NCBI RefSeq assembly: GCF_004011865.1
Contig: NZ_RKLP01000010.1
Location: forward strand, 62,001 to 126,000
Reading direction: 5' to 3'
DNA from: Prescottella agglutinans
Lineage (GTDB): Bacteria > Actinomycetota > Actinomycetes > Mycobacteriales > Mycobacteriaceae
Length of the DNA stretch: 64,000 nt
The translations under genes and the position numbers were made by a program. This document shows, one piece after another, positions 1 through 64,000 of this stretch. The notes beneath the pieces were generated by a model. That model saw only the letters and a list, made by a program, of their open reading frames with translations. It was not told where the DNA came from and ran no database searches. Numbering within the stretch: the first letter of the stretch is position 1; each line of letters begins with the position of its first letter.

Positions 1-188
1 CCGCTCAGCCGCAGTTGGACGAAGGCCGCGGCCGTGAAGAAGAGTGAGCCGACGAAGAAGGTGAGGTTGTCGGTCTCGGTGCCCACGGCGGTCGCGTATC
101 CCGGGACGGCGCCGAGCGCGAAGAGGGCCGAGCCGATCGCGAAACCGATCGACTCCCTCCGGAGTCCCGCCTTCCCCAGCCGCCCCAT
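1..188 (-). CDS. YrhK-like small membrane protein, 3' end outside the window
   Basis: The reading frame starts at an ATG (complement of 186-188) and runs off the left edge, so only about 62 residues are visible. The N-terminus is MGRLGKAGLRRESIGFAIG. Two hydrophobic stretches follow (GFAIGSALFALGAVPGYAT and FFVGSLFFTAAAFVQL). This pattern of short paired helices with a GS-LF motif resembles YrhK-domain membrane proteins of actinobacteria, whose function is unknown. It is divergent from the OsmC gene at 254. The family call is from memory of the pattern; the membrane character is seen directly. Confidence 0.5.
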   Translation of the reverse strand, partial: MGRLGKAGLRRESIGFAIGSALFALGAVPGYATAVGTETDNLTFFVGSLFFTAAAFVQLRLS

Positions 189-253
189 GTGATCACACGA
201 TAAGGGGTAGTTTGCGAAGAGGACGTGGACCGATCGACACGAGAGGATCTGCA

Positions 254-688
254 ATGCCCACACGCACTGCGCGCACCGCTTGGAACGGAACACTCGAAAA
301 GGGTTCGGGCCAGGTGGAACTCACCAGTTCGGGAGTCGGGACGTTCGAGGTCTCCTTCCCGAAGCGGGCCGCCGACGAGGCCGGCGGGACGACCAGTCCC
401 GAGGAATTGGTCGCGGCGGCACACTCGGCCTGCTACGCCATGCAGTTGTCGGCGCTGATCGGGGAGGCGGGCGGCACCCCGCAGAGCCTGGACATCCGCG
501 CCGACGTCTCGCTGGGGCCCGACGACCCGGGATTCAAGCTCACCGGTATCAAGCTCACGGTCCGTGGAGAGGTGGACGGCCTGGACGCTGCGGGGTTCGC
601 CCGAGTCGCCCAGGCCGCCAAGGAGTCCTGCCCGGTGAGCAAGGCCCTCACCGGCGTCGAGATCACGCTCGACGCCGCGCTCGAGTAG
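254..688 (+). CDS. OsmC/Ohr family peroxiredoxin
   Basis: A 144-residue protein of the OsmC family, thiol peroxidases that reduce organic hydroperoxides in the cytoplasm. Both redox cysteines are visible in their usual settings: the first in AHSACYAMQLS on the central helix and the second in ESCPVSKAL near the C-terminus. The ATG at 254 is preferred over upstream in-frame starts because it follows GAGAGGATCTGC and gives the normal N-terminus MPTRTARTAWNG. No regulator of the OhrR type is adjacent. The subfamily (OsmC rather than Ohr) is inferred from length and the SPEELVAAAHSAC motif. Confidence 0.9.
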   Translation: MPTRTARTAWNGTLEKGSGQVELTSSGVGTFEVSFPKRAADEAGGTTSPEELVAAAHSACYAMQLSALIGEAGGTPQSLDIRADVSLGPDDPGFKLTGIKLTVRGEVDGLDAAGFARVAQAAKESCPVSKALTGVEITLDAALE

Positions 689-738
689 TCACCTTGTCGT
701 GAGTGCTCGAACGTGCTGGGGCGGAGGCTGTTCCGTCT

Positions 739-1071
739 TCAGGCGCGTTCGAGCCTCGCCCGTACCTGTTCCATCTTCGCGCGCAGTTCGTCCTGGCTGA
801 CGATGCCGCGATCGAGGAAGGTGTGCGCCGTGGTGATCGCGGACCGTGAATGGACGGGGAACTGGCTGTAGACGGTCTCGCCGAGTTCGTCCTCGGTGTG
901 CCGGCGTTCGAGGTTGTCCCACGATCCGCGCCACGACAGGCACTCGCACGTGGCCTGCATCGCGGACTCCCACGGATCCGGCTTGCGGTCGGTGTCGTCG
1001 AGGTCCCCGGCGCGTTCGCTCCCGCGTTGCAGGGTGCGGAGAATGACTTCGTAGCCCTGTGTGGTCGTCAC
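739..1071 (-). CDS. P15K/NHase-activator-like protein (NHase beta N-terminal fold)
   Basis: A 110-residue protein, last of the cobalt-enzyme gene run. It is a shortened paralogue of the beta-like subunit at 2048-2482: both carry TCECL-WRG-W and a C-terminal helix ending in ELRAKMEQVRARLE or a close variant. In Thiobacillus thiocyanate hydrolase the gene after scnC encodes P15K, a beta-like metallochaperone needed for cobalt insertion, so position and fold suggest the same role here. The GTG start overlaps the gamma stop (GTGA), implying translational coupling. The Cys-Glu-Cys motif is a possible metal ligand set. Chaperone function is inferred. Confidence 0.7.
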   Translation of the reverse strand: MTTTQGYEVILRTLQRGSERAGDLDDTDRKPDPWESAMQATCECLSWRGSWDNLERRHTEDELGETVYSQFPVHSRSAITTAHTFLDRGIVSQDELRAKMEQVRARLERA

Positions 1072-1742
1072 TTGCCACCTCCGGCCGACGGTGCCTGCGA
1101 TGCGTCCCAGTCCGCCGAGGGGAGCGCCACGCCGATCATGGTGTCGCGGGTGACGATCTTCTCGAGTTGCTCCTCGGTCCATCCCTCGGTGCCCTCGGGG
1201 CGCATCGGCATGACCATGAACCGTGACTTCTGGTTCGAATCGTGCACCCGCACTTCCACATCGGACGGAAAGTGCAGGCCGAACTCGGCGAGGACCTCGC
1301 GGGGCCGGCGGACCATCCGCCGCCGGTAGTTCGGCGTCCGGTACCAGTCCGGCGACATGCCGAGGACGGGCCGCGGGTAGCACGAGCACAGCGTGCACAC
1401 GATCACGTTGTGGACCTCGGGGGTGTTCTCGAGAACGTAGAAGAAGGTGTAGTCGCTGGGGGTGCCGGTGCCCGTCGGGTCGGTCCAGTCGATGCCCACC
1501 TCCTTGCTCGACTCGGTGCCGTTCTCGAGCAGCCGCTTCTTGAACTCGGGGTCGGTCCAGGCCTTGGCGACCATCTTCGAGCCGCCCGACGGCCCGATGG
1601 ACTCGGCCCATTCGGAGAAGCGGCGGTGGTCCTCGGCCGAGAAGAGACCCTTCTCGATCGCGAGCTCCCGCAGCGCGAGTTCGAGCACCTCGAACTCACT
1701 GATCTCCTCGGAAGCCTGGATGGGGGCGTGTGGATCGCTCAC
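1068..1742 (-). CDS. Cobalt-type nitrile hydratase alpha / thiocyanate hydrolase gamma subunit
   Basis: A 224-residue catalytic subunit. The metal-binding loop VCTLCSCYPRPVLG is present. In this family the three Cys, two of them post-translationally oxidised to sulfinic/sulfenic acid, bind a low-spin metal, and Thr after the first Cys marks the cobalt type. Other family hallmarks are VLENTPEVHNVIV just before the loop and a C-terminal GTEGWTEEQLEKIVTRDTMIG. The reaction is hydration of a nitrile, or of thiocyanate to carbonyl sulfide and ammonia. Because the beta partner is split into two genes (1752-2482), the thiocyanate hydrolase or toyocamycin-hydratase type is favoured over ordinary two-subunit nitrile hydratase. 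Substrate cannot be decided from sequence alone. GTG start. Confidence 0.88.
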   Translation of the reverse strand: MSDPHAPIQASEEISEFEVLELALRELAIEKGLFSAEDHRRFSEWAESIGPSGGSKMVAKAWTDPEFKKRLLENGTESSKEVGIDWTDPTGTGTPSDYTFFYVLENTPEVHNVIVCTLCSCYPRPVLGMSPDWYRTPNYRRRMVRRPREVLAEFGLHFPSDVEVRVHDSNQKSRFMVMPMRPEGTEGWTEEQLEKIVTRDTMIGVALPSADWDASQAPSAGGGK

Positions 1743-1751
1743 TTCTCCTCC

Positions 1752-2048
1752 TCACTCGTTCTTCCCGGCGGCCCGGAGCCAGCCTTCCGCGCACTCGGTC
1801 TCGAGCGTGTCGATGTCGTATCCCGTGTAGCGCGGCCACAGATCGGTCTGCTTGAAGCGGACGACGTAGAACGGTTCCTTGCGCCCGGTCTCCAGCTTGT
1901 CGAACGCCTCGTCCTCGGGGATCACCCACTCGGGGCGGTGTTCGACGACCACGCCCTCTTGATTGCGTACGAAAGCCTGTGTGCGGGTGTGGAAAATGCT
2001 CGTCTGATCCTTCACGACCACCCGGTCGCCGACCTTGAACTTGGGCAT
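1752..2048 (-). CDS. NHase beta C-terminal-domain / thiocyanate hydrolase alpha-type subunit
   Basis: A 98-residue protein corresponding to the C-terminal SH3-like barrel of nitrile hydratase beta. It starts MPKFKVGDRVVVKD and contains FYVVRFKQTDLW, the typical beta-barrel segment that packs on the catalytic subunit. In thiocyanate hydrolase this half is a separate alpha chain of about 126 residues; here it is shorter. Its ATG overlaps the stop codon of the preceding beta-like gene by one base, and it ends 9 bases before the gamma start, so the three structural subunits are tightly co-translated. Structural role by family; no catalytic residue expected. Confidence 0.8.
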   Translation of the reverse strand: MPKFKVGDRVVVKDQTSIFHTRTQAFVRNQEGVVVEHRPEWVIPEDEAFDKLETGRKEPFYVVRFKQTDLWPRYTGYDIDTLETECAEGWLRAAGKNE

Positions 2049-2482
2049 CACTTCCTCGCCTCCTCGAGACGGGCCCGCACCTCGTCGATCTTGTCGCACA
2101 GTTCGTCGAGCGGGATGAGGCCCTTGTCGACCATCACCTTGGCGGCCACGGTGATCCACCGCGCGTAGTAGGGGTAGCCGAAGTACTGTGTCTCGCCCAG
2201 GTCCACTTCGGCACGACGGCGCATCTCCGAGTTCCACGCGCCTCGCCAGCCGAGGCACTCGCACGTGACGTACGTGTTCATCTCCCAGGCCTCCTCCTCC
2301 TTCTCGAGGTAGGGGACCGAGAGCGCCGGTTGACCGCCGACGTCGTGCAGGACGTGCCGCAGGACGTCGTACTGTGCGTTGGTGATCGTGTAGGGCGAAT
2401 CCTGGGCGTCGTGTTCGGCGGGGGTGATCTTGGCCAGACCGTCGGTGAGGGTCTGGAATCGAGCCTGATTTGCGGTGGTCAT
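2048..2482 (-). CDS. NHase beta N-terminal-domain / thiocyanate hydrolase beta-type subunit
   Basis: A 144-residue helical protein matching the N-terminal half of nitrile hydratase beta, the separate beta chain in thiocyanate hydrolase (about 157 residues). It contains WEMNTYVTCECLGWRGAWN, then a C-terminal helix LDELCDKIDEVRARLEEA. Gene order beta-alpha-gamma-P15K equals the scnB-scnA-scnC-P15K order known from Thiobacillus thioparus. It lies 63 bases after cbtA, same strand, so it is probably read from the same message as the cobalt importer. ATG follows AAGGGAGACCTCC. The paralogy to the protein at 739-1071 is visible by eye. Confidence 0.78.
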   Translation of the reverse strand: MTTANQARFQTLTDGLAKITPAEHDAQDSPYTITNAQYDVLRHVLHDVGGQPALSVPYLEKEEEAWEMNTYVTCECLGWRGAWNSEMRRRAEVDLGETQYFGYPYYARWITVAAKVMVDKGLIPLDELCDKIDEVRARLEEARK

Positions 2483-2545
2483 GGAGGTCTCCCTTCCATG
2501 GGGTTCGGTGATTCCTGGTGTTCCGAATCCTCGCCAGTGCCCTTC

Positions 2546-3382
2546 CTACGATCGCGCGGTTCCGGTCGTCTGCGCCCGACCCTGTGCGTCGAGAGAGGCT
2601 GTCGTCCTCGGCGACTCGCCTCGTCGGGACCGCTCGGTGAGGAAGGCGAAGACGAGGCCGAGGCAGAGCCACAGGGTCGCCTGGGTTGCCATGGACGAGA
2701 TCCGGAACTGCCACAGCAGCGTGGCCGGGAAGTCTTCCCCCACCTCGTTCACGGTCGGCAGCAACAGGTAGCCGGCGGTGACGATCGCGACGAACGTGAC
2801 GACCGATGCGATTACCCGAACCGTCCAATAGTGCTGCGAGGCAAGTAACTTCGACACGTAGACGGCGGCAGCGACGGCGGCGAGCCCGAGGACCAGCGCG
2901 GCCAGCCAGTACCAGGTGCGCTGATCGATGGTGTCCGGGTCTCCAACCGCGGGCGGATTGGCCGGGTACTTGAAGAACGGTACGGCCTCGACGGCCAGCC
3001 ACCCCGCGCCGGCCAACCCCAGCGCCAGCAGCGGACCCGACATGGCCGTGTGTCGGCGTGCGTAGTGCGCCACGACGCCGAATATCGCGCCGAGGGCGAC
3101 GCCGGCCAGCGTCGTCGCCAGGATCAGGCCGGCCCGCTGCCCGTCCCGTGAGACCAGGGGTTCGTCGCTGTCGGAGTGGGAGTGGCCGGCCGTCGCGTTC
3201 GGGCCCGGGTGCTCGTGCGCGCCCGTGGCGTCGCTCGCCGGAGCCGATTCCTCGATCGCGATGGCCGCCGCGACGTGCGGTTCCCCGAGAGCGAAGGCGA
3301 CCGCGCCGGTCAGGAGTCCGGCGATCAGCCCGGCGAGGATGCCCCGCAGCAGCAGATTCTTCAGCGAACCGGTCAGTGGCAC
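2546..3382 (-). CDS. cbtA: Cobalt transporter subunit CbtA, copy 1
   Basis: A 278-residue membrane protein with several hydrophobic helices. The first, LLLRGILAGLIAGLLTGAVAFALGEPHVAAAIAIEE, is the CbtA signature, followed by a His-rich loop (HEHPGPNATAGHSHSD) that could bind metal. The family conserves PFFKYPANPPAVGDPDTI and GEDFPATLLWQFR, both present. CbtA works with CbtB in predicted cobalt uptake. The GTG start at 3382 overlaps the end of cbtB by 10 bases; the second copy (10255-11076) shows the same 10-base overlap, which supports this start. It lies directly upstream of the cobalt-dependent hydratase genes. Confidence 0.9.
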   Translation of the reverse strand: MPLTGSLKNLLLRGILAGLIAGLLTGAVAFALGEPHVAAAIAIEESAPASDATGAHEHPGPNATAGHSHSDSDEPLVSRDGQRAGLILATTLAGVALGAIFGVVAHYARRHTAMSGPLLALGLAGAGWLAVEAVPFFKYPANPPAVGDPDTIDQRTWYWLAALVLGLAAVAAAVYVSKLLASQHYWTVRVIASVVTFVAIVTAGYLLLPTVNEVGEDFPATLLWQFRISSMATQATLWLCLGLVFAFLTERSRRGESPRTTASLDAQGRAQTTGTARS

Positions 3383-3567
3383 GGGAGCCCCAGCAGGTGT
3401 CGGCCGTCGTGCATCAGTTCGTGCATGTACATCCCGGTGCGGGAGACGGCGCCCTGGTCGAAGCCGACGATGTAGAGCGTCAGCAGGGCGAGGAGAACCA
3501 CTCCGACCGCGGCGAGGGCAATTCCGAGTGATTCGATTGCCCGATTCGGGCTGTGGGCGAGAGTCAT
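3373..3567 (-). CDS. cbtB: Cobalt transporter subunit CbtB, copy 1
   Basis: A 64-residue protein with one membrane helix (GIALAAVGVVLLALLTLYIVGFDQG) and the CbtB C-terminus MYMHELMHDGRHLLGLPCH. Its His and Cys residues (HELMHDGRH, PCH) form the likely metal site. It is the small partner of CbtA in predicted cobalt import. The ATG follows an excellent AGGAGGACCCC site. It is the first gene of the run cbtB-cbtA-hydratase subunits. Upstream I find a palindrome (3778-3796) but no convincing cobalamin riboswitch, unlike copy 2. Confidence 0.9.
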   Translation of the reverse strand: MTLAHSPNRAIESLGIALAAVGVVLLALLTLYIVGFDQGAVSRTGMYMHELMHDGRHLLGLPCH

Positions 3568-3777
3568 GGGGTCCTCCTGGAGATTCGTCCCGGCATGGCC
3601 GGTCCGGAGGGCGCCGACTGACGGCACAGGGCGAGTCGGGGCCGGACTCGCGCGGCCGGACGGACGTCGGGGCGGCGAACAGCCATGGTCTGCGGTCCGA
3701 ACGCTGTGGACTGGCCGACCCCTCGTCGATCGGAACGCACATCCGACGCTACGCGGCGGGTTTCCTCGAATCCCGCG

Positions 3778-3796
3778 GTTGTGTACTTCACACAAC
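3778..3796 (-). promoter_or_regulatory. Palindrome upstream of cbtB copy 1, candidate operator
   Basis: Arms GTTGTGT and ACACAAC are perfectly complementary around ACTTC. The site lies about 210 bases before cbtB and between it and the DUF4352 gene. The form suits a GntR- or CRP-like dimer, but spacing does not match the CRP consensus exactly. No bound factor can be named. Confidence 0.35.
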
Positions 3797-3869
3797 TGCG
3801 AACGCGCCCGGGGGGTTCGGCAACCCCTCGATGCCGAACCCCACGGGCGCAACCATCCCGGACTCGCCG

Positions 3870-4484
3870 CTACTGCAGCAGGATCGACTCGCCGCCGGAG
3901 AACACGGAGTCGTGAACCTCGAGGACCGCGGGAACGGTGCCCGGGGGCACGTCGAAGACGATGGTGGCCTCGACGGAGTTGCCGGGATTGATCTGTTCGA
4001 ACGCAACGCCCTGATCGAGTGTGATCGTGGCCATGTCGTCCACCGAGTGCTGGCGGTCCTGTGCGTCCACGAGCTTCTGTGCGGACGTCGTGAAGCTCTG
4101 TGCGCGATCCCCGATGTTGCGCACGGTCATGCGGACGAGGACGAACTGCCCCTGCGCCTTCTCGGTGAGGTACTCGTTGACACCGACGCTCGGAACCCCG
4201 GCCTCGACGCCGTTCACGACGAACTCGAACTTGCCGTCGCGGACCGGGGTGCCGATCCGGGCGTCCACGGGGGCCTCGGCGGCGCCGGTGGCTGCACCGG
4301 CCGCTCGGGCGGCGTCCGACGGCTTGTCGCCCGACCCGCCGCTGACGGCAGTGATCGCGATGATCGCGACGATCACGGCGCCGAGCCCGGTGAGGATCTT
4401 GTGGCGGGCGAACCAGCTCTTCTGGGCCGGCGGCTGGGGCTGGGGCTGGGGCTGCGGGGGCGCGGGCTGCTGGGGAGTGCTCAC
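3870..4484 (-). CDS. DUF4352-type membrane-anchored protein
   Basis: A 204-residue protein with a Pro/Gln-rich cytoplasmic start (repeated QPQP), one membrane helix (ILTGLGAVIVAIIAITAV), and an extracytoplasmic immunoglobulin-like domain. The domain carries typical DUF4352 features: FEFVVNGVEAG, GQFVLVRMTVRNIGDRAQSF, and IVFDVPPGT. GTG start at 4484 follows AAGGAA. Function of such domains is unknown; they are often found in actinobacterial surface lipoproteins and telomere-binding-protein-like annotations without experimental basis. It is divergent from the sensor kinase at 4703. Confidence 0.75.
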   Translation of the reverse strand: MSTPQQPAPPQPQPQPQPPAQKSWFARHKILTGLGAVIVAIIAITAVSGGSGDKPSDAARAAGAATGAAEAPVDARIGTPVRDGKFEFVVNGVEAGVPSVGVNEYLTEKAQGQFVLVRMTVRNIGDRAQSFTTSAQKLVDAQDRQHSVDDMATITLDQGVAFEQINPGNSVEATIVFDVPPGTVPAVLEVHDSVFSGGESILLQ

Positions 4485-4702
4485 GGACAGTTCCTTTCGA
4501 CGTCGACGACGCGGCCGGTGGTGTGGCCGAGTCGGGCTCTGCGACAAGCACACCGCGCGTGAGGGCTCGGCGTCTTCCTCCAGAAGTCGGACGCCCCTCC
4601 TCATTTCGGACGGTTTTCGCCGCGCCGATCGTGCAGTCGGGTACCGTCGCCCGACGTTCGGGGGATGTCGGGCTGTCGGCGCCCGTGCGTACGGTTCTGT
4701 CC

Positions 4703-5914
4703 GTGAAATCCGAGACTGCCGGCCGGATCCGGCGCCGTCTGTGGACGGTCGGCGCCGTCACGCTCAGCATCGTGTGCTCGCTGACTACGTTGGGCCTCGC
4801 GTCCAGCTCCGGGAACACGCCGGGCTGGAACCACGGGATCGGGTTCGTCCTCGCGTTGGTGGCGGCCGCCGCGCTGACGCGGCGGCATCAGTATCCGTGG
4901 CAGGTCCTAGGCATCTGTCTTGCCGCCCCGCTGGTGTTCGAGACGGACGCGACGGCGGCGCTCATCGCGCTGTTCGCGGTCATCCGGGTCGCGCGGGGGT
5001 TCCAATTAGCGGGCGCTGCGCTGGCGGTGTTCGTGGTGTGCGGGGTCTCGCTCACCTACGACGCGCACCGGTTGCGGGAGGACTCGGTCCTCACGATGTC
5101 GACCGAAAATCCCGAGACAGGCGTGGTGGAACAGTACGACGTGGCGCTGTGGATCCCGTGGCTCGTCGCGGCGGTCCTGGTGGGGCTGGTCCTGGTGCTC
5201 GCGCTGTGGGCACGCACCCGGGGCCAGCTCGCCCTGGCCGAGCAGAGCCGTGACGAGGCCACCGAAGAGACGGACGCGATCCGCGACGAGATGATCCGGG
5301 CGGAGGAGCGCACCCGGATCGCCCGCGACATGCACGACACGCTGGCCGCGAGTCTCAGCCGGATCTCGTTGTTCGCGGGCGCACTGCAGGTCAACGCAGC
5401 CGAGTCGCCGGAGAAGGTCGCGAACTCGGCGGCGCAGATCCGGGCGACGGCGCACGAGGCGCTCGACGACCTCAAGGGCATCGTCGGGGTGCTGCGCGGC
5501 ACCGCCGGCCCGCGGGAACGCGTCGGACACCAGGGCATCGACGCGGTGCCCGGGATCGTGCAGGCGGCCCGGGCGGCCGGCATGCACTGCGCGCTCAGCA
5601 CCGACCTCGCACCGGGAGACGTCGGCATGCTGGCGGGACACGTCTGCTATCGCGTGGTGCAGGAGGCGCTCACCAACGCGCAGAAGTACGCGAGTGACCA
5701 GGTGGTGGCGATCTCGGTCGAGGGTGCGCCGGAAAGTGGCATTCGTATCTCGATACGTAACCTGTTGAGCACCAGGCCCTCTCAGATCGGAGTCGGATCC
5801 CGGACCGGGCTGCGTGGGCTCCACGAACAGGTCCGGGACATCGGTGGGAAGTTCGAAGCCGGACACCTCGACTCGGAGTTCGTCGTGAACTGCTGGGTTC
5901 CCTGGTCCGGCTGA
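4703..5914 (+). CDS. NarL-type sensor histidine kinase
   Basis: A membrane histidine kinase of 403 residues. About six hydrophobic segments occupy the first 190 residues, with an extracytoplasmic loop DAHRLREDSVLTMSTEN before the last. The HisKA_3 dimerisation domain holds the phosphorylated His near residue 211 in RTRIARDMHDTLAASL. The ATPase N box is VVQEALTNAQKYA and the G box region is GVGSRTGLRGLHEQV. It is followed after 42 bases by its response regulator. The GTG start at 4703 is chosen because it precedes the first membrane segment closely; in-frame starts further up are possible. Signal unknown. Confidence 0.88.
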   Translation: MKSETAGRIRRRLWTVGAVTLSIVCSLTTLGLASSSGNTPGWNHGIGFVLALVAAAALTRRHQYPWQVLGICLAAPLVFETDATAALIALFAVIRVARGFQLAGAALAVFVVCGVSLTYDAHRLREDSVLTMSTENPETGVVEQYDVALWIPWLVAAVLVGLVLVLALWARTRGQLALAEQSRDEATEETDAIRDEMIRAEERTRIARDMHDTLAASLSRISLFAGALQVNAAESPEKVANSAAQIRATAHEALDDLKGIVGVLRGTAGPRERVGHQGIDAVPGIVQAARAAGMHCALSTDLAPGDVGMLAGHVCYRVVQEALTNAQKYASDQVVAISVEGAPESGIRISIRNLLSTRPSQIGVGSRTGLRGLHEQVRDIGGKFEAGHLDSEFVVNCWVPWSG

Positions 5915-5956
5915 TCTGCCGGATTTGTCGGTGGCGGAGCATATTCTGGCCGCACT

Positions 5957-6607
5957 ATGACAGATGCCGGACCGATAACCGTTCTGATCGTCGACGACGA
6001 CCCGTTCGTGCGGCGAGGCGTCGCCGACATCTTCCGGGCCGCCCCGGACATCCTGGTCGTGGGGGACGCGAGTGACGGCGACGAGGTCGTCGCGGCCGTC
6101 CGGACCTTCCGCCCGCACGTCGTGCTGATGGATCTCAAGATGAAGCGGGTCGGCGGGCTCGAGGCGACGCGGATGCTGATGGGGCTGTCGAATCCTCCCA
6201 AGGTCGTGGCGATGACGTCGATGGACGTCGACGACCTCGTCGTCAAGTCCGTCGCGGCCGGAGCCCACAGCTTCCTCAGCAAGGACGAACCCCCGCACAC
6301 GTTCCATCAGTCGGTCCGCGTGGTTGCGGCCGGGAACACGTTGTTCAGCCCGGAGTCGTTGCGCCGCATCGTTGCTGCGGGCGGTGCGCTCCGCGAGAAC
6401 GGCCCGGACCTGAGTCGCCTCACCGACCGTGAGCGAGACGTTCTCGCGGTGCTCGCCGAGGGGGAGTCCAACGCCGACATCGGCAAGCGGCTGTACATGA
6501 GCGAGACGACGGTCAAGTCGCACGTGTCGGCGATCCTCGGCAAGCTCGGCGCGCGCAATCGCGTCGAGGCCGCCCTGAGCGCGTTCCGGGCCGGCCTCGT
6601 CGCCTGA
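5957..6607 (+). CDS. NarL/FixJ response regulator
   Basis: A 216-residue regulator. The receiver domain has acidic pocket VDDDP near residue 13, phosphoacceptor Asp59 in VVLMDLKM, and Lys in FLSKDEP. The C-terminal LuxR helix-turn-helix starts at LTDRERDVLAVLAEG and includes NADIGKRLYMSETTVKSHVS. It is the partner of the kinase at 4703-5914. The targets are unknown; the next gene on the same strand is a HxlR-type regulator after a gap of about 117 bases. Confidence 0.92.
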   Translation: MTDAGPITVLIVDDDPFVRRGVADIFRAAPDILVVGDASDGDEVVAAVRTFRPHVVLMDLKMKRVGGLEATRMLMGLSNPPKVVAMTSMDVDDLVVKSVAAGAHSFLSKDEPPHTFHQSVRVVAAGNTLFSPESLRRIVAAGGALRENGPDLSRLTDRERDVLAVLAEGESNADIGKRLYMSETTVKSHVSAILGKLGARNRVEAALSAFRAGLVA

Positions 6608-6724
6608 TCGAGGCGTTGGATCGACCGGCACGTCCGCGCGCCGGCCGATTCCACTCGACCGTCCTCGTCCGGTGAATCGGCTGTGCCATACTCCCCGCCA
6701 GTGGCGAGGGGGAGAGGTCTGGTC

Positions 6725-7753
6725 GTGCGTGGGGGCAGTGGTGTACTCGAGCCCGGAGGCGACAACGCGCTGGCGATCGCCTTCGGTGTCCTGGGCGACG
6801 AATGGAACCTGTGGATCCTCGGCAAGGCGTTGGAGGGCACCCGGCGGTACCGGGATTGGGCCGGGAGCGGCGAGATCTCGAATTCGGTTCTGACGGGCCG
6901 ACTCGCACGCCTGGTGGAGGTCGGACTGCTCGAGAAGGTTGCCATTCCACCGGGGTCGATGCGGGCGGAGTACCTGTTGACCGACTGCGGGCGGGCGGTG
7001 TGGCCCGTCCTGGCGACGATGTGGTCGTGGGAGCGTCGCTGGGCACCGGACGGCCGGGCCGGGCAACTGCGGATGCGGCATGCCGCCTGCGGCGCCGAGT
7101 TCACGCCGGTCATGGCGTGTGCGGGGTGTCGTCGACCCGCCGGCTTCGAGGATGTCGTGACCAGCGTCGGCCCGAGCGGAGGTTCCCGGCGCAGCGTGCC
7201 CGCGGCGTCGAGTCGCCGGCGCTCGGGTGGGACGCGTAGGCCGTCCCATCTGCCCCACACGATGGAGTTGCTCGGCAACAGATGGTCCGTCGCCCTGCTG
7301 GGTGCGGCATCGTTCGGCGCGATGCGGTTCGGGGAATTCCGCGAGTGGACCGGGGCCTCCTCGGCGATCGTGGCGGATCGGCTCCGGAGTTTCACCGATC
7401 TCGGGGTGCTGAGCGAGCGCCCCGTGCCGGGGCGTGCGGGCCGTGTCACGTACCACCTCACCGGGAAGGGACGGGACTTCTTCCCGGTCGTGATGCACAT
7501 GATCGAGTGGGGACAGTGGTGGTTCCGGGCCCCGGAGGGCAGCGCCGTGCTGGCCCGTCACGGGTCGTGCTCGGGATCGTTCTCGCCGCGCCTGGTGTGT
7601 GGCGAGTGCGCCGGGTTGCTGCAGGCCCGGGAGATTTCCATCGATTCTCCCCAGCCTTCGGCCGAGGTCGATTTCGACTGGTTGTCGGGACCGGGTCGCG
7701 CCGAGGTAACAGTTCGTGGTAGATCTAGTGATCTAGATCACACCGCTAACTGA
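6725..7753 (+). CDS. Tandem HxlR-type transcription regulator
   Basis: A 342-residue protein with two winged-helix HxlR domains in one chain, whereas HxlR proteins are usually single-domain dimers of about 110-130 residues. Repeat 1 (about residues 10-110) has LGDEWNLWILGKALEG and SNSVLTGRLARLVEVGLL. Repeat 2 (about 190-295) has LLGNRWSVALLGAASFGAMRF and SAIVADRLRSFTDLGVL. Each repeat is followed by a similar tail: RH--CG--F-P---C--C in the first and RHGSC--SFSP--VC-EC in the second, suggesting a metal or redox site. GTG at 6725 follows GGGGGAGAGG; an earlier GTG at 6683 is possible. Effector unknown. Confidence 0.8.
   Translation: MRGGSGVLEPGGDNALAIAFGVLGDEWNLWILGKALEGTRRYRDWAGSGEISNSVLTGRLARLVEVGLLEKVAIPPGSMRAEYLLTDCGRAVWPVLATMWSWERRWAPDGRAGQLRMRHAACGAEFTPVMACAGCRRPAGFEDVVTSVGPSGGSRRSVPAASSRRRSGGTRRPSHLPHTMELLGNRWSVALLGAASFGAMRFGEFREWTGASSAIVADRLRSFTDLGVLSERPVPGRAGRVTYHLTGKGRDFFPVVMHMIEWGQWWFRAPEGSAVLARHGSCSGSFSPRLVCGECAGLLQAREISIDSPQPSAEVDFDWLSGPGRAEVTVRGRSSDLDHTAN
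7727..7742 (+). promoter_or_regulatory. CRP/GlxR-like operator
   Basis: AGTGATCTAGATCACA matches the actinobacterial CRP-type consensus TGTGA-N6-TCACA at 15 of 16 places and contains a perfect 14-base palindrome. It overlaps the last codons of the HxlR gene and lies 56 bases before the ligase-like gene start, a position suited to control of that gene. Binding is inferred only from the match. Confidence 0.55.
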
Positions 7754-7797
7754 AGTGACGACGGTCGGGGCGTCGGATCTACCTCAAGGGAGGGCAC

Positions 7798-9465
7798 ATG
7801 GGGAGCCTGAAGCTTCACCCTCGGATCCGCATCGACGAGTACACCGCCTCGGGGGAGTGGACTCGGGAAACGGTTCAGCAACTGTTCGCCGATCGCGTCC
7901 GGGAGCGGGGATCCCAGCTCGCCGTGGTCGATCCCGTCGACAAGGCCGAATACGTCGACGGGTTGCCGCGCCGGGTCACCTGGGCCGAGCTCGCCATCGA
8001 GGTCGACCGCCTCGCGGCGGTCCTCCTCGGGGCCGGGGTGCGGGCGGGCGACGTCGTCGGTGTCCAGTTGCCGAACACCGTCGAGCAGGTCGTCGTCTTC
8101 CTGGCGTCGTGGCGGATCGGTGCGATGGTCTCGCCGCTGCCGGTGCACTCGGTGGAGTCCGAGATCGTGGACGTGTGCAACGAGGCGTGCGTCGGCGCCT
8201 TCGTCACTGCGGGACGAATCGGTTCGAATTCTGTTGCTGCGCGGGTGATGTCGGTGCGTTCGCAGATCCCCACGCTGCGCACGGTGCTCAGCTACGGCGT
8301 CGGTGTCCCCGACGGCGTCGTGCGCATCGGGCACGCGGCTCCCAGCTCGGCCGATGCCGAGCGGGTCGCCGCTCATGTCGCCGCTCACGTCGCCGATCCC
8401 AACGACTGCATCGCGATCTGCTGGACGGCGGGTACGGGGGGAGCCCCGAAGGGCGTGCCGCACGCTCACTACGAATCACTCAGCCTGGCAAGGGTGGTCG
8501 TCGATGCCGCGCATCTGACCGCCGCCGACGTCATGCTCAATCCCTTCCCGATGATGACCGCAGCCGGGATCACCGGCACCCTGCTCCCCTGGTTGACGGT
8601 CGGATGCGTGTTGGTGCAGCACCAACCGTTCGATCTCGGAGTGTTCCTGCACCAGCTCGCCGAGGAAAAGGTCACCTACACGGCCTGCCGGCCGGCGGTG
8701 CTCGCCGCGATCGATCATCGCGACGCGCCCGCCGTCGACCTGTCGACGGTCACCCGCATCGGGGTCGGGTCGGCGCCCCTGGCACCGGGAACCGTGCAGA
8801 CGTGGAAGGACCGCTACGGCGTCGAACTGGTCGGCTACTTCGGCACCATCGAGGGTGTGAGCCTGCTGGCGGAACCGGTGTCGGCGGCGGATCCGGACCG
8901 GCGGGCGCTGCTGTACCCGCGGAACCCGGGCGACTCCCAGGTCAAGCTCGTCGATCCCGAGACCGGTGCGGCGATCGTGGACCGGGGCGTCGTGGGCGAG
9001 CTGCGGGTCAAGGGGCCGACGGTGTTCGCCGGCTACCTCAATCCGGCCCGCGATCGAGACCCGTTCGATGCGGACGGTTTCCTCGAGACCGGTGAGTTGT
9101 TCGTGATCGACGGACCCTGGGACGGCTACCTCCGGTACGTCGACCGGGCCGCGGATCTCATCGTCCACGACGGTGTGCCGATCGGATCGATGGAACTCGA
9201 GATGCTGATCGCCGAGCATCCGTCCGTCGTGGAGGCGGCGGTGGTCGGCTGTCCGGACCAGGCTTCCGGTGAGCGCGTCGTCGCCGTCGTGTCGTGTCGC
9301 CCCGGTTCGGTGCTCAGCCTGGAGGAGCTCGCGGAGTTCCTCGCGGCCCGTGGCGTCGCCCCGGTCGAGATCCCGCAGCGGCTCGTCATCTCCCGGGGGC
9401 TGCCCCGCAATCACGCCTGCAACGTCCCCAAGAGGCTGCTGCGTGAGGAGCTCGGCCGCGGTTGA
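7798..9465 (+). CDS. Acyl-CoA-synthetase-like AMP-binding protein with altered catalytic motifs
   Basis: A 555-residue member of the adenylate-forming superfamily, probably cytoplasmic. The overall order of core motifs is intact but several key positions differ. The phosphate loop is TAGTGGAPKGV instead of TSGTTGxPKGV. The A5 motif reads FGTIE rather than YGxTE. The usual TGD is TGE. The C-terminal catalytic Lys of the PKTxxGK motif is replaced by Asn (GLPRNHACNVPKR). Family members with these losses may be inactive, have shifted chemistry, or only bind ligand. The ATG follows AAGGGAGGGCAC. A CRP-like site lies just upstream. Confidence 0.85.
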   Translation: MGSLKLHPRIRIDEYTASGEWTRETVQQLFADRVRERGSQLAVVDPVDKAEYVDGLPRRVTWAELAIEVDRLAAVLLGAGVRAGDVVGVQLPNTVEQVVVFLASWRIGAMVSPLPVHSVESEIVDVCNEACVGAFVTAGRIGSNSVAARVMSVRSQIPTLRTVLSYGVGVPDGVVRIGHAAPSSADAERVAAHVAAHVADPNDCIAICWTAGTGGAPKGVPHAHYESLSLARVVVDAAHLTAADVMLNPFPMMTAAGITGTLLPWLTVGCVLVQHQPFDLGVFLHQLAEEKVTYTACRPAVLAAIDHRDAPAVDLSTVTRIGVGSAPLAPGTVQTWKDRYGVELVGYFGTIEGVSLLAEPVSAADPDRRALLYPRNPGDSQVKLVDPETGAAIVDRGVVGELRVKGPTVFAGYLNPARDRDPFDADGFLETGELFVIDGPWDGYLRYVDRAADLIVHDGVPIGSMELEMLIAEHPSVVEAAVVGCPDQASGERVVAVVSCRPGSVLSLEELAEFLAARGVAPVEIPQRLVISRGLPRNHACNVPKRLLREELGRG

Positions 9466-9512
9466 CGGCGGCCCGGAACGTGCGTGGGATCGGCGTGTGT
9501 TCGAATGCCCTT

Positions 9513-10253
9513 GTGAGCATCGAGAGCAACGCCAGCGTCCAGTCCGGAACCGATCTGCCCGCCGTCCTCATCGAGGTGTGGTCGGACATCGCCTGCCCGT
9601 GGTGCTACGTCGGGAAGCGTCGTTTCTCTGCTGCGCTCGCCGAATTCCCTCAGCGTGAACGTGTTTCGGTGGTCTGGCGGTCGTACCAGCTCGCTCCCGA
9701 CACCCCGGTCGGGGCGCAGCGGAGCCAGCTCGAGCTCGTCGGCGAGCGCCGGGGCGTGCCGGTCGAGGAGGCGCGGGAGCTCTACCAGCACGTCGCCCGC
9801 GTGGCCGCGGAGGACGGTGTGACCATGGATGTCGACGCCATCATCGCGGCCAACACCTTCGACGCGCACCGGCTGCTGCACCTGGCGGGGGTGCATCGGG
9901 ACGAGCTGCTCGAGGGGCTGTTCCGGGGATACTTCACCGAGGGCAAGGCGCTCGACGACCGCGCCGTGCTGGTCGAGATCGCGGCCGCCGCCGGTCTGGA
10001 CCCGGCCAAGGCGGCCGCGGCGCTGGACGGCGATGCCGGGGTCGACCTGGTGCGCGCGGACATCGAGACGGCCCGGCAACTTCAGGTGTCGGGCGTGCCG
10101 TTCTTCGTCGCGAACCGGCGCCTGGCGGTGTCGGGTGCGCAGCCGAAGGACGTCTTCGCGGAACTGCTGCGTCAGGCGTTCGAGCACGCGGACGGCGCTG
10201 CAGCCCTCGGCGGGGAGGCCGAGGGCTGCACCGACGATTCGTGCGCGGTCTGA
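9513..10253 (+). CDS. DsbA-family oxidoreductase, FrnE-like
   Basis: A 246-residue thioredoxin-fold protein of the FrnE (2-hydroxychromene-2-carboxylate isomerase-like) group, with active site CPWC in DIACPWCYVGKRRF, the cis-Pro loop SGVPFF and substrate-side motif FDAHRLLHLAG. No signal peptide, so it is cytoplasmic. A second Cys pair ends the protein (EGCTDDSC). The GTG at 9513 is preferred; an upstream TTG at 9462 would overlap the ligase stop. It converges with cbtA copy 2, with only one base between stops. Substrate unknown. Confidence 0.85.
   Translation: MSIESNASVQSGTDLPAVLIEVWSDIACPWCYVGKRRFSAALAEFPQRERVSVVWRSYQLAPDTPVGAQRSQLELVGERRGVPVEEARELYQHVARVAAEDGVTMDVDAIIAANTFDAHRLLHLAGVHRDELLEGLFRGYFTEGKALDDRAVLVEIAAAAGLDPAKAAAALDGDAGVDLVRADIETARQLQVSGVPFFVANRRLAVSGAQPKDVFAELLRQAFEHADGAAALGGEAEGCTDDSCAV
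10199..10230 (+). terminator. Hairpin in the 3' end of the FrnE-like gene
   Basis: A perfect 13-base stem (TGCAGCCCTCGGC and complement) with a six-base loop, inside the last codons of the gene and 25 bases before the convergent cbtA stop. It lacks a T tract, but its strength and position suggest a bidirectional terminator for the convergent pair. Confidence 0.5.
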
Positions 10254-10254
10254 G

Positions 10255-11076
10255 CTAGCGGATCGCGCGCCGGCCGGCGCGTTCGGTGAGGAACGCGAAC
10301 GCCAGCCCCAGCGCGAGCCACAGCGCTGCCTGGGTTGCGAGCGACGAGATGCGGAACTGCCACAGCAGGGTGGCGGGGAAGTCCTCGCCCACCTCGTCGA
10401 TCCCGGGCAGCGCGATGTAGCCCACGGCGACCACCACGAGGAACGCCGCGATCTGCCCGATCAGGCGGGCGGACACCAGTTCCTGACTGCGCAGGACCCG
10501 TCCGACGTAGACGGCCGCCGCGACGGAAAGTAGTCCCAGGATCACCGATGCGAGCCACAGCAGGGTTCGCTCGTTGATCGTGTCCGGATCGCCCACCGCC
10601 GGCGGGTTGGCGGGGTACTTGAAGAACGGCACGGCTTCGATTGCGAGCCAACCGCATCCGGCCACCACGATGGCGAGGAGGGGGCCCGCCATCGTGGTGA
10701 ACCGGCGTGCGTAGTGCACGACGACGGCGAAGATCGCTCCCAGCGCCAGGCCGGCGAGCGTCGTCGCGAGGAACAGACCGAACCGCTGCCCGGCGCGGCT
10801 CACGAGGGCGTCGTCGCCGTGTGAGTGCCCCTCGGATTCCTCGGTGGCGGTCGCGTCGTGGTCGTGGGGTGCGGTCTCGGTTTCGCCTGCGTGATGGTCC
10901 GGTTCGGCCGGTGCGGCGGCGGACTCCTCGATCTCGATCGCCGCCTGCACGTGCGGTTCGCCGAGCGTGAACGCGACGACGCCGCCCAGGAGACCGGCGA
11001 TCAGGCCGGCCAGCAGGCCGCGGAGGAGGAGGGTCTCGAGGCTGTCGGTGCTCGTCGTCAGTGTTTTCAATGGCAC
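10255..11076 (-). CDS. cbtA: Cobalt transporter subunit CbtA, copy 2
   Basis: A 273-residue homologue of the CbtA at 2546-3382, with the same first helix (LLLRGLLAGLIAGLLGGVVAFTLGEPHV), a His-rich loop (DHHAGETETAPHDHDA, then GHSHGDD), the PFFKYPANPPAVGDPDTI block and GEDFPATLLWQFRIS. The ATG overlaps cbtB by 10 bases exactly as in copy 1. A cobalamin riboswitch precedes the cbtB-cbtA pair, tying it to B12 status. Predicted cobalt uptake for corrin synthesis. Confidence 0.92.
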   Translation of the reverse strand: MPLKTLTTSTDSLETLLLRGLLAGLIAGLLGGVVAFTLGEPHVQAAIEIEESAAAPAEPDHHAGETETAPHDHDATATEESEGHSHGDDALVSRAGQRFGLFLATTLAGLALGAIFAVVVHYARRFTTMAGPLLAIVVAGCGWLAIEAVPFFKYPANPPAVGDPDTINERTLLWLASVILGLLSVAAAVYVGRVLRSQELVSARLIGQIAAFLVVVAVGYIALPGIDEVGEDFPATLLWQFRISSLATQAALWLALGLAFAFLTERAGRRAIR

Positions 11077-11261
11077 GGCAGACCCAGCAGGTGCCGACCG
11101 TCATGCATCAGTTCGTGCATGTACATGCCACTGCGGGAGATTGCGCCCTGGTCGAATCCGACCAGGTAGAGGGCGAGCATGGCGAGCAGTACGACTGCCG
11201 CGGCGATGAGTGCGACAGCGGCCGAGTCGGCCGACTTGTCGGGTGAATAGGCGATTGCCAT
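11067..11261 (-). CDS. cbtB: Cobalt transporter subunit CbtB, copy 2
   Basis: A 64-residue single-helix protein, nearly identical at its C-terminus (MYMHELMHDGRHLLGLPCH) to the copy at 3373-3567 but diverged in the first 20 residues. The HELMHDGRH and PCH groups are the presumed metal ligands. ATG follows GGAGGCACCG. It is the first gene behind the cobalamin riboswitch at about 11300-11400. Confidence 0.92.
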   Translation of the reverse strand: MAIAYSPDKSADSAAVALIAAAVVLLAMLALYLVGFDQGAISRSGMYMHELMHDGRHLLGLPCH

Positions 11262-11299
11262 CGGTGCCTCCTGGGATTTCGCGTCCCTGTTGGGTTCAT

Positions 11300-11400
11300 G
11301 CGATGGCCGGGTGTCTGGCTCTCGAGGGCGGACCCTCGAACACAGTGGCGCGACCGCTCCGGAATGACACCGGATTACCGTCGGACCATCGCTTCTGTCG
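11300..11400 (-). promoter_or_regulatory. Cobalamin riboswitch
   Basis: On the minus strand the leader of cbtB contains the ordered cobalamin-aptamer elements: GGTGTCATTCCGG, then CGGTCGCGCCACTGT (the conserved GCCACTG core, complement of 11343-11349), a short stem (TCGAGGGTCCGCCCTCGA), and the B12 box AGCCAGACACCCGGCC (complement of 11305-11320). The consensus B12 box is AGCCAGGAGACCGGCC. The spacing between core and B12 box is short, as in compact actinobacterial forms. It ends about 40 bases before the start codon, so it probably controls translation initiation or transcription of cbtBA. Boundaries are approximate. Confidence 0.82.
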
Positions 11401-11405
11401 AGCGA

Positions 11406-11435
11406 ACTTTGACACCCCACAGGTCACGGTGTCAA
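11406..11435 (-). promoter_or_regulatory. Sigma70-like promoter for the cbtB-cbtA copy 2 leader
   Basis: On the minus strand a perfect -35 TTGACA (complement of 11430-11435) is followed after 18 bases by CAAAGT (complement of 11406-11411). A start near 11399 would place the riboswitch at the beginning of the transcript. Prediction from hexamers only. Confidence 0.5.
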
Positions 11436-11456
11436 TCGGTGATCGACACCGTGACC
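11422..11456. promoter_or_regulatory. Inverted repeat over the -35 of the cbtBA promoter
   Basis: Perfect 12-base arms GGTCACGGTGTC and GACACCGTGACC around an 11-base centre. One arm covers part of the predicted -35 box of the cbtBA copy 2 promoter. It may be a repressor operator, or a terminator for mhuD, which ends at 11503 on the same strand. Confidence 0.45.
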
Positions 11457-11502
11457 GAAAAGTCCGGCGTCGGGACTGCATGCCCGAACCGGATGTGGTG
11501 GA

Positions 11503-11817
11503 TCAGGATTCGGACGATGCCGCCACGTCGAGCACGACCTCGAACTCGAGCAGCGACGCGCCGCTCGCGACCGGCTTCGCGCGCTCGCCGGCGTGCGCCT
11601 CGCGGGCCGGGCCGCTCGCCCACGCCTGGAACGCCTCGTCGGACTCCCACTGCGTCACCACGAAGTAGCGGTTGTCACCCTTCACCGGGCGCAGGAGCTG
11701 GAACCCGAGGAATCCGGGGGAGTTCTCCACCGCGTGAGCACGGTTCGCGAACCGCTTCTCCAGTTCGGGGCCGGCGCCCTCGGGCACCTCGATTGCATTG
11801 ATCTTCACGACTGCCAT
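11503..11817 (-). CDS. mhuD: Heme-degrading monooxygenase MhuD
   Basis: A 104-residue ABM-fold protein. The sequence closely follows the M. tuberculosis MhuD (Rv3592) pattern, including VVKINAIEVP, RAHAVENSPGFLGFQLLRP and LLEFEVVLDV. The heme-site residues Asn7, Trp66 and the axial His75 are all present. MhuD opens heme to mycobilins and releases iron without carbon monoxide, as a dimer in the cytoplasm. It starts the conserved block running to the TrmH gene at 23356. It is divergent from the hydrolase at 11843, with only 25 bases between the chosen starts. Confidence 0.93.
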   Translation of the reverse strand: MAVVKINAIEVPEGAGPELEKRFANRAHAVENSPGFLGFQLLRPVKGDNRYFVVTQWESDEAFQAWASGPAREAHAGERAKPVASGASLLEFEVVLDVAASSES

Positions 11818-11842
11818 GGACGCGAGGGTACTCCGGCCGCGC

Positions 11843-12622
11843 ATGTCCTCCCGGGGATCGCGGGCGTCGGCTACCGTCGATCTCGTGTTGCACGACGAGG
11901 GTGGGACCGGGCGGCCGATACTGCTGCTGCACGGGTTGATGGGCAGTGCGCGGACCTGGTCGCGCCACGTGACGTGGCTGCGCGACCACGGCCACGTCTA
12001 CACGTTCGACGCGGCCGGGCACGGCCGACCGATCGACGGCGACCCGACGACGGAACTGTTCGTCGCGGACCTCGCCGCGGCACTGTCCGAACTCGACGAA
12101 CCCGTCACCGTGATCGGCCATTCGATGGGTGCGCTGCACGCGTGGTGCTTCGCCGCCGCCCATCCGGAGCGGGTGCGGGCGCTCGTGCTCGAGGACATGG
12201 CACCGGACTTCCGTGGACGCACCGCGAAGGATTGGGCGGCAATGGTTTCCGCGTGGCCGCAGCCGTTCCCCACCGAGGAGTCGGTGCTGGACTACTTCGG
12301 GGAGGTCGCCGGCCGCTATTTCCTCGATTCGTTCGAGCGGCGGGCCGACGGCTGGTACCTGCACGGCAACGTCGAGACGTTCCGTGACATCTCGGAGGAA
12401 TGGGGCACCCGTGACTTCTGGGGTCAGTGGGAGGCCGTGCGCGCGCCCGCGCTGCTGATCGAGGGGGAGTTCACGATCACCCCGGAGGGGCAGATGCGGC
12501 GCATGCTCGAGGGTCACGACGCCCGCTACGTGTGGGTTGCGCAGGCCGGGCATCTCGTCCACGACGACCAGCCCGAGCGGTACCGCGACGCCGTCGAGGA
12601 GTTCCTGAAGTCGCTCGGGTGA
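11843..12622 (+). CDS. Alpha/beta hydrolase (Rv3591c-like)
   Basis: A 259-residue alpha/beta hydrolase. The oxyanion-hole motif LLLHGLMGSART, nucleophile elbow GHSMGA, an acid residue after LLIEGEF and the terminal His in QAGHLVHDDQP make up a complete triad. The position next to mhuD matches Rv3591c in M. tuberculosis. Substrate unknown. The start is uncertain: ATG at 11843 is used, but a GTG a few codons later (VLHDEGG) would leave more room for the divergent promoters. It converges with mutY, with 15 bases between stops. Confidence 0.85.
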   Translation: MSSRGSRASATVDLVLHDEGGTGRPILLLHGLMGSARTWSRHVTWLRDHGHVYTFDAAGHGRPIDGDPTTELFVADLAAALSELDEPVTVIGHSMGALHAWCFAAAHPERVRALVLEDMAPDFRGRTAKDWAAMVSAWPQPFPTEESVLDYFGEVAGRYFLDSFERRADGWYLHGNVETFRDISEEWGTRDFWGQWEAVRAPALLIEGEFTITPEGQMRRMLEGHDARYVWVAQAGHLVHDDQPERYRDAVEEFLKSLG

Positions 12623-12637
12623 GCGCGGGCGTGGCCG

Positions 12638-13516
12638 TCAGCTGCCCTCGCCCGCCAGCGCGAACAGGCCGTCCTCGGTCTGCTCGATCAACCCGTCCAC
12701 CAGCAGCGAATCCAGGGCGCGGTCCCGCTGGCCCGGGTCGCTGAGCCACACCAGATCGAGTTGTGCGCGTTCCACCGGGTGCGCGCTGCCGCGCAGCACG
12801 TCCATCAGCTTCCCGCGGACCTGGCGGTCGGTGCCCGCGAACTTCTGCACCTTGCGGGGTTCGCCGGTGTACGCGGGCCGGCCCGCCTCCACCCACGTGC
12901 AGCGCGGCAGCGGGCAGGCGTCGCAGTCCGGGGTGCGGGCCGTGCACACGGTCGCACCGAGTTCCATCAGCGCCGCCGAGAACCGCGCCGCGCGTTCTCG
13001 CGTGCGGGGCAGCAGCGCTTCGACATCGGCCATGTCGCGCTTGTTCGACGGATTGCCCTGATCGGCGCGGCCGTGGACGGCCCGGGCGACGACCCGTCGA
13101 ACATTGGTGTCCACCACGGGAACTCGTTGGCCGTAGGCGAAGCACGCCACCGCCCGTGCGGTGTAGTCGCCGATGCCGGGCAGGCTCAGCAGGACATCGA
13201 CGTCGGCGGGGACGACGTCGCCGTGCTCGGCCGCCAGGACACCCGCGCACTCGTGCAGGCGCAGCGCCCGCCTCGGGTATCCGAGCTTGCCCCACGCCCG
13301 CAGGACGTCGGCCTGGCTCGACGCCGCCATCAGCGACGGCACCGGCCAGCGGCGCACCCATTCCTTCCAGATCGGGGCGACCCGGACGACCGGCGTCTGC
13401 TGCAGCATGATCTCGCTCATCAGGATGTGCCAGGCCGTCACGCCGTCGCGTCGCCACGGCAGATCCCGGGCCTGTTCGCCGTACCACCGCAGCAACGCCG
13501 AACTGTCCACCGACAT
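12638..13516 (-). CDS. mutY: A/G-specific adenine glycosylase MutY
   Basis: A 292-residue base-excision repair enzyme removing adenine opposite 8-oxoguanine. Catalytic Glu35 lies in SEIMLQQTPV, the helix-hairpin-helix and Asp in LPGIGDYTARAV-PVVDTNVRRV. Iron-sulfur ligands follow C-X6-C-X2-C-X4-C (CTARTPDCDACPLPRC), one residue shorter in the last gap than the E. coli spacing. The C-terminal domain is short compared with the 350 residues of E. coli MutY. The ATG at 13516 follows GGAGAAGGG. It corresponds to Rv3589 and is divergent from the carbonic anhydrase gene. Confidence 0.93.
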   Translation of the reverse strand: MSVDSSALLRWYGEQARDLPWRRDGVTAWHILMSEIMLQQTPVVRVAPIWKEWVRRWPVPSLMAASSQADVLRAWGKLGYPRRALRLHECAGVLAAEHGDVVPADVDVLLSLPGIGDYTARAVACFAYGQRVPVVDTNVRRVVARAVHGRADQGNPSNKRDMADVEALLPRTRERAARFSAALMELGATVCTARTPDCDACPLPRCTWVEAGRPAYTGEPRKVQKFAGTDRQVRGKLMDVLRGSAHPVERAQLDLVWLSDPGQRDRALDSLLVDGLIEQTEDGLFALAGEGS

Positions 13517-13616
13517 CGAAATTCTCACCCTTCTCCGTGCACCGCTACGGCATTCGTCACAGGAATCTCGGCGATCCGGCTGATACAGCCGGTGGTCGAG
13601 GGTGCACAATTGCCCC

Positions 13617-14243
13617 ATGCCCAATTCCAACCCGATCTCCGCTTGGAAAGCCCTCAAGCAGGGTAACGAGCGTTTCGTCAGCGGTACCCCGCTGCATCCG
13701 AGCCAGGGTATTGCCGACCGCGCGAAGTTGGTCGATGCCCAGCATCCGACTGCGGTGATCTTCGGCTGCGGCGACTCCCGGGTCGCCGCCGAGATCATCT
13801 TCGACCAGGGCCTCGGCGACACGTTCGTCGTCCGCACCGCCGGTCACGTGATCGACAGCGCCGTCCTCGGCTCCATCGAGTACGCCGTCGCGGTCCTAGG
13901 CGTCCCGCTCGTCGTCGTGTTCGGTCACGACAACTGCGGTGCGGTCAAGGCCTCGATCGATGCCCTCGACACCGGGGCCATCCCCGCCGGATTCATCCGC
14001 GACGTCGTCGAGCGGGTCTCGCCGTCGATCCTGATGGGTCGCCGTGAGGGTCTGACCACCGTCGATGAGCTCGAGGGACGGCACGTGGTCGAGACGGGTG
14101 CACTGCTGATGCAGCGGTCGCGGATCATCTCCGAGGCCGTCGAGGCCGGCAAGTGCGCCATCGTCGGCGTCACCTACAAGCTGTCCGACGGTGACATCAA
14201 GCTGCAGAGCGTCGTCGGTGACGTCGGCGAAACCGTCGACTGA
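13617..14243 (+). CDS. canB: Beta-class carbonic anhydrase
   Basis: A 208-residue zinc enzyme interconverting carbon dioxide and bicarbonate. The ligands Cys51 (GCGDSR), His104 and Cys107 (FGHDNCGA) are visible, as is the Asp53-Arg55 dyad. It corresponds to Rv3588c (CanB). A strong terminator hairpin follows at 14257. The ATG at 13617 is chosen over a TTG-proximal alternative because it gives the family N-terminus NPISAWKALKQGNERFV. Divergent from mutY. Confidence 0.93.
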   Translation: MPNSNPISAWKALKQGNERFVSGTPLHPSQGIADRAKLVDAQHPTAVIFGCGDSRVAAEIIFDQGLGDTFVVRTAGHVIDSAVLGSIEYAVAVLGVPLVVVFGHDNCGAVKASIDALDTGAIPAGFIRDVVERVSPSILMGRREGLTTVDELEGRHVVETGALLMQRSRIISEAVEAGKCAIVGVTYKLSDGDIKLQSVVGDVGETVD

Positions 14244-14256
14244 CCTTCCGTCGAGT

Positions 14257-14296
14257 CAACCCCGGAGCGGTGCGTCCGCTCCGGGGTTGCTTGCTT
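14257..14296 (+). terminator. Intrinsic terminator after the carbonic anhydrase gene
   Basis: A perfect 14-base stem (CAACCCCGGAGCGG and complement) with loop TGCGT, followed by CTTGCTT. It begins 14 bases after the stop codon at 14243. Confidence 0.85.
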
Positions 14297-14411
14297 CGGC
14301 GCCCGGCCGGGTGTGATCGGTGCCTCCTGATACACGATCCGGCGGCCCCGGTGGAGCGACACACCGAGGCTGCTGAGGCGGGGACCGGGCGGGGGGAATT
14401 ACGGTTGACTC

Positions 14412-15113
14412 GTGCTTGAGCCGAACGGACCGTTGCCCCCCGAGATCTACTGGCGTCGGCGTGCCGTCGCCTTGGGCGTGATCGTCGTGGTCGTCGTGTT
14501 GGTCGTGTGGATCATCGCGTCCGTTCGCGGCGGTGACGACGCCCCCGAGTCCGCGGCCGCGGCCGCGACGTCGGAGCTCACCGAACCGACTGCCTCCGGC
14601 GCGCCGTCGTCCGAATCGGGCGACGAGTCGGGGGCGTCGGCCAGTGGGGCGGGTGGGGCGAGCGGATCGTCCGCCGCGGGCACCTCGGCGACGACGGCCA
14701 CGAGCACCGGCGCGGCCACCGCGCAGTGCGCCGACCAGTCGCTCGCGGTCAAGGCCACCCCCGATCAGCCGCAGTACAGGATCGGTGACGAGCCCAGCTT
14801 CACGATCGCGATCACCAACATCGGGACCAGCAAGTGCGAGCGTGACCTGGGGTCGGCCATGCAGCAGGCGCTCGTCTACACCCTCGACGGGAACAAGCGG
14901 TTGTGGTCGAACGTCGACTGCTACCCGAGCGCCGACCCCGCGGTGCAGGTCCTCGAGCCGGGTGGCCAGGCGCGGTTCACCGTCAAGTGGTCGGGCAAGA
15001 CGTCGGAGCCCGGATGCGCCGCCCCGCGGAACCAGGTCCCCCCCGGCGGCTACACGGTGATCGCCCAGCTCGGCGGGCTGCGCAGCGCGCCGGAGCCGTT
15101 CAACTTCGCCTGA
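14412..15113 (+). CDS. Membrane-anchored extracytoplasmic protein (Rv3587c-like)
   Basis: A 233-residue protein with one N-terminal membrane helix (VALGVIVVVVVLVVWIIASV), an Ala/Ser/Gly/Thr-rich linker of about 60 residues, and an outer domain with four Cys in two likely disulfides (QCADQS, KCERDL, DCYPSA, GCAAPR). The start LEPNGPLPPEIYWRRRA and the position between carbonic anhydrase and disA match Rv3587c. Function unknown. GTG start at 14412; it converges with disA. Confidence 0.8.
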   Translation: MLEPNGPLPPEIYWRRRAVALGVIVVVVVLVVWIIASVRGGDDAPESAAAAATSELTEPTASGAPSSESGDESGASASGAGGASGSSAAGTSATTATSTGAATAQCADQSLAVKATPDQPQYRIGDEPSFTIAITNIGTSKCERDLGSAMQQALVYTLDGNKRLWSNVDCYPSADPAVQVLEPGGQARFTVKWSGKTSEPGCAAPRNQVPPGGYTVIAQLGGLRSAPEPFNFA

Positions 15114-15128
15114 CGGCCGGTCGCGGTC

Positions 15129-16214
15129 CTAGTCGTAGGGTCCGCTGATCGAGGCCTCGGCGAGCCGCGAGAGGCCTTCGCGGATGTGGCGTGCCCACAA
15201 CCCGCCGATACCGTCCACGGACTGCAGATCCCCGGCGGTGGCCGCCAGCAGGCCTTGCAGCGTGCCGAACGAATTGACCAGCCGGTGGATCTGCATGAAC
15301 TGCAGTCGGGGCACCCGGGTGAGGACGCGGTAGCCGCGCGGGCTCATCGGCGCGTCGAGCGCCTCGATGGTGCCCGGATATCCGAAGGCGCGGGCCAGCG
15401 TCGTCAGGTCGAGCAGGTCGCCGTCGGTGAGCTTGTCGACGGCCGCGAGGGTGCTGTCGACCGCCGCCGACGATGCGGGCTCGGAGCCGGCCAGGTAGTC
15501 GCGCACCACCAGCTGGCGCATCGTGTCGTTGTCGCCGACGAGCTCCTCGAGCTGCAGCGCGAGCTGCCGACCGTCGGTGCCCAGCTCGAGCACGTCCTGC
15601 TCGATCTCCACCGACACGCGGCGCACCATCTCGAGTCGCTGCACCACCGTGAGCGCGTCGCGCAGCGTCACGAAGTCCTCGATCTCGACGACGGACAGCT
15701 GTCGGGTCACCTCGTCGAGCCGCGACTTGTAGCGCTCGAGCGTCGCGACGGCCTGGTTGGCCCGCGACAGGATGGTCGCCGACCCGTCGACGACGTGCCG
15801 GATCCCGCCGACGTACACGCTGACGATGCTCATCGACTGGCTCACCGACACGACCGGGAATCCGGTCTGGATCGCGGTGCGCTCGGCGGCACGGTGCCGG
15901 GTGCCGGACTCGACGGTGGGGATCTTGTGGTCGGGCACCAACTGCACGTTGGCTCGCACGATCCGGGTGCCGTCGGTGGAGAGCACCACGGCGCCGTCCA
16001 TCTTCGACAGCTCGCGCAGGCGGGTCGGCGCGAACTCGACGTCGAGTTCGAATCCGCCGTCGCACAGTTCCTCGACCTGGTCGTCGTACCCGAGGACGAT
16101 CAGCGCACCGGTGCGGCCGCGGAGGATGCGCTCGAGCGCGTCGCGCAGGGCCGTTCCGGGGGCGAGGCGAGCGATCGTTTCACGGAGCACGGCCGAAGGC
16201 GCAGCGTCGTTCAT
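15129..16214 (-). CDS. disA: Diadenylate cyclase DisA
   Basis: A 361-residue enzyme that makes cyclic di-AMP from two ATP and, in the octameric form, scans DNA. The catalytic motifs DGA (residues 73-75, [10 protein letters not shown]) and RHR (106-108, SGTRHRAAE) are intact. The central helical spine contains [15 protein letters not shown]. The C-terminal helix-hairpin-helix DNA-binding part is [19 protein letters not shown]. It corresponds to Rv3586. In mycobacteria it adjoins radA; here a thioesterase gene lies between them. Confidence 0.95.
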
Positions 16215-16330
16215 CGCGAAATCCCCCCTCGTGCGGTTGGTGTCTCCGGTCGGAATCCGATTGAGTCCGAGGTCACATCTGGCCGAGCCGCATTCGGGCC
16301 ACGGTCGGGCCGTCTCTACATTACCTAGTT

Positions 16331-16891
16331 GTGAGCAGTACTTGGACCTTGCCCGATGACCTCGTTCTTCCGGAGGTGCCGGAGTGGTACCCGGCTCCCG
16401 GTGAGCCGCTCCCGCAGCACTGGTCCAAGTGCTTCGGCTGTGGTGACGACCAGCCCGCCGGCATGGCGATGAGTTTCCAGGCCGCCGACAAGCTGTCCGT
16501 CACGGGTCGGCTCGAGGTGGCCAAGCGCTACCAGGGCGGCCCGGGCGTGATCCACGGCGGCATCCTGTCCACCGCGTTCGACGAGGTGCAGGGCATGGCG
16601 TGCATGGTGCTCGGCGGCCCCGTCGTCACCGCGCATCTCGAGATCGACTTCGCGCGGCCCATCCCGCTGGGCGCGGTGCTCGAGTTCCGGGCGCGCATCG
16701 AGGGCACGGTCCGCCGCAAGGCGTACACGACGTCGGAGGCGTTCATCGTCGAGGGGCCGGGCACCGACCCCGACACCGCCGTCGCGACGTCGCGGGGCCT
16801 GTTCCTGACCGTCAATCCGGAGCACTTCGCGCCGACGGCGGCGTTCGTCGACGGCGATGCCACGTCGCCGTTCGGCACGTCGGCGGTCTGA
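16331..16891 (+). CDS. PaaI-type hotdog thioesterase
   Basis: A 186-residue single hotdog domain with the PaaI/4HBT hallmark [15 protein letters not shown], where the Asp/Glu after the helix is the usual catalytic position. The N-terminal part contains [15 protein letters not shown], a Cys pair common in actinobacterial members. It hydrolyses acyl-CoA thioesters by family; substrate unknown. GTG start at 16331. It sits between disA and radA on the opposite strand, ending 3 bases before the radA stop, so it interrupts a gene pair that is adjacent in mycobacteria. Confidence 0.85.
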
Positions 16892-16894
16892 CGC

Positions 16895-18283
16895 TCACCG
16901 AAGATTCAACGCCCGCAAGGCATCTCCGACGTTCGACACCTCGACCGGACGGATGCCCTTCGGGAGATCCCCGGAGTCGACCGGCACCACCGCGCGGGTG
17001 AAGCCCAGCCGCGCGGCCTCGGCGACCCTCCGGCCGACGCCGGACACCCGCCGGACCTCGCCGGCCAACCCGACCTCGCCGAGCACGACGGTTCCGGTCG
17101 GGATGGGCCGGTCCTTGCCGGCGGACGCGACCGCGACGGCCAGCGCCAGGTCGCACGACGGGTCCGTCATCCGCATCCCGCCGACCGTCGCGGCGTAGAC
17201 CTCCCGGTCGGACAGTTTGATGCCGTGACGGCGCTCGAGGACCGCCAGCACCATCGACACCCGCGCCGAGTCGAGCCCGCTCACCGCTCGGCGCGGTGAC
17301 GGGTTGTGGGTGGGCGCGACGAGCGCCTGCACCTCGCCCAGCAGCGGCCGCTTGCCGTCCATGGTGACCGTGACGGCCGTGCCGGACACCTCGTCGGTGC
17401 GATGGTGCAGGAACAGCCCCGACGGGTCGCTGACGCCGACGATGCCGTCCTCGCGCAGTTCGAAGCAGCCCACCTCGTCGGCCGCGCCGAACCGGTTCTT
17501 GATGCCGCGGATCATCCGGAGGGACGAGTGCTTGTCGCCCTCGAAGTGCAGGACCACGTCCACCAGGTGTTCGAGCGAGCGGGGGCCGGCGACCGCACCG
17601 TCCTTGGTGACGTGGCCGATCAGCAGGACCGGCACGCCGCTGGCCTTCGCGAGCGACGTCAGCGCGCTGGTGATGGCCCGCACCTGCGTCACGCCGCCGA
17701 CGACGCCGTCGACGTCCGCCGCGAGCATGGTCTGCACCGAGTCGACGATCAGCAGCGTGGGCCGGACCTGCTCGACGTGCCCGAGAACCGTCGCGAGATC
17801 CGATTCGGCGGCCAGGTAGACCCGTTCGTGCACGGCGCCGGTCCGGTCGGCGCGCAGCCGGACCTGGCCGGCCGATTCCTCGCCGGTGACGTACAGCGAG
17901 CGATCGTCGGGCCCGCGCGACGCCCACCGGTGCACGACCTCGAGCAGCAGCGTCGACTTGCCGACGCCCGGCTCGCCGGCGAGCAGCACCACCGAGCCGG
18001 GTACGACGCCGCCGCCGAGCACGCGATCGAGTTCGTCCACGCCGGTGGCCTTGGCGCGGGTGGCCGTGCCGTCGATCTGGGTGATCGGGGCCGCCGGAGT
18101 GGTCGGCAGCACCGCGGCGGCGCCGCTACGGGCCAGTGAGGCGCCCGGACGGGCCGCCACAGCGGTGAGGACGGGCGCCTCGTCCATCGAGCCCCACGTG
18201 CCGCACTCGGGGCAGCGGCCCACCCATTTGGCCACCGTGTGCTGACACGACGAACATCGGAAGCTCGACTTAGGTTTTGCCAC
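16895..18283 (-). CDS. radA: DNA repair ATPase RadA
   Basis: A 462-residue RecA-like helicase that extends recombination intermediates. The zinc finger uses Cys10, Cys13, Cys24 and Cys27 (CSSC and CPEC). Walker A is GEPGVGKST and the radA-specific loop [11 protein letters not shown] follows. The C-terminal Lon-like domain has [12 protein letters not shown] and [11 protein letters not shown]-type segments. GTG start giving AKPKSSFRC. It corresponds to Rv3585. A terminator separates it from lpqE upstream on the same strand, so it has its own promoter. Confidence 0.95.
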
Positions 18284-18311
18284 GCGGGCAGCCTAGTGAG
18301 CCCGACCGACA

Positions 18312-18346
18312 GAAGAGCCCGGGCGACGGTGTCGCCCGGGCTCTTC
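18312..18346 (-). terminator. Intrinsic terminator between lpqE and radA
   Basis: A perfect 16-base stem (GAAGAGCCCGGGCGAC and complement) with a three-base loop, 35 bases after the lpqE stop on the minus strand. It is followed by TGTCGG, a weak tail. Confidence 0.8.
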
Positions 18347-18380
18347 CGGAAAGGCGGTGGATCTCGAGGATCCGCGGGAT

Positions 18381-18977
18381 CTAGTGACCCTCGGACACGA
18401 CCGGGGACTTGTCCGACTCGTGGCGCTCGGTCTCGTGGCCGGCGTCGACCGGGACCTGCACGACGACGTCGCCGGCGTTCTGGAACGTGAAGGTGACCGG
18501 GAAGGTCAGGCCCGGGCGGACGCCCTCACGGATGTCCTCGAGGGTGACGTCGATCAGGCTGACGGTCTCGGGCGCCTCCTCGGGAACCGAGACGTCCGGG
18601 TTGCCGGCGCCGAGGGAGGTCTGCGGCTTGATCTCGCGGGTGCCGTCCTTCTCGTCGATGGTGACGGAGCCGGCGTAGTCGGTCTTGATGCCGGTCAGCT
18701 TGTCCGTCGCGTGCTCGCTGAGGTTGACAGCGGTGAAGGCGAGCTGCGCGTTGCCGCCCGGCTCGATGCTGTACTCCTCGGAGTTCGGGTAGACGACGTG
18801 CACGTTGCGCAGCGCGATGTCCCCGCTCGTCGCCTGGTTGCCGTTCACCGCAGCGACCTGAGTGGCCGTCTGCGAGATCTGACCTGCGCCGCACGCGGAC
18901 AGCACGAGCGTCGCGCCGGCAGCGAGGGCGACAGCGGTGGCGACTCGACGAGTCGGCGACGCATTGAGAGCAGTCAC
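18381..18977 (-). CDS. lpqE: Lipoprotein LpqE
   Basis: A 198-residue lipoprotein. The signal peptide ends in lipobox LSAC with lipidated Cys29, followed by an immunoglobulin-like domain (ALRNVHVVYP, LTFPVTFTFQNAGDVVVQVPV) and a charged His-containing tail. Corresponds to Rv3584. Its role is not known. The GTG at 18977 follows a near-perfect GGAGGACAACCC and is preferred over the ATG nine codons upstream. Divergent from carD across about 300 bases. Confidence 0.9.
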   Translation of the reverse strand: MTALNASPTRRVATAVALAAGATLVLSACGAGQISQTATQVAAVNGNQATSGDIALRNVHVVYPNSEEYSIEPGGNAQLAFTAVNLSEHATDKLTGIKTDYAGSVTIDEKDGTREIKPQTSLGAGNPDVSVPEEAPETVSLIDVTLEDIREGVRPGLTFPVTFTFQNAGDVVVQVPVDAGHETERHESDKSPVVSEGH

Positions 18978-19244
18978 GGGTTGTCCTCCATGGGTCAGGT
19001 TCACAATCCACTAGGCAGAGTAGTAGTCAGCCTCGAGGGGCCGTCCGCTGGGTACTCGTAACGAGGTCGTGTCAGGTGCACAACGGTTGTCCGCGTGCGG
19101 GTTCGGGCGCGCTCCGGGGGTTGTCGAACCGGTGGTCGGGGCGGCCCGAAATGCACGGTTGACGCGTCCTGTCAAGCCCTGAGCTCAGGCAAGGATGCCC
19201 CTGACCTGCACCGTTGATGGGACGATCGTTTGGTCACGTGTTAA

Positions 19245-19763
<519 letters not shown>

Positions 19764-19765
19764 CA

Positions 19766-20449
19766 GTGAGCGAGAACCGAGGACCGGTCGTCGCGCTGGT
19801 CCCTGCTGCCGGACGCGGTGTCCGGCTGGGCGAGTCCGTTCCGAAGGCGTTCGTCGAGCTCGCCGGGCGCAGCATGCTGCGCCGGGCCGTCGACGGGCTG
19901 CTCGAGTCCGGCGTGGTGGACACGGTCGTCGTGATCGTGCCCGAGGACCTCGTCGACGCCGCGCGGGCGGATCTGCCCGACGACGTCGTGGTGGTCGTCG
20001 GCGGCGCGGAACGGGCCGATTCGGTTCGGGCCGGACTCGCCGCCGCGACCGGCGCCGAGCTGGTGCTCGTGCACGACGCGGCCCGCGCGCTCACGCCTCC
20101 GACGCTGATCGCGCGGATCGTGGCGGAACTGCATGCCGGACGCACCGCGGTCATCCCGGTGCTGCCGGTGAGCGACACCATCAAGACCGTCGACGTCCTC
20201 GGTGCCGTGACCGGTACCCCACCGCGTTCGGAGCTGCGGGCGGTGCAGACGCCGCAGGGCTTCGACGCCAATCTCCTCCGCCGCGCGTACCAGGACGTCG
20301 ACGGCGACGCGACCGACGACGCCGGACTGGTCGAGCGGCTCGGGGAGCGGGTCCGCACCATCGTCGGCGAACCCGAGGCATTCAAGATCACGACACCATG
20401 GGATCTCGCCCTGGCCCGGATTCTGCTCGGGCAGGCGGGAACCGAGTAG
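19766..20449 (+). CDS. ispD: 2-C-methyl-D-erythritol 4-phosphate cytidylyltransferase IspD
   Basis: A 227-residue enzyme of the MEP isoprenoid pathway, joining CTP and methylerythritol phosphate. The nucleotide-binding start is LVPAAGRGVRLGESVPKAF, and LVHDAARALTPP and VQTPQGFDANLLRRAY are the other conserved segments. GTG start two bases after the carD stop. Corresponds to Rv3582c. Confidence 0.95.
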   Translation: MSENRGPVVALVPAAGRGVRLGESVPKAFVELAGRSMLRRAVDGLLESGVVDTVVVIVPEDLVDAARADLPDDVVVVVGGAERADSVRAGLAAATGAELVLVHDAARALTPPTLIARIVAELHAGRTAVIPVLPVSDTIKTVDVLGAVTGTPPRSELRAVQTPQGFDANLLRRAYQDVDGDATDDAGLVERLGERVRTIVGEPEAFKITTPWDLALARILLGQAGTE

Positions 20450-20493
20450 ACCCGGGCAGGTCCGGGCAGATCCGAGGATAGGGAGTTCCGAGC

Positions 20494-20970
20494 GTGCGAG
20501 TCGGAATCGGCACCGACGTCCATCCCATCGAGCCTGGCCGTCCGTGCTGGATGGCGGGCTTGTTGTTCGAGGACGCCGACGGCTGCGCCGGGCATTCCGA
20601 CGGCGACGTTGCGTCCCACGCGTTGTGCGACGCGCTGCTGTCGGCGGCGGGACTCGGTGACCTGGGCTCGGTGTTCGGCACCGGCCGCCCGGAGTGGGAC
20701 GGCGTGAGCGGTGTGCGGATGCTCACTGAGGTCCGGCGGCTGCTGGGCGACGCCGGATACGTCGTCGGCAACGCGTCGGTGCAGGTCATCGGCAATCGAC
20801 CGAAGATCGGTCCACGTCGCGAGGAGGCCCAGCGGGTGCTGTCCGACGTGCTCGGTGCGCCGGTGTCGGTGTCGGCCACCACGACGGACGGCCTTGGCCT
20901 CACCGGTCGCGGCGAGGGCATCGCCGCAGTGGCGACCGCGCTGATCATCCCCGCTGATAGCGACCGGTAG
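20494..20970 (+). CDS. ispF: 2-C-methyl-D-erythritol 2,4-cyclodiphosphate synthase IspF
   Basis: A 158-residue trimeric zinc enzyme, next step but one after IspD in the MEP pathway. Metal ligands Asp8 and His10 (GTDVHP) and the GHSDGDV motif (His34, Asp36) are present; [18 protein letters not shown] is the conserved C-terminal segment. GTG start. The 44-base gap after ispD contains short repeats of GGTCCGGGCA type only. Corresponds to Rv3581c. Confidence 0.95.
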
Positions 20971-20981
20971 AATCGCTCGTC

Positions 20982-22390
<1,409 letters not shown>

Positions 22391-22391
<1 letters not shown>

Positions 22392-23356
22392 TGGCGGGTA
22401 ATTCGAGCAGGCGCGGTGCGATCCGCAAGGGTGGCACCAAGAAGGGCCAGGTCGTCGGATCCGGCGGCAAGCGCAGCAAGGGCCTCGAGGGCCGCGGTGC
22501 CACGCCGCCGGCCGAGGCCCGGACCAAGCATCCCGCGGCGAAGAAGGCGCGCGCCGCCGCCCGCGCCACGGAGCAGCGCCAGCAGCAGCGTGTCGCCGCG
22601 ATCCGTCGCGCCGAGGACTCCCCGGAGATGGTGCTCGGACGCAACCCCGTCGTCGAGTGCCTGCGTGCGGGCGTGCCCGCGACGGCGCTGTACGTGGCGG
22701 TGGGCGCGGAGACCGACGACCGTCTCAAGGAGTCGGTGCAGCGGGCCGCGGACGAGGGGATCTCGATCCTCGAGGTGCCGCGCACCGACCTCGATCGCAT
22801 GAGTGCCAACGGCATGCACCAGGGCATCGCGCTCCAGGTGCCGCCGTACCGGTATGCGCATCCGGACGACCTGCTCACCGCGGCCCGTACCCGGCAGGAG
22901 CCCGCACTGCTCGTGGCGCTCGACAACATCACCGATCCGCGAAACCTCGGCGCCGTGGTGCGTTCGGTGGCGGCGTTCGGCGGTCACGGTGTGGTCATCC
23001 CGCAGCGTCGTAGTGCCAGCGTCACGGCGGTCGCATGGCGCACCAGTGCCGGCGCCGCCGCTCGGCTGCCCGTCGCTCGTGCGACGAATCTGACCCGCAC
23101 CCTGAAGGATTGGCAGTCCAAGGGCGTCCAGGTCGTCGGCCTCGACGCGGGCGGCGACACGAGCCTCGACACCTACGAGGGCACCGGTCCGGTCGTGATC
23201 GTCGTCGGCTCCGAGGGCAAGGGCCTGTCCCGTCTGGTCCGCGAGACGTGCGACTCGATCCTCAGCATCCCGATGGCCGGTGAGGTGGAGTCGCTCAACG
23301 CGTCCGTCGCCGCGGGCGTCGTGCTGTCCGAGATCGCGCGCCAGCGGCGCGGCTGA
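22391..23356 (+). CDS. TrmH/SpoU-family RNA 2'-O-methyltransferase (RlmB-like)
   Basis: A 321-residue SPOUT methyltransferase. A basic low-complexity N-terminus (about 75 residues rich in Lys, Arg, Ala, Gln) precedes an L30e-like substrate-binding domain ([19 protein letters not shown]) and the knotted catalytic domain with [27 protein letters not shown] and [19 protein letters not shown]. Likely 23S rRNA Gm2251 methylation by family. ATG overlaps the cysS stop. Corresponds to Rv3579c. Confidence 0.92.
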
Positions 23357-23371
23357 TCGACCCGGCCGAGG

Positions 23372-24235
23372 TCACAGCACCTTCCGGAACCTGATCCGAC
23401 ATCCCGGTCGCAGCTGAGCTGCGGCCGGGATGTCGTCTTCGAGGACCACGGCGATCACCGGGTAGCCGCCCGTCACCGGGTGGTCCGTGAGGAACAGCAC
23501 CGGCATGCCGTTCGGCGGGACCTGCAGGGCGCCCGTCACCATGCCCTCGCTGGCCAGTTCGCCCCGGTGCGCGCGGTGCAGCGGCCCCGGGCCCTCGAGA
23601 CGCGCGCCGACGCGGTCCGTGTCGGTGGTGACCGTCCATGTCTGCCGGACGAGAGCGGTCCGGGACGCCGGGGTGAACCAGTCGTCGCGCGGGCCCAGGC
23701 GGATGCGCAGTTCGACCGTGTCCGCGGCCGGTGCCGGCGGGGGGATGAACTCCTCGATCGGCCACTCGCCGTGCAGCTGCCCGACCGGCAGCCGATCCCG
23801 GTCGCGGAGCGGTTCGGGTCCGATTCCGGAGAGGGTGTCGGTGGCGCGGCTGCCGAGGACGGCGGGGACGTCGATGCCGCCGCGAACCGCGAGATAGGTC
23901 CGCAGTCCGGCGGACGCGATCCCCAGGGCGATCTCGTCGCCGTCCCGGAGGTGCAGCGTCGAGTAGAGCGGTCGCGGTGTCCCGTTCACGGTGAGGGGCG
24001 TGGGGGCGCCGGTGACCGCGATCGTCGCCGGGCCGATCGCGCGGGCCCGGAGACCGCCCAACGTCATCTCGAGGGTGGCCGCCGACGGATCGTTGCCGAC
24101 GAGTCGGTTGGCGCTGTCGTGCGCGACGATGTCGGCCGCGCCCGAGACGCCGACCCCGAGCGCCGCGTTCCCGGCACGCCCACGGTCCTGGACCGTGGTG
24201 CGTGCGCCGGCACGTGAGACTTCGAGCCATGCCAT
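23372..24235 (-). CDS. pxpC: 5-oxoprolinase subunit PxpC (biotin-dependent carboxylase-like)
   Basis: A 287-residue protein of the KipA/PxpC family, one of three subunits of the bacterial ATP-dependent 5-oxoprolinase PxpABC. Hallmarks are the start MAWLEVSRAGARTTVQDRGR, then SGAADIVAHDSANRLVGND and AVRGGIDVPAVLGSRATDTLSGIG, and the late TDHPVTGGYPVIAVV. The usual partners pxpB and pxpA are 11 kb away (35044-36407). It converges with the TrmH gene and is divergent from the ZIP gene. Alternative annotation: urea amidolyase-related carboxyltransferase domain, the older name for the same family. Confidence 0.88.
   Translation of the reverse strand: MAWLEVSRAGARTTVQDRGRAGNAALGVGVSGAADIVAHDSANRLVGNDPSAATLEMTLGGLRARAIGPATIAVTGAPTPLTVNGTPRPLYSTLHLRDGDEIALGIASAGLRTYLAVRGGIDVPAVLGSRATDTLSGIGPEPLRDRDRLPVGQLHGEWPIEEFIPPPAPAADTVELRIRLGPRDDWFTPASRTALVRQTWTVTTDTDRVGARLEGPGPLHRAHRGELASEGMVTGALQVPPNGMPVLFLTDHPVTGGYPVIAVVLEDDIPAAAQLRPGCRIRFRKVL
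23400..23432 (+). terminator. Hairpin in the pxpC 3' end, likely terminator of the carD-trmH operon
   Basis: Sixteen-base arms (CATCCCGGTCGCAGCT against AGCTGCGGCCGGGATG, one G-T pair) almost back to back. It lies 44 bases after the TrmH stop and inside the last 20 codons of pxpC on the other strand. No T tract. Confidence 0.5.
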
Positions 24236-24280
24236 GTGTCGATTGTGTCCGATCGGCTCCGTGGTGACTACGATCGGCCG

Positions 24281-24970
24281 ATGCTGACAGCTGCGCTGTA
24301 CGGTCTGGGAACGGCTCTGCCGCTGTTGTTCGGTGCGTGGGTGGGTCTGCGCTACGACCTGCCGCGCCCGTTGTTGGCCGCGCTCATGGCATTCGGTGCG
24401 GGCACGATGGTGGCGGCGGTGTCGTCGGAACTCTTCGCGCCCGCGTTCGCGATCGAGGGTGTGTGGGTCGCGGGGGCGTCGCTGCTCGCTGGGGCGGTCG
24501 TGTACGTCGTGGCCGACCACCTGATCGAGAACAAGCTCGGTCCGGCCGCACTGGGGTGGGCGTTGATGCTCGGCGCGCTGCTCGACGGGATCCCCGAGAA
24601 CACCGCGCTGGGCGTCTCGCTGGCGGGCGGCGGGGGAGTGGTGTTGTTGGTGGCCGTCGCGGTCGGCAACGTCCCCGAGGCCGTCGCGGGTGCGGCGTCG
24701 ATGCGCAAGCAGCCGGGATTCGATGCGCGTAAGGCGTTGTGGGTGTGGGCGATCACGGCCGTCGTGCTGGTGCTGGTGGTGGTGGCCGCGAACGCCGTCT
24801 CCGACACCATCCCGGACAGCCGCATCGCGGTGATCCAGGCGTTCGCGGGCGGCGCGACCATTGCGGTGCTTGCCGATTCGCTCATGCCCGAGGCGTACCG
24901 CGAGGGCGGGTGGTGGGTGGGGATCTCCACGGCACTGGGGTTCCTCGTCGCCTTCGCGCTGGGCGCCTGA
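24281..24970 (+). CDS. ZIP-family divalent metal transporter
   Basis: A 229-residue membrane protein with about seven or eight hydrophobic helices. The ZIP binding helices are DGIPENTALGVSL (helix 4) and GNVPEAVAGAA (helix 5), both with the characteristic metal-site residues. ZIP proteins move zinc, iron or manganese into the cytoplasm; the ion is not predictable here. ATG at 24281, 45 bases from the divergent pxpC start. A perfect long inverted repeat follows immediately. Confidence 0.88.
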   Translation: MLTAALYGLGTALPLLFGAWVGLRYDLPRPLLAALMAFGAGTMVAAVSSELFAPAFAIEGVWVAGASLLAGAVVYVVADHLIENKLGPAALGWALMLGALLDGIPENTALGVSLAGGGGVVLLVAVAVGNVPEAVAGAASMRKQPGFDARKALWVWAITAVVLVLVVVAANAVSDTIPDSRIAVIQAFAGGATIAVLADSLMPEAYREGGWWVGISTALGFLVAFALGA

Positions 24971-25037
24971 CCCGCGTTCTGCGCACTTGTCGTCCCCTCC
25001 TTCGGCCGGTGGCCGCGACAAGTGCGCAGAACGCGGG
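24971..25037. terminator. Perfect 22-base inverted repeat between convergent genes
   Basis: Arms at 24971-24992 (starting CCCGCGTTCTGCGC) and 25016-25037 are exact complements; the loop is 23 bases. It begins on the base after the ZIP stop and ends 15 bases before the stop of the convergent FAD oxidoreductase. It probably acts as a bidirectional terminator, but its perfection and length also suit a dispersed palindromic repeat. Confidence 0.65.
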
Positions 25038-25051
25038 AGTTTCGGGGCGGG

Positions 25052-26461
25052 TCAGGACGCGGGGGTGAACGACCACCGCGCCGAGGGCGCGAGGACACCG
25101 GCCGGGTCGTAGGCGGCCCGTGTCGCGAGCAGGCGACGACGCTGCTCGGGTGTCCACGCCGCGGCGACCCGGGACGCGGGTGCCCCCTCCGGTCCGCCCG
25201 CGAAGTTGACCAGTGCGCCACCGGTGCTCCACGGTCGCATCGCGTCGACGACGCGCTCGAGCGCGCCCGGGACGACGTCCGCGACGGGCGGAGCGAGCAC
25301 GCCGACGGTGAACACGGAAAAGGCTGCGTCGCGGCCGGCCACCGCGTTCGACACCGCGGGACCCGCGAGAGCACCCCCGAGCGCCCGGATCTCGGCCAGC
25401 ATGATCGGCAGTCCGGCCTCCGGCCCGGCGACCGCGAGCAGGGCGTCGATCGCGGCATCCGGTAGTTCCCGCACCAGCGTGGAGCGTTCCGTCGACGGCA
25501 TCGGGTCGGTGGGGTCGGCGTGGATCGACGCGATCGCGGGGAACATCATCTCGGTCACCGTGTCGAGGATCGGTTCGGCGATCGTGCGCATCGGGGCGAG
25601 CAGCGCGGGTCCGTCCGCCTCCTCTCCGGCGTGCGCGACGCGAACGTGCACGACGGTGCGCCCGCGCAGCGGCTCCGGAAGTTCCGGCAACGGAGGGAAA
25701 TTGACGATTGCGACCGAACTGGACACCGAGTCCGGGGCGGCGGCGATCCAGTCCCGCCAGCGCCTCAGGACCGCCGGGGCGTCGGCGATGTCGTAGAAGA
25801 CGCCGCCCGCGTCGATCGTCTGGATCGGGAAGAGACGAAACGTCATTCGCGTGACGATGCCGAACGCGCCCCCGCCGCCGAGCAGCGCCCAGAACAGATC
25901 CGGCTCGACGTCGGGGGAGACCCGGCGCAGACGACCGTCGGCGGTGACCACCTCCATCGACAGCACGTGGTCGGCCGCGAAGCCGTGGGTGCGGGCGATC
26001 GGTCCCAGGCCGCCGCCCAGCGTGTAGCCGACGACGCCGACCGTGGTCGACGATCCGGCGAGGGCAGCCAGCCCGTGCGGGGCGGCGGCGTCGAGCACCT
26101 GCTGCCAGCGCACGCCGGCCTCGACGGTCGCGGTGCGCCTGGTGCGGTCGATCATCACCTCGTCGAGCAGGGCGGTGTCGATCAGGATGCTGTTCCCGGG
26201 TGCGGGGGCGGCGCCGTGCCCGGTCGCCTGGACGGCGATCGTCAGGCCGAGTTCGCGGGCGATTCGCACGGTGGCGGCGATGTCGGCGGCGTTGGACGCG
26301 ACCACGACGGCCGCACTGCGGTGCACGGTCGCCGCGTTGAACCCGGCGGCCGAGAGGCGGTACCCGTCGTCCCCCGGGCGGTACACGGAGCCCGCGACGG
26401 CGCTGCCGAGCCGCTCGACGAGGGGTGCGCCCGAGAGCGCGGTGTCCGGTGAGGTGGACAT
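25052..26461 (-). CDS. FAD-linked oxidoreductase, berberine-bridge/VAO type
   Basis: A 469-residue flavoprotein with FAD_binding_4 and C-terminal BBE domains. The His of QATGHGAAP is the usual covalent FAD attachment site. GSSTTVGVVGYTLGGGLG is the second FAD loop and lacks the Cys seen in bicovalent members. The BBE end is AYDPAGVLAPSARWSF. Substrates in this family are often sugars, alkaloids or polyketides. It lies 51 bases downstream of the large SARP regulator on the same strand, which may control or be co-transcribed with it. Confidence 0.9.
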   Translation of the reverse strand: MSTSPDTALSGAPLVERLGSAVAGSVYRPGDDGYRLSAAGFNAATVHRSAAVVVASNAADIAATVRIARELGLTIAVQATGHGAAPAPGNSILIDTALLDEVMIDRTRRTATVEAGVRWQQVLDAAAPHGLAALAGSSTTVGVVGYTLGGGLGPIARTHGFAADHVLSMEVVTADGRLRRVSPDVEPDLFWALLGGGGAFGIVTRMTFRLFPIQTIDAGGVFYDIADAPAVLRRWRDWIAAAPDSVSSSVAIVNFPPLPELPEPLRGRTVVHVRVAHAGEEADGPALLAPMRTIAEPILDTVTEMMFPAIASIHADPTDPMPSTERSTLVRELPDAAIDALLAVAGPEAGLPIMLAEIRALGGALAGPAVSNAVAGRDAAFSVFTVGVLAPPVADVVPGALERVVDAMRPWSTGGALVNFAGGPEGAPASRVAAAWTPEQRRRLLATRAAYDPAGVLAPSARWSFTPAS

Positions 26462-26512
26462 TGAACCTCCTTCGATCGGGTGGTCGTTCCGATCCAGGAG
26501 ACAGGCGCCCGC

Positions 26513-29377
26513 TTACCGATCGCTTAACGCCGGCTCGTGCTCCCCGACGAGTCGACGTCCGCGCTCGCACAGGTCCCAGACCAGGGCGTTGACGTCCTGC
26601 CGTGTCATCGCGGCCCCGTGCACGTGGTGCGCCGCGAACTCGGTGGGGTCGAGCGCGTCACGGACCGTCGCCGCGTCGCGCGGGCCGTCGACCGGGTCCA
26701 TGAGTTCGGGCAGGAAGCCGATTCGGGACCCGTGCGCCTGCACCGCGCCGAGGAGGGCGGCGCCGTCGGCGGGGAAACCGAGGCGGACCGCGAGCGTGGA
26801 GATGCTGTGGACCAGCACCAGCCACGACGTCACGTCGCCCTCGGAATCGAGCACGGTGTGCATGACGCGGGTGGCGGCGAGGGCCGCGACGACGTCGTCG
26901 AGGTCCATCGAGGACCGGAACAGGGTCCACGACGCCGACCCCACCGCCCAGCCGTGTCCACACCGCTCGGCGGTGGCGACCGCTTCCTCCAGGACGGGCC
27001 GGGCCCCCGCGGAGTCGCCGTGGCACCGCAGGATCATGCCCTGGATCATCAGCGCCTCCGCGACCTGCCAGGGTGAACCGTTCGAGCGCAGTCGGTCGAC
27101 GCACGCGAGTGCTTCGGGGGACCGATCCACGCCGGGTTCGGTGAGGGTGCGGAAGTACGTGGCCCAGGAACGCATCCACTCGGCGTTCGTGACGTCGCCG
27201 GCCCGGTCGGACAGTTCGGCGGCGCGGGCCACCGCGTCGACGGCGCCGGCGGGGTCGCCGGTGAGGTAGGTCAACCCGCCCAGGCCGGTGTGCGCGGCCG
27301 ACAGCACCAGGGGGTCGACGGTCACCGCGCCTCCATCCACAGCGGTGAGGGCACGGTGCAGCCACCCGATGCCCTCACACAGGTGACCCTTCCGGTACCA
27401 GAACCAGTACAGGGCACCGGCGAGTTCCAGCGCGTATGCCGGATCGCTCTGTGCAAGAGCGGATTCCGCAGCCGCCCGATGCTCGGCGACGTCCGCGGTG
27501 AGGGCCGCGAGGGCATGCACCGCCCCGGCGTCCCGGAGATGCTCGGCGGTGGTGCTCGCGCGTGTCAGGACGAACCGGCGGTGCGCCGCCTCGGCCCGCC
27601 GTCGTTCGGCGTCCGACATGCGGTCGAGGGCGAACTGTCTGACGGTCTGCAGCAGTCGGTAGCGACGGGGCGACGACGACGACACGACGCGCAGGAGTGA
27701 GCGTCGTACCAGCGCGGTGAGCGGCTCGAGGGGGGTGAGCGTGGACCGGCTCTCGGTCACGGCCACCGCTCCGTCGATGTCGAAAGACCCTGCGAACACG
27801 GCGATCTGACGCAGCGTCCGCGCCTCGTCGTCGTCGAGCAGGCGGTAGCTCCAGTCGATGGTGTCCACCATCCGGCGTTGCCGCTCGGGTGCCGTGCGGG
27901 GCCCGCCCCGCAGCAACGCGAACCGGTCCGCGAGGCCGTCGGCGATCTGCTGCTCGGACAGCATCCGCAGTTGCGCCGCAGCGAGTTCGACGCCCAGTGG
28001 GATGCCGTCGAGTTCGAGGCAGATCCGCCGTACGGTCGCGGCGTCGTGGCTGCCGAGCGTCCACCCGGGGACCGCGCCCGCGGCACGGTCGGCGAACAGG
28101 TCGATCGCGGACTCCACGTCGAGCGGGTCCACGTGGTAGACGAACTCGCCGTCGATCCCCAGCGGTTCCCTGCTCGTCGCGAGGATCCGCACCCGCGGGC
28201 ACCGGTCGAGGATCGCCGCCGCGACCTCCGCGCAGGCGTCGATCACGTGCTCGCAGTTGTCCATCACGACGGTGTATTCGCTCTCGGCAAGCGCGCTCGC
28301 CAGATGCTCGACCGTCCCGGGGCCGCTCAGTTGGAGCGTCGCCGCGATGGTCGGCGACACGAGGGTCTCCGACTGCACCGCCGCGAGATCGACGAGCCAC
28401 GTGCCGCCCGTCCCGGCGGCCCGGCGGCAGACCTCCACCGCGAGACGGGTCTTGCCGACGCCGCCCGGCCCGACGAGCGTCGTCAGGGCGCGCGTGTCCA
28501 GTGCCCGGCTGATGTCGTCGATCTCCCGCACGCGTCCGACGAGCAACGTGCGCGGTGTCGTGAGATTCGACGACACGGGCCGTGTCGCCGGTGCGGGTGC
28601 GGTGCCGACGAGCCGGGTGTCGTCCTGACGCAGGACGGCGGTCTCCAACTCGCGCAGGCGAACTCCGGGCGCGATACCGAGTTCGGTATCGAGGATCGCG
28701 CGAACCCGACGCAGAGCCGCCAGCGCGTCGGACTGCCGTCCGCCCCGGTACAGGGCGAGTACGCGCAGTTCCCACGCCGATTCGTCGAGCGGATGGGTGG
28801 TGGCGATCTGGCCGGCCGCCTCGGCGGCGGCATCCAGGTCGCCGCGATCGATCCGGATCCGTATGAGTGCCTTGCGGGTGCGCAGCTCCTGCGCCTCCAG
28901 TCGGGTGATCTCGGACTGCACGAAGGCGTTGTCCGCGATGTCCGCGAACGGTGCACCCTTCCACAGGGCGAGCGCCGACTCGTACGCGTCCGCCGCCGCG
29001 TCGGAGCCGTCCGCGCGCAGTCGATCTCCGCGCGCCACCAGATCCGCGAACCGTATGGTGTCGATCTGGTCGGGGCGGACGTCGAGCCGGTATCGCGTGC
29101 CGGTCCGCGCGACGGCGCCCTCCGCGCCGCGCGTGCGCCCCGGGTCGAGCTTGTCGCGCAGCTTCGAGATCGCGACGTGCAGCGAACCGGGTTTGGGGTC
29201 GGGGCTGTCGTGCCACACCTGTTCCAGGAGTCGTTCGGCGGACACGTCGTACGGATAGGCCACGACCAGGGCCGCGAGCAGGGTTCGCTGGCGGGCTCCG
29301 CCGAGGTTGACCGGACGTCCCGCGACAGCAGCCGCAACTCCGCCCAGTGCCTCCAACTCGACTTCCGACGAGGACAT
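26513..29377 (-). CDS. SARP/AfsR-type transcription regulator with NTPase and TPR regions
   Basis: A 954-residue regulator. An OmpR-like winged helix lies at about residues 5-95 (RTLLAALVVAYP, SLHVAISKLRDKLDPGR). The bacterial transcriptional activation domain at about 100-245 includes ETAVLRQD at its end. The NB-ARC-like ATPase has P-loop LVGPGGVGKTRLA, TVVMDNCEHVID (Walker B) and LATSREPL. A long helical repeat C-terminus follows. AfsR-type proteins activate secondary-metabolite or stress genes after binding nucleotide. The ATG at 29377 follows GGAAGGGTGG. Its only co-directional neighbour is the FAD oxidoreductase. No biosynthetic cluster is visible nearby. Confidence 0.9.
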   Translation of the reverse strand: MSSSEVELEALGGVAAAVAGRPVNLGGARQRTLLAALVVAYPYDVSAERLLEQVWHDSPDPKPGSLHVAISKLRDKLDPGRTRGAEGAVARTGTRYRLDVRPDQIDTIRFADLVARGDRLRADGSDAAADAYESALALWKGAPFADIADNAFVQSEITRLEAQELRTRKALIRIRIDRGDLDAAAEAAGQIATTHPLDESAWELRVLALYRGGRQSDALAALRRVRAILDTELGIAPGVRLRELETAVLRQDDTRLVGTAPAPATRPVSSNLTTPRTLLVGRVREIDDISRALDTRALTTLVGPGGVGKTRLAVEVCRRAAGTGGTWLVDLAAVQSETLVSPTIAATLQLSGPGTVEHLASALAESEYTVVMDNCEHVIDACAEVAAAILDRCPRVRILATSREPLGIDGEFVYHVDPLDVESAIDLFADRAAGAVPGWTLGSHDAATVRRICLELDGIPLGVELAAAQLRMLSEQQIADGLADRFALLRGGPRTAPERQRRMVDTIDWSYRLLDDDEARTLRQIAVFAGSFDIDGAVAVTESRSTLTPLEPLTALVRRSLLRVVSSSSPRRYRLLQTVRQFALDRMSDAERRRAEAAHRRFVLTRASTTAEHLRDAGAVHALAALTADVAEHRAAAESALAQSDPAYALELAGALYWFWYRKGHLCEGIGWLHRALTAVDGGAVTVDPLVLSAAHTGLGGLTYLTGDPAGAVDAVARAAELSDRAGDVTNAEWMRSWATYFRTLTEPGVDRSPEALACVDRLRSNGSPWQVAEALMIQGMILRCHGDSAGARPVLEEAVATAERCGHGWAVGSASWTLFRSSMDLDDVVAALAATRVMHTVLDSEGDVTSWLVLVHSISTLAVRLGFPADGAALLGAVQAHGSRIGFLPELMDPVDGPRDAATVRDALDPTEFAAHHVHGAAMTRQDVNALVWDLCERGRRLVGEHEPALSDR

Positions 29378-29657
29378 CGGTGGCTTCCACCCTTCCGTGG
29401 TTCGGGCAACGCGGTGGAACGAGGGAATTCTAGGAAAGATCGGGTTGCCCGAGTGACGGTTCGGTGCGAGCGAGTAGCCGTCGCTGACCAACGGACGACA
29501 CGCGGAAGCGTTCTCCTCCGGACAGCGTCACGACGGGCCGATCGGCAGTGCTCCCACTATCCAGAAGACGGGCGAGTCGATTGCGGATTGTGCCGGCGGG
29601 GTCAGGACCGCGGTTAGTTCCTAGAATTGACACCAATCACTCGTGTGGGGAGAACCG

Positions 29658-32600
29658 GTGACTGCAGAGGGTTGGGAATTCTGGGTTGACCGCGGAGGCA
29701 CGTTCACCGACATCGTCGGCCGTCGTCCGGACGGCTCTCTGGTCACTCACAAGTTGCTGTCCGAGAATCCGGCCCGGTACTCCGATGCGGCTGTGGCCGG
29801 TATCAGGGCGCTACTCGGCCTCTCGACGCACGATGCGGTCACCGCCGACCAGGTCGAGCAGGTCCGGATGGGCACCACGGTGGCCACCAATGCACTGCTC
29901 GAACGCGCCGGAGCGCGCACGGCCCTGGTCATCACGAAGGGATTCGGTGACGCACTACGGATCGGCTACCAGAATCGGCCGCGGATCTTCGACCGGAACA
30001 TCGTCTTGCCGGAACTGCTGTACGAGCAGGTGATCGAGGTCGACGAGCGGATCACGGCCGACGGCACCGTTCTGCGCGAACCCGATCTGGACCGGCTGTT
30101 CCGCGATCTGCAGCGAGTGCACGACGACGGCGTCGACGCGCTCGCGGTGGTGTGCATGCACAGCCATCTGTACCCGGCGCACGAGATGGCGGTCGGCGAG
30201 CTGGCGAGAGGGGTCGGGTTCTCCCAGATCTCGCTGTCGAGTATGGCGAGCCCGCTGATGAAGCTGATACCGCGGGGGGACACGGCCGTCGTGGACGCAT
30301 ACCTTTCTCCCGTGTTGCGCCGCTACGTCGACCGGGTGGCGCAGCAGCTGCCGGGCGTGCGCCTGATGTTCATGCAGTCCAACGGCGGGCTCGCCGAGGC
30401 GGGGCACTTCCGGGGCAAGGACGCGATCCTGTCCGGCCCGGCGGGCGGCATTGTCGGCATGGTGAGGATGTCGCGACTGGCGGGCTTCGACAAGGTGATC
30501 GGCTTCGACATGGGCGGCACGTCCACCGACGTGTCGCACTACGCGGGCGAGTTCGAGCGGGTGTTCGACACGCAGGTGGCCGGGGTCCGGTTGCGGGCGC
30601 CGATGCTCGACATCCACACCGTTGCCGCCGGTGGCGGATCGATCCTCCACTTCGACGGCGCGCGGTACCGGGTGGGTCCGGACTCGGCCGGCGCCGACCC
30701 CGGACCCACCTGCTACCGCGGCGGCGGACCGCTGGCCGTCACGGACGCCAATGTGATGCTCGGCCGTATCCAGCCCGGACATTTCCCTCACGTGTTCGGC
30801 CCCGACAACGATCAGCCACTCGACCGCGACCTCGTGCGGCGCCGCTTCGCCGAGTTGGCCGCCGGGATCCGCGCCCAGACCGGGGACGACCGCTCGCCCG
30901 AGCAGGTGGCCGAAGGCTTCCTGCGCATCGCGGTGGCGAACATGGCCAATGCGGTCAAGCACATCTCGGTGCAGAAGGGACACGACATCACCGGGTACGT
31001 GCTGACTACCTTCGGCGGTGCGGGCGGCCAGCACGCCTGCGCGGTGGCCGATTCGCTCGGCATTCGCACGGTGCTGGTCCCGCCGATGGCCGGTGTCCTG
31101 TCGGCGCTCGGCATGGGACTGGCCGACACCACCGCCATGCGCGAGCAGTCGGTGGTCACGGCACTCGAACCGGACGCCGTGCCGCGGCTGAGCGAGGTGG
31201 CCGAAACCCTGGAATCACGTGCCGGCGCAGAACTGCTCGACGAGGGCGTCCCGCCGGAGCGGATCCGAACGACCCGTCATGCGCATCTGCGGTACGACGG
31301 CACCGACACGACGGTGCCGGTCACACTGGCCGATCTCGAGGCCATGGTCGCGGAGTTCGAGACGATTCACTTCAGAACGTACTCGTTCCTGATGGACCGT
31401 CCGCTGATCGTCGATGCTGTCGCGGTCGAGGCGACCGGCCTGACCAGTCAGCCGGACCTGTCCGGCGTCGGCACGCCGGCGGACGACACACAGGCCGAGG
31501 CGCTCGACGTCGTGCGGATGTACGACCGCGGATCCTGGTGCGACGCAACACTGTACGAGCGGGTGCGGATGCGGCCCGGGGATGCGGTGAACGGTCCGGC
31601 GATCCTGGCCGAGGCCAACTCGACCACCGTGGTGGACCGAGGTTGGCGGGGCACACTCACGGCGTCCGGGCACCTCCTGCTCGAGCGGGTCGTCGACCCC
31701 GGCGAAGCGAAGGTCGGTACACACGCCGACCCGGTCATGCTGGAGATCTTCAACAACCTGTTCATGTCGATCGCCGAACAGATGGGCGCCGCCCTGGAGT
31801 CGACCGCGCAGTCGGTCAACATCAAGGAACGGCTCGACTTCTCGTGCGCATTGTTCGATCCGGACGGCAACCTCATTGCCAACGCCCCGCACATTCCCGT
31901 CCACCTCGGCTCGATGGGCAGCAGCGTCAAGGAGGTCGTCCGTCGGCGCGCCCGGCAGATACGGCGTGGCGACGTCTACGCCGTCAACGACCCCTATCAC
32001 GGTGGCACACACCTACCCGACATCACCGTCATCACACCAGTTTTCGACGACGCAGGCGCGCGGGTCCTCTTCTACGTCGCCTCTCGCGGCCACCACGCGG
32101 AGATCGGTGGACTGACCCCGGGTTCGATGCCCGCCACGAGTCGCGCCATCGACGAGGAAGGCGTGCTGTTCGACAACTGGCTGCTCGCCCGCGACGGCCA
32201 CCTCCGCGAGGCCGAGACACTGCACTTGTTGACGAGCGCGCCGTACCCATCGAGGAATCCGGAGACCAATCTCGCTGATCTGCGCGCACAGATCGCCGCC
32301 AACGCGAAGGGGGTCGAGGAGGTCGCGAAGATGATCGACCACTTCGGTCTCGACGTCGTCCACGCCTACATGCGGCACGTGCAGGACAACGCCGAGGAGT
32401 CCGTCCGCCGGGTGATCGATGCCCTCGACGACGGATCGTATCGGTACGAAACGGACTCCGGCGCGGTGATCGCTGTGCGTGTGACCGTGGATCGTCAGCA
32501 ACGCTCGGCGACAATCGATTTCACCGGAACATCGCCGCAACTCGAGTCGAACTTCAATGCGCCGTCGTCCGTCGTGAGAGCCGCGGTGTTGTACGTGTTC

Positions 32601-33263
32601 CGGACCCTCGTCGCAGACGACATCCCGCTCAACGACGGCTGCCTGCGGCCACTGCGGATCATTGTCCCCGAGGGTTCGATGCTCTCTCCGACTCATCCCG
32701 CGGCGGTCGTTGCCGGCAATGTGGAGACCTCGCAAGCGGTGACCGGCGTGCTCTACGGTGCCCTCGGCGTGCAGGCCGAAGGGTCCGGGACGATGAACAA
32801 TGTCACGTTCGGCAACGACAGGCACCAGTACTACGAAACCCTCGGCTCGGGGTCCGGCGCCGGCGACGGGTTCGACGGAGCATCCGTGGTGCAGACGCAC
32901 ATGACGAACTCCCGGTTGACCGATCCGGAAGTGCTCGAATGGCGCCTTCCCGTTGTCCTGGAGGACTTCTCGATCCGACGCGGCAGCGGCGGGGACGGAC
33001 GCTGGCACGGCGGCGACGGAGCCGTCCGCCGACTACGGTTTCAGGAACCGATGACGGTGAGCACCCTGTCCGGGCACCGGCGGGTACCGCCGTACGGAAT
33101 GGCAGGCGGCTCCGCCGGTGGCCTGGGCAGCAACCGTGTCGAGCGCGCCGACGGCACCGCCCTCCAGATGAAGGCCTGCGACTCGGTCGACGTACAGCCC
33201 GGTGACGTACTCGTCGTCGAGACGCCGGGCGGCGGCGGGTTCGGCTCCCCGTCATCGCGCTGA
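29658..33263 (+). CDS. Fused HyuA-HyuB hydantoinase/5-oxoprolinase
   Basis: A 1201-residue protein joining the two subunits of the ATP-dependent hydantoinase/oxoprolinase family, as in eukaryotic OPLAH. The HyuA half (about residues 1-680) has [13 protein letters not shown] at the N-terminus, [10 protein letters not shown], and the nucleotide motif [12 protein letters not shown]. The HyuB half (about 690-1195) starts [19 protein letters not shown], includes [16 protein letters not shown] and [13 protein letters not shown], and ends ETPGGGGFG. It would hydrolyse 5-oxoproline or a related hydantoin with ATP. The GTG at 29658 follows GGGGAGAAC. Substrate is not decided, since N-methylhydantoinases and oxoprolinases share all these motifs. 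Confidence 0.9.
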
Positions 33264-33281
33264 CCGGGACGAGTAAATAAC

Positions 33282-33299
33282 AAGCAAGCGTGCTTGCTT
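33282..33299 (+). promoter_or_regulatory. TetR-type palindromic operator
   Basis: AAGCAAGC-GT-GCTTGCTT is a perfect interrupted palindrome in an A/T-rich patch, 19 bases after the hydantoinase stop and about 140 bases before the acyl-CoA ligase start. Such CAAGCANNNTGCTTG-like sites are common for TetR regulators of acyl-CoA metabolism. The cognate regulator is not adjacent. Confidence 0.5.
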
Positions 33300-33436
33300 T
33301 CTTGTGTGCCGGGTGCGATGCTGGGCGCGGCCCGGGCGGACGTGACCCACATCACTTCGCGGGTGTGGCGGTGGAGTTGCCCGGACCGCTGTGTGTGTTG
33401 CTTCGGTCCGCTTCTGCAGAAGGAAGGTCAGCGCCT

Positions 33437-35041
33437 GTGAAATCCGATTTGTCCGGTGTTGATTCACTGGAGGTAAATCTCGCCACCCGTGTGAGCGTGG
33501 GGGACGCGTTGACTCGTGTCGCGCGCGTGTTCGGAGACCGCGAAGCGATCTTCGACCGGGGAACGCCCATCACGTACGCCCGTCTCGACGCCGCCGCCGA
33601 GTCGCTGGGGCGGGCGTTTCTCGATGCCGCCGTCGAACGGCAGCAACCAGTGGCAATGCTCATGTTCGACGGGTGGAAACTGCTCGCCACCTACTTCGCC
33701 TGCGCCAAGTCGGGTCTCGTCGCGATGCCGGTGAACATCGCGCTCACCGCCGAGGACATCGAATGGATCCTGCGTGACTCCGGCGCTGCCGTCGTGGTTG
33801 CGGAGGCGCCGTTCGTTCCACTGCTCGAATCCGTTCTACCGAAACTGGATTCGGTGAAGACGGTGGTCGTCGTCGACGTCGATCCGGTCGAGATCGCGGG
33901 CCGACCCGTCGAACGGTGGGAGACGCTCGCCTCCCGGGCACTGGACGGCCGCATCGAGGTCCTCGTCGAGGATCGGGACGGCGTCCAGTGCCTCTACACC
34001 TCCGGCACCACGTCCAAGCCGAAAGGTGTTCTCACCAGTCATGTCTCGGTGCTGGTCGGCGGCCTGACCAATGCTCTCCTGCAGGGCGGGTCGTGGGGCA
34101 CCGAACCGGCGACACTGCTCAACGTGCTGCCGCTCTTCCACACGACCGGGCTCAATGCCCTCGTCCTCCCGACGCTCCTCGCCGGTGGTCGGGTGGTGCT
34201 GCCCGGTCGCTTCGATCCCACGGAGATGCTCGATGCGATCGAACGCCACGGCGTCACCCACGCGATGCTGCTGCCGATCATGTGGAAGGCCCTCGTCGAC
34301 GTCAACGAGCACGCGCCGAGGGACCTCGGCTCTGTCCGGCTGTGCATCTACGCGATGGCGCAGATGCCCGCGGACGTCCTGGACCGTGTCGACGCCGCGT
34401 TCCCCAACGCCGCCGTGGTGCTCGGATCCGGACAGACCGAAGTGGTGCCTGCGACCGTGCTGCAGTGGCCCGAACACCGCCACACCAAGCCCGGGTCGTG
34501 GGGTCCGCCGGTCCCCACCGTCGAGGTCGCGATCATGAGTCCCGACGGGACCGTGCTGCCGCCGGGAGAGACGGGGGAGATCGTCTACCGGGGACCGCAC
34601 GTGTGCAGCGGCTATTGGAACAACACCGACGCGAATACGAAGGCCTTCGCGCACGGTTGGTTCCACAGTGGCGACATCGGCCATATCGACGACGAAGGTG
34701 TCGTCTGGTTCACGGACCGGCTCAAGGACATCATCAAGACCGGTGGCGAGAACGTCTCCTCGATCGAGGTCGAGCGGGTGGTGGCGAACGTCCCCGGCGT
34801 GCTCGAGTGTTCGGTGATCGGGGTGCCCGACGAACGGTGGGGCGAGGCCGTGTGCGTCGCGGTCGTGCCGGCGCCCGATGCGGACGAGGGACTGGCGGAC
34901 CGGATCGTCGAACATGCCCGGGCGACCCTCGCGGGCTTCCGGGTTCCGAAGCGGGTGGTCCTGCTCGATACCCTGCCCAAGACCGCGACCGGTAAGACCC
35001 GCAAGCACGAACTGCGCGCCGCGGTGCAGTCCCGGGTGTGA
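33437..35041 (+). CDS. Fatty-acid/aryl-CoA ligase (AMP-binding)
   Basis: A 534-residue adenylate-forming ligase. The core motifs are mostly intact: LYTSGTTSKPKGV, SGQTE (A5, with Ser for Tyr), WFHSGDIG, DRLKDIIKTGGENV and the catalytic Lys in LPKTATGKTRKHEL. It would activate a carboxylic acid as acyl-AMP and transfer it to CoA; the acid is not known. The GTG at 33437 follows AGAAGGAAGG. A palindrome upstream suggests TetR-type control. It converges with pxpB. Confidence 0.9.
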   Translation: MKSDLSGVDSLEVNLATRVSVGDALTRVARVFGDREAIFDRGTPITYARLDAAAESLGRAFLDAAVERQQPVAMLMFDGWKLLATYFACAKSGLVAMPVNIALTAEDIEWILRDSGAAVVVAEAPFVPLLESVLPKLDSVKTVVVVDVDPVEIAGRPVERWETLASRALDGRIEVLVEDRDGVQCLYTSGTTSKPKGVLTSHVSVLVGGLTNALLQGGSWGTEPATLLNVLPLFHTTGLNALVLPTLLAGGRVVLPGRFDPTEMLDAIERHGVTHAMLLPIMWKALVDVNEHAPRDLGSVRLCIYAMAQMPADVLDRVDAAFPNAAVVLGSGQTEVVPATVLQWPEHRHTKPGSWGPPVPTVEVAIMSPDGTVLPPGETGEIVYRGPHVCSGYWNNTDANTKAFAHGWFHSGDIGHIDDEGVVWFTDRLKDIIKTGGENVSSIEVERVVANVPGVLECSVIGVPDERWGEAVCVAVVPAPDADEGLADRIVEHARATLAGFRVPKRVVLLDTLPKTATGKTRKHELRAAVQSRV

Positions 35042-35043
35042 CG

Positions 35044-35649
35044 TCAGACCGCGACGAACCGGACCGCGGCCCCCGGCTGCATCAGCGCCGGCGGGTCGCG
35101 GTCGACGTCCCACATTCGCTCGTCGGCGGTGCCGATCAACTGCCAGCCGCCGGGGGAACTGCGGGGGTAGATGCCCGAGAAGTCTCCAGCCAGCCCGACG
35201 GCGCCGACCGGGACACTCGTGCGTGGCGACGAGCGCCGGGGGACGTGCAGACCGGTGTCCCCGCCGACGAGATAGCCGAACCCGGGGCTGAAGCCGATGA
35301 ACGCCACCGTCCACGTCCGTGTGGTGTGGGCGGCGATTACGCCATCGACGCCGAGTCCGGTGAGTGCGGCCACCTCGGTCAGATCGGGTCCGTCGTACCG
35401 GACCGGTATCTCGACTGGATTCAGTGCGGACAACGCGTCGGCGGCCACCGGCGCGGTCGACCGCACCCACGCCGCGATCCGTTCCGGGCGGGCGCCACCG
35501 AATCGCACCAGGATCGTGCGGGCCGCGGGCACGAGGTCGGTGACGGCCGGGTGCCGGTTCGACGCGAGCCCGCGGTAGTGGGCGAGTGTGGTGTCGAGGC
35601 AGTCGAATTCGACCAGGAGTGCCCGGTCGCCCATATCGAGGACGCGCAT
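35044..35649 (-). CDS. pxpB: 5-oxoprolinase subunit PxpB (KipI-like)
   Basis: A 201-residue protein of the KipI/PxpB (carboxyltransferase domain 1) family, starting [16 protein letters not shown]. The signature FIGFSPGFGYLVGGD and RTSVPVGAVGLAG are intact. With PxpA and PxpC it forms ATP-dependent 5-oxoprolinase. The ATG overlaps the pxpA stop by one base, so the two are coupled. Converges with the ligase, with two bases between stops. Confidence 0.9.
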   Translation of the reverse strand: MRVLDMGDRALLVEFDCLDTTLAHYRGLASNRHPAVTDLVPAARTILVRFGGARPERIAAWVRSTAPVAADALSALNPVEIPVRYDGPDLTEVAALTGLGVDGVIAAHTTRTWTVAFIGFSPGFGYLVGGDTGLHVPRRSSPRTSVPVGAVGLAGDFSGIYPRSSPGGWQLIGTADERMWDVDRDPPALMQPGAAVRFVAV

Positions 35650-36407
35650 CACACGAAGGGTTTCACGTGGATCTTCTCGTCGTCGAGGAGTTTGCGTATG
35701 GCCATGGCCATCTCGACGGCGGCGGGCGTGTCCCCGTGCACGCAGATGGTCTCCGCCGGCACCGTGATCCGGGTGCCGTCGATCGCCTCGATCGTTCCGG
35801 TGGTGACCAACTGCAGTACCCGCGAGGCGACGGTGTCGGGGTCGTGCACGACCGCGCCCGACTCGGTGCGCGGGACCAGCGTGCCCTTCGGGGTGTAGGC
35901 GCGGTCGGCGAACGCCTCGGTGACGGTGCGCAATCCGGCCGCCGCGGCCTCCTCGAGGAAGACCGATCCGGGGAGGCCGAGCACCGGCAGCGACGGGTTC
36001 ACTGCCCGCACGGCCGCGACCACGGCGCGGGCCTGGTCGCGGTGGTGGACGATCGCGTTGTACAGCGCGCCGTGCGGCTTGACGTACGTGACGGACGATC
36101 CGGCGGTGCGGGCCAGCGCGTCGAGCGCGCCGATCTGGTAGATCACGTCGGCGGTCAGGTCCGCCTCGGAGACGTCGATGAACCGGCGCCCGAACCCGGC
36201 GAGGTCGCGGTAGCCGACCTGCGCCCCGATCCGCACGCTCCGCTCCGCCGCGTCGCGGCACGTGCGCAGCAGCGTGGCCGGGTCACCGGCATGGAACCCG
36301 CCCGCGACGTTCGCGCTCGTGACCAGGTCGAGCATCGCCGCGTCGTCGCCGAGAGTCCACGCGCCGAAGCTCTCACCGAGGTCGCTGTTGAGATCGATCA
36401 CCGCCAC
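35649..36407 (-). CDS. pxpA: 5-oxoprolinase subunit PxpA (LamB/YcsF family)
   Basis: A 252-residue protein of the LamB/YcsF family. The signature start is [14 protein letters not shown], followed by [25 protein letters not shown] and [10 protein letters not shown]; the conserved Asp and His residues form the hydrolase pocket. GTG start at 36407 (a second GTG lies two codons in). It begins 20 bases after the metal ABC permease gene on the same strand, so it is likely the fourth cistron of that transcript. Confidence 0.92.
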
Positions 36408-36427
36408 AATGTAGATCCTGGCCGCCG

Positions 36428-37327
36428 TCAGGCGTGGACGTGCTCCCCGGCCGGGACGACGATGCGCCCCGCCGACCGCCGCCGGGCCGACCCGATCGTG
36501 CGGCACACCAGGTAGATCACGAACGAGATCGTGGTGACGAACGTCGACACCGGCACGCCCGGTGCGAGCGAGAGCAGGATGCCTCCGACGGCGGCGAGTT
36601 CGGCGAACACGACCGCGAGCACGGTCGCGCGCAGCGGGCTCGCGGTGACCTGTGCGGCCGCCGCGGCCGGGGTGATCAGCAGGGCCATCACGAGCAGCGC
36701 GCCGACGATCTGGACGCCCATCGCGGCGGTGATGCCGACCAGGACGGCGAACACGATCGACAGGCCCCGCACCGGGACGCCGCGGGCCGCGGCCACCTCG
36801 GGGTCGGTGCTCGCGAACAGCAGCGGGCGGTAGATCACCGCCAGCGTGCCGAGCACGACGACCGCGCACAGCAGCAGCAGCGCCAGGCCCGTGTTGCCGG
36901 GCGCCACGATCTGTCCCACCAGCAGCGAGAAGCTGGTGCCGGCGCGGCCGTCGTAGGCCCACAGGAACAGCACCGACAGGCCCAGCCCGAACGCCATGAT
37001 CACGCCGATCACCGAATCGCGGTCCCGCGCTTTGGTTCCCAGCAGGCCGAACAGCACGGCGGCGACGACGGACCCGACGACGGCTCCGATGCCGACACCC
37101 ACGCCGATCAGCAGCGCGGCCGACGCCCCGGTCAGCGACAGCTCCGACGTCCCGTGCACCGCGAACGACATCTGCCGGCTGACGATCAGGGGGCCGATCA
37201 CGCCGGCGAGCAGTCCCAGGATCGCGCCGGCGACCAGGGCCTGCTGGACGAAGTCGTACCGCAGCAGATCGGCGGTCGCGGAGAAGTCGAGCAGGTGCGA
37301 CATCGCCTCGGTGAACTTGTTGCTCAT
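36428..37327 (-). CDS. znuB: Zn/Mn-type ABC transporter permease (ZnuB-like)
   Basis: A 299-residue integral membrane protein of the ABC-3 family with about eight helices. Family features are [27 protein letters not shown] near the start, [24 protein letters not shown] and [18 protein letters not shown] overlaps the stop of the ATPase gene (ATGA). Zinc is inferred from the His-rich binding protein; manganese is not excluded. Confidence 0.9.
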
Positions 37328-38187
37328 GCGTGGTCCTCGGTGTGGTGGACGCCCTCGCCGGGACGCGGCCCGCCGCCGCTGCCGAGCGCGTCGATGGCGT
37401 CGCCGGTGCCGACGACGACGAGACGGCCGCGCACGTGCAGCACCTCGACGTCGGTGCGGTACAGCTCGGACAGCACCTCGGAGGTCATGACCTCCTCGGG
37501 GGTTCCGATCTTGAACTGCCCGTCGACGAGGTAGAGCACGCGGTCGACGAGCGGCAGGATCGGGTTGATCTCGTGGGTGACGAACAGGACGGCGGTGTCG
37601 TGCTCGCGGCGGCGCCGGTCGATCAGTTCGGAGACGCGGTGCTGGTTCGCGAGGTCGAGGCTGAGCAGCGGTTCGTCGCACAGCAGCACCTTGGGGTCGC
37701 CGACGAGGGCCTGCGCGATCCGCAGCCGCTGCTGTTCGCCGCCGGACATGGACCCGATCGGGGCGTCGGCGTAGGCCTGGGCGCCGACCTGGGCGATGGC
37801 GGAGTCGACGATCGCGCGCCGCTTGGCGCGGCCCATCAGGCCGGTGCCCCAGCGGTGCCCGTCGACGCCGAGCCCGACGAGGTCGCGCCCGCGCAGCGGC
37901 AGGCCGTCGTCGAGCGACTTCTGCTGCGGCACGTAGCCGACGTGCGCGTTCCCGGCCTTGGCCGGGGTGCCGGCGATCCGCACGGTGCCCGACGTGGGCG
38001 CGAGTTGCCCGAGCAGCACCTTGAGCAGCGACGTCTTGCCCGACCCGTTGGGGCCGAGGACGGCGATGAACTCGCCCTGCTGCACGGCCAGGTTCAGATT
38101 CGACCACAGGGTGCGGTCGCCGAAGGACAGGCGCGCGTCGCGAAGTTCGACGGCGGCCGGTGTGCCGGTGACGGTCGCGGTGCTCAT
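37324..38187 (-). CDS. znuC: Zn/Mn-type ABC transporter ATP-binding protein (ZnuC-like)
   Basis: A 287-residue ATPase. Walker A is [13 protein letters not shown] loop VPQQKSL, signature [17 protein letters not shown], Walker [13 protein letters not shown] and switch VTHEINP. A tail of about 50 residues contains HHTED. The start MSTATVTG at 38187 overlaps the binding-protein stop (ATGA). It drives uptake with the neighbours at 36428 and 38184. Confidence 0.93.
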
Positions 38188-39158
38188 GACGCGGAGTTCA
38201 TCGCGTCGGCGAGCGACTGTGCCGTCCGGGTCTGCCACTGCACGAAGTCCATGCCCTCGGGCAGGGTTTCGGTGACCTCGACGACGGGGACGCCGGCGGC
38301 CTCCGCGGTCTCGCGGACGTTCCGGGTCACCTTGTCCTCGGTCTGCACGTTGTAGACGAGCGCGCGGACCTTCTTGTCCGCGAACAGCTGCCGGGTCTCG
38401 GCGATCGAGGCCGGTGACGGGTCGGTGCCGTTCTCGACGGCGCCGACGAACGCGGGGGGCGTGAGGTCCTTCAGCACCGCGGCCTGGATCAGGTAGTGCG
38501 CGATCGGCTCGGTCTGCGCGATCGGGGCGTCGCGATGCGCGGCCGCGATCCCGGCCGTCGTCTCCGACACCGCGCGCAGCTGCGTGCGGAACGCCTCGGC
38601 GTTGCGGGTGTAGGCGTCGGCCCCGTCCGGGTCGAGCTTGCCGAGCTGTTCGGCGATCGCGTTCGCGGTGGCGTCGACGGTGGGCATGTCGTACCAGACG
38701 TGCTCGTTCACCGTCCCGTGATCGTGGCCGTCGTGGCTGTCGCGCCCACGGGAGTCCGCAGTCTCGGTCGGGGTCCCGGCGTGGGCCTCGTACAGCTCGA
38801 ACGCGTCGACGGTGGGCTTGGCGCGGGTGGCGTCACTCGAGTCCAGGACGTCCTCGACGAACTGGTCGTAGCCGCCGCCGTTGAGGATCACGAGCGACGC
38901 GTCGGTGATCTTGGCGGCGTCAGCGGGGCTGGCCTCGTACGAGTGCGGGTCGGCCGACGGTTCGGTGACGATCGAGGTGACCTCGAGACGGTCTCCGGCG
39001 ACGGCCTGCGCGACGCTGCCCCACACATTGGTGGAGGCGACGACGCGGATCTGGCCGTCCGAGCCGGGCGAACTGCCGCAGGCGGTCAGCGTCACCGCGG
39101 CGATGGTCGCCCCGATGGCCGCGGCGGCCGCACGTAAAGCAGAGGACTCGCGGGACAT
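38184..39158 (-). CDS. znuA: Zn/Mn-binding lipoprotein of an ABC transporter (ZnuA-like)
   Basis: A 324-residue cluster A-I binding protein. The lipobox is LTAC with Cys27. Metal ligands are expected in ADPHSYE, EHVWYDMPT and the later His. The loop DSHDGHDHGTVNEH is the acidic/His-rich loop typical of zinc proteins. The ATG at 39158 follows AGGAGAG with good spacing; a GTG two codons upstream is too close to it. First gene of the transporter-pxpAB run. Confidence 0.92.
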   Translation of the reverse strand: MSRESSALRAAAAAIGATIAAVTLTACGSSPGSDGQIRVVASTNVWGSVAQAVAGDRLEVTSIVTEPSADPHSYEASPADAAKITDASLVILNGGGYDQFVEDVLDSSDATRAKPTVDAFELYEAHAGTPTETADSRGRDSHDGHDHGTVNEHVWYDMPTVDATANAIAEQLGKLDPDGADAYTRNAEAFRTQLRAVSETTAGIAAAHRDAPIAQTEPIAHYLIQAAVLKDLTPPAFVGAVENGTDPSPASIAETRQLFADKKVRALVYNVQTEDKVTRNVRETAEAAGVPVVEVTETLPEGMDFVQWQTRTAQSLADAMNSAS

Positions 39159-39224
39159 GCGCACAACTCTCTCCTGGTCACGACTTCGATATCCGGGTGG
39201 GCCGGACCGGCCCTAAACGCTATT

Positions 39225-39237
39225 GGTAACCGTTTCC
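39225..39237 (-). promoter_or_regulatory. Operator-like palindrome before the metal transporter
   Basis: GGTAAC-C-GTTTCC (one mismatch between arms) lies between the znuA start and the LacI-family gene, inside an A/T-rich patch flanked by CGCTA and TAGCG. Read on the minus strand it is GGAAACGGTTACC, which resembles both a LacI-type site and an actinobacterial Zur box. The factor is undecided. Confidence 0.4.
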
Positions 39238-39347
39238 GTTTACACTTTAGCGGAAGTCTGCAGGTCGCGAACGCGCAGGTCTCGTCCCTTCCTGTCAAGG
39301 GCGGGTCCCAGTTCGCCCAGCAGCCCCCGAACCGCTACCGTCCCGTT

Positions 39348-40439
39348 ATGCCAAGGTCTCGTCAGCCACGCCGCCAAGCCACCCTGGCGTCGCTCGCCGC
39401 CGAACTCAAGGTCTCGCGGACGACCGTCTCCAATGCGTACAACCGTCCCGACCAGTTGTCGGCGGAGCTACGTGAACGGGTGCTGCTCGCCGCCAAGCGG
39501 CGCGGCTACCCCGGCCCCGACCCGGTGGCCCGCTCGCTGCGCACTCGGCGCGCGGGTGCGGTCGGCCTGCTGCTCACGGAGGCACTCAGTTACTCGTTCC
39601 GCGATCCGGCCGCGATGAGCTTCCTGGCGGGACTTGCCGAATCGTGCGAGGCGGCGGGGCAGGGTCTGCTCCTCATCCCCGCCGGGCCCGGCCGGGACGA
39701 GGTCGACGCCGCCGCGGTGGTCCAGCAGGCCGGTGTCGACGGCTTCGTCGTGTACTCCGTCGCCGACGACGATCCCTACCTCGCCGCGGTGCGGGAACGG
39801 CACCTGCCGACCGTCATCTGCGACCAGCCGCGGGGGATGTCGGGGGCGTCGCTCGTCGGTATCGACGACCGCGGTGCGATGCGCAAGGTTGCCGACTATT
39901 TGATCTCCTTGGGACACAAGGAGATCGGCGTGCTGTGCATGCGGCTCGGCCGGGACCGCTCCGACGGCCTGGCGAAGGGGGAGCGACTGCACGCCCCGAA
40001 CTTCCACGTCCAACGCGAGCGCATCGCCGGCGTCCGGGACGCGATGGCGGACGCCGGCCTGGATCCGGCGTCGCTCACCGTCGTCGAACGCTACGAGCAC
40101 ACCGCGCAGGCCGGGCACTCCGCGGCGGCGCAGGCGGTCGCGGTCAATCCCCGCATCACTGCACTGGTCTGCACCTCCGACGTCCTCGCCCTCGGCGCCC
40201 TGGACTGGGCGCGGTGCGAGGGCGTGGACGTCCCGGGCCGGCTGTCGATCACCGGTTTCGACGGCATCGAGGAGGCGCTCCGCGAGGGCCTGACCACGGT
40301 GCGCCAGCCGCAGGAGGACAAGGGCCGTCGCGCCGGCGCCATGCTGATGTCCGGCTCGGACTCCGGTGTCACGACCGTCGAGATGCTCGAGACCGAACTG
40401 GTGCGCGGGCACACCGCGGCCTCCCCGCCCGAGCCGTAG
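39348..40439 (+). CDS. LacI-family transcription regulator
   Basis: A 363-residue repressor-type protein. The helix-turn-helix is ATLASLAAELKVSRTTVSNAYNRP (residues 11-34), followed by the hinge and a periplasmic-binding-like domain with VDGFVVYSVADDDPYL, ITALVCTSDVLALGAL and ITGFDGIEEALREGLTTV. The ligand is unknown; LacI proteins mostly sense sugars or nucleosides. Divergent from the metal importer with about 190 bases between. Confidence 0.92.
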   Translation: MPRSRQPRRQATLASLAAELKVSRTTVSNAYNRPDQLSAELRERVLLAAKRRGYPGPDPVARSLRTRRAGAVGLLLTEALSYSFRDPAAMSFLAGLAESCEAAGQGLLLIPAGPGRDEVDAAAVVQQAGVDGFVVYSVADDDPYLAAVRERHLPTVICDQPRGMSGASLVGIDDRGAMRKVADYLISLGHKEIGVLCMRLGRDRSDGLAKGERLHAPNFHVQRERIAGVRDAMADAGLDPASLTVVERYEHTAQAGHSAAAQAVAVNPRITALVCTSDVLALGALDWARCEGVDVPGRLSITGFDGIEEALREGLTTVRQPQEDKGRRAGAMLMSGSDSGVTTVEMLETELVRGHTAASPPEP

Positions 40440-40464
40440 CACGGGCGGGACGACCGTACCCGCG

Positions 40465-41208
40465 TCAGCTCAGTCGGCAGTTCACGATCGCGGCATGCGG
40501 GCGCTCCCAGTACCCGCGCAGCAGTTCCTCCTTGGCGTCGGCCTCGGCCGAACGGAACCGGCCGTAGTCGATCCACTGCGTAATGGCGAAGCCGGCGGCG
40601 TGCATCGCCTCGTCGATACTCTCCCTCGTCCACACATATGCGGTCACCGTGTCCTCGTCGGACCCGGCGCCGTCCGGGCCGAACAGGTCGAGTTGCACCT
40701 CTCCGCCGTCGATGTCCGGGCCGACTGGCGTCAAGCGGAATCCGAACCGCTCGTAGTAGGCCGGATCGCGCACGTAGTCGGGATGGATCGGCAGGGTGAC
40801 GAGTCGTCCTCCCGGGCGCAGCGGCTTGGCCATCTGCTCGCACATCACCCGCAATTCGTCCCTGGTCGTGGCGTACGGCAGCACGTAGACGGCGAGGACG
40901 AGATCGAACTGGCCGGCCAGGTCGTCCTCGAGATCGGAAGTGAAGTCGATGCCCAGTGGCTGTTCGGACTCGCGGGCCCGGGCGAACGCGAGCATGCCGT
41001 CCGAGACGTCGTAGCCGACTACCCGGCGAGCGCCCTTCTCCTTCAGCAATCGCGAGTACATGCCGTTCCCGCAACCGAAATCCAGTACATCTCGGTCGGA
41101 CAGGTCCCCCAGCGCGGCGAGGAAGTTGGGGATCTCGAGGAAGCGGCGAAAGGGCCAATCGGCCATGTCCTCGTACAGATCCGGGAGCTGATCGAACTGA
41201 CTCTGCAT
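40465..41208 (-). CDS. Class I SAM-dependent methyltransferase
   Basis: A 247-residue methyltransferase. Motif I is VLDFGCGNGMYSRLL, motif II VVGYDVSDGMLAFARA, and FDLVLAVYVLPYA is the post-motif segment. No substrate-specific feature is recognisable. Converges with the LacI gene. A strong hairpin lies about 145 bases upstream. Confidence 0.85.
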   Translation of the reverse strand: MQSQFDQLPDLYEDMADWPFRRFLEIPNFLAALGDLSDRDVLDFGCGNGMYSRLLKEKGARRVVGYDVSDGMLAFARARESEQPLGIDFTSDLEDDLAGQFDLVLAVYVLPYATTRDELRVMCEQMAKPLRPGGRLVTLPIHPDYVRDPAYYERFGFRLTPVGPDIDGGEVQLDLFGPDGAGSDEDTVTAYVWTRESIDEAMHAAGFAITQWIDYGRFRSAEADAKEELLRGYWERPHAAIVNCRLS

Positions 41209-41351
41209 CTACGCACCTCATAAGCTCGAACAAACAGTGGCAATCGCGATTCTGGTGGACTACCGGCGGGTAGGTGACGTGAAGTTCGTCCCCCTCGTGT
41301 CGGATGTTCGATTCGACCCGATCTGGTCCCAGCGTCTCGGGTACCACGCAG

Positions 41352-41392
41352 CGAAGGTCCCTACCGGAGCCTATTTCCGGTAGGGACCTTCG
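41352..41392 (-). terminator. Hairpin after the trehalose-phosphatase/GH15 gene
   Basis: Perfect 17-base arms (CGAAGGTCCCTACCGGA and complement) with a seven-base loop, 84 bases beyond the stop of the minus-strand gene and before the methyltransferase start. Likely terminator; no long T tract. Confidence 0.65.
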
Positions 41393-41475
41393 AGTTCTGT
41401 TGGCGCACTGCAGGTTCGATGATCCTCGCCCGGGCGTGTCGTCGAGGACCCGGGCGGGATCCCAGGGGGGTGGGC

Positions 41476-44037
41476 CTACCGCTTTGCGTCCGCGCTCAGC
41501 AGCTGCGCGCACCGCAGCAGACCGAGGTGGCTGTACGCCTGCGGGTGGTTGCCCAGGGAACGCTCGGCCACCGGGTCGTACTCCTCGGCCAGCAGCCCGG
41601 TGGGGCCGGCGGCGCTCACCAACTGCTTGAACAAGGCCTCCGCATCGGACCGCTGACCGATCAGCAGGTACGCCTCCACCAACCAGGCGGCACACAGGTG
41701 GAACCCGCCCTCCGTGCCGGGTAGGCCGTCGTCGTGGTGGTAGCGGTACACCGTCGAGCCGCTGCGCAGTTCGGCCTCCGTCGCGACGACCGTCGCGGCG
41801 AACCGCTCGTCCTCGGCATCGATCAGCCCCGACAGCCCGATGTGCAGTGTCGCGGCGTCGAGGTCGGTGCCGTCGTAGGCCGCGGTGTACGACTCGACGT
41901 CCGCGTTCCAGCCCTTCTCGGTCACTTCCTCGGCGATCTCGTCACGCAGCGCCGCCCACGTCTCGCGCGGCCGACGGCCGAAGGTTTCGGCCAGAGTGAG
42001 GGCACGGTCGACGGTGAGCCAGCCCATCACCTTCGAGTACACGTGGTGCCGGGGGTTGTCGCGGATCTCCCAGATGCCGTGGTCGGGTTCGCTCCAGCGG
42101 CGCTCGACGGCCTCGACCATCGCGGACACGAGTTCCCAGTCGCGGTCGGTGAGCGCGTCGGTTCCGGTGATGCCCTTCTTCTCTCGGGCCACGGCCAGGT
42201 TGGAGATCAGGTCGACGATGGGGCCGAACACGTCCAGTTGAACCTGCTGGTTCGCGGCGTTGCCGACGCGCACCGGACGGGATCCCGCATAGCCGGGCAG
42301 CGAATCGATCACCGCCTCCGGCGGCAAGCCGGTTCCGTACAGCGTGTAGAGCGGGTGCAGGCGCTCCGGGCCGTGCAGCGTCTCGAGCACGCCGTGCACC
42401 CACTCGAGGTAGTTCTCGGCTTCCTCGAGCGATCCGAGGCTCACCAGCGCGGACGCCGTCAGCGCCGCGTCACGCAGCCAGCAGTAGCGGTAGTCCCAGT
42501 TGCGGACGCCGCCGATCTCCTCGGGCAGCGACGTCGTGGCCGCCGCGAGGATCGAACCGCTCGGCGCGTGCACCAGCCCGCGCAGCGTGAGAGCCGACCG
42601 CTTCATCAGGTCCGGCTTGAGCGGAGGCAGGTCGAGCGTGTCCACCCAGTCTCGCCAGTACGATTCGGCGATCTCCCGGCGTTCCGGTTCCGAGAGCTGC
42701 GAAGGGCTCAGATCCTCGGTGCCGCAACGAAGTTCGAGAACGATCGGACCCTGCGAGGGGTCGACGACCGCGAACGCGGTTTGCTGGGTGCCGTCGGTGG
42801 TGATGTTCCAGCGGACGCCGGGGGAGCGCAGCACCATCGGTTCGTTGGTGCCGAACACCCGCAGCCCGTCGACGTCGGGCTCGAGCGACACCGGAACCTG
42901 ACCGAACTCCGGTCGGGGCGCGAAGCTGACGACCGCCTTCGCGCGGCCGGTGATGACGCGGGTGAGGTCGGTGCGGCTCGGCTGGACGTCGTGCGGCAGG
43001 TAGTCGGTGACCGTGAGGCTGGCCCAGCGGGTCTGCACCGTCATGGTGCCGTCGAGGTACTGCTGGCTCAGCGGTAGCGCCGCGCGCTGCGGGCCCACAC
43101 TGAAATGCCCGGCTTCGGTGCCGCCCAGGAGATGTGCGAACACGGCGGCCGAGTCGGGTTCGGGATGGCACAGCCACGTCATGTTCGCGTCGGGCGTGAT
43201 GAGCGCGACCGAGCGCGGGCTGGCCAGCATCGTCAGCCGCTCGATGGGCGGGGCGTCCGCGCCGGATAGCCACGTGCGGCGCTCCTCGAGCAGGAACGCC
43301 AGTGCGGCCGCGACGTCCTCGGTGGAGTCGACCCGGTACTGGGCGAGCGTGTCGTTCCCGCCGACCTTGATGCCGACGTCCGGGCCCTGAAGTCGCGCGA
43401 ACGCCTTCTCGTCGGTGACGTCGTCACCGAAGAACACGGCGGCGGTCGCGCCCTCCTGGTGGCGGAGGATGTCGAGTGCGTTGCCCTTGTCGGTGGCGAT
43501 GACGGCGAGTTCGACGACCGCCTTGCCCTCGGTGACCTGCACGCCGGTCCACAGTGCGGCCTCGGCGTGCACCGCGGCGAGCGCCTTCGCGCCCACCTCG
43601 GGGCTGGCGTTGCGCACGTGCAGCGCCGCGCTCGCCGGCTTGGTCTCGACGGTCACGCCGGGGTGCAGGTCTGCGATCCGGGACAGCTCCGAAGTGATCT
43701 CGCGCAGCAGCTTGCGGGCGTTCGCGTCGATCGCGTGGATGAATCCGACGTCGAACTCCGAGCCGTGGCTGCCGACCAACTGCACCTCGACCGGCAGCCG
43801 GGACAGCGTCGCGAGGTCCTTGAGGGCACGCCCGGAGATGACCGCGGCGGTGGTGGCGGCGAGTCCGGCGAGGGCGCGCAGGGCGCGCACCGACTCGGCG
43901 TGCGGATACGCCTTTTCCGGGTCGTTGACGATGGGCGCCATCGTGCCGTCGTAGTCGGACGCCACCAGCAGGCGCGGGGTCCGGGCCACGGTGGACAGGG
44001 CCCGGCGGAGTTCGATCGGCAGATCCAGAGCGCTCAC
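41476..44037 (-). CDS. Trehalose-6-phosphate phosphatase fused to a GH15 trehalase-like domain
   Basis: An 853-residue two-enzyme chain. Residues about 1-255 form an OtsB HAD phosphatase: DYDGT at 28-32 (nucleophile Asp28, acid Asp30), ISGRALKDL, VGSHGSEF and FFGDDVTDEKAF. Residues about 265-850 form a GH15 domain: NWDYRYCWLRDAAL, GNAANQQVQLDVFG, the acid GIWEIRDNPRHHVYSKVMGW and FHLCAAWLVEAYLLIGQ. Together it would turn trehalose 6-phosphate into trehalose and then glucose. Mycobacterial OtsB1 is instead fused to a GH65 domain. GTG start at 44037. Confidence 0.9.
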   Translation of the reverse strand: MSALDLPIELRRALSTVARTPRLLVASDYDGTMAPIVNDPEKAYPHAESVRALRALAGLAATTAAVISGRALKDLATLSRLPVEVQLVGSHGSEFDVGFIHAIDANARKLLREITSELSRIADLHPGVTVETKPASAALHVRNASPEVGAKALAAVHAEAALWTGVQVTEGKAVVELAVIATDKGNALDILRHQEGATAAVFFGDDVTDEKAFARLQGPDVGIKVGGNDTLAQYRVDSTEDVAAALAFLLEERRTWLSGADAPPIERLTMLASPRSVALITPDANMTWLCHPEPDSAAVFAHLLGGTEAGHFSVGPQRAALPLSQQYLDGTMTVQTRWASLTVTDYLPHDVQPSRTDLTRVITGRAKAVVSFAPRPEFGQVPVSLEPDVDGLRVFGTNEPMVLRSPGVRWNITTDGTQQTAFAVVDPSQGPIVLELRCGTEDLSPSQLSEPERREIAESYWRDWVDTLDLPPLKPDLMKRSALTLRGLVHAPSGSILAAATTSLPEEIGGVRNWDYRYCWLRDAALTASALVSLGSLEEAENYLEWVHGVLETLHGPERLHPLYTLYGTGLPPEAVIDSLPGYAGSRPVRVGNAANQQVQLDVFGPIVDLISNLAVAREKKGITGTDALTDRDWELVSAMVEAVERRWSEPDHGIWEIRDNPRHHVYSKVMGWLTVDRALTLAETFGRRPRETWAALRDEIAEEVTEKGWNADVESYTAAYDGTDLDAATLHIGLSGLIDAEDERFAATVVATEAELRSGSTVYRYHHDDGLPGTEGGFHLCAAWLVEAYLLIGQRSDAEALFKQLVSAAGPTGLLAEEYDPVAERSLGNHPQAYSHLGLLRCAQLLSADAKR

Positions 44038-44105
44038 AGTGTCAAACCTAAGCGATCAGCGCCGCGCTGGCGCGTCGCGATGGTCAGGAGAGTGCCGTCG
44101 GTCGC

Positions 44106-44744
44106 TCAGACGGGGGTCTTGGACCCGTCGCCGAGGAGCAGTTCGACGGTGAGTTCCAGGCGCTTCGCGACATCGGTCGCCGAGGAGCGGCGGGTGAGCC
44201 ACGCCACCAGATTCGACAGCCACACGTCGCTGATGACGCGCGCGATCGCGAGTTCCTCCTCGGTGGGGACGCCGTCGGTCATGGCGCGCGCGAAGAGCGT
44301 GTCCATGAGCTTGCCGACCTGATCGACCTCCGCGGCCGCCGACGCGTCGGCGAACATGAACGCCCGGGTCATGGCCTCGGTGAGCAGCGGATCACGCTGC
44401 ATCGCCTTGGTGATCTGGCCCAGGATCAGCTGCATCCGCTCGAGCGGGCTGCGGCCCGGAGGGATCTTGCCCTTCGACTCGATCCGCTCGAACTCGCGCG
44501 CGAGGGCCGACACCAGCAGGTGCACCTTCGAGGGGAAGTAGCGGTACAGCGTGCCCACAGCGACGTCCGCACGCTCGGCGACGGCACGCATCTGGACGGC
44601 CTCGTAACCGCCCTTGGATGCCAGGGCGAGCGTGGCGTCGAGGATCCTCTTGCGGCGCTCGCGCTGAGCGTTGGAGCTGAGATCGTCGTCGCTGAGGGTC
44701 GAGACCGGACCCCCGGCAGAACGGGATCGAGATGAGGTGGTCAT
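44106..44744 (-). CDS. kstR: Cholesterol-catabolism repressor KstR (TetR family)
   Basis: A 212-residue TetR repressor. The DNA-binding segment AQRERRKRILDATLALASKGGYEAVQMRAV and VAVGTLYRYFPSKVHLLVSAL follows M. tuberculosis KstR (Rv3574) almost word for word, and the ligand domain shares RDPLLTEAMTRAFMFADASAAAEVDQV and IARVISDVWLSNLVAWLTRR. KstR senses cholesterol-derived CoA thioesters and represses ring and side-chain genes. A KstR palindrome sits 44 bases upstream, so autoregulation and control of divergent fadE34 are likely. Confidence 0.95.
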   Translation of the reverse strand: MTTSSRSRSAGGPVSTLSDDDLSSNAQRERRKRILDATLALASKGGYEAVQMRAVAERADVAVGTLYRYFPSKVHLLVSALAREFERIESKGKIPPGRSPLERMQLILGQITKAMQRDPLLTEAMTRAFMFADASAAAEVDQVGKLMDTLFARAMTDGVPTEEELAIARVISDVWLSNLVAWLTRRSSATDVAKRLELTVELLLGDGSKTPV

Positions 44745-44787
44745 CGACAGTTTCCTTCACGCCTTGACTCTTGACGGCCGAACATAT

Positions 44788-44801
44788 TAGAACACGTTCT
44801 A
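44788..44801. promoter_or_regulatory. KstR operator between kstR and fadE34
   Basis: TAGAACACGTTCTA fits the KstR consensus TNNAACNNGTTNNA at every defined position. It lies between the divergent kstR (start 44744) and fadE34 (start 44838) genes. Confidence 0.88.
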
Positions 44802-44837
44802 GATGAAAATGTCATCCATGAGAGGCGGGTAGCCGTT

Positions 44838-47027
44838 GTGACAATCGCCACGACCGACGAACAGAAGGCCGTCCAGGAGTCGATTCAGGCGTGGGCCCGC
44901 TCCGCGACCCCGGTCGCCATTTTACGCGAGGGACCTGCCGATTTCTGGCGTCAGTCGTGGCCGTCGATGGCCGATCTGGGGCTGTTCGCGGTGGGTGTCC
45001 CCGAGTCGGTCGGCGGTGTCGGCGGTCAGATCGTCGACCTTGCCGCGATGTTGGAACAGGCCGCAACCGAACTCGTGGGCGGCCCGATTCTCCCGACCGC
45101 GCTCGCCGGCCTGGTGCTCGGCCGCAGCGCGGGCGCTGCCGCGAAGCAGTGGGCCGGCCGGATCGCGGAGGGCGATCTGCCGGTGTCCGTCGTGCTCGAC
45201 GCCGCGGCGCTCTCCGCCGCCTCGGACGCCGACGGTGGACTGGTCCTCAGCGGCGACGCGGGCAACGCCCTGGGCGGTGAGCCGGGTGTCGCGGTGCTCG
45301 TGCCGGTTCGGACCGGCGACTCCGCCGGCGGCACGGCGTGGTGCCTGGTCGACGGCGGCGCGCCGGGGCTGACGGTCGAGCCGCTCGACATCCTCGACAA
45401 GAGCCGCGCCACCGCACGGGTGCGCTGCGACGGCGTCGTCGTGTCGCCGGACCGCATCGTCACCGGCGTCGCGCCGGAACTGGTGCGCGACCTCGCCGCC
45501 ACGCTGATCGCGGCGGAGGCGGCCGGTGTGGCGGGCTGGACCCTGCGGACCGCGGTCGAGTACGCCAAGATCCGCGAGCAGTTCGGCAAGCCGATCGGCT
45601 CCTTCCAGGCGATCAAGCACCTGTGCGCCGAGATGCTGTGCCGCGTCGAGCAGGCGCGGGCCGTCGCGTGGGATGCGGCCGTCGCGGCCGAGGACGCGCT
45701 GCCGGACCCCGACGCCGGTCATTCCGGTGCGTCCGAACTGCCGATCGCCGCGGCCGTCGCCGGGGCCGTCGCGCTGGACGCGGCCGTCCAGAACGCCAAG
45801 GACTGCATCCAGGTCCTCGGCGGCATCGGATTCACGTGGGAGCACGACGCGCACTTCTACCTGCGTCGCGCGGTCTCGAACAAGCAGTTCCTCGGCGGCA
45901 GCAACGTCTGGCGCGCCCGGGTGACCGAGCTGACCCGGGCCGGGTCGCGCCGTCACCTGACGATCGACCTGTCGGAACTCGAGTCCGAGCGGACCGCGAT
46001 CCGCGACGAGGTCGCCGCCCTCGCGGCGGTGCCGGAGGCCGAGCGCCGCGTCGCGGTCGCCGAGTCGGGATACGCCGCGCCGCACTGGCCGCGGCCCTAC
46101 GGGCGCGGTGCGAGCGCCGCCGAGCAGATCCTCGTCGCCGAGGAGATGGCCGCCGCCGGTGTCGACCGTCCCGACCTGGTCATCGGCTGGTGGGCGGTGC
46201 CCACCGTCCTCGAGCACGGCAGCCCCGAGCAGATCGAGCGGTTCGCGCTGCCGACGCTGCGCGGCGAGATCACGTGGTGCCAGCTGTTCAGCGAGCCCGG
46301 CGCGGGCTCGGACCTGGCGTCGCTGCGGACCACCGCGGAGAAGGTCGACGGCGGCTGGAAGCTCAACGGCCAGAAGGTGTGGACGTCGCTCGCCCGCGAG
46401 GCCGACTGGGGCATCTGCCTGGCCCGCACCGACAAGGACGCCCCGAAGCACAAGGGCATCACGTACTTCCTGCTCGACATGCGCACCGCGGGCATCCGGA
46501 TCTCGCCGCTGCGGGAGATCACCGGTGACGCGCTGTTCAACGAGGTGTTCCTCGACGACGTGTTCATCCCGGACGAGTGCGTCGTGGGGCCGGTGAACGG
46601 CGGCTGGAAGCTCGCCCGCACCACCCTGGCGAACGAGCGGGTCGCGATGAGCGGTGGATCCTCGCTCGGCAAGGCCGTCGAGGAACTCCTCGAGCTGGCG
46701 GGCGAGCCGGACGCCGTGACCGCCGACCACCTGGGTGCGCTGATCTCGGAGGCGCTCGTCGGGTCGTTGCTCGAGCTGCGGACGACGCTGCGTCAGCTCG
46801 ACGGCCAGGACCCCGGGCCGGCGTCGAGCGTGCGCAAGCTCGTCGGTGTACGCAACCGTCAGGGTGTCGCGGAGTTCGCCGTCGAACTCGCGGGCGAGGC
46901 CGGCTGGGTCGAGGGTCCACTCACCCGGGAGTTCCTCAACACGCGGTGCCTGTCGATCGCGGGCGGCACCACGCAGATCCTGCTCACGGTCGCGGCCGAG
47001 CAACTCCTCGGGCTGCCGCGCGGCTGA
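44838..47027 (+). CDS. fadE34: Double-domain acyl-CoA dehydrogenase FadE34 (ChsE3)
   Basis: A 729-residue flavoprotein in which two acyl-CoA dehydrogenase units are fused. The first half contains EYAKIREQFGKPIGSFQAIKH and LGGIGFTWEHDAHFYLRRA. The second half contains QLFSEPGAGSDLASLRTTA, NGQKVWTSLA and SIAGGTTQILLTVAAEQLLGLPRG. Size, fusion and position divergent from kstR match Rv3573c, which dehydrogenates C24 steroid side-chain CoA esters. GTG start at 44838. A long terminator follows. Confidence 0.92.
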   Translation: MTIATTDEQKAVQESIQAWARSATPVAILREGPADFWRQSWPSMADLGLFAVGVPESVGGVGGQIVDLAAMLEQAATELVGGPILPTALAGLVLGRSAGAAAKQWAGRIAEGDLPVSVVLDAAALSAASDADGGLVLSGDAGNALGGEPGVAVLVPVRTGDSAGGTAWCLVDGGAPGLTVEPLDILDKSRATARVRCDGVVVSPDRIVTGVAPELVRDLAATLIAAEAAGVAGWTLRTAVEYAKIREQFGKPIGSFQAIKHLCAEMLCRVEQARAVAWDAAVAAEDALPDPDAGHSGASELPIAAAVAGAVALDAAVQNAKDCIQVLGGIGFTWEHDAHFYLRRAVSNKQFLGGSNVWRARVTELTRAGSRRHLTIDLSELESERTAIRDEVAALAAVPEAERRVAVAESGYAAPHWPRPYGRGASAAEQILVAEEMAAAGVDRPDLVIGWWAVPTVLEHGSPEQIERFALPTLRGEITWCQLFSEPGAGSDLASLRTTAEKVDGGWKLNGQKVWTSLAREADWGICLARTDKDAPKHKGITYFLLDMRTAGIRISPLREITGDALFNEVFLDDVFIPDECVVGPVNGGWKLARTTLANERVAMSGGSSLGKAVEELLELAGEPDAVTADHLGALISEALVGSLLELRTTLRQLDGQDPGPASSVRKLVGVRNRQGVAEFAVELAGEAGWVEGPLTREFLNTRCLSIAGGTTQILLTVAAEQLLGLPRG

Positions 47028-47038
47028 CATTCGGGACG

Positions 47039-47095
47039 GGGCCCGGCCCCACGAGAACAGAGGTGAACGTGTTCTCGTGGGGCCGGGCCCTTTCT
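47039..47095 (+). terminator. Intrinsic terminator after fadE34
   Basis: Perfect 21-base arms (47039-47059 and 47070-47090, starting GGGCCCGGCCCCACG) with a ten-base loop, followed by TTTCTTC. The textbook form makes this the clearest terminator in the window. Confidence 0.92.
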
Positions 47096-47119
47096 TCGCT
47101 AAGCTGCAGGTGATACAAC

Positions 47120-47133
47120 AAGAACACGTTCTA
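47120..47133 (+). promoter_or_regulatory. KstR operator before the fadE28 operon
   Basis: AAGAACACGTTCTA fits TNNAACNNGTTNNA except for the first base, and shares 13 of 14 bases with the site before fadE34. It lies 22 bases before the fadE28 GTG start, so binding would block initiation. Confidence 0.82.
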
Positions 47134-47155
47134 AATCGTAGGCGGGATTGGCAGC

Positions 47156-48229
47156 GTGGATTTCACTCTGGATCAGACTCAAGAAACGGTGGCGGAGATC
47201 GTCGTGGGCCTGTTGGCCCGCGAGCACACCGATCCCGCCGACACCGGTGGCTTCAGCCCCGAGCTGTGGCAGGCGCTCGCGAAGGCGGACCTGCTCTCGC
47301 TCGCGGTGCCCGAGCGACTCGAAGGCGACGGGCTGGGCGTGCTCGAGGTGGCGACGATGCTCACCGAGATCGGACGCGGTGCCGCGCCCGTTCCGGCGCT
47401 CGCGACCCTCGGCTTCGGCGTCCTCCCGGTGCTCGCGCTCGGCTCCACCGAGCAGCAGGACGCGCTGCTCGACGGTGTCGCGGCCGGCCGGGTGCTCACC
47501 GCGGCGCTCGCCGAGCAGGGCGCCGCGTTCCCGGCACAGCCGTCGACCACCGCCGTGGCGGACGGCGCCGACGTCGTGGTGACCGGACTCAAGATCGCCG
47601 TTCCGTTCGCGGACATCGCGCACCGCATCCTGGTGCCCACCGACGCCGGCGTGGTGCCGGTGGCCCCGGACGCGCCGGGCGTCACGCTCACCAAGAGCGC
47701 GACTTCGGCGGGGGGACCGGAGTTCACGGTCCGGTTGGACGCGGTGCGCGTCCCGGCCGCCGACGTCCTCGGCGGCGGGCTCGACGGTGTCGCAGCGCTC
47801 AACCGGATCGCACTCGCGAGCATCGGTGCGTACGCAGACGGCCTGCTGGCCGGTGCCACCGGCCTGGCGGCCGACCACCTCACCACGCGTGAGCAGTTCG
47901 GCAAGCCGCTCGCCGCCTTCCAGGCGGTGGCCCAGCAGATCGCGGACGTCTACGTCACGTCCCGGACGCTGCACGTCTCGGCGCTCGCGTCGGCGTGGCG
48001 GGTGTCCGAGGGCCTCGACGCCGCAGACGATCTCGACGTGCTGGCGTACTGGATCGCGACCGAGGTCCCGGCGGCGATGCGGACACTGCACCACCTGCAC
48101 GGCGGCATCGGCGTGGACGTCACGTACCCGATGCACCGCTACTTCTCGATTGCCAAAGACCTGGCGCGCCTGGTCGGCGGCGCCTCGTACCGACTCGACC
48201 TCGTGGGGGCCCGGTGTTCATCGATCTGA
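47156..48229 (+). CDS. fadE28: Acyl-CoA dehydrogenase FadE28 (ChsE1)
   Basis: A 357-residue acyl-CoA dehydrogenase subunit. It has TTREQFGKPLAAFQAVAQQIADVY and TLHHLHGGIGVDVTYPMHRYFS in the C-terminal helical domain. In M. tuberculosis FadE28 and FadE29 form an alpha2beta2 enzyme that oxidises the three-carbon side chain of 3-oxo-bisnorcholenoyl-CoA. First gene of an operon whose order equals the igr locus (Rv3544c to Rv3540c). GTG start; its end overlaps fadE29 by 16 bases. Confidence 0.92.
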   Translation: MDFTLDQTQETVAEIVVGLLAREHTDPADTGGFSPELWQALAKADLLSLAVPERLEGDGLGVLEVATMLTEIGRGAAPVPALATLGFGVLPVLALGSTEQQDALLDGVAAGRVLTAALAEQGAAFPAQPSTTAVADGADVVVTGLKIAVPFADIAHRILVPTDAGVVPVAPDAPGVTLTKSATSAGGPEFTVRLDAVRVPAADVLGGGLDGVAALNRIALASIGAYADGLLAGATGLAADHLTTREQFGKPLAAFQAVAQQIADVYVTSRTLHVSALASAWRVSEGLDAADDLDVLAYWIATEVPAAMRTLHHLHGGIGVDVTYPMHRYFSIAKDLARLVGGASYRLDLVGARCSSI

Positions 48230-49362
48230 CACCCGAGCAGCGTGAGCTGCAGGCGGAACTGCGCCGCTACTTCTCCGGACTGATCTCGCCGGCCGAGGCC
48301 GAGATCATGCTGACCGAACGGCATGGACCCACCTACCGCGAGGTCATCCGCCGGATGGGCAAGGACGGCTGGCTCGGTGTCGGCTGGCCGGTCGAGTTCG
48401 GTGGCCGCGGTTTCGGCGAGATCGAGCAGCAGATCTTCGTCAACGAGGCTGTGCGCGCGGACGTTCCGCTGCCGTCGGTCACGCTGCAGACGGTCGGCCC
48501 GACGCTGCAGGTCTACGGAACCGAGGAGCAGAAGCGCAAGTTCCTGCCGGCGATCCTCGCCGGCGAGGTGCACTTCGCGATCGGCTACTCCGAGCCGGAC
48601 GCCGGTACCGACCTGGCGGCGCTGCGCACCACCGCAGTGCGCGACGGCGACGAGTACGTCGTCAACGGCCAGAAGATCTTCACCACCGGCGGCCACGACG
48701 CCGACTACATCTGGCTCGCGGTCCGCACCGGCGACGCCGAGTCCCGGCACCGCGGCATCTCGATCCTGATCGTCGACACCAAGGATCCGGGATTCACCTG
48801 GACCCCGATCATCACCGCCGACGGTGCCCACCACGTCAACGCCACCTACTACACCGACGTCCGGGTTCCGGCGAGCATGCTCGTCGGCGAGGAGAACAAG
48901 GGCTGGAAGCTCATCACGACGCAGCTCAACCACGAGCGCGTCATGCTCGGGCCGGCCGGCCGCGTCGCGGGCCTGTACGAGAAGGTCTACGACTGGGCCG
49001 CGAAGCGGGACCTGTTGGGCCTGCCCGACGTCCGTCGCGGACTCGGCGAGATCCATGCGACGTACCGCCTCAACGAACTGCTCAACTGGCAGGTCGCGGC
49101 CGCCACCGGCGACGTCGACATCGCCGACGCGTCGGCCACCAAGGTCTTTGCGACCGAACGCATCCAGCGAGTGGGCCGGATCGCGGACGAGATCGTCGGC
49201 GCGCACGGCGACCCGGGCGACCCCGAGACCGCGGCGCTCATGCGGTGGCTCGACGTCCAGGTGAAGCGCAACGTCGTCATCACGTTCGGTGGCGGCGTCA
49301 ACGAGGTCATGCGCGAACTCATCGCCGTGGCCGGACTGGGATTGCCGAAGGTGCCGCGATGA
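48214..49362 (+). CDS. fadE29: Acyl-CoA dehydrogenase FadE29 (ChsE2)
   Basis: A 382-residue partner of FadE28. The FAD/substrate segment FAIGYSEPDAGTDLAALRTTAV is complete, along with VNGQKIFTTGGHDADYIWLAVRT and the C-terminal AKRDLLGLPDVRRGLGEI-type helix. The GTG start at 48214 lies inside the end of fadE28, consistent with a coupled heterotetramer. Its stop overlaps chsH2 (ATGA). Corresponds to Rv3543c. Confidence 0.92.
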   Translation: MFIDLTPEQRELQAELRRYFSGLISPAEAEIMLTERHGPTYREVIRRMGKDGWLGVGWPVEFGGRGFGEIEQQIFVNEAVRADVPLPSVTLQTVGPTLQVYGTEEQKRKFLPAILAGEVHFAIGYSEPDAGTDLAALRTTAVRDGDEYVVNGQKIFTTGGHDADYIWLAVRTGDAESRHRGISILIVDTKDPGFTWTPIITADGAHHVNATYYTDVRVPASMLVGEENKGWKLITTQLNHERVMLGPAGRVAGLYEKVYDWAAKRDLLGLPDVRRGLGEIHATYRLNELLNWQVAAATGDVDIADASATKVFATERIQRVGRIADEIVGAHGDPGDPETAALMRWLDVQVKRNVVITFGGGVNEVMRELIAVAGLGLPKVPR

Positions 49363-50360
49363 CCGAACAGGACACGACCGCACAGATTCTCGCGGGTGCG
49401 GAGCAGGTCAAGGCCGGCGGCGCGAGCAAGCCTCGCGCCGGCCGCGACCCGATCAACATGCCGATGATCCGGAACTGGCTCGAGGCGATCGGCGACGAGA
49501 ACCCGATCTACGTGGACGACGACGCTGCCAAGGCGGCGGGCCACGGCGGGATCGTCGCGCCGCCCGCGATGGCACAGGTGTGGACCATGCGTGGTCTCGG
49601 TGCCGTCCGCGAGGAGGACGATCCGCTGGGCCGGATGACGCAGATCCTCGACGACGCCGGCTACACGTCGGTGGTCGCGACCAACTGCGACCAGATCTAC
49701 CACCGCTACCTCCGTCCCGGCGAGGAGGTGACCATCGAGTCGACCCTCGAGGACGTCGTCGGCCCCAAGAAGACCGGGCTCGGCGAGGGATGGTTCTTCA
49801 CGACCCGCAACCTGTGGAAGGTCGGCGACGAGGTGGTCGCCGAGATGCTGTTCCGCATCCTGAAGTTCGCGCCGCCGGCAAAGACGCAGCAGGCGCCGGT
49901 CGTGGCCGAGAGTGCCTCGGTTCCGGCGGATCTCGATCCGTCGCGCATGCTGCGACCGACACCGTCGCGGGACACCCAGTTCTTCTGGGACGGCGTGGCC
50001 GCGCACGAGTTGCGGATCCAGCAGCGCCCCGACGGCTCGCTGCAGCACCCGCCGGTGCCGGCGCTGTGGAAGGACAAGACCGAGACGACCGACTACGTCG
50101 TCGCGTCCGGTCGCGGCACCGTCTTCAGCTTCGTCGTCCACCACGCGCCGAAGGTGCCGGGTCGTTCCCTGCCGTTCGTCGTGGCGCTCGTCGAGCTCGA
50201 GGAGGGCGTGCGCATGCTCGGCGAGCTGCGCGACGTCGAGCCGTCCGAGATCTCGGTCGGCATGCCGGTGCAGGCCCAGTTCCTGGACTTCCCGGGCGAT
50301 GACGAGACCGGTAACGAGCCCTGGACGCTGTACGCGTGGCGTCCGGTGAAGGAGTCGTAG
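49359..50360 (+). CDS. chsH2: Steroid enoyl-CoA hydratase subunit ChsH2 (MaoC-like plus DUF35)
   Basis: A 333-residue protein. The N-terminal half is MaoC-like (WLEAIGDENPIYVDDDAAKAAG, then GIVAPPAMAQVWTM). The C-terminal half (about 190-330) is a DUF35 OB-fold domain beginning TPSRDTQFFWDGVAAHELRI; the usual rubredoxin-like Cys pairs of DUF35 are absent here. With ChsH1 it hydrates the side-chain enoyl-CoA, and its DUF35 part binds Ltp2 in the homologous system. Corresponds to Rv3542c. Confidence 0.9.
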   Translation: MTEQDTTAQILAGAEQVKAGGASKPRAGRDPINMPMIRNWLEAIGDENPIYVDDDAAKAAGHGGIVAPPAMAQVWTMRGLGAVREEDDPLGRMTQILDDAGYTSVVATNCDQIYHRYLRPGEEVTIESTLEDVVGPKKTGLGEGWFFTTRNLWKVGDEVVAEMLFRILKFAPPAKTQQAPVVAESASVPADLDPSRMLRPTPSRDTQFFWDGVAAHELRIQQRPDGSLQHPPVPALWKDKTETTDYVVASGRGTVFSFVVHHAPKVPGRSLPFVVALVELEEGVRMLGELRDVEPSEISVGMPVQAQFLDFPGDDETGNEPWTLYAWRPVKES

Positions 50361-50771
50361 ATGACCAGCGCACTCGACATCTCCGTCGGCGACAAGCTGC
50401 CGGGCCTCTCGATCCACGGAGATCCCACGTTCATCGTCTCGACGGCGTTGGCCACCAGAGACTTCCAGGACGTGCACCACGACCGGGACAAGGCGCAGCA
50501 GCGCGGGTCGAAGGACATCTTCGTCAACATCCTCACCGACACCGGGCTGGTGCAGCGGTTCGTCACCGACTGGGCGGGCCCCCGCGCGCGGATCACGTCG
50601 ATCAAGCTGCGCCTGGGTGTGCCGTGGTACGCGTACGACACGCTGAACCTCTCCGGTGAGGTCGTCGCCGCCGAGGACGGCATGGTGACCGTCAAGGTGG
50701 TCGGCACCGACAGCCTGGGCGACCACATCACGTCCACGGTAACCCTCGTCATGAACGGAGACGACGCATGA
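50361..50771 (+). CDS. chsH1: Steroid enoyl-CoA hydratase subunit ChsH1 (MaoC-like)
   Basis: A 136-residue hotdog protein. ATRDFQDVHHDRDKAQQRGSKD is the hydratase segment carrying the catalytic Asp/His pair, followed by VNILTDTGLVQRFVTDW. It starts on the base after the chsH2 stop and its own stop overlaps ltp2 (ATGA). Corresponds to Rv3541c. Confidence 0.92.
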   Translation: MTSALDISVGDKLPGLSIHGDPTFIVSTALATRDFQDVHHDRDKAQQRGSKDIFVNILTDTGLVQRFVTDWAGPRARITSIKLRLGVPWYAYDTLNLSGEVVAAEDGMVTVKVVGTDSLGDHITSTVTLVMNGDDA

Positions 50772-51937
50772 GCGGGCTGTCCGGCAAGGCCGCGATCGTC
50801 GGCATCGGCGCCACCGACTTCTCGAAGGACTCGGGGCGCAGCGAACTCCGTCTCGCCGCCGAGGCGGTCCAGGCCGCGCTCGACGACGCGGGGCTGAAGC
50901 CGTCGGACGTCGACGGTCTGACGTCGTTCACGATGGACACCAACACCGAAGCGGCCGTTGCCCGTTCGGTCGGTATTCCGAACCTGAAGTTCTTCAGCCG
51001 CATCCACTACGGCGGCGGCGCGGCGTGCGCCACCATCCAGCAGGCGGCGATGGCCGTGGCGACGGGTGTCGCGGACGTCGTGGTGGCCTACCGGGCGTTC
51101 AACGAGCGTTCGGGTGCACGCTTCGGTCAGGTCAATGCCGGGCTGGTGCAGCAGGTGAATTCGTCGGGCACCGACAACGCGTTCTCCTACCCGCACGGGT
51201 TGGGGACGCCGGCGTCGTTCGTGGCGATGGTCGCGCAGCGGTACATGCACGTATACGGCGCCACCAGTGAGGATTTCGGTCGCGTCGCGGTTGCCGACCG
51301 CAAGCACGCGGCCACCAACCCGAAGGCGTTCTTCTACGGCAAGCCGATCACCCTCGAGGACCACCAGAACTCGCGCTTCATCGCCGAACCGCTGCATCTG
51401 CTGGACTGCTGCCAGGAGTCCGACGGCGGCATCGCGATCGTCGTCACCTCGCCTGAGCGGGCCAAGGATCTGCCGAACAAGCCGGCGATCATCGCGGCGG
51501 CCGCGCAGGGCAGCGGGCCGGACCAGTACATCATGACCAGCTACTACCGCGACGGCCTGACCGGTCTACCGGAGATGGGTCTGGTCGGCGACCAGTTGTG
51601 GCAGCAGTCGGGTCTGCGGCCGTCGGACATGCAGACCGCCGTGCTGTACGACCACTTCACCCCGTACGTACTGATGCAGCTCGAGGAACTCGGCTTCTGC
51701 GGTCGCGGCGAGGCCCGCGACTTCATCGCCAACGGCGCCGTCGAACTGGGCGGCCGGCTCCCGATCAACACCCACGGCGGCCAGCTGGGTGAGGCCTACA
51801 TCCACGGCATGAACGGCATCGCCGAGGGCGTCCGCCAGATCCGCGGCACCTCCGTCAACCAGGTGCCCGACGTCGAGAACGTGCTCGTCACCGCCGGAAC
51901 CGGCGTTCCCACTTCGGGACTCGTGTTGAGCGTGTAA
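50768..51937 (+). CDS. ltp2: Thiolase-fold aldolase Ltp2
   Basis: A 389-residue thiolase-fold protein of the SCP-x/lipid-transfer group. It lacks the ordinary thiolase nucleophile context and instead has YGGGAACATIQQAAMAVATG, LDCCQESDGGIAIV and INTHGGQLGEAYIHGMNG. In the homologous system Ltp2 cleaves the 17-hydroxy side-chain CoA ester by retro-aldol reaction, releasing androstenedione-type ketone and propionyl-CoA, and needs the ChsH2 DUF35 domain. Corresponds to Rv3540c. Last gene of the operon. Confidence 0.92.
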   Translation: MSGLSGKAAIVGIGATDFSKDSGRSELRLAAEAVQAALDDAGLKPSDVDGLTSFTMDTNTEAAVARSVGIPNLKFFSRIHYGGGAACATIQQAAMAVATGVADVVVAYRAFNERSGARFGQVNAGLVQQVNSSGTDNAFSYPHGLGTPASFVAMVAQRYMHVYGATSEDFGRVAVADRKHAATNPKAFFYGKPITLEDHQNSRFIAEPLHLLDCCQESDGGIAIVVTSPERAKDLPNKPAIIAAAAQGSGPDQYIMTSYYRDGLTGLPEMGLVGDQLWQQSGLRPSDMQTAVLYDHFTPYVLMQLEELGFCGRGEARDFIANGAVELGGRLPINTHGGQLGEAYIHGMNGIAEGVRQIRGTSVNQVPDVENVLVTAGTGVPTSGLVLSV

Positions 51938-51969
51938 GACCGGCCGCCGAAACGCGCGCGCCGTTCCTG

Positions 51970-52012
51970 GTCCCCGTCGACCGCCGATCTCGCATCGGCC
52001 GTCGGCGGGGAC
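51970..52012 (+). terminator. Terminator hairpin after ltp2
   Basis: Eighteen-base arms starting GTCCCCGTCGACC with one mismatch and one G-T pair, loop TCTCGCA, 33 bases after the ltp2 stop, followed by TGCGTGGTTTCG. Confidence 0.7.
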
Positions 52013-52156
52013 TGCGTGGTTTCGGGTGTTGTCGACAGGGGTGGGGGCGGCTCACCCTCTACGTGGTCACCGGGGAATCAGGGTGGACGAGGGCGTGCCT
52101 CGTCACTGTATGGTCGGGCCCGGAACTGAATAGAGCTACGAATCAGGCGGGGGACG

Positions 52157-54097
52157 ATGCCGAAGATTGCTGAGCGACTGACGAAACTGACCATGGGGAT
52201 GGCCGCAGTGCTGGTCGGTCTGACGACGGCCGCCTCGCCGGCCGCGGCGCAGGAGAGTGGTGAATCGGGTTCGCGGTACGCGCCGACCATGCTCATCCTC
52301 GACGCGTCCGGGTCCATGCAGCGTCCCGATCCCGCGGGCACGATGATGGATGCAGCCAAGAAGGCGGTCCACACGTTCGTCGATGCAGCGCCGCTCGACT
52401 CGCAGGTGGGACTGACGGTGTACGGGACCGGCACCGGCAGTGACGAGGCCGAGAAGGCTGCGGGCTGTCGTGACATCCAGGTGCTGCACAAGGCGGATCG
52501 CCTCGACAGAGCCGCACTCGGCAGTGCGGTCGACGGTGTCCGGGCGAGCGGATGGACGCCGATGGGCAATGCGTTACGGGAGGCCGCCGCAGCCATGCCG
52601 AGCTCGGGACCGCGCTCGATCGTGCTGGTCTCCGATGGTGAGGACACCTGTTCGCCACCCGAACCCTGTGAGGTTGCCAGGGAATTGAAATCACAGGGCG
52701 TCGATCTGGTGATGCACGCGATCGGCTTCGCGGTCGACAGCGCCGCCCGCGCCCAGCTCACGTGCATGGCGCAGGCGACCGGGGGCACCTACACCGACGC
52801 CGCGGACGGACCGGCTCTGGAACGAATTCTGCCGAGAGTCACCGCAGCCGCGCTGCGCAACTACGAGTCGGCCGGTACCCGGATCGTCGGAACTGCCGAG
52901 TACGACAGCGCGCCGGTGGCGCGGCCGGGACAGCACCTGGACACGATCGGGCAGAAGGAATCTCGCTACTACGCGGTCGACGTCCCGGACGGGGCCACCG
53001 CCTACTTCAGCGGAACCATCTCCTTTCCCCGTGTACCCGACGTTCCCAGCGTCGAGGACATGAATGTCCTGAGCCTGCGGGTGTACGGCAGGGACGGCCG
53101 AGACTGCAACGAGTACGAATTCGAGCAGGTGACGAATTCGAGCGACGGCGCGGCGCTGACGGTCGCCACGCAATTCGACGGGGCGACGAAGAAGGGCAGC
53201 GTCGCCGACACGTGCAAGGGCGGTGGACGCTACTACTTCGCACCGACCTGGGACAGGGTCTCCCGCGGGGTGCCGGAACGGTTGCCGATCGAGCTGCTCG
53301 TCGGAATCGAACCCGCCGCAACCGATCCCGGTCCCGCAGCGGCCACGACGCCGACCGTCTTCACCGAACCCGTCGGCGCCGGGACCCCTGCCGTCGGAGG
53401 CGGATCCTTCAACATCGCCACCGAGCTCGACGGGAGCGGCCGCTACACCGACACCCTCCAGACCGGCGAGTTCGTGTTCTACAAGGTCGAACTGGACTGG
53501 GGCCAGGGACTGGCGTATCGCGTGCACTACGACGCGAACGGTGGCCGCGGCGTGGAGAACGTCTCGAACATTCAGTCCGTGCTCTATGCCCCGACTCGTG
53601 AGGAGATCGACCGGGACTTCGGGGCGTACACCGGCGCCGACGCCGTGTTGCCGGCCAACGAACCGGCTTTCGCCACGGTACCGATTCGCTACGGCAACCG
53701 AACGTCCGACGTCCTCGAGACCCGCCGGCAAAGCATGCCGGGGTGGTACTACATCGCCGTGAAGGTGGGCTCCACCGCGGCCGGGGGCGACAAGCGGCCG
53801 GTGTCGATCCGTCTGGACCTGACCGTGAGCGGGACACCCGAAGCCGGTCCCGCGTACTCGACCGCGTTCGCGGACGGGATCTTCGGAGAGAACGCTGCCA
53901 CCGCCCCCGCCGAGGGCAAGGCCTCCGATGATCCTGCCGAGGGCGCCGCGGCAGCCGATGCCGCCGGCGATGTCGCGGCACCTGCGGGCGCGCCCGCCTC
54001 GTCTTCGATCACGGGTGTCTTCATTGCTGTTGCCGCAGCGGTGGTCGTTCTGTGCGGTATCGGTGGCTGGCTCGTGGTCCGAACGCGACGCAGGTAG
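52157..54097 (+). CDS. Secreted, membrane-anchored von Willebrand factor A protein
   Basis: A 646-residue protein. A Sec signal ends near AASPAAAQ (residues 25-32). The VWA domain (about 43-235) has a complete MIDAS motif DASGS at 49-53, TPMGNAL and LVSDGEDTCSPPEPCEVAREL. Two further beta-rich regions of about 150 residues follow. The C-terminus has an Ala/Pro/Gly linker, one helix (GVFIAVAAAVVVLCGIGGWLVV) and a short basic tail, a type I topology. The role is unknown; VWA proteins of this size often mediate adhesion or scaffold surface complexes. Flanked by terminators on both sides. Confidence 0.85.
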   Translation: MPKIAERLTKLTMGMAAVLVGLTTAASPAAAQESGESGSRYAPTMLILDASGSMQRPDPAGTMMDAAKKAVHTFVDAAPLDSQVGLTVYGTGTGSDEAEKAAGCRDIQVLHKADRLDRAALGSAVDGVRASGWTPMGNALREAAAAMPSSGPRSIVLVSDGEDTCSPPEPCEVARELKSQGVDLVMHAIGFAVDSAARAQLTCMAQATGGTYTDAADGPALERILPRVTAAALRNYESAGTRIVGTAEYDSAPVARPGQHLDTIGQKESRYYAVDVPDGATAYFSGTISFPRVPDVPSVEDMNVLSLRVYGRDGRDCNEYEFEQVTNSSDGAALTVATQFDGATKKGSVADTCKGGGRYYFAPTWDRVSRGVPERLPIELLVGIEPAATDPGPAAATTPTVFTEPVGAGTPAVGGGSFNIATELDGSGRYTDTLQTGEFVFYKVELDWGQGLAYRVHYDANGGRGVENVSNIQSVLYAPTREEIDRDFGAYTGADAVLPANEPAFATVPIRYGNRTSDVLETRRQSMPGWYYIAVKVGSTAAGGDKRPVSIRLDLTVSGTPEAGPAYSTAFADGIFGENAATAPAEGKASDDPAEGAAAADAAGDVAAPAGAPASSSITGVFIAVAAAVVVLCGIGGWLVVRTRRR

Positions 54098-54106
54098 CCC
54101 TTGCTA

Positions 54107-54152
54107 CCCGTGCGCCTTTCTGGTGGTTCCTCCCACCGGAAAGGCGCACGGG
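54107..54152. terminator. Bidirectional terminator between the VWA and sulfatase genes
   Basis: Twenty-base arms (CCCGTGCGCCTTTCTGGTGG and near-complement, one G-T pair) with a six-base loop, 9 bases after the VWA stop and 10 bases beyond the sulfatase stop on the other strand. Confidence 0.85.
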
Positions 54153-54162
54153 CGCGAAGTGC

Positions 54163-56502
54163 CTAGTGCGTCGCCAGCGCCACCCGCCGCCGCTCGTCGG
54201 CGGTTTCCGGACGGCCGTCGCCCGGCAGGTCGACGCGGACGTGGTGCAGGCGTCCGGTGAACGCGAAGCGGCCCACGATGTCGTCGCACACCGGGCTGCC
54301 GCGGTTGACGCCGATGTCGAGTTGTTCGTTCATGCTGAAGATCGCGCGTGTCGTCTGCTCGACGCGGGCGCTGCCCACCTCGACCCCGTCGACGGACAGC
54401 CGGGCGGTGCCGCCGAGGCCGATACCGCCACCGTCGTAGTCGAATTCGAGGCTGACCTCTCGGGTGTCCGCCGTCAGTTCGACGTCCGGTCGAACGAAGG
54501 TGCGGCCGCCGCCGCTGAAGTTGTAGCAGAACACCGGCTTCGAGTCGGCGACGTACAGTGCCAGACCACCGAAATGTCCGCCGAGGCTCGCCAGCACACC
54601 CTCGCACGGCTCGCCGCCGGTCTCGAGCGACGCCGTGATCACGTAGGAGCGGTTGAAGAACGGCGGTGCCGCCTTCTCCGGCAGGCCGTGCATGTGCGGG
54701 TACAGGGTGATGCTGGTGCGGCCCCGCAGTGGGTGCGGCGGGCGGTCCTGCGGTGCAGCGTTTCTCGTCACGGTGCGATCGTCGAGTGGCAGCACCTGGT
54801 AGCGGGCGGCCTCGACCAGGAACTTCTGCTTGAGCTCCTCGAGCTTCTCGGGGAACTCGGCGGCGAGGTCGCGCGCCTGCGACCAGTCGACGCTTGTGTC
54901 GTACAGTTCCCACCGATCCTCGTCGAAGGTGGGCAGTTTCAGCCCGTACGTGGCCATCAGCCACGGTGCCCGGTGCAGGGTCACCGCCGTCCATCCGTGG
55001 TGGTAGATGCCGCGGTTGCCGTAGATCTCGAAGTACTGCGTGGTGTGCCGGTCCGTCGCGTCGGCGTCGGTGAACGTGTAGTTCATCGCGACACCCTCCA
55101 TCGGCTTCTGCGGTACGCCGTCGACGGTGTGCGGCGCCGGGACGCCCGCCGCCTCCAGGATCGTCGGGGTGATGTCGACGCAGTGATGCCACTGGTGGCG
55201 GAGTCCGGTCTCGCTGATTCCGTTGGGCCAGTGCGCGATCAGCCCGTTGCGGGTGCCGCCGTAGTGCGATGCCGCCTGCTTCGCCCACTGGTAGGGGGTG
55301 TCGAGCGCCAACGCCCACGACGCGGGGTAGTGCGGATAGCTCGTCGGGGTGCCCAGCTCGTCGAACCGCTCGAGCACCTCGGCGGTGGTCTGCTTGTAGC
55401 CGTTGAGCCCGGCGAGGTAGTTGAACGAGCCCTCCATGCCGCCCTCGGCGGAGGCGCCGTTGTCGCCGAGCATGTACAGCACGAGCGTGTTGTCGAGCGC
55501 ACCCAGTTCCTGCAGCCGGTCGACGAGCCGGCCGACCTGGTCGTCGGTGTGCTCGAGGAACGCCGCGTACAGCTCCATCAGACGGGCGGAGACCTTCTTC
55601 TGGTCGTCGTCCAGCTCGTCCCAGTGCGGCAGATCGCCCGACCACGGCGCCAGTTCGGTCTCCGGCGGGACCACCCCGAGCTGCTTCTGCCGTTCGAGCG
55701 TGATCTCCCGCTGCCGGTCCCAGCCGTGGTCGAACTCGCCCCGGTACTTGTCGAGATAGCTGTCGGGTACCTGCAGCGGCGCGTGGCACGCACCGAACGG
55801 CAGGTAGCAGAACCACGGCTTGTCCGGGTCCATCGTCCCGACCGACTCGATCCACTCGATCGCACGGTCCACCAGGTCCTCCGACATGTGGTAGCCCTCC
55901 TCGGGTGTGCACGGCGGATCGACGACGGTGAAGTCCCGGTACAGGACGGGGGAGAACTGGTCCGACTCGGCGCCGAGGAAGCCGTAGAACCGGTCGAACC
56001 CTTCCCGGGTGGGCCAGCGGTCGAACGGTCCGGCCTCGCTGATCTCCCACGTCGGCGTCTGGTGCATCTTGCCGAACGCGCCCGTCGCGTATCCGTTGCC
56101 CTGCAGGACGCGGGCCACCGTCGCCGCCGAGTCGGGTCGGGTGCCGTTGTAACCCGGTGCTGCCGTGGCCTGTTCGGCGATGACGCCGAAGCCGACGCTG
56201 TGGTGGTTGCGGCCGGTCAGGGTCGCGGCCCGGGTCGGCGAGCACAGCGCCGTGGTGTGGAAGCGGGTGTACTTGACGCCGTCGGCGGCCAGGCGTTCCG
56301 CAGTGGGGGTGCGGCACGGGCCGCCGAACGCCGACGGGGCGCCGAAGCCGACGTCGTCGAGCATCACCAGCAGGACGTTGGGGGCGCCGACCGGCGGGCG
56401 GACCGGTTGCGGCCGGGTGAACGGTTCCTGCTGGTTGCGATAGTCGACCGCGGTCGAGACCGCAGGTTCGGTGCGGACGATGGGAATCGAGTGGCGGTTC
56501 AT
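54163..56502 (-). CDS. Type I arylsulfatase
   Basis: A 779-residue sulfatase. CSPTR at residues 87-91 is the formylglycine maturation motif with Cys87. The metal site starts with MLDDVGFG, and YMLGDNGAS and GGTRNGLIAHWP are other conserved segments. Length and C-terminal beta domain match the AtsA/Rv0711 group of about 780 residues. It would release sulfate from aromatic sulfate esters. No signal peptide is evident. ATG at 56502 follows GAGAGGTGCACC. Divergent from a TetR gene and near a MFS and a TauD-like gene. Confidence 0.9.
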   Translation of the reverse strand: MNRHSIPIVRTEPAVSTAVDYRNQQEPFTRPQPVRPPVGAPNVLLVMLDDVGFGAPSAFGGPCRTPTAERLAADGVKYTRFHTTALCSPTRAATLTGRNHHSVGFGVIAEQATAAPGYNGTRPDSAATVARVLQGNGYATGAFGKMHQTPTWEISEAGPFDRWPTREGFDRFYGFLGAESDQFSPVLYRDFTVVDPPCTPEEGYHMSEDLVDRAIEWIESVGTMDPDKPWFCYLPFGACHAPLQVPDSYLDKYRGEFDHGWDRQREITLERQKQLGVVPPETELAPWSGDLPHWDELDDDQKKVSARLMELYAAFLEHTDDQVGRLVDRLQELGALDNTLVLYMLGDNGASAEGGMEGSFNYLAGLNGYKQTTAEVLERFDELGTPTSYPHYPASWALALDTPYQWAKQAASHYGGTRNGLIAHWPNGISETGLRHQWHHCVDITPTILEAAGVPAPHTVDGVPQKPMEGVAMNYTFTDADATDRHTTQYFEIYGNRGIYHHGWTAVTLHRAPWLMATYGLKLPTFDEDRWELYDTSVDWSQARDLAAEFPEKLEELKQKFLVEAARYQVLPLDDRTVTRNAAPQDRPPHPLRGRTSITLYPHMHGLPEKAAPPFFNRSYVITASLETGGEPCEGVLASLGGHFGGLALYVADSKPVFCYNFSGGGRTFVRPDVELTADTREVSLEFDYDGGGIGLGGTARLSVDGVEVGSARVEQTTRAIFSMNEQLDIGVNRGSPVCDDIVGRFAFTGRLHHVRVDLPGDGRPETADERRRVALATH

Positions 56503-56549
56503 GGTGCACCTCTCTGGGCGGTGGAACAGGGGAGGGTACAGGCTGCGCC

Positions 56550-56579
56550 TTGACCCTTAAAGCGATGACTTACTACTCT
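56550..56579 (+). promoter_or_regulatory. Promoter of the TetR gene next to the sulfatase
   Basis: TTGACC, 18 bases, then TACTCT, 7 bases before the preferred GTG start, in a locally A/T-rich stretch between the divergent sulfatase and TetR genes. Confidence 0.4.
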
Positions 56580-56585
56580 CTCGGC

Positions 56586-57218
56586 GTGTCGAACCCTGGA
56601 AACGCGAAAAGCGCCATGATCGAAGTCGCCGAGCGCATGTTTGCCGAACGCGGCATCGACGGCGTGTCGATGCGCGACGTCGCGGCGGCCGCCGGCCAGA
56701 AGAACAACTCGGCCGTGCAGTACCACTTCGGTGGGCGGGACGGTCTCGTGCTCGAGGTGTTCCGGCGCCGCATGCAGGAGATCAACCGCAACCGCGCGGC
56801 GTTCCTCGCGGATCTGGACGAGGAGGGCCGCGGCGGCGACGTGCGCGCCCTCGTCGAGGCCGTCGTCGTGCCCCTCGCGGACTACCTCCGGACCTCGGGC
56901 ACCGACTCCTACTACGCGCAGTTCATCGCCCGGGTCTCCCCGTCGGTCGACATCCTGAACCCCGATCTGTCCGAGGTCACCGAGGCCAGTCGCGAGGTGT
57001 CCGGTCGGCTGATGCGCGCGCTCGACCACCTGCCGCGCCGCGTCGCCGTGATCCGGGTGGACCTGATGCTGAACATGGCGGTGTCGGCACTCGCGGTGTT
57101 CGAGCAGCGTCGCAACAGCGGGAATCCCGTGGTGGACGCGGACTTCGACGAGACCGTGCGTCATCTGATCGACATGTCGGTAGGGGCGTTGGAGGCTCCG
57201 GAGTCCACCTCGGCCTGA
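56586..57218 (+). CDS. TetR-family transcription regulator
   Basis: A 210-residue regulator with N-terminal helix-turn-helix VSMRDVAAAAGQKNNSAVQYHFGGRDGLVLEVF. Ligand domain not recognised. The GTG at 56586 is preferred because the region before it looks like a promoter; an alternative start 12 codons upstream exists. Its last 58 bases overlap the end of the convergent MFS gene. Likely controls the sulfatase, the MFS pump, or both. Confidence 0.85.
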   Translation: MSNPGNAKSAMIEVAERMFAERGIDGVSMRDVAAAAGQKNNSAVQYHFGGRDGLVLEVFRRRMQEINRNRAAFLADLDEEGRGGDVRALVEAVVVPLADYLRTSGTDSYYAQFIARVSPSVDILNPDLSEVTEASREVSGRLMRALDHLPRRVAVIRVDLMLNMAVSALAVFEQRRNSGNPVVDADFDETVRHLIDMSVGALEAPESTSA

Positions 57219-58678
57219 TCGTCGGGTGTTTGCGACACCAGACCGCCGGTGGCGGGCCGGCGTCCGTGCTTCATCACGAGCGCGACGACGATGCCGACGA
57301 GGCCCACCGCCCCCGCGTAGAGGAAGCCGCGCGAGATCGCCTCGTCCGCATAGAGGACCGCGTGCGTCTTCGGGTTGACCGCCTGCACGTGATGCGACAT
57401 GACGACGCCGGTGACGGTGACCGCGACCGCCGAGCACAGTTGCATCGTCACGCCCGCGATCGCGGTGCCCACACCGCTCGTCTCCGGCGGCAGCGAGTCC
57501 TGCACCAGGTTGGCGTTGGACGAGTGCAGGAATCCCACCGCGAAACCCGCGATCGCGCTCAGCAGCGCCACCTGCCACTGCAGCGTCAGCAGTTCGCTGC
57601 CGAGGTACATGGTGATGAGGAAGAAGACTCCGGACGCGAGCAGCACCTGCCGTGCCCCGATTCGCTTGGCGAGGTAGCCGCCCAGCGGACCGGCGAGCAT
57701 CGCCATGATCCCGAGCGGGCAGGTCCACAGCGCGTACTGGGTGGCGGAAAGGCCGGCGCCGTAGGAGATCCCGGAAAGTCCGGCGGGGGTCTGCAGGAGG
57801 GTCGGCATCAGCATCGAGTGCGCGTTCATCATGTAGGCGAGTCCGGTGACCGCCAGGATCGTCGGGCCGAACTTGCGGCCGAAGAGGATCTTCAGGTCGA
57901 TGAGCGGATGCGGTGCGACGCGCTGCCACGCGACGAACGCCACGAGCATCACGACGCCCGCGAGCAGGAGACCGCGGGTGCTCGTCGCGGACCAGCCCCA
58001 CGAACTGCCCTTCGTGATGCCGAGGAGCAGGACCGCGACGCCGGGGCCGAGCAGCGCCGTGCCGAGGTAGTCCACCGGGCGATCGGTGCGCACCGGGCTC
58101 TCCGGCACCACCGCCCAGTACACGGGGATCAACACGGCGAGGTAGATCGCCATGAACCAGAAGATCCCGTGGAAGCCGAATCCGTCGATCAGCCACCCGG
58201 CGATGAACGGTCCCGCGACCGCGGACATCCCGATGCCGGTCGCGACCATGCCCAGTGCGACGGGCACGAAGTCCCGCGGCATGATGTCGCGCACCAGGCT
58301 GTACGAGAGGGCGACGATGCCGACGAGCACGCCCTGCATCGCCCGGCCGGCGAGCAGGACGGCGAACGAGGTCGCCGTCGCGCACACGACACTGCCGAGT
58401 ACGAAGACGACGGCCAGGCCGAGGATCACGCGCTTCTTCCCGAGCTTGTCCGACGCCTTGCCGATGAGCGGCATGAGCGTCGCACCGGTCAGCGTGACGA
58501 TCGAGACCACCCACGCGATGTCGAGCGTCTGGAAGACCGGTGCCATGTGCGGCATGGCCGGGTAGACCATGAGGATCTCGAACGTCGCGATCTCGGAGAA
58601 GAAGATGATCACGGCGAGTACGGCGAAGATTCGAGCCCGTGGGACCTTGCCTCGAACCGGAGTGAGGGCGAGCGCCAT
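57161..58678 (-). CDS. MFS drug/metabolite exporter, DHA2-like
   Basis: A 505-residue transporter of the 14-helix drug:H+ antiporter type. Motif A-like GKASDKLGKKRVILGLAV lies between helices 2 and 3, motif C-like GIGMSAVAGPFIAGWLIDGFGFHGIFW follows, and SLPPETSGVGTAIAG occurs later. Substrate unknown. ATG at 58678 follows GAAGGACAAC. It overlaps the convergent TetR gene by 58 bases at the 3' end. Confidence 0.9.
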   Translation of the reverse strand: MALALTPVRGKVPRARIFAVLAVIIFFSEIATFEILMVYPAMPHMAPVFQTLDIAWVVSIVTLTGATLMPLIGKASDKLGKKRVILGLAVVFVLGSVVCATATSFAVLLAGRAMQGVLVGIVALSYSLVRDIMPRDFVPVALGMVATGIGMSAVAGPFIAGWLIDGFGFHGIFWFMAIYLAVLIPVYWAVVPESPVRTDRPVDYLGTALLGPGVAVLLLGITKGSSWGWSATSTRGLLLAGVVMLVAFVAWQRVAPHPLIDLKILFGRKFGPTILAVTGLAYMMNAHSMLMPTLLQTPAGLSGISYGAGLSATQYALWTCPLGIMAMLAGPLGGYLAKRIGARQVLLASGVFFLITMYLGSELLTLQWQVALLSAIAGFAVGFLHSSNANLVQDSLPPETSGVGTAIAGVTMQLCSAVAVTVTGVVMSHHVQAVNPKTHAVLYADEAISRGFLYAGAVGLVGIVVALVMKHGRRPATGGLVSQTPDDQAEVDSGASNAPTDMSIR

Positions 58679-59087
58679 CGTTGTCCTTCGTTTCGTGTGA
58701 AGAGCGGCGACGACTGCGCATGAGATGTCTGGGGCGCAGAGTGTTTCGTCGTCGAGAGGAATCTGCCTGGCGGTGGCGCGTTCGATGTTCCGGGGCGGGC
58801 GGGTGAGTCGCCCCGGGAAGGGGACCTTAGCCCCGGCCGCACCACGTCGTGTGACGCGGGTCCCACTCAGTGGAAGGTTCGCGGGCGCCGGGTTCGGCCG
58901 TTTCGCTCGCGGTGGAGGCGTCAATAAATCTACCGTGCAGCATGTTTCGACATTTAAGGCAGTGTCTTGACGGTTTAAGTCACTGACTGATAGCTTGCCG
59001 GGGACGTCCTCGACGGCTCGGTTGAGTGGAGGGCGTCGACGGCGGCGGTGTGTTCGGGGCGGGATCTCACGAGAGAAGGAGGCTGGC
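58679..59087 (+). promoter_or_regulatory. 409-base intergenic region with promoter and paired half-sites
   Basis: Region between the divergent MFS and TauD-like genes. Its right part is A/T-rich. TTGACG (58967-58972), 18 bases, TAGCTT (58991-58996) form a candidate promoter for the dioxygenase. Two direct elements TTTAAG-N-CA-N-TG-N-C begin at 58953 and 58974, exactly 21 bases (two helical turns) apart and across the -35 box. Nothing coding is visible. Confidence 0.45.
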
Positions 59088-60005
59088 ATGGCAACGCTGA
59101 CCAGTAGTCGAACGGTCGAGATCGGTGGTCACTCGATCGAGTTCGGACCTCGCGGAATGCGCAGGTGTGCAGACGGATTCGAGTCGCGTCCGTATACGCA
59201 GTTCGAGGTGCGACCGGTGACGCCGTACATCGGCGCGGAGATCCACGGCGTGGACCTGCGCGATCCGAGCGCGGCGGTGGTCGAGGAACTGCGTCGGGCC
59301 CTGCTCGAGTGGAAGGTCGTGTTCTTCCGCGATCAGCAGATCACCGCAACCCAGCACCGCGACTTCGCGCGGCACTGGGGAGAACTCGAGGTGCACCCTC
59401 TTCTCCCACAGGGCGAGGTTCCCGAGGTGGTCCACTTCGATCGCGGCGAGGACAACCCCGGCACCGAGAACATCTGGCACGTCGACGTGACGTGGCAGAA
59501 GCGGCCGCCGCTCGGATCGGTGCTGCGCGCGTTGGAGGTACCGCCGACAGGCGGGGACACGCTGTGGGCCGACATGGGCAACGCGTACGACTGCCTGTCC
59601 GACGAGGTCAAGGAGCAGATCGAGGGTCGCGTCGCGATTCACGACTTCGTGCCGTCGTTCGGCCGCTCGATGGGGCCCGAGAAGCTGGCGGCCATGAAGG
59701 AGCAGTACCCGCCCGTCGCGCACCCGATCGTCCGGATCCACCCCGAGACCGGTCGCCGGACGCTGTTCGTCAACAGCCTGTTCACCACTCACATCGCTGA
59801 CATGGATCCGGTCGAGGGCGAGGCGTTGCTGCGTCACCTCTTCGACCAGGCCAAGGTGCCGGACTTCCAGTGCCGGTTCCGGTGGCAGCCGAACTCGATC
59901 GCGTTCTGGGACAACCGCGCCACCCAGCACTACGCCGCCAGCGACTACTTCCCCCACCGGCGGGTGATGGAGCGGGTCGCCATTCTCGGCGATGTCCCGG
60001 CCTGA
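59088..60005 (+). CDS. TauD/TfdA-family Fe(II)/2-oxoglutarate dioxygenase
   Basis: A 305-residue oxygenase. The iron triad starts with HVD (His131, Asp133 in NIWHVDVTWQKRPP) and ends with a distal His in the C-terminal part near NRATQHYAASDYFPHRR, where the Arg residues bind 2-oxoglutarate. The family oxidises sulfonates such as taurine, alkyl sulfates or phenoxyacids. The nearby arylsulfatase makes a sulfur-scavenging substrate plausible but unproven. ATG follows AGAAGGAGGCTGGC. Confidence 0.9.
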   Translation: MATLTSSRTVEIGGHSIEFGPRGMRRCADGFESRPYTQFEVRPVTPYIGAEIHGVDLRDPSAAVVEELRRALLEWKVVFFRDQQITATQHRDFARHWGELEVHPLLPQGEVPEVVHFDRGEDNPGTENIWHVDVTWQKRPPLGSVLRALEVPPTGGDTLWADMGNAYDCLSDEVKEQIEGRVAIHDFVPSFGRSMGPEKLAAMKEQYPPVAHPIVRIHPETGRRTLFVNSLFTTHIADMDPVEGEALLRHLFDQAKVPDFQCRFRWQPNSIAFWDNRATQHYAASDYFPHRRVMERVAILGDVPA

Positions 60006-60041
60006 CCGGGCATCGAACGACCACAGGGAGTGAGGCTCTTC

Positions 60042-61307
60042 ATGGTTCGACCTCTCGACGAGCGCCAAATCCGGAATGCGGAGCTCGACGCCGCCTGGCA
60101 GAGTCTGTGCGACAACCTTTCTCGGGCGTCGAAGGTGATCTCGACGGATCCGCGGTCCGACGACCCCGTCATGCGGGCGGCGGGCTACCGGTACCTGCTC
60201 AACCTGCTCAACGCCGGACTGGAACAGGTGGTCTTCAGTGCCGATCCGGACTACCCCGAGGTGGGGCACCTGCAGGACAACACCAAGCGGTACGCCACGG
60301 AGTCACCGGACTGCCTGTTCGGTCATGCGGTGCTCGATCCGGGCGGGACGTATCGGCTGACCGGAACCGGCGGGCGCGCCCGGTACATCGGGCTGACGCT
60401 CTACGACACCGTCAGCCTGTACGAGAAGGTTCGGTCCGACCGGGACCGGCCGACGGACTTCCGTGCCGCGTTCAAGGCGGCCACCGGGTCCACGCTCGGC
60501 GCGATCTCGAATCCCGGCGGAATCACGTCGCGCGACAACGGCGATTTCGAGGTGATCATCAGCGCCGAGCCGCACGGGGGCAACTGGTTGCCGATGCCGC
60601 CGAACACGAAGGACATCATCACGCGCCAGTACTTCTACGACTGGGACGCCGAGGAGCCGTACCACGTCTCGATCGAACGGATCGACGTCGACGGCCCGGG
60701 GCCGCTCGCCGAACCCGTCGTGGTGACCGGTCAGGTGGAATCCGTCGGGCGCTTCGTCGACGGTTTCGCCGAGTACTGGGCCACGATGTACCGCCTGCGC
60801 GACCGCGAACGCAACGTGCTGCGGACCCAGCCCGCGGTGAGTACGTCGTATGCGAGCGATGACGGACACATCGCCTACGGCGGCGGGACTTTCGAGATCG
60901 GCCCCGACGAGGCGTTGATACTCGAGGTGACGCCGCCGGACTGCCACTTCTGGAACATCCACCTCGGCGACTACTGGGGGCAGTCGCTCGACTACACCTA
61001 TCGGCAGACGTCGCTCAACGGCCACCAGGCGGTACTGGACGATGACGGCGTGTTCCGGGCGGTCGTCGCGCATCGCGATCCCGGGGTGGCGAACTGGCTG
61101 GACACCGCCGGGAACGCCGTCACCCGCTGCGTCTACCGGTGGTGGCTGGCGACGGCCACGGATCTTCCGACGCCGACCGTGCGTAAGGTGAGGTTCGCCG
61201 ATGTACCGGCCGAGTTGCCCGCCGCCACGAAACGGGTGGGCTCGGACGAGCGGCGTGCGGTGCTCGGTCGCCGACGCGCGGCGGTGCTGAGGCGTTACGT
61301 CCGTTGA
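60042..61307 (+). CDS. DUF1214-domain protein
   Basis: A 421-residue protein of unknown function. The C-terminal part (LILEVTPPDCHFWNIHLGDYWGQSLDY, then YRQTSLNGHQAVLDDDGVFRAVVAHRDPGVANWLDTAG) is typical of DUF1214. The N-terminal part is mixed alpha/beta. No signal peptide. The ATG at 60042 is preferred because AGGGAGTGAGG precedes it; a GTG at 60030 is possible. It follows the dioxygenase by 36 bases, so the two are probably one transcript. Confidence 0.75.
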   Translation: MVRPLDERQIRNAELDAAWQSLCDNLSRASKVISTDPRSDDPVMRAAGYRYLLNLLNAGLEQVVFSADPDYPEVGHLQDNTKRYATESPDCLFGHAVLDPGGTYRLTGTGGRARYIGLTLYDTVSLYEKVRSDRDRPTDFRAAFKAATGSTLGAISNPGGITSRDNGDFEVIISAEPHGGNWLPMPPNTKDIITRQYFYDWDAEEPYHVSIERIDVDGPGPLAEPVVVTGQVESVGRFVDGFAEYWATMYRLRDRERNVLRTQPAVSTSYASDDGHIAYGGGTFEIGPDEALILEVTPPDCHFWNIHLGDYWGQSLDYTYRQTSLNGHQAVLDDDGVFRAVVAHRDPGVANWLDTAGNAVTRCVYRWWLATATDLPTPTVRKVRFADVPAELPAATKRVGSDERRAVLGRRRAAVLRRYVR

Positions 61308-61338
61308 GCGGATCGACGAGCAAGGAGGATCGGGCGCG

Positions 61339-61701
61339 GTGACGATGCGAGGCTGGCGACCCAAGGCGTTCCGGGAAGGGGACGATCCGGATCCGCGATT
61401 CACCCTCGCGAACGAGCGGACCTTCCTCGCGTGGGTCCGCACCGGGCTGGGATTGATCGCGGCTGCCGTCGGTCTCGAGGCCTTCGGGTCCGACGTCGTC
61501 GGTCCCGCGGTCCACACCGTCCTCGTGGTGGCCCTGCTCGTCGGCGCGATTCTGCTCGTGATGTTCGCCTTCGCCCGGTGGATGGCGGTCGAGGCAGCGA
61601 TGCGTACCGGGCGGAGCCTGCCGGTACCCGCCATCGCGGCAGTGCTGTCGTGCCTGATCGCCGGTGCCGGCGCAACCCTGCTCATCGTGGTGGTGCGCTG
61701 A
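61339..61701 (+). CDS. DUF202 membrane protein, first copy
   Basis: A 120-residue protein with three membrane helices and the DUF202 (YidH) signature DPRFTLANERTFLAWVRTGLGLIA. GTG start at 61339 follows AAGGAGG at ten bases; an ATG two codons later is possible. It overlaps no neighbour and precedes a second DUF202 gene by two bases. Function unknown. Confidence 0.85.
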   Translation: MTMRGWRPKAFREGDDPDPRFTLANERTFLAWVRTGLGLIAAAVGLEAFGSDVVGPAVHTVLVVALLVGAILLVMFAFARWMAVEAAMRTGRSLPVPAIAAVLSCLIAGAGATLLIVVVR

Positions 61702-61703
61702 CC

Positions 61704-62033
61704 GTGGCGGACCCGGCCCACCGGGATCCGGGCCTGCAGCCCGAGCGGACGACGCTCGCATGGGTGCGCACCGCCGCGAGCCTGGCCGCGGTCGCATTCC
61801 TGTGTCTGCGGTACGTGCCGGGATCGTCGGTTGTGGTGCAGGTGATCGGGGTGTGGGCGATCGCGGCGGCGTCCGTGGTCGTGGTGACCGCGCGCCGCCG
61901 GCACGAACGGGCCAGCGAGCACTTCGGCGCCGGTCGCGTCGTGTACCCGTTCGCGATCATGCTCGGCCTGGCCGCCACGGTGGTGGCCCTCGCCGCGGTG
62001 TCGGCCGTGGTCATTCTCGTCGTCGGTCGGTGA
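61704..62033 (+). CDS. DUF202 membrane protein, second copy
   Basis: A 109-residue partner of the preceding gene with the same signature, LQPERTTLAWVRTAASLAA, and three helices. GTG start two bases after the first copy. Tandem DUF202 pairs are common in actinobacteria and suggest a heteromeric membrane complex. Function unknown. Confidence 0.83.
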   Translation: MADPAHRDPGLQPERTTLAWVRTAASLAAVAFLCLRYVPGSSVVVQVIGVWAIAAASVVVVTARRRHERASEHFGAGRVVYPFAIMLGLAATVVALAAVSAVVILVVGR

Positions 62034-62200
62034 CGATCCCGTCGCATTCCCCAACCGGACCGTCGATTGTGATTCCGTGGGAGTGGTGCACGAACTTCCC
62101 GCTGGCCGGGACTTGTGGCTGGTGTCACACCCTGGGCGGGTAGTGATAGTTGCGGACCCCGTGTGTCGTCACGGTCCCCGATCTCGAGGAGAGCAGCAGC

Positions 62201-63037
62201 ATGGAGGAGTTCGAAGGCAAGGTCGCACTGATCACCGGCGCAGCCCGGGGACAGGGCCGGTCGCACGCCGTGGCATTCGCCGAGCGCGGCGCCGACATCG
62301 TCATCTGTGACCGGTGCGAGGACAGCGATTCGGTGTTCTACCCGCTCGGCACCGAGGAGGACATGGCCGAGACCGTCCGCCTCGTGGAGGCGACCGGACG
62401 CAAGTGCATCGCGGTCAAGGCGGACACCGCCGATCGTGCGGCGATGGACGACCTGGTCAAGCGCGCCGAGTCCGAGTTCGGCCGCGTCGACATCGCCGTC
62501 GCGAACGCGGGCGTCTCGGTGGCCGCACCGGTGCAGTCGATGACGTCCGCGCAGTGGGACGAAGCGATCGGCAGCAACCTCACCGGTGTCTTCAACACCA
62601 TCGGCGCGGTGTCGCCCGGCATGATCGAGCGCGGCTACGGCCGGATCGTCACCATCTCCTCGATGCTCGGCCGCGCCGGCAACACCAACATGGTGGCCTA
62701 CGCCGCGTCCAAGTGGGGCGTCATCGGCATGACGAAGAGCGCCGCGCTGGACCTCGCGCAGAACGGCATCACCGTCAACGCGATTGCGCCGGGCAACATC
62801 TCGACCGGGATGATCCACAACAAGGCGCTCTACTCGATGATGCGCCCCGACCTGGAAGAACCGACGATGGACGACGTCGCCCCGGTCTTCCAGTCCCTGC
62901 ACGCACAGCCGGTTCCGTGGCTCGATCCGTTCGAGATCACCCGCGCCGTGCTCTTCTTCGCCGCCGAGGCCAGCGCTCACATCAGCGGCACCGTGCTTCC
63001 GATCGACGCCGGTAACGCCGCCCGTGTAACCGGGTGA
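62201..63037 (+). CDS. Mycofactocin-coupled-type short-chain dehydrogenase
   Basis: A 278-residue SDR. The cofactor motif TGAARGQGRSHAV (residues 12-24) is the form typical of mycofactocin-coupled dehydrogenases with non-exchangeable NAD. Catalytic Ser (TISSMLG), Tyr and Lys (YAASKWG) are present. An insertion after the first beta-alpha unit (CEDSDSVFYPLGTEEDM) also fits that group. ATG at 62201 follows CGAGGAGAGCAGC. The stop overlaps the next MFS gene. Oxidises an alcohol of unknown identity. Confidence 0.88.
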   Translation: MEEFEGKVALITGAARGQGRSHAVAFAERGADIVICDRCEDSDSVFYPLGTEEDMAETVRLVEATGRKCIAVKADTADRAAMDDLVKRAESEFGRVDIAVANAGVSVAAPVQSMTSAQWDEAIGSNLTGVFNTIGAVSPGMIERGYGRIVTISSMLGRAGNTNMVAYAASKWGVIGMTKSAALDLAQNGITVNAIAPGNISTGMIHNKALYSMMRPDLEEPTMDDVAPVFQSLHAQPVPWLDPFEITRAVLFFAAEASAHISGTVLPIDAGNAARVTG

Positions 63038-64000
63038 TCGCCGGCCTGGCGCCCGCTCCGCGCACGGCGCGGAGCGGGCCCGTCATCGGCGTCCTGAGTC
63101 TGAGCGGCGTCCTCGTCGCGCTCCTGCAGACGCTCGTGGTGCCGGTCCTGCCGGCATTCGCCGTCGACCTCGGCGTCACGCCGACCAGCGCGTCGTGGCT
63201 GGTGACCGTCACGCTGCTCACCGCGGCCGTGGGCACACCGCTGATCGGCAGGCTCGCCGACATGTTCGGCAAGCGCGCGATGATGCTGGTGTGCCTGGGG
63301 CTGATGATCGCGGGTTCGGTATTGGCCGCCGTCGGACCGGGATTCGCGACGGTGGTCGCCGGACGCGGCCTGCAGGGCTTCGCGATGGCGTTGATGCCGG
63401 TCGGGATCAGCATGATGCGTGACGTCCTGCCACCCGAACGGCTCGGCGGCGGTGTCGCATTGATGAGCGCGACAATCGGCATCGGCAGTGTGCTCGGGAT
63501 GCCCCTGTCGGGGGTCCTCCACGAGCACCTCGGCTGGCAGTCGCTGTTCTGGGTTCCCGCCGGGTTCGCGGTCGTGATGGCGGCGCTGCTGCCGTTCGTG
63601 GTTCCGGAATCGAACACCCGCGCCGCCGGGCGGTTCGACTACCGGGGCGCAGTGTTGCTGACGTCGGCGCTGACCGCGGTGCTGCTCGCGATCTCCAAGG
63701 GCGGCGCGTGGGGCTGGGGGAGTGCACCGACCGTCGGTCTCGCGGTCGCCGGAGCGATCGGGCTGATGGTGTGGATTCCGCTGGAGCTGAGGACTTCCCA
63801 TCCGCTCGTCGACCTCCGGACGTCGATGCTGCGCCCGGTGCTGGTGTCCAACGTGTGTGCGCTGCTGCTCGGTTTCGCGATGTTCCTCAGTTCCTACGCG
63901 TCCACGCAGGAACTCCAGGTTCCGGCGTCGACCGGGTACGGCCTCGGGCTCAGCGCGGCGGCCGCCGGTCTGGTGATGCTGCCCGGCGGCGTCGTGATGA
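63034..64000 (+). CDS. MFS transporter, DHA2-like, 3' end outside the window
   Basis: At least 322 residues of a 14-helix type exporter. GTG at 63034 overlaps the SDR stop (GTGA), so the two are translationally coupled. Motif A-like GRLADMFGKRAMMLVCLGL and a motif C-like GIGSVLGMPLSGVLHEHLGW are visible. Only moderately like the MFS at 57161. It may export the SDR product or substrate. The frame runs open to the last base. Confidence 0.88.
   Translation, partial: MIAGLAPAPRTARSGPVIGVLSLSGVLVALLQTLVVPVLPAFAVDLGVTPTSASWLVTVTLLTAAVGTPLIGRLADMFGKRAMMLVCLGLMIAGSVLAAVGPGFATVVAGRGLQGFAMALMPVGISMMRDVLPPERLGGGVALMSATIGIGSVLGMPLSGVLHEHLGWQSLFWVPAGFAVVMAALLPFVVPESNTRAAGRFDYRGAVLLTSALTAVLLAISKGGAWGWGSAPTVGLAVAGAIGLMVWIPLELRTSHPLVDLRTSMLRPVLVSNVCALLLGFAMFLSSYASTQELQVPASTGYGLGLSAAAAGLVMLPGGVVM

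Follow-up and report, generated by a model that had tools for sequence, protein, structure and literature searches.

Many bacteria place cobalt import under the control of B12 riboswitches, and enzymes of the thiocyanate hydrolase (SCNase) kind need cobalt that never enters B12. A locus in the actinobacterium Prescottella agglutinans, in which cobalt importer genes stand beside the genes of a split-subunit cobalt hydratase, raises the question of which enzyme is encoded there and how it is provided with its metal. The locus lies in a stretch of 64,000 nt of contig NZ_RKLP01000010.1 (the window; positions are counted from its first nucleotide). The answer that we consider probable is that the gene run encodes a cobalt SCNase (beta-alpha-gamma) together with an activator of the P15K type and with CbtBA as its dedicated cobalt importer, insulated from B12.

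Six reading frames occupy positions 739-3567 on the minus strand: cbtB (3373-3567, 64 aa; Pfam CbtB, 53.5 bits against a cut-off of 27), cbtA (2546-3382, with a GTG start within cbtB; Pfam CbtA, 256 bits against 30.7), the ScnB-like beta gene (2048-2482; NHase_beta_N; best PDB chain 2dd4_B, E = 1.1e-35), the ScnA-like alpha gene (1752-2048; NHase_beta_C; best PDB chain 2dd4_A, E = 7.9e-16), the ScnC-like gamma gene (1068-1742; NHase_alpha; chain 2dd4_C, E = 3.1e-90) and a gene for a P15K-like activator or cobalt chaperone (739-1071; NHase_beta_N again, 34 bits against 21.5). With all six frames above their Pfam cut-offs, the gene series cbtB-cbtA-beta-alpha-gamma-P15K of the original prediction is confirmed, the coordinates place the importer genes in the same run as the hydratase genes as it had proposed, and the subunit split that it had likened to Thiobacillus SCNase is matched by three separate PDB chains. 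Domain matches and gene order together are far beyond chance. The frames cbtB/cbtA, beta/alpha and gamma/P15K overlap by 10, 1 and 4 bp, respectively, and gaps of 9 bp (alpha/gamma) and 63 bp (cbtA/beta) separate the others; the latter has room for a possible promoter. The order beta-alpha-gamma on one strand was found in 80 of 80 named relatives (the best 80 of at least 378), and a P15K-like gene follows gamma in 77 of the same 80, the three loci without it having 160 (L097) and 262 bases (L118) and 6.5 kb (L119) past gamma.

Should the run be read as an SCNase or as a nitrile hydratase (NHase)? The NHase beta chain is parted between two genes (NHase_beta_N and NHase_beta_C) and gamma is separate; toyocamycin nitrile hydratase (ToyJKL) has three subunits too. 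The gamma product scores 385 bits with the NCBIfam SCNase model TIGR03887, 94 bits above its cut-off of 291.45, and falls below that of the NHase model TIGR01323 (225.9 against 249.85 bits). Its loop VCTLCSCY (gamma residues 115-122) contains the claw C-T-L-C-S-C (116-121), and the cobalt-type active site that had been predicted is thus present. A phylogeny, named in the original prediction as one of two ways to refute it, was run with 105 of 137 rows: the 89 SCNase-type rows, the window gamma among them, are split with 100/100 support from 16 NHase-type rows, which were assigned as a class by score (L138-L152, below the SCNase cut-off, plus PDB 4ob1).

Two arginines of the Thiobacillus thioparus enzyme, beta R90 and gamma R136, are said to have a role in substrate choice (reportedly in work by Yamanaka et al. 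in 2013), and both are kept in the window as beta R88 and gamma R124. At the gamma position, 121 of 121 SCNase-type rows carry R when five window copies (L001, L009, L122, L123, L136) and the already counted loci L124-L135 are left out, and the 16 NHase-type rows carry W (14) or I (1) or have no motif (1); PDB 3vyg has W at gamma position 136. At the positions that correspond to beta R90/R91, each of the 80 relatives has R,R (again the best 80 of at least 378), and in a single weak alignment the R90 position is F in the Pseudomonas putida NHase chain. An NHase identity was rejected on the models, on the R in place of W after CTLCSCYP and on the tree placement, and the enzyme is most likely an SCNase. 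The substrate, which had been left open, is less so with both SCNase marker arginines retained, and hydrolysis of thiocyanate is the predicted activity.

The closest characterized system is ScnABC plus P15K of T. thioparus THI115 (PDB 2dd4), which matches the window in the homology pattern of its three subunits, in the CTLCSCYPR loop and in the marker arginines; its gene order is, as we assume, that of the run at 739-3567, where a beta-related gene likewise adjoins gamma. The two differ in that the window alpha is about 33 N-terminal residues shorter and that identity over the aligned part is 128/207 in gamma (62%), falling to 59/124 in beta and 41/89 in alpha. The T. thioparus SCNase, the sole tested enzyme in the tree, moreover belongs to a subclade of 42 rows that does not include the window gamma, so that the window substrate is not bracketed by tested enzymes. 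The low identity in beta and alpha and this tree position would suit a hydratase of the SCNase type that acts in nature on a different small nitrile or cyano compound, as would the failure to assign a carbonyl sulfide (COS) hydrolase to any gene of the genome; the retained arginines and the passing of the SCNase equivalog model by a protein that fails the NHase model argue against such a substrate, which we regard as quite unlikely. Two carbonic anhydrases had come into question as the COS hydrolase. The one encoded at 13602-14243 was rejected as the structures that it matches best, 2a5v and 1ym3, are carbonic anhydrases (presumably Rv3588c), and the other, on contig C18, scores higher with Rv1284 (280 bits) than with COS hydrolase (135 bits) and is therefore not claimed as one.

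As an SCNase, the enzyme would convert thiocyanate to carbonyl sulfide and ammonia with cobalt brought in as Co2+ by CbtBA; the P15K-type protein would help to load Co2+ into the CTLCSC claw of gamma, two cysteines of which would become oxidised. The P15K-like protein has a CEC motif, is akin to the N-terminal part of beta and has 2dd4_B as its sole PDB match at E ≤ 1; Kataoka et al. 2006 call P15K an activator in their title, as given in reference lists. The two Cbt proteins are products of paired genes, both over the Pfam cut-off, and are under the cut-offs of the corresponding NCBIfam models, which are marked as hypothetical equivalogs (CbtA, TIGR02458, 49.8 against 182.9 bits; CbtB, TIGR02459, 22.1 against 64.4 bits). 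CbtAB is described as a predicted transporter in the accessible part of PMC2667541.

A second cbtBA pair, overlooked in the original prediction, is located at 10255-11261 on the minus strand, 7.7 kb from the SCNase-side copy (start to start). Its cbtB (11070-11261) and cbtA (10255-11076; Pfam, 253.6 bits) encode proteins 70% and 64% identical to the SCNase-side CbtB and CbtA, respectively, and it is preceded on the same strand by a cobalamin riboswitch (11255-11423; RF00174, 33.3 bits against a gathering score of 31.5, core 11288-11405), which scores 182 bits with model R1, whose training set included the same sequence. This pair is of the known kind of CbtAB under a B12 riboswitch; the SCNase-side copy belongs to the same family and, unlike it, has no riboswitch that we could find, with neither an Rfam match at E ≤ 1 nor a model R1 match in 2400-4000. 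At the Rfam gathering score a riboswitch is also missing from the leaders on the SCNase side in L042-L044, L046 and L084, and among 21 such cbtB leaders from 19 distinct genomes a clade-specific model gave a single match at E < 0.001, in L050, which is weak (34 bits). In one MAG (L045), a riboswitch heads a single run cbtB-cbtA-cbtB-scn. Because the SCNase-side cbtBA is without the riboswitch found on its paralogue, the cobalt supply of the enzyme would not be shut off by B12.

Expression of the SCNase-side cbtBA could then be set by a separate promoter, perhaps with the help of a conserved palindrome. This candidate operator, GTTGTG-N7-CACAAC at 3778-3796, has no second exact copy in the 5.4 Mb genome; it recurs with at most one mismatch in 8 of 9 aligned leaders of the genus and with two mismatches in G007, and is absent in G010. 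Since the window holds three sites with up to two mismatches against 1.47 expected, only the exact match and the conservation carry weight. Located 26 nt past the palindrome is a candidate -10 box, TAGCGT (3746-3751, minus strand; the -10 consensus is TANNNT), whose block GTAGCGTC is conserved in 8 of 9 aligned leaders. No consensus sigma-70 promoter was found by a scan of 500-4700, such scans being ill-suited to a GC-rich actinobacterium. As a general SCNase operator the palindrome was rejected, with just scattered two-mismatch matches outside the genus.

Whether the importer and enzyme genes share one transcript bears on how closely they would be coupled. It may be that cbtBA and the hydratase genes form separate transcripts, with cbtBA as a general second cobalt importer, a reading compatible with the SCNase identity and favoured by the 63 bp between cbtA and beta. 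We consider this unlikely: the scan of 500-4700 found no terminator-like site, the gap itself has no terminator-like or unusual fold (z = 0.74), and R. jostii-type loci leave about 40 bp between the end of a cbtB and beta. A single transcript is the predicted arrangement.

How often an importer accompanies SCNase was surveyed in the best 80 of at least 378 relatives' loci. Of these 80, 28 have a cbt or NicO gene at most 1 kb away, namely cbtA or cbtB in 20 (a lone cbtB in 10 of them), NicO in 8 and both in none; L104 is the sole locus of the 80 with both importer types at 5 kb. No importer stands within 1 kb of SCNase in the other 52 of the 80, including 15 of 15 from Nocardia and 12 of 16 from mycobacteria, and the link is therefore not required. 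CbtA is absent from 3 of 50 genomes searched (L068, L070, L079), each of which has a NicO gene at most 1 kb from SCNase.

These counts, together with the copies in the genus, bear on a reading in which the importer is a historical by-product, the operon having landed near a cbtBA that duplicated to leave a copy with no special role. At a distance of a few kb upstream, the window does carry a riboswitch-type cbtBA in the same orientation, as do several other Prescottella and the groups of R. jostii and R. maanshanensis, so that the closeness is possibly inherited; R. jostii NBRC 16295 (L048) is one carrier of this type of SCNase operon. However, the extra copy in the genus is confined to genomes that have the operon (all 10 of them, against 0 of the 4 without, the genomes being kin and hence dependent samples), and the SCNase-side CbtA proteins of the genus form one clade of their own (99/97) apart from the riboswitch copies, in a tree that leaves out the duplicates L042, L043, L044, L046 and L084 and whose label B12RS includes L130 (riboswitch incomplete) and L126, L127 and L129 (later confirmed by model R1). 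Unrelated NicO importers beside SCNase elsewhere, including those in the three CbtA-less genomes, also speak against a mere by-product, which appears decidedly improbable to us. A dedicated importer remains the preferred reading.

Rhodococcus operons for cobalt NHase have the NhlF (NiCoT) permease beside the cobalt hydratase; they differ from the window in their two-subunit enzyme of another clade and in a NicO-type importer in place of cbtBA. For SCNase itself, the accessible part of PMC5328954 reports a cobalt uptake gene near the loci of two sulfur bacteria, Tb. thioparus DSM 505 and Thioalkalivibrio thiocyanodenitrificans, the system differing by species, so that such a pairing had been printed before. 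The section on the loci contains neither a duplicate importer nor a riboswitch comparison, and CbtA is not mentioned anywhere in the paper. Among the literature matches listed, in a search whose coverage leaves most subscription papers outside, none combines thiocyanate hydrolase with cbtA or cbtB, and those for CbtA and thiocyanate are unrelated by title; the B12-insulated duplicate and the swap of importers look new.

A broader reading, which we hold to be evenly balanced between true and false, is that users of non-corrin cobalt enzymes keep a dedicated importer freed from the B12 riboswitch, either through a duplicated cbtBA that lost the riboswitch, as in Prescottella, or through an unrelated NicO importer placed next to the enzyme; in R. 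maanshanensis the SCNase-side cbtB is preceded by a possible riboswitch relic. If this is true, the import system, and not just a chaperone, divides cobalt between corrin and non-corrin use. The paralogous importers within one 12 kb stretch, one B12-switched and one tied to the enzyme, amount to a natural experiment on the sharing of a scarce metal.

SCNase had been thought unusual for the Rhodococcus group, a view that does not hold: the SCNase cut-off is passed by 11 of 14 genomes of the genus and by 32 of 397 sampled genomes of the order, and Actinobacteria are well represented in the NHase and SCNase trees in the accessible part of PMC10098168. Thiocyanate breakdown is thus likely in most of the sampled species of the genus, which bears on the turnover of thiocyanate and carbonyl sulfide.

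Six genes on the minus strand, from position 3567 down to 739, encode in order CbtB, CbtA, beta-type, alpha-type and gamma subunits and a P15K-like protein, and each exceeds its Pfam cut-off; reading frames and Pfam agree with the original prediction in the content, order and place of the run. Neighbouring genes either overlap or are separated by 9 bp, the sole exception being 63 bp between cbtA and the beta gene, and a scan of positions 500-4700 found no terminator-like site. By eye, an OsmC-like reading frame on the plus strand (212-688) converges on the operon end, and putative sensor kinase and LuxR-type response regulator frames (4523-6607, plus strand) lie upstream of the operon on the opposite strand. 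Judged from sequence comparison, the run quite likely specifies a thiocyanate hydrolase (SCNase), an activator and a dedicated cobalt importer (predicted, CbtBA) that is insulated from B12.

The gamma subunit scores 385 bits with the curated SCNase model TIGR03887, above the cut-off of 291, and 226 bits with the nitrile hydratase (NHase) model, below the cut-off of 250. The Thiobacillus thioparus SCNase is the top structure match for beta, alpha and gamma alike (128/207, 59/124 and 41/89 identical residues in the aligned parts of gamma, beta and alpha, respectively) and the sole structure match at E<=1 for the P15K-like protein. Maximum-likelihood analysis of 105 rows split the 89 chains of SCNase type from the 16 of NHase type at 100/100, with the window gamma outside the NHase-type chains, so that the placement among nitrile-specific enzymes named in the original prediction as evidence against it was not found. 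The T. thioparus SCNase lies within a 42-row subclade (100/100) that leaves out the window gamma, and the tested enzyme therefore does not bracket that of the window. In T. thioparus gamma, arginine 136 comes after the CTLCSC claw motif (CTLCSCYPR). Among 137 rows read, this position is R in all 121 SCNase-type rows, while the 16 NHase-type rows have W (14) or I (1), or lack the motif in the aligned piece (1); PDB 3vyg, a chain nearly identical to T. thioparus gamma, differs in having tryptophan at 136, like NHase 4ob1. Window beta R88 and R89 are the counterparts of T. thioparus beta R90 and R91, both of which are R in 80/80 relatives (the best 80 of 378), whereas in the P. putida NHase, in a weak alignment, the counterparts are F and R. 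In 2013, Yamanaka et al. reportedly found that R90 and R136 determine the choice of thiocyanate. The window enzyme very probably belongs to the SCNase family. The TIGR03887 cut-off is exceeded in 11/14 genomes of the genus, identified through named near relatives as Prescottella (Rhodococcus equi group), and in 32/397 genomes sampled from the order, and PMC10098168 describes Actinobacteria as being well represented in both the NHases and the SCNases; SCNase is therefore ordinary for the group, which corrects the original prediction, where it was called no textbook trait of Rhodococcus.

A second cbtBA pair is found at 10255-11261, its products 64% (CbtA) and 70% (CbtB) identical to those of the SCNase-side pair; no further CbtA gene was detected in the genome. 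This second pair is preceded by one of the four cobalamin riboswitches of the genome, the Rfam core stopping 26 nt before the cbtB start, beside AGGAGG. No such riboswitch was found before the SCNase-side cbtB of the window with Rfam or with a clade-specific covariance model, and the importer beside the SCNase is likely a dedicated one. The covariance model, trained on 14 riboswitch-type leaders, gave 17 matches of at least 134 bits in 30 sources, every one just before cbtB of a riboswitch-type pair (the 14 training leaders and three of their close kin); five non-training riboswitch-type leaders from genus genomes also matched, at 78-187 bits. Among 21 SCNase-side cbtB leaders (window, L124-L132, L134, L135, L045, L047-L051, L060, L071 and L073, two genomes occurring twice), a single match under E 0.001 was obtained, a weak one of 34 bits before the lone cbtB of R. 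maanshanensis (L050:6801-6989), perhaps the relic of a decayed riboswitch. The L127 leader reached 12.6 bits (E 0.7); the same site, as L156, had E 0.07 in a second scan of nine SCNase-side leaders, where it was the sole one listed. In genome G007, a natural deletion has fused a riboswitch front with the B12-type cbtB coding region (L130:10436-10638, 35 bits), and the SCNase-side cbtA matches its family in two pieces only (profile 2-40 and 131-238) and so may be shortened or broken.

Within the genus, the SCNase-side cbtBA type is present in 10/10 operon-bearing genomes (the window's own, G001-G007, G009 and G010) and in 0/4 genomes without the operon (G008, G011, G012 and G013), counts that are not independent trials because the genomes are kin. 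The latter four carry a single CbtA apiece with a full riboswitch in front; G012 has an SCNase of the other clade, with no importer beside it. G010 (L132) lacks the riboswitch-type pair and is the only one of the 14 genomes with SCNase-side cbtBA alone, while the second cbtBA of G001 is about equidistant from both types, with a weaker riboswitch match (78 bits). The CbtA tree groups the ten SCNase-side copies from the genus in one clade (99/97); that of R. coprophilus (L071), where cbtBA lies directly before beta and no riboswitch was found, falls outside it on a long branch. In G002 (79% complete; L125/L003), beta and the B12-type cbtA are each split over two frames, by sequencing error or a real break.

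Alignment of nine genus leaders of SCNase-side cbtB revealed GTTGTG-N7-CACAAC within one mismatch in eight, followed about 26 nt on by GTAGCGTC; in the G007 leader the palindrome carries two mismatches. The perfect form is found at a single site in the genome of the window, and the palindrome could be an operator. Eight further sites occur at one mismatch, but near matches mean little, since the backward control gave 20 sites against 9. The palindrome was not found in the G010 leader, which is unlike the other genus leaders; the genome with the SCNase-side copy as its only cbtBA is, in this single case, also the one without the palindrome.

In a wider comparison of 80 named SCNase loci (the best 80 of 378 relatives), 28 have an importer gene no more than 1 kb away from those for SCNase, namely cbtA or cbtB in 20 (both genes in 10, a lone cbtB in 10) and the unrelated importer NicO in eight (one assignment, L088, weak at 2e-6), never both types; within 5 kb the count is 39/80, with both types in one (L104). 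A rough estimate puts the share due to chance at well under 1%, given that genomes several million bases long carry few genes of this kind. The arrangements vary: R. jostii-type loci combine a cbtBA pair under riboswitch control, its cbtA terminating 2.7 kb upstream of beta, with a lone cbtB some 40 bp upstream of beta; cbtBA is located after P15K in Nonomuraea and Dactylosporangium and 1.4-1.6 kb upstream on the opposite strand in Actinomadura; NicO follows P15K by about 190 bp in three Microtetraspora, two mycobacterial metagenome-assembled genomes (MAGs) and one other actinobacterial MAG, and immediately precedes beta in Microbispora. CbtA is absent from 3/50 genomes searched (L068, L070 and L079), all three with NicO within 1 kb of the SCNase. 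Counting against the pattern are the 15/15 Nocardia and 12/16 mycobacterial loci (among the same best 80 of 378) in which no importer was found within 1 kb, and one MAG locus (L045:605-3805) in which a riboswitch heads cbtB-cbtA-cbtB-beta-alpha-gamma-P15K in a single compact run. This MAG is titled Rhodococcus, yet placed under Cyanobacteriota in the tree, which looks like a name mix-up.

Linked cobalt supply for SCNase is not new, since PMC5328954 describes a cobalt transporter subunit near the SCNase of Tb. thioparus and, for Tv. thiocyanodenitrificans, a cobalt uptake system of another kind. A literature search, with most subscription papers outside it, found no B12-insulated importer duplicate and no link between CbtA and SCNase. 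On another contig of the window's genome (C18), a beta-carbonic anhydrase (L154) closest to Rv1284 (280 bits), with a carbonyl sulfide hydrolase match of 135 bits, is a possible next step for carbonyl sulfide.
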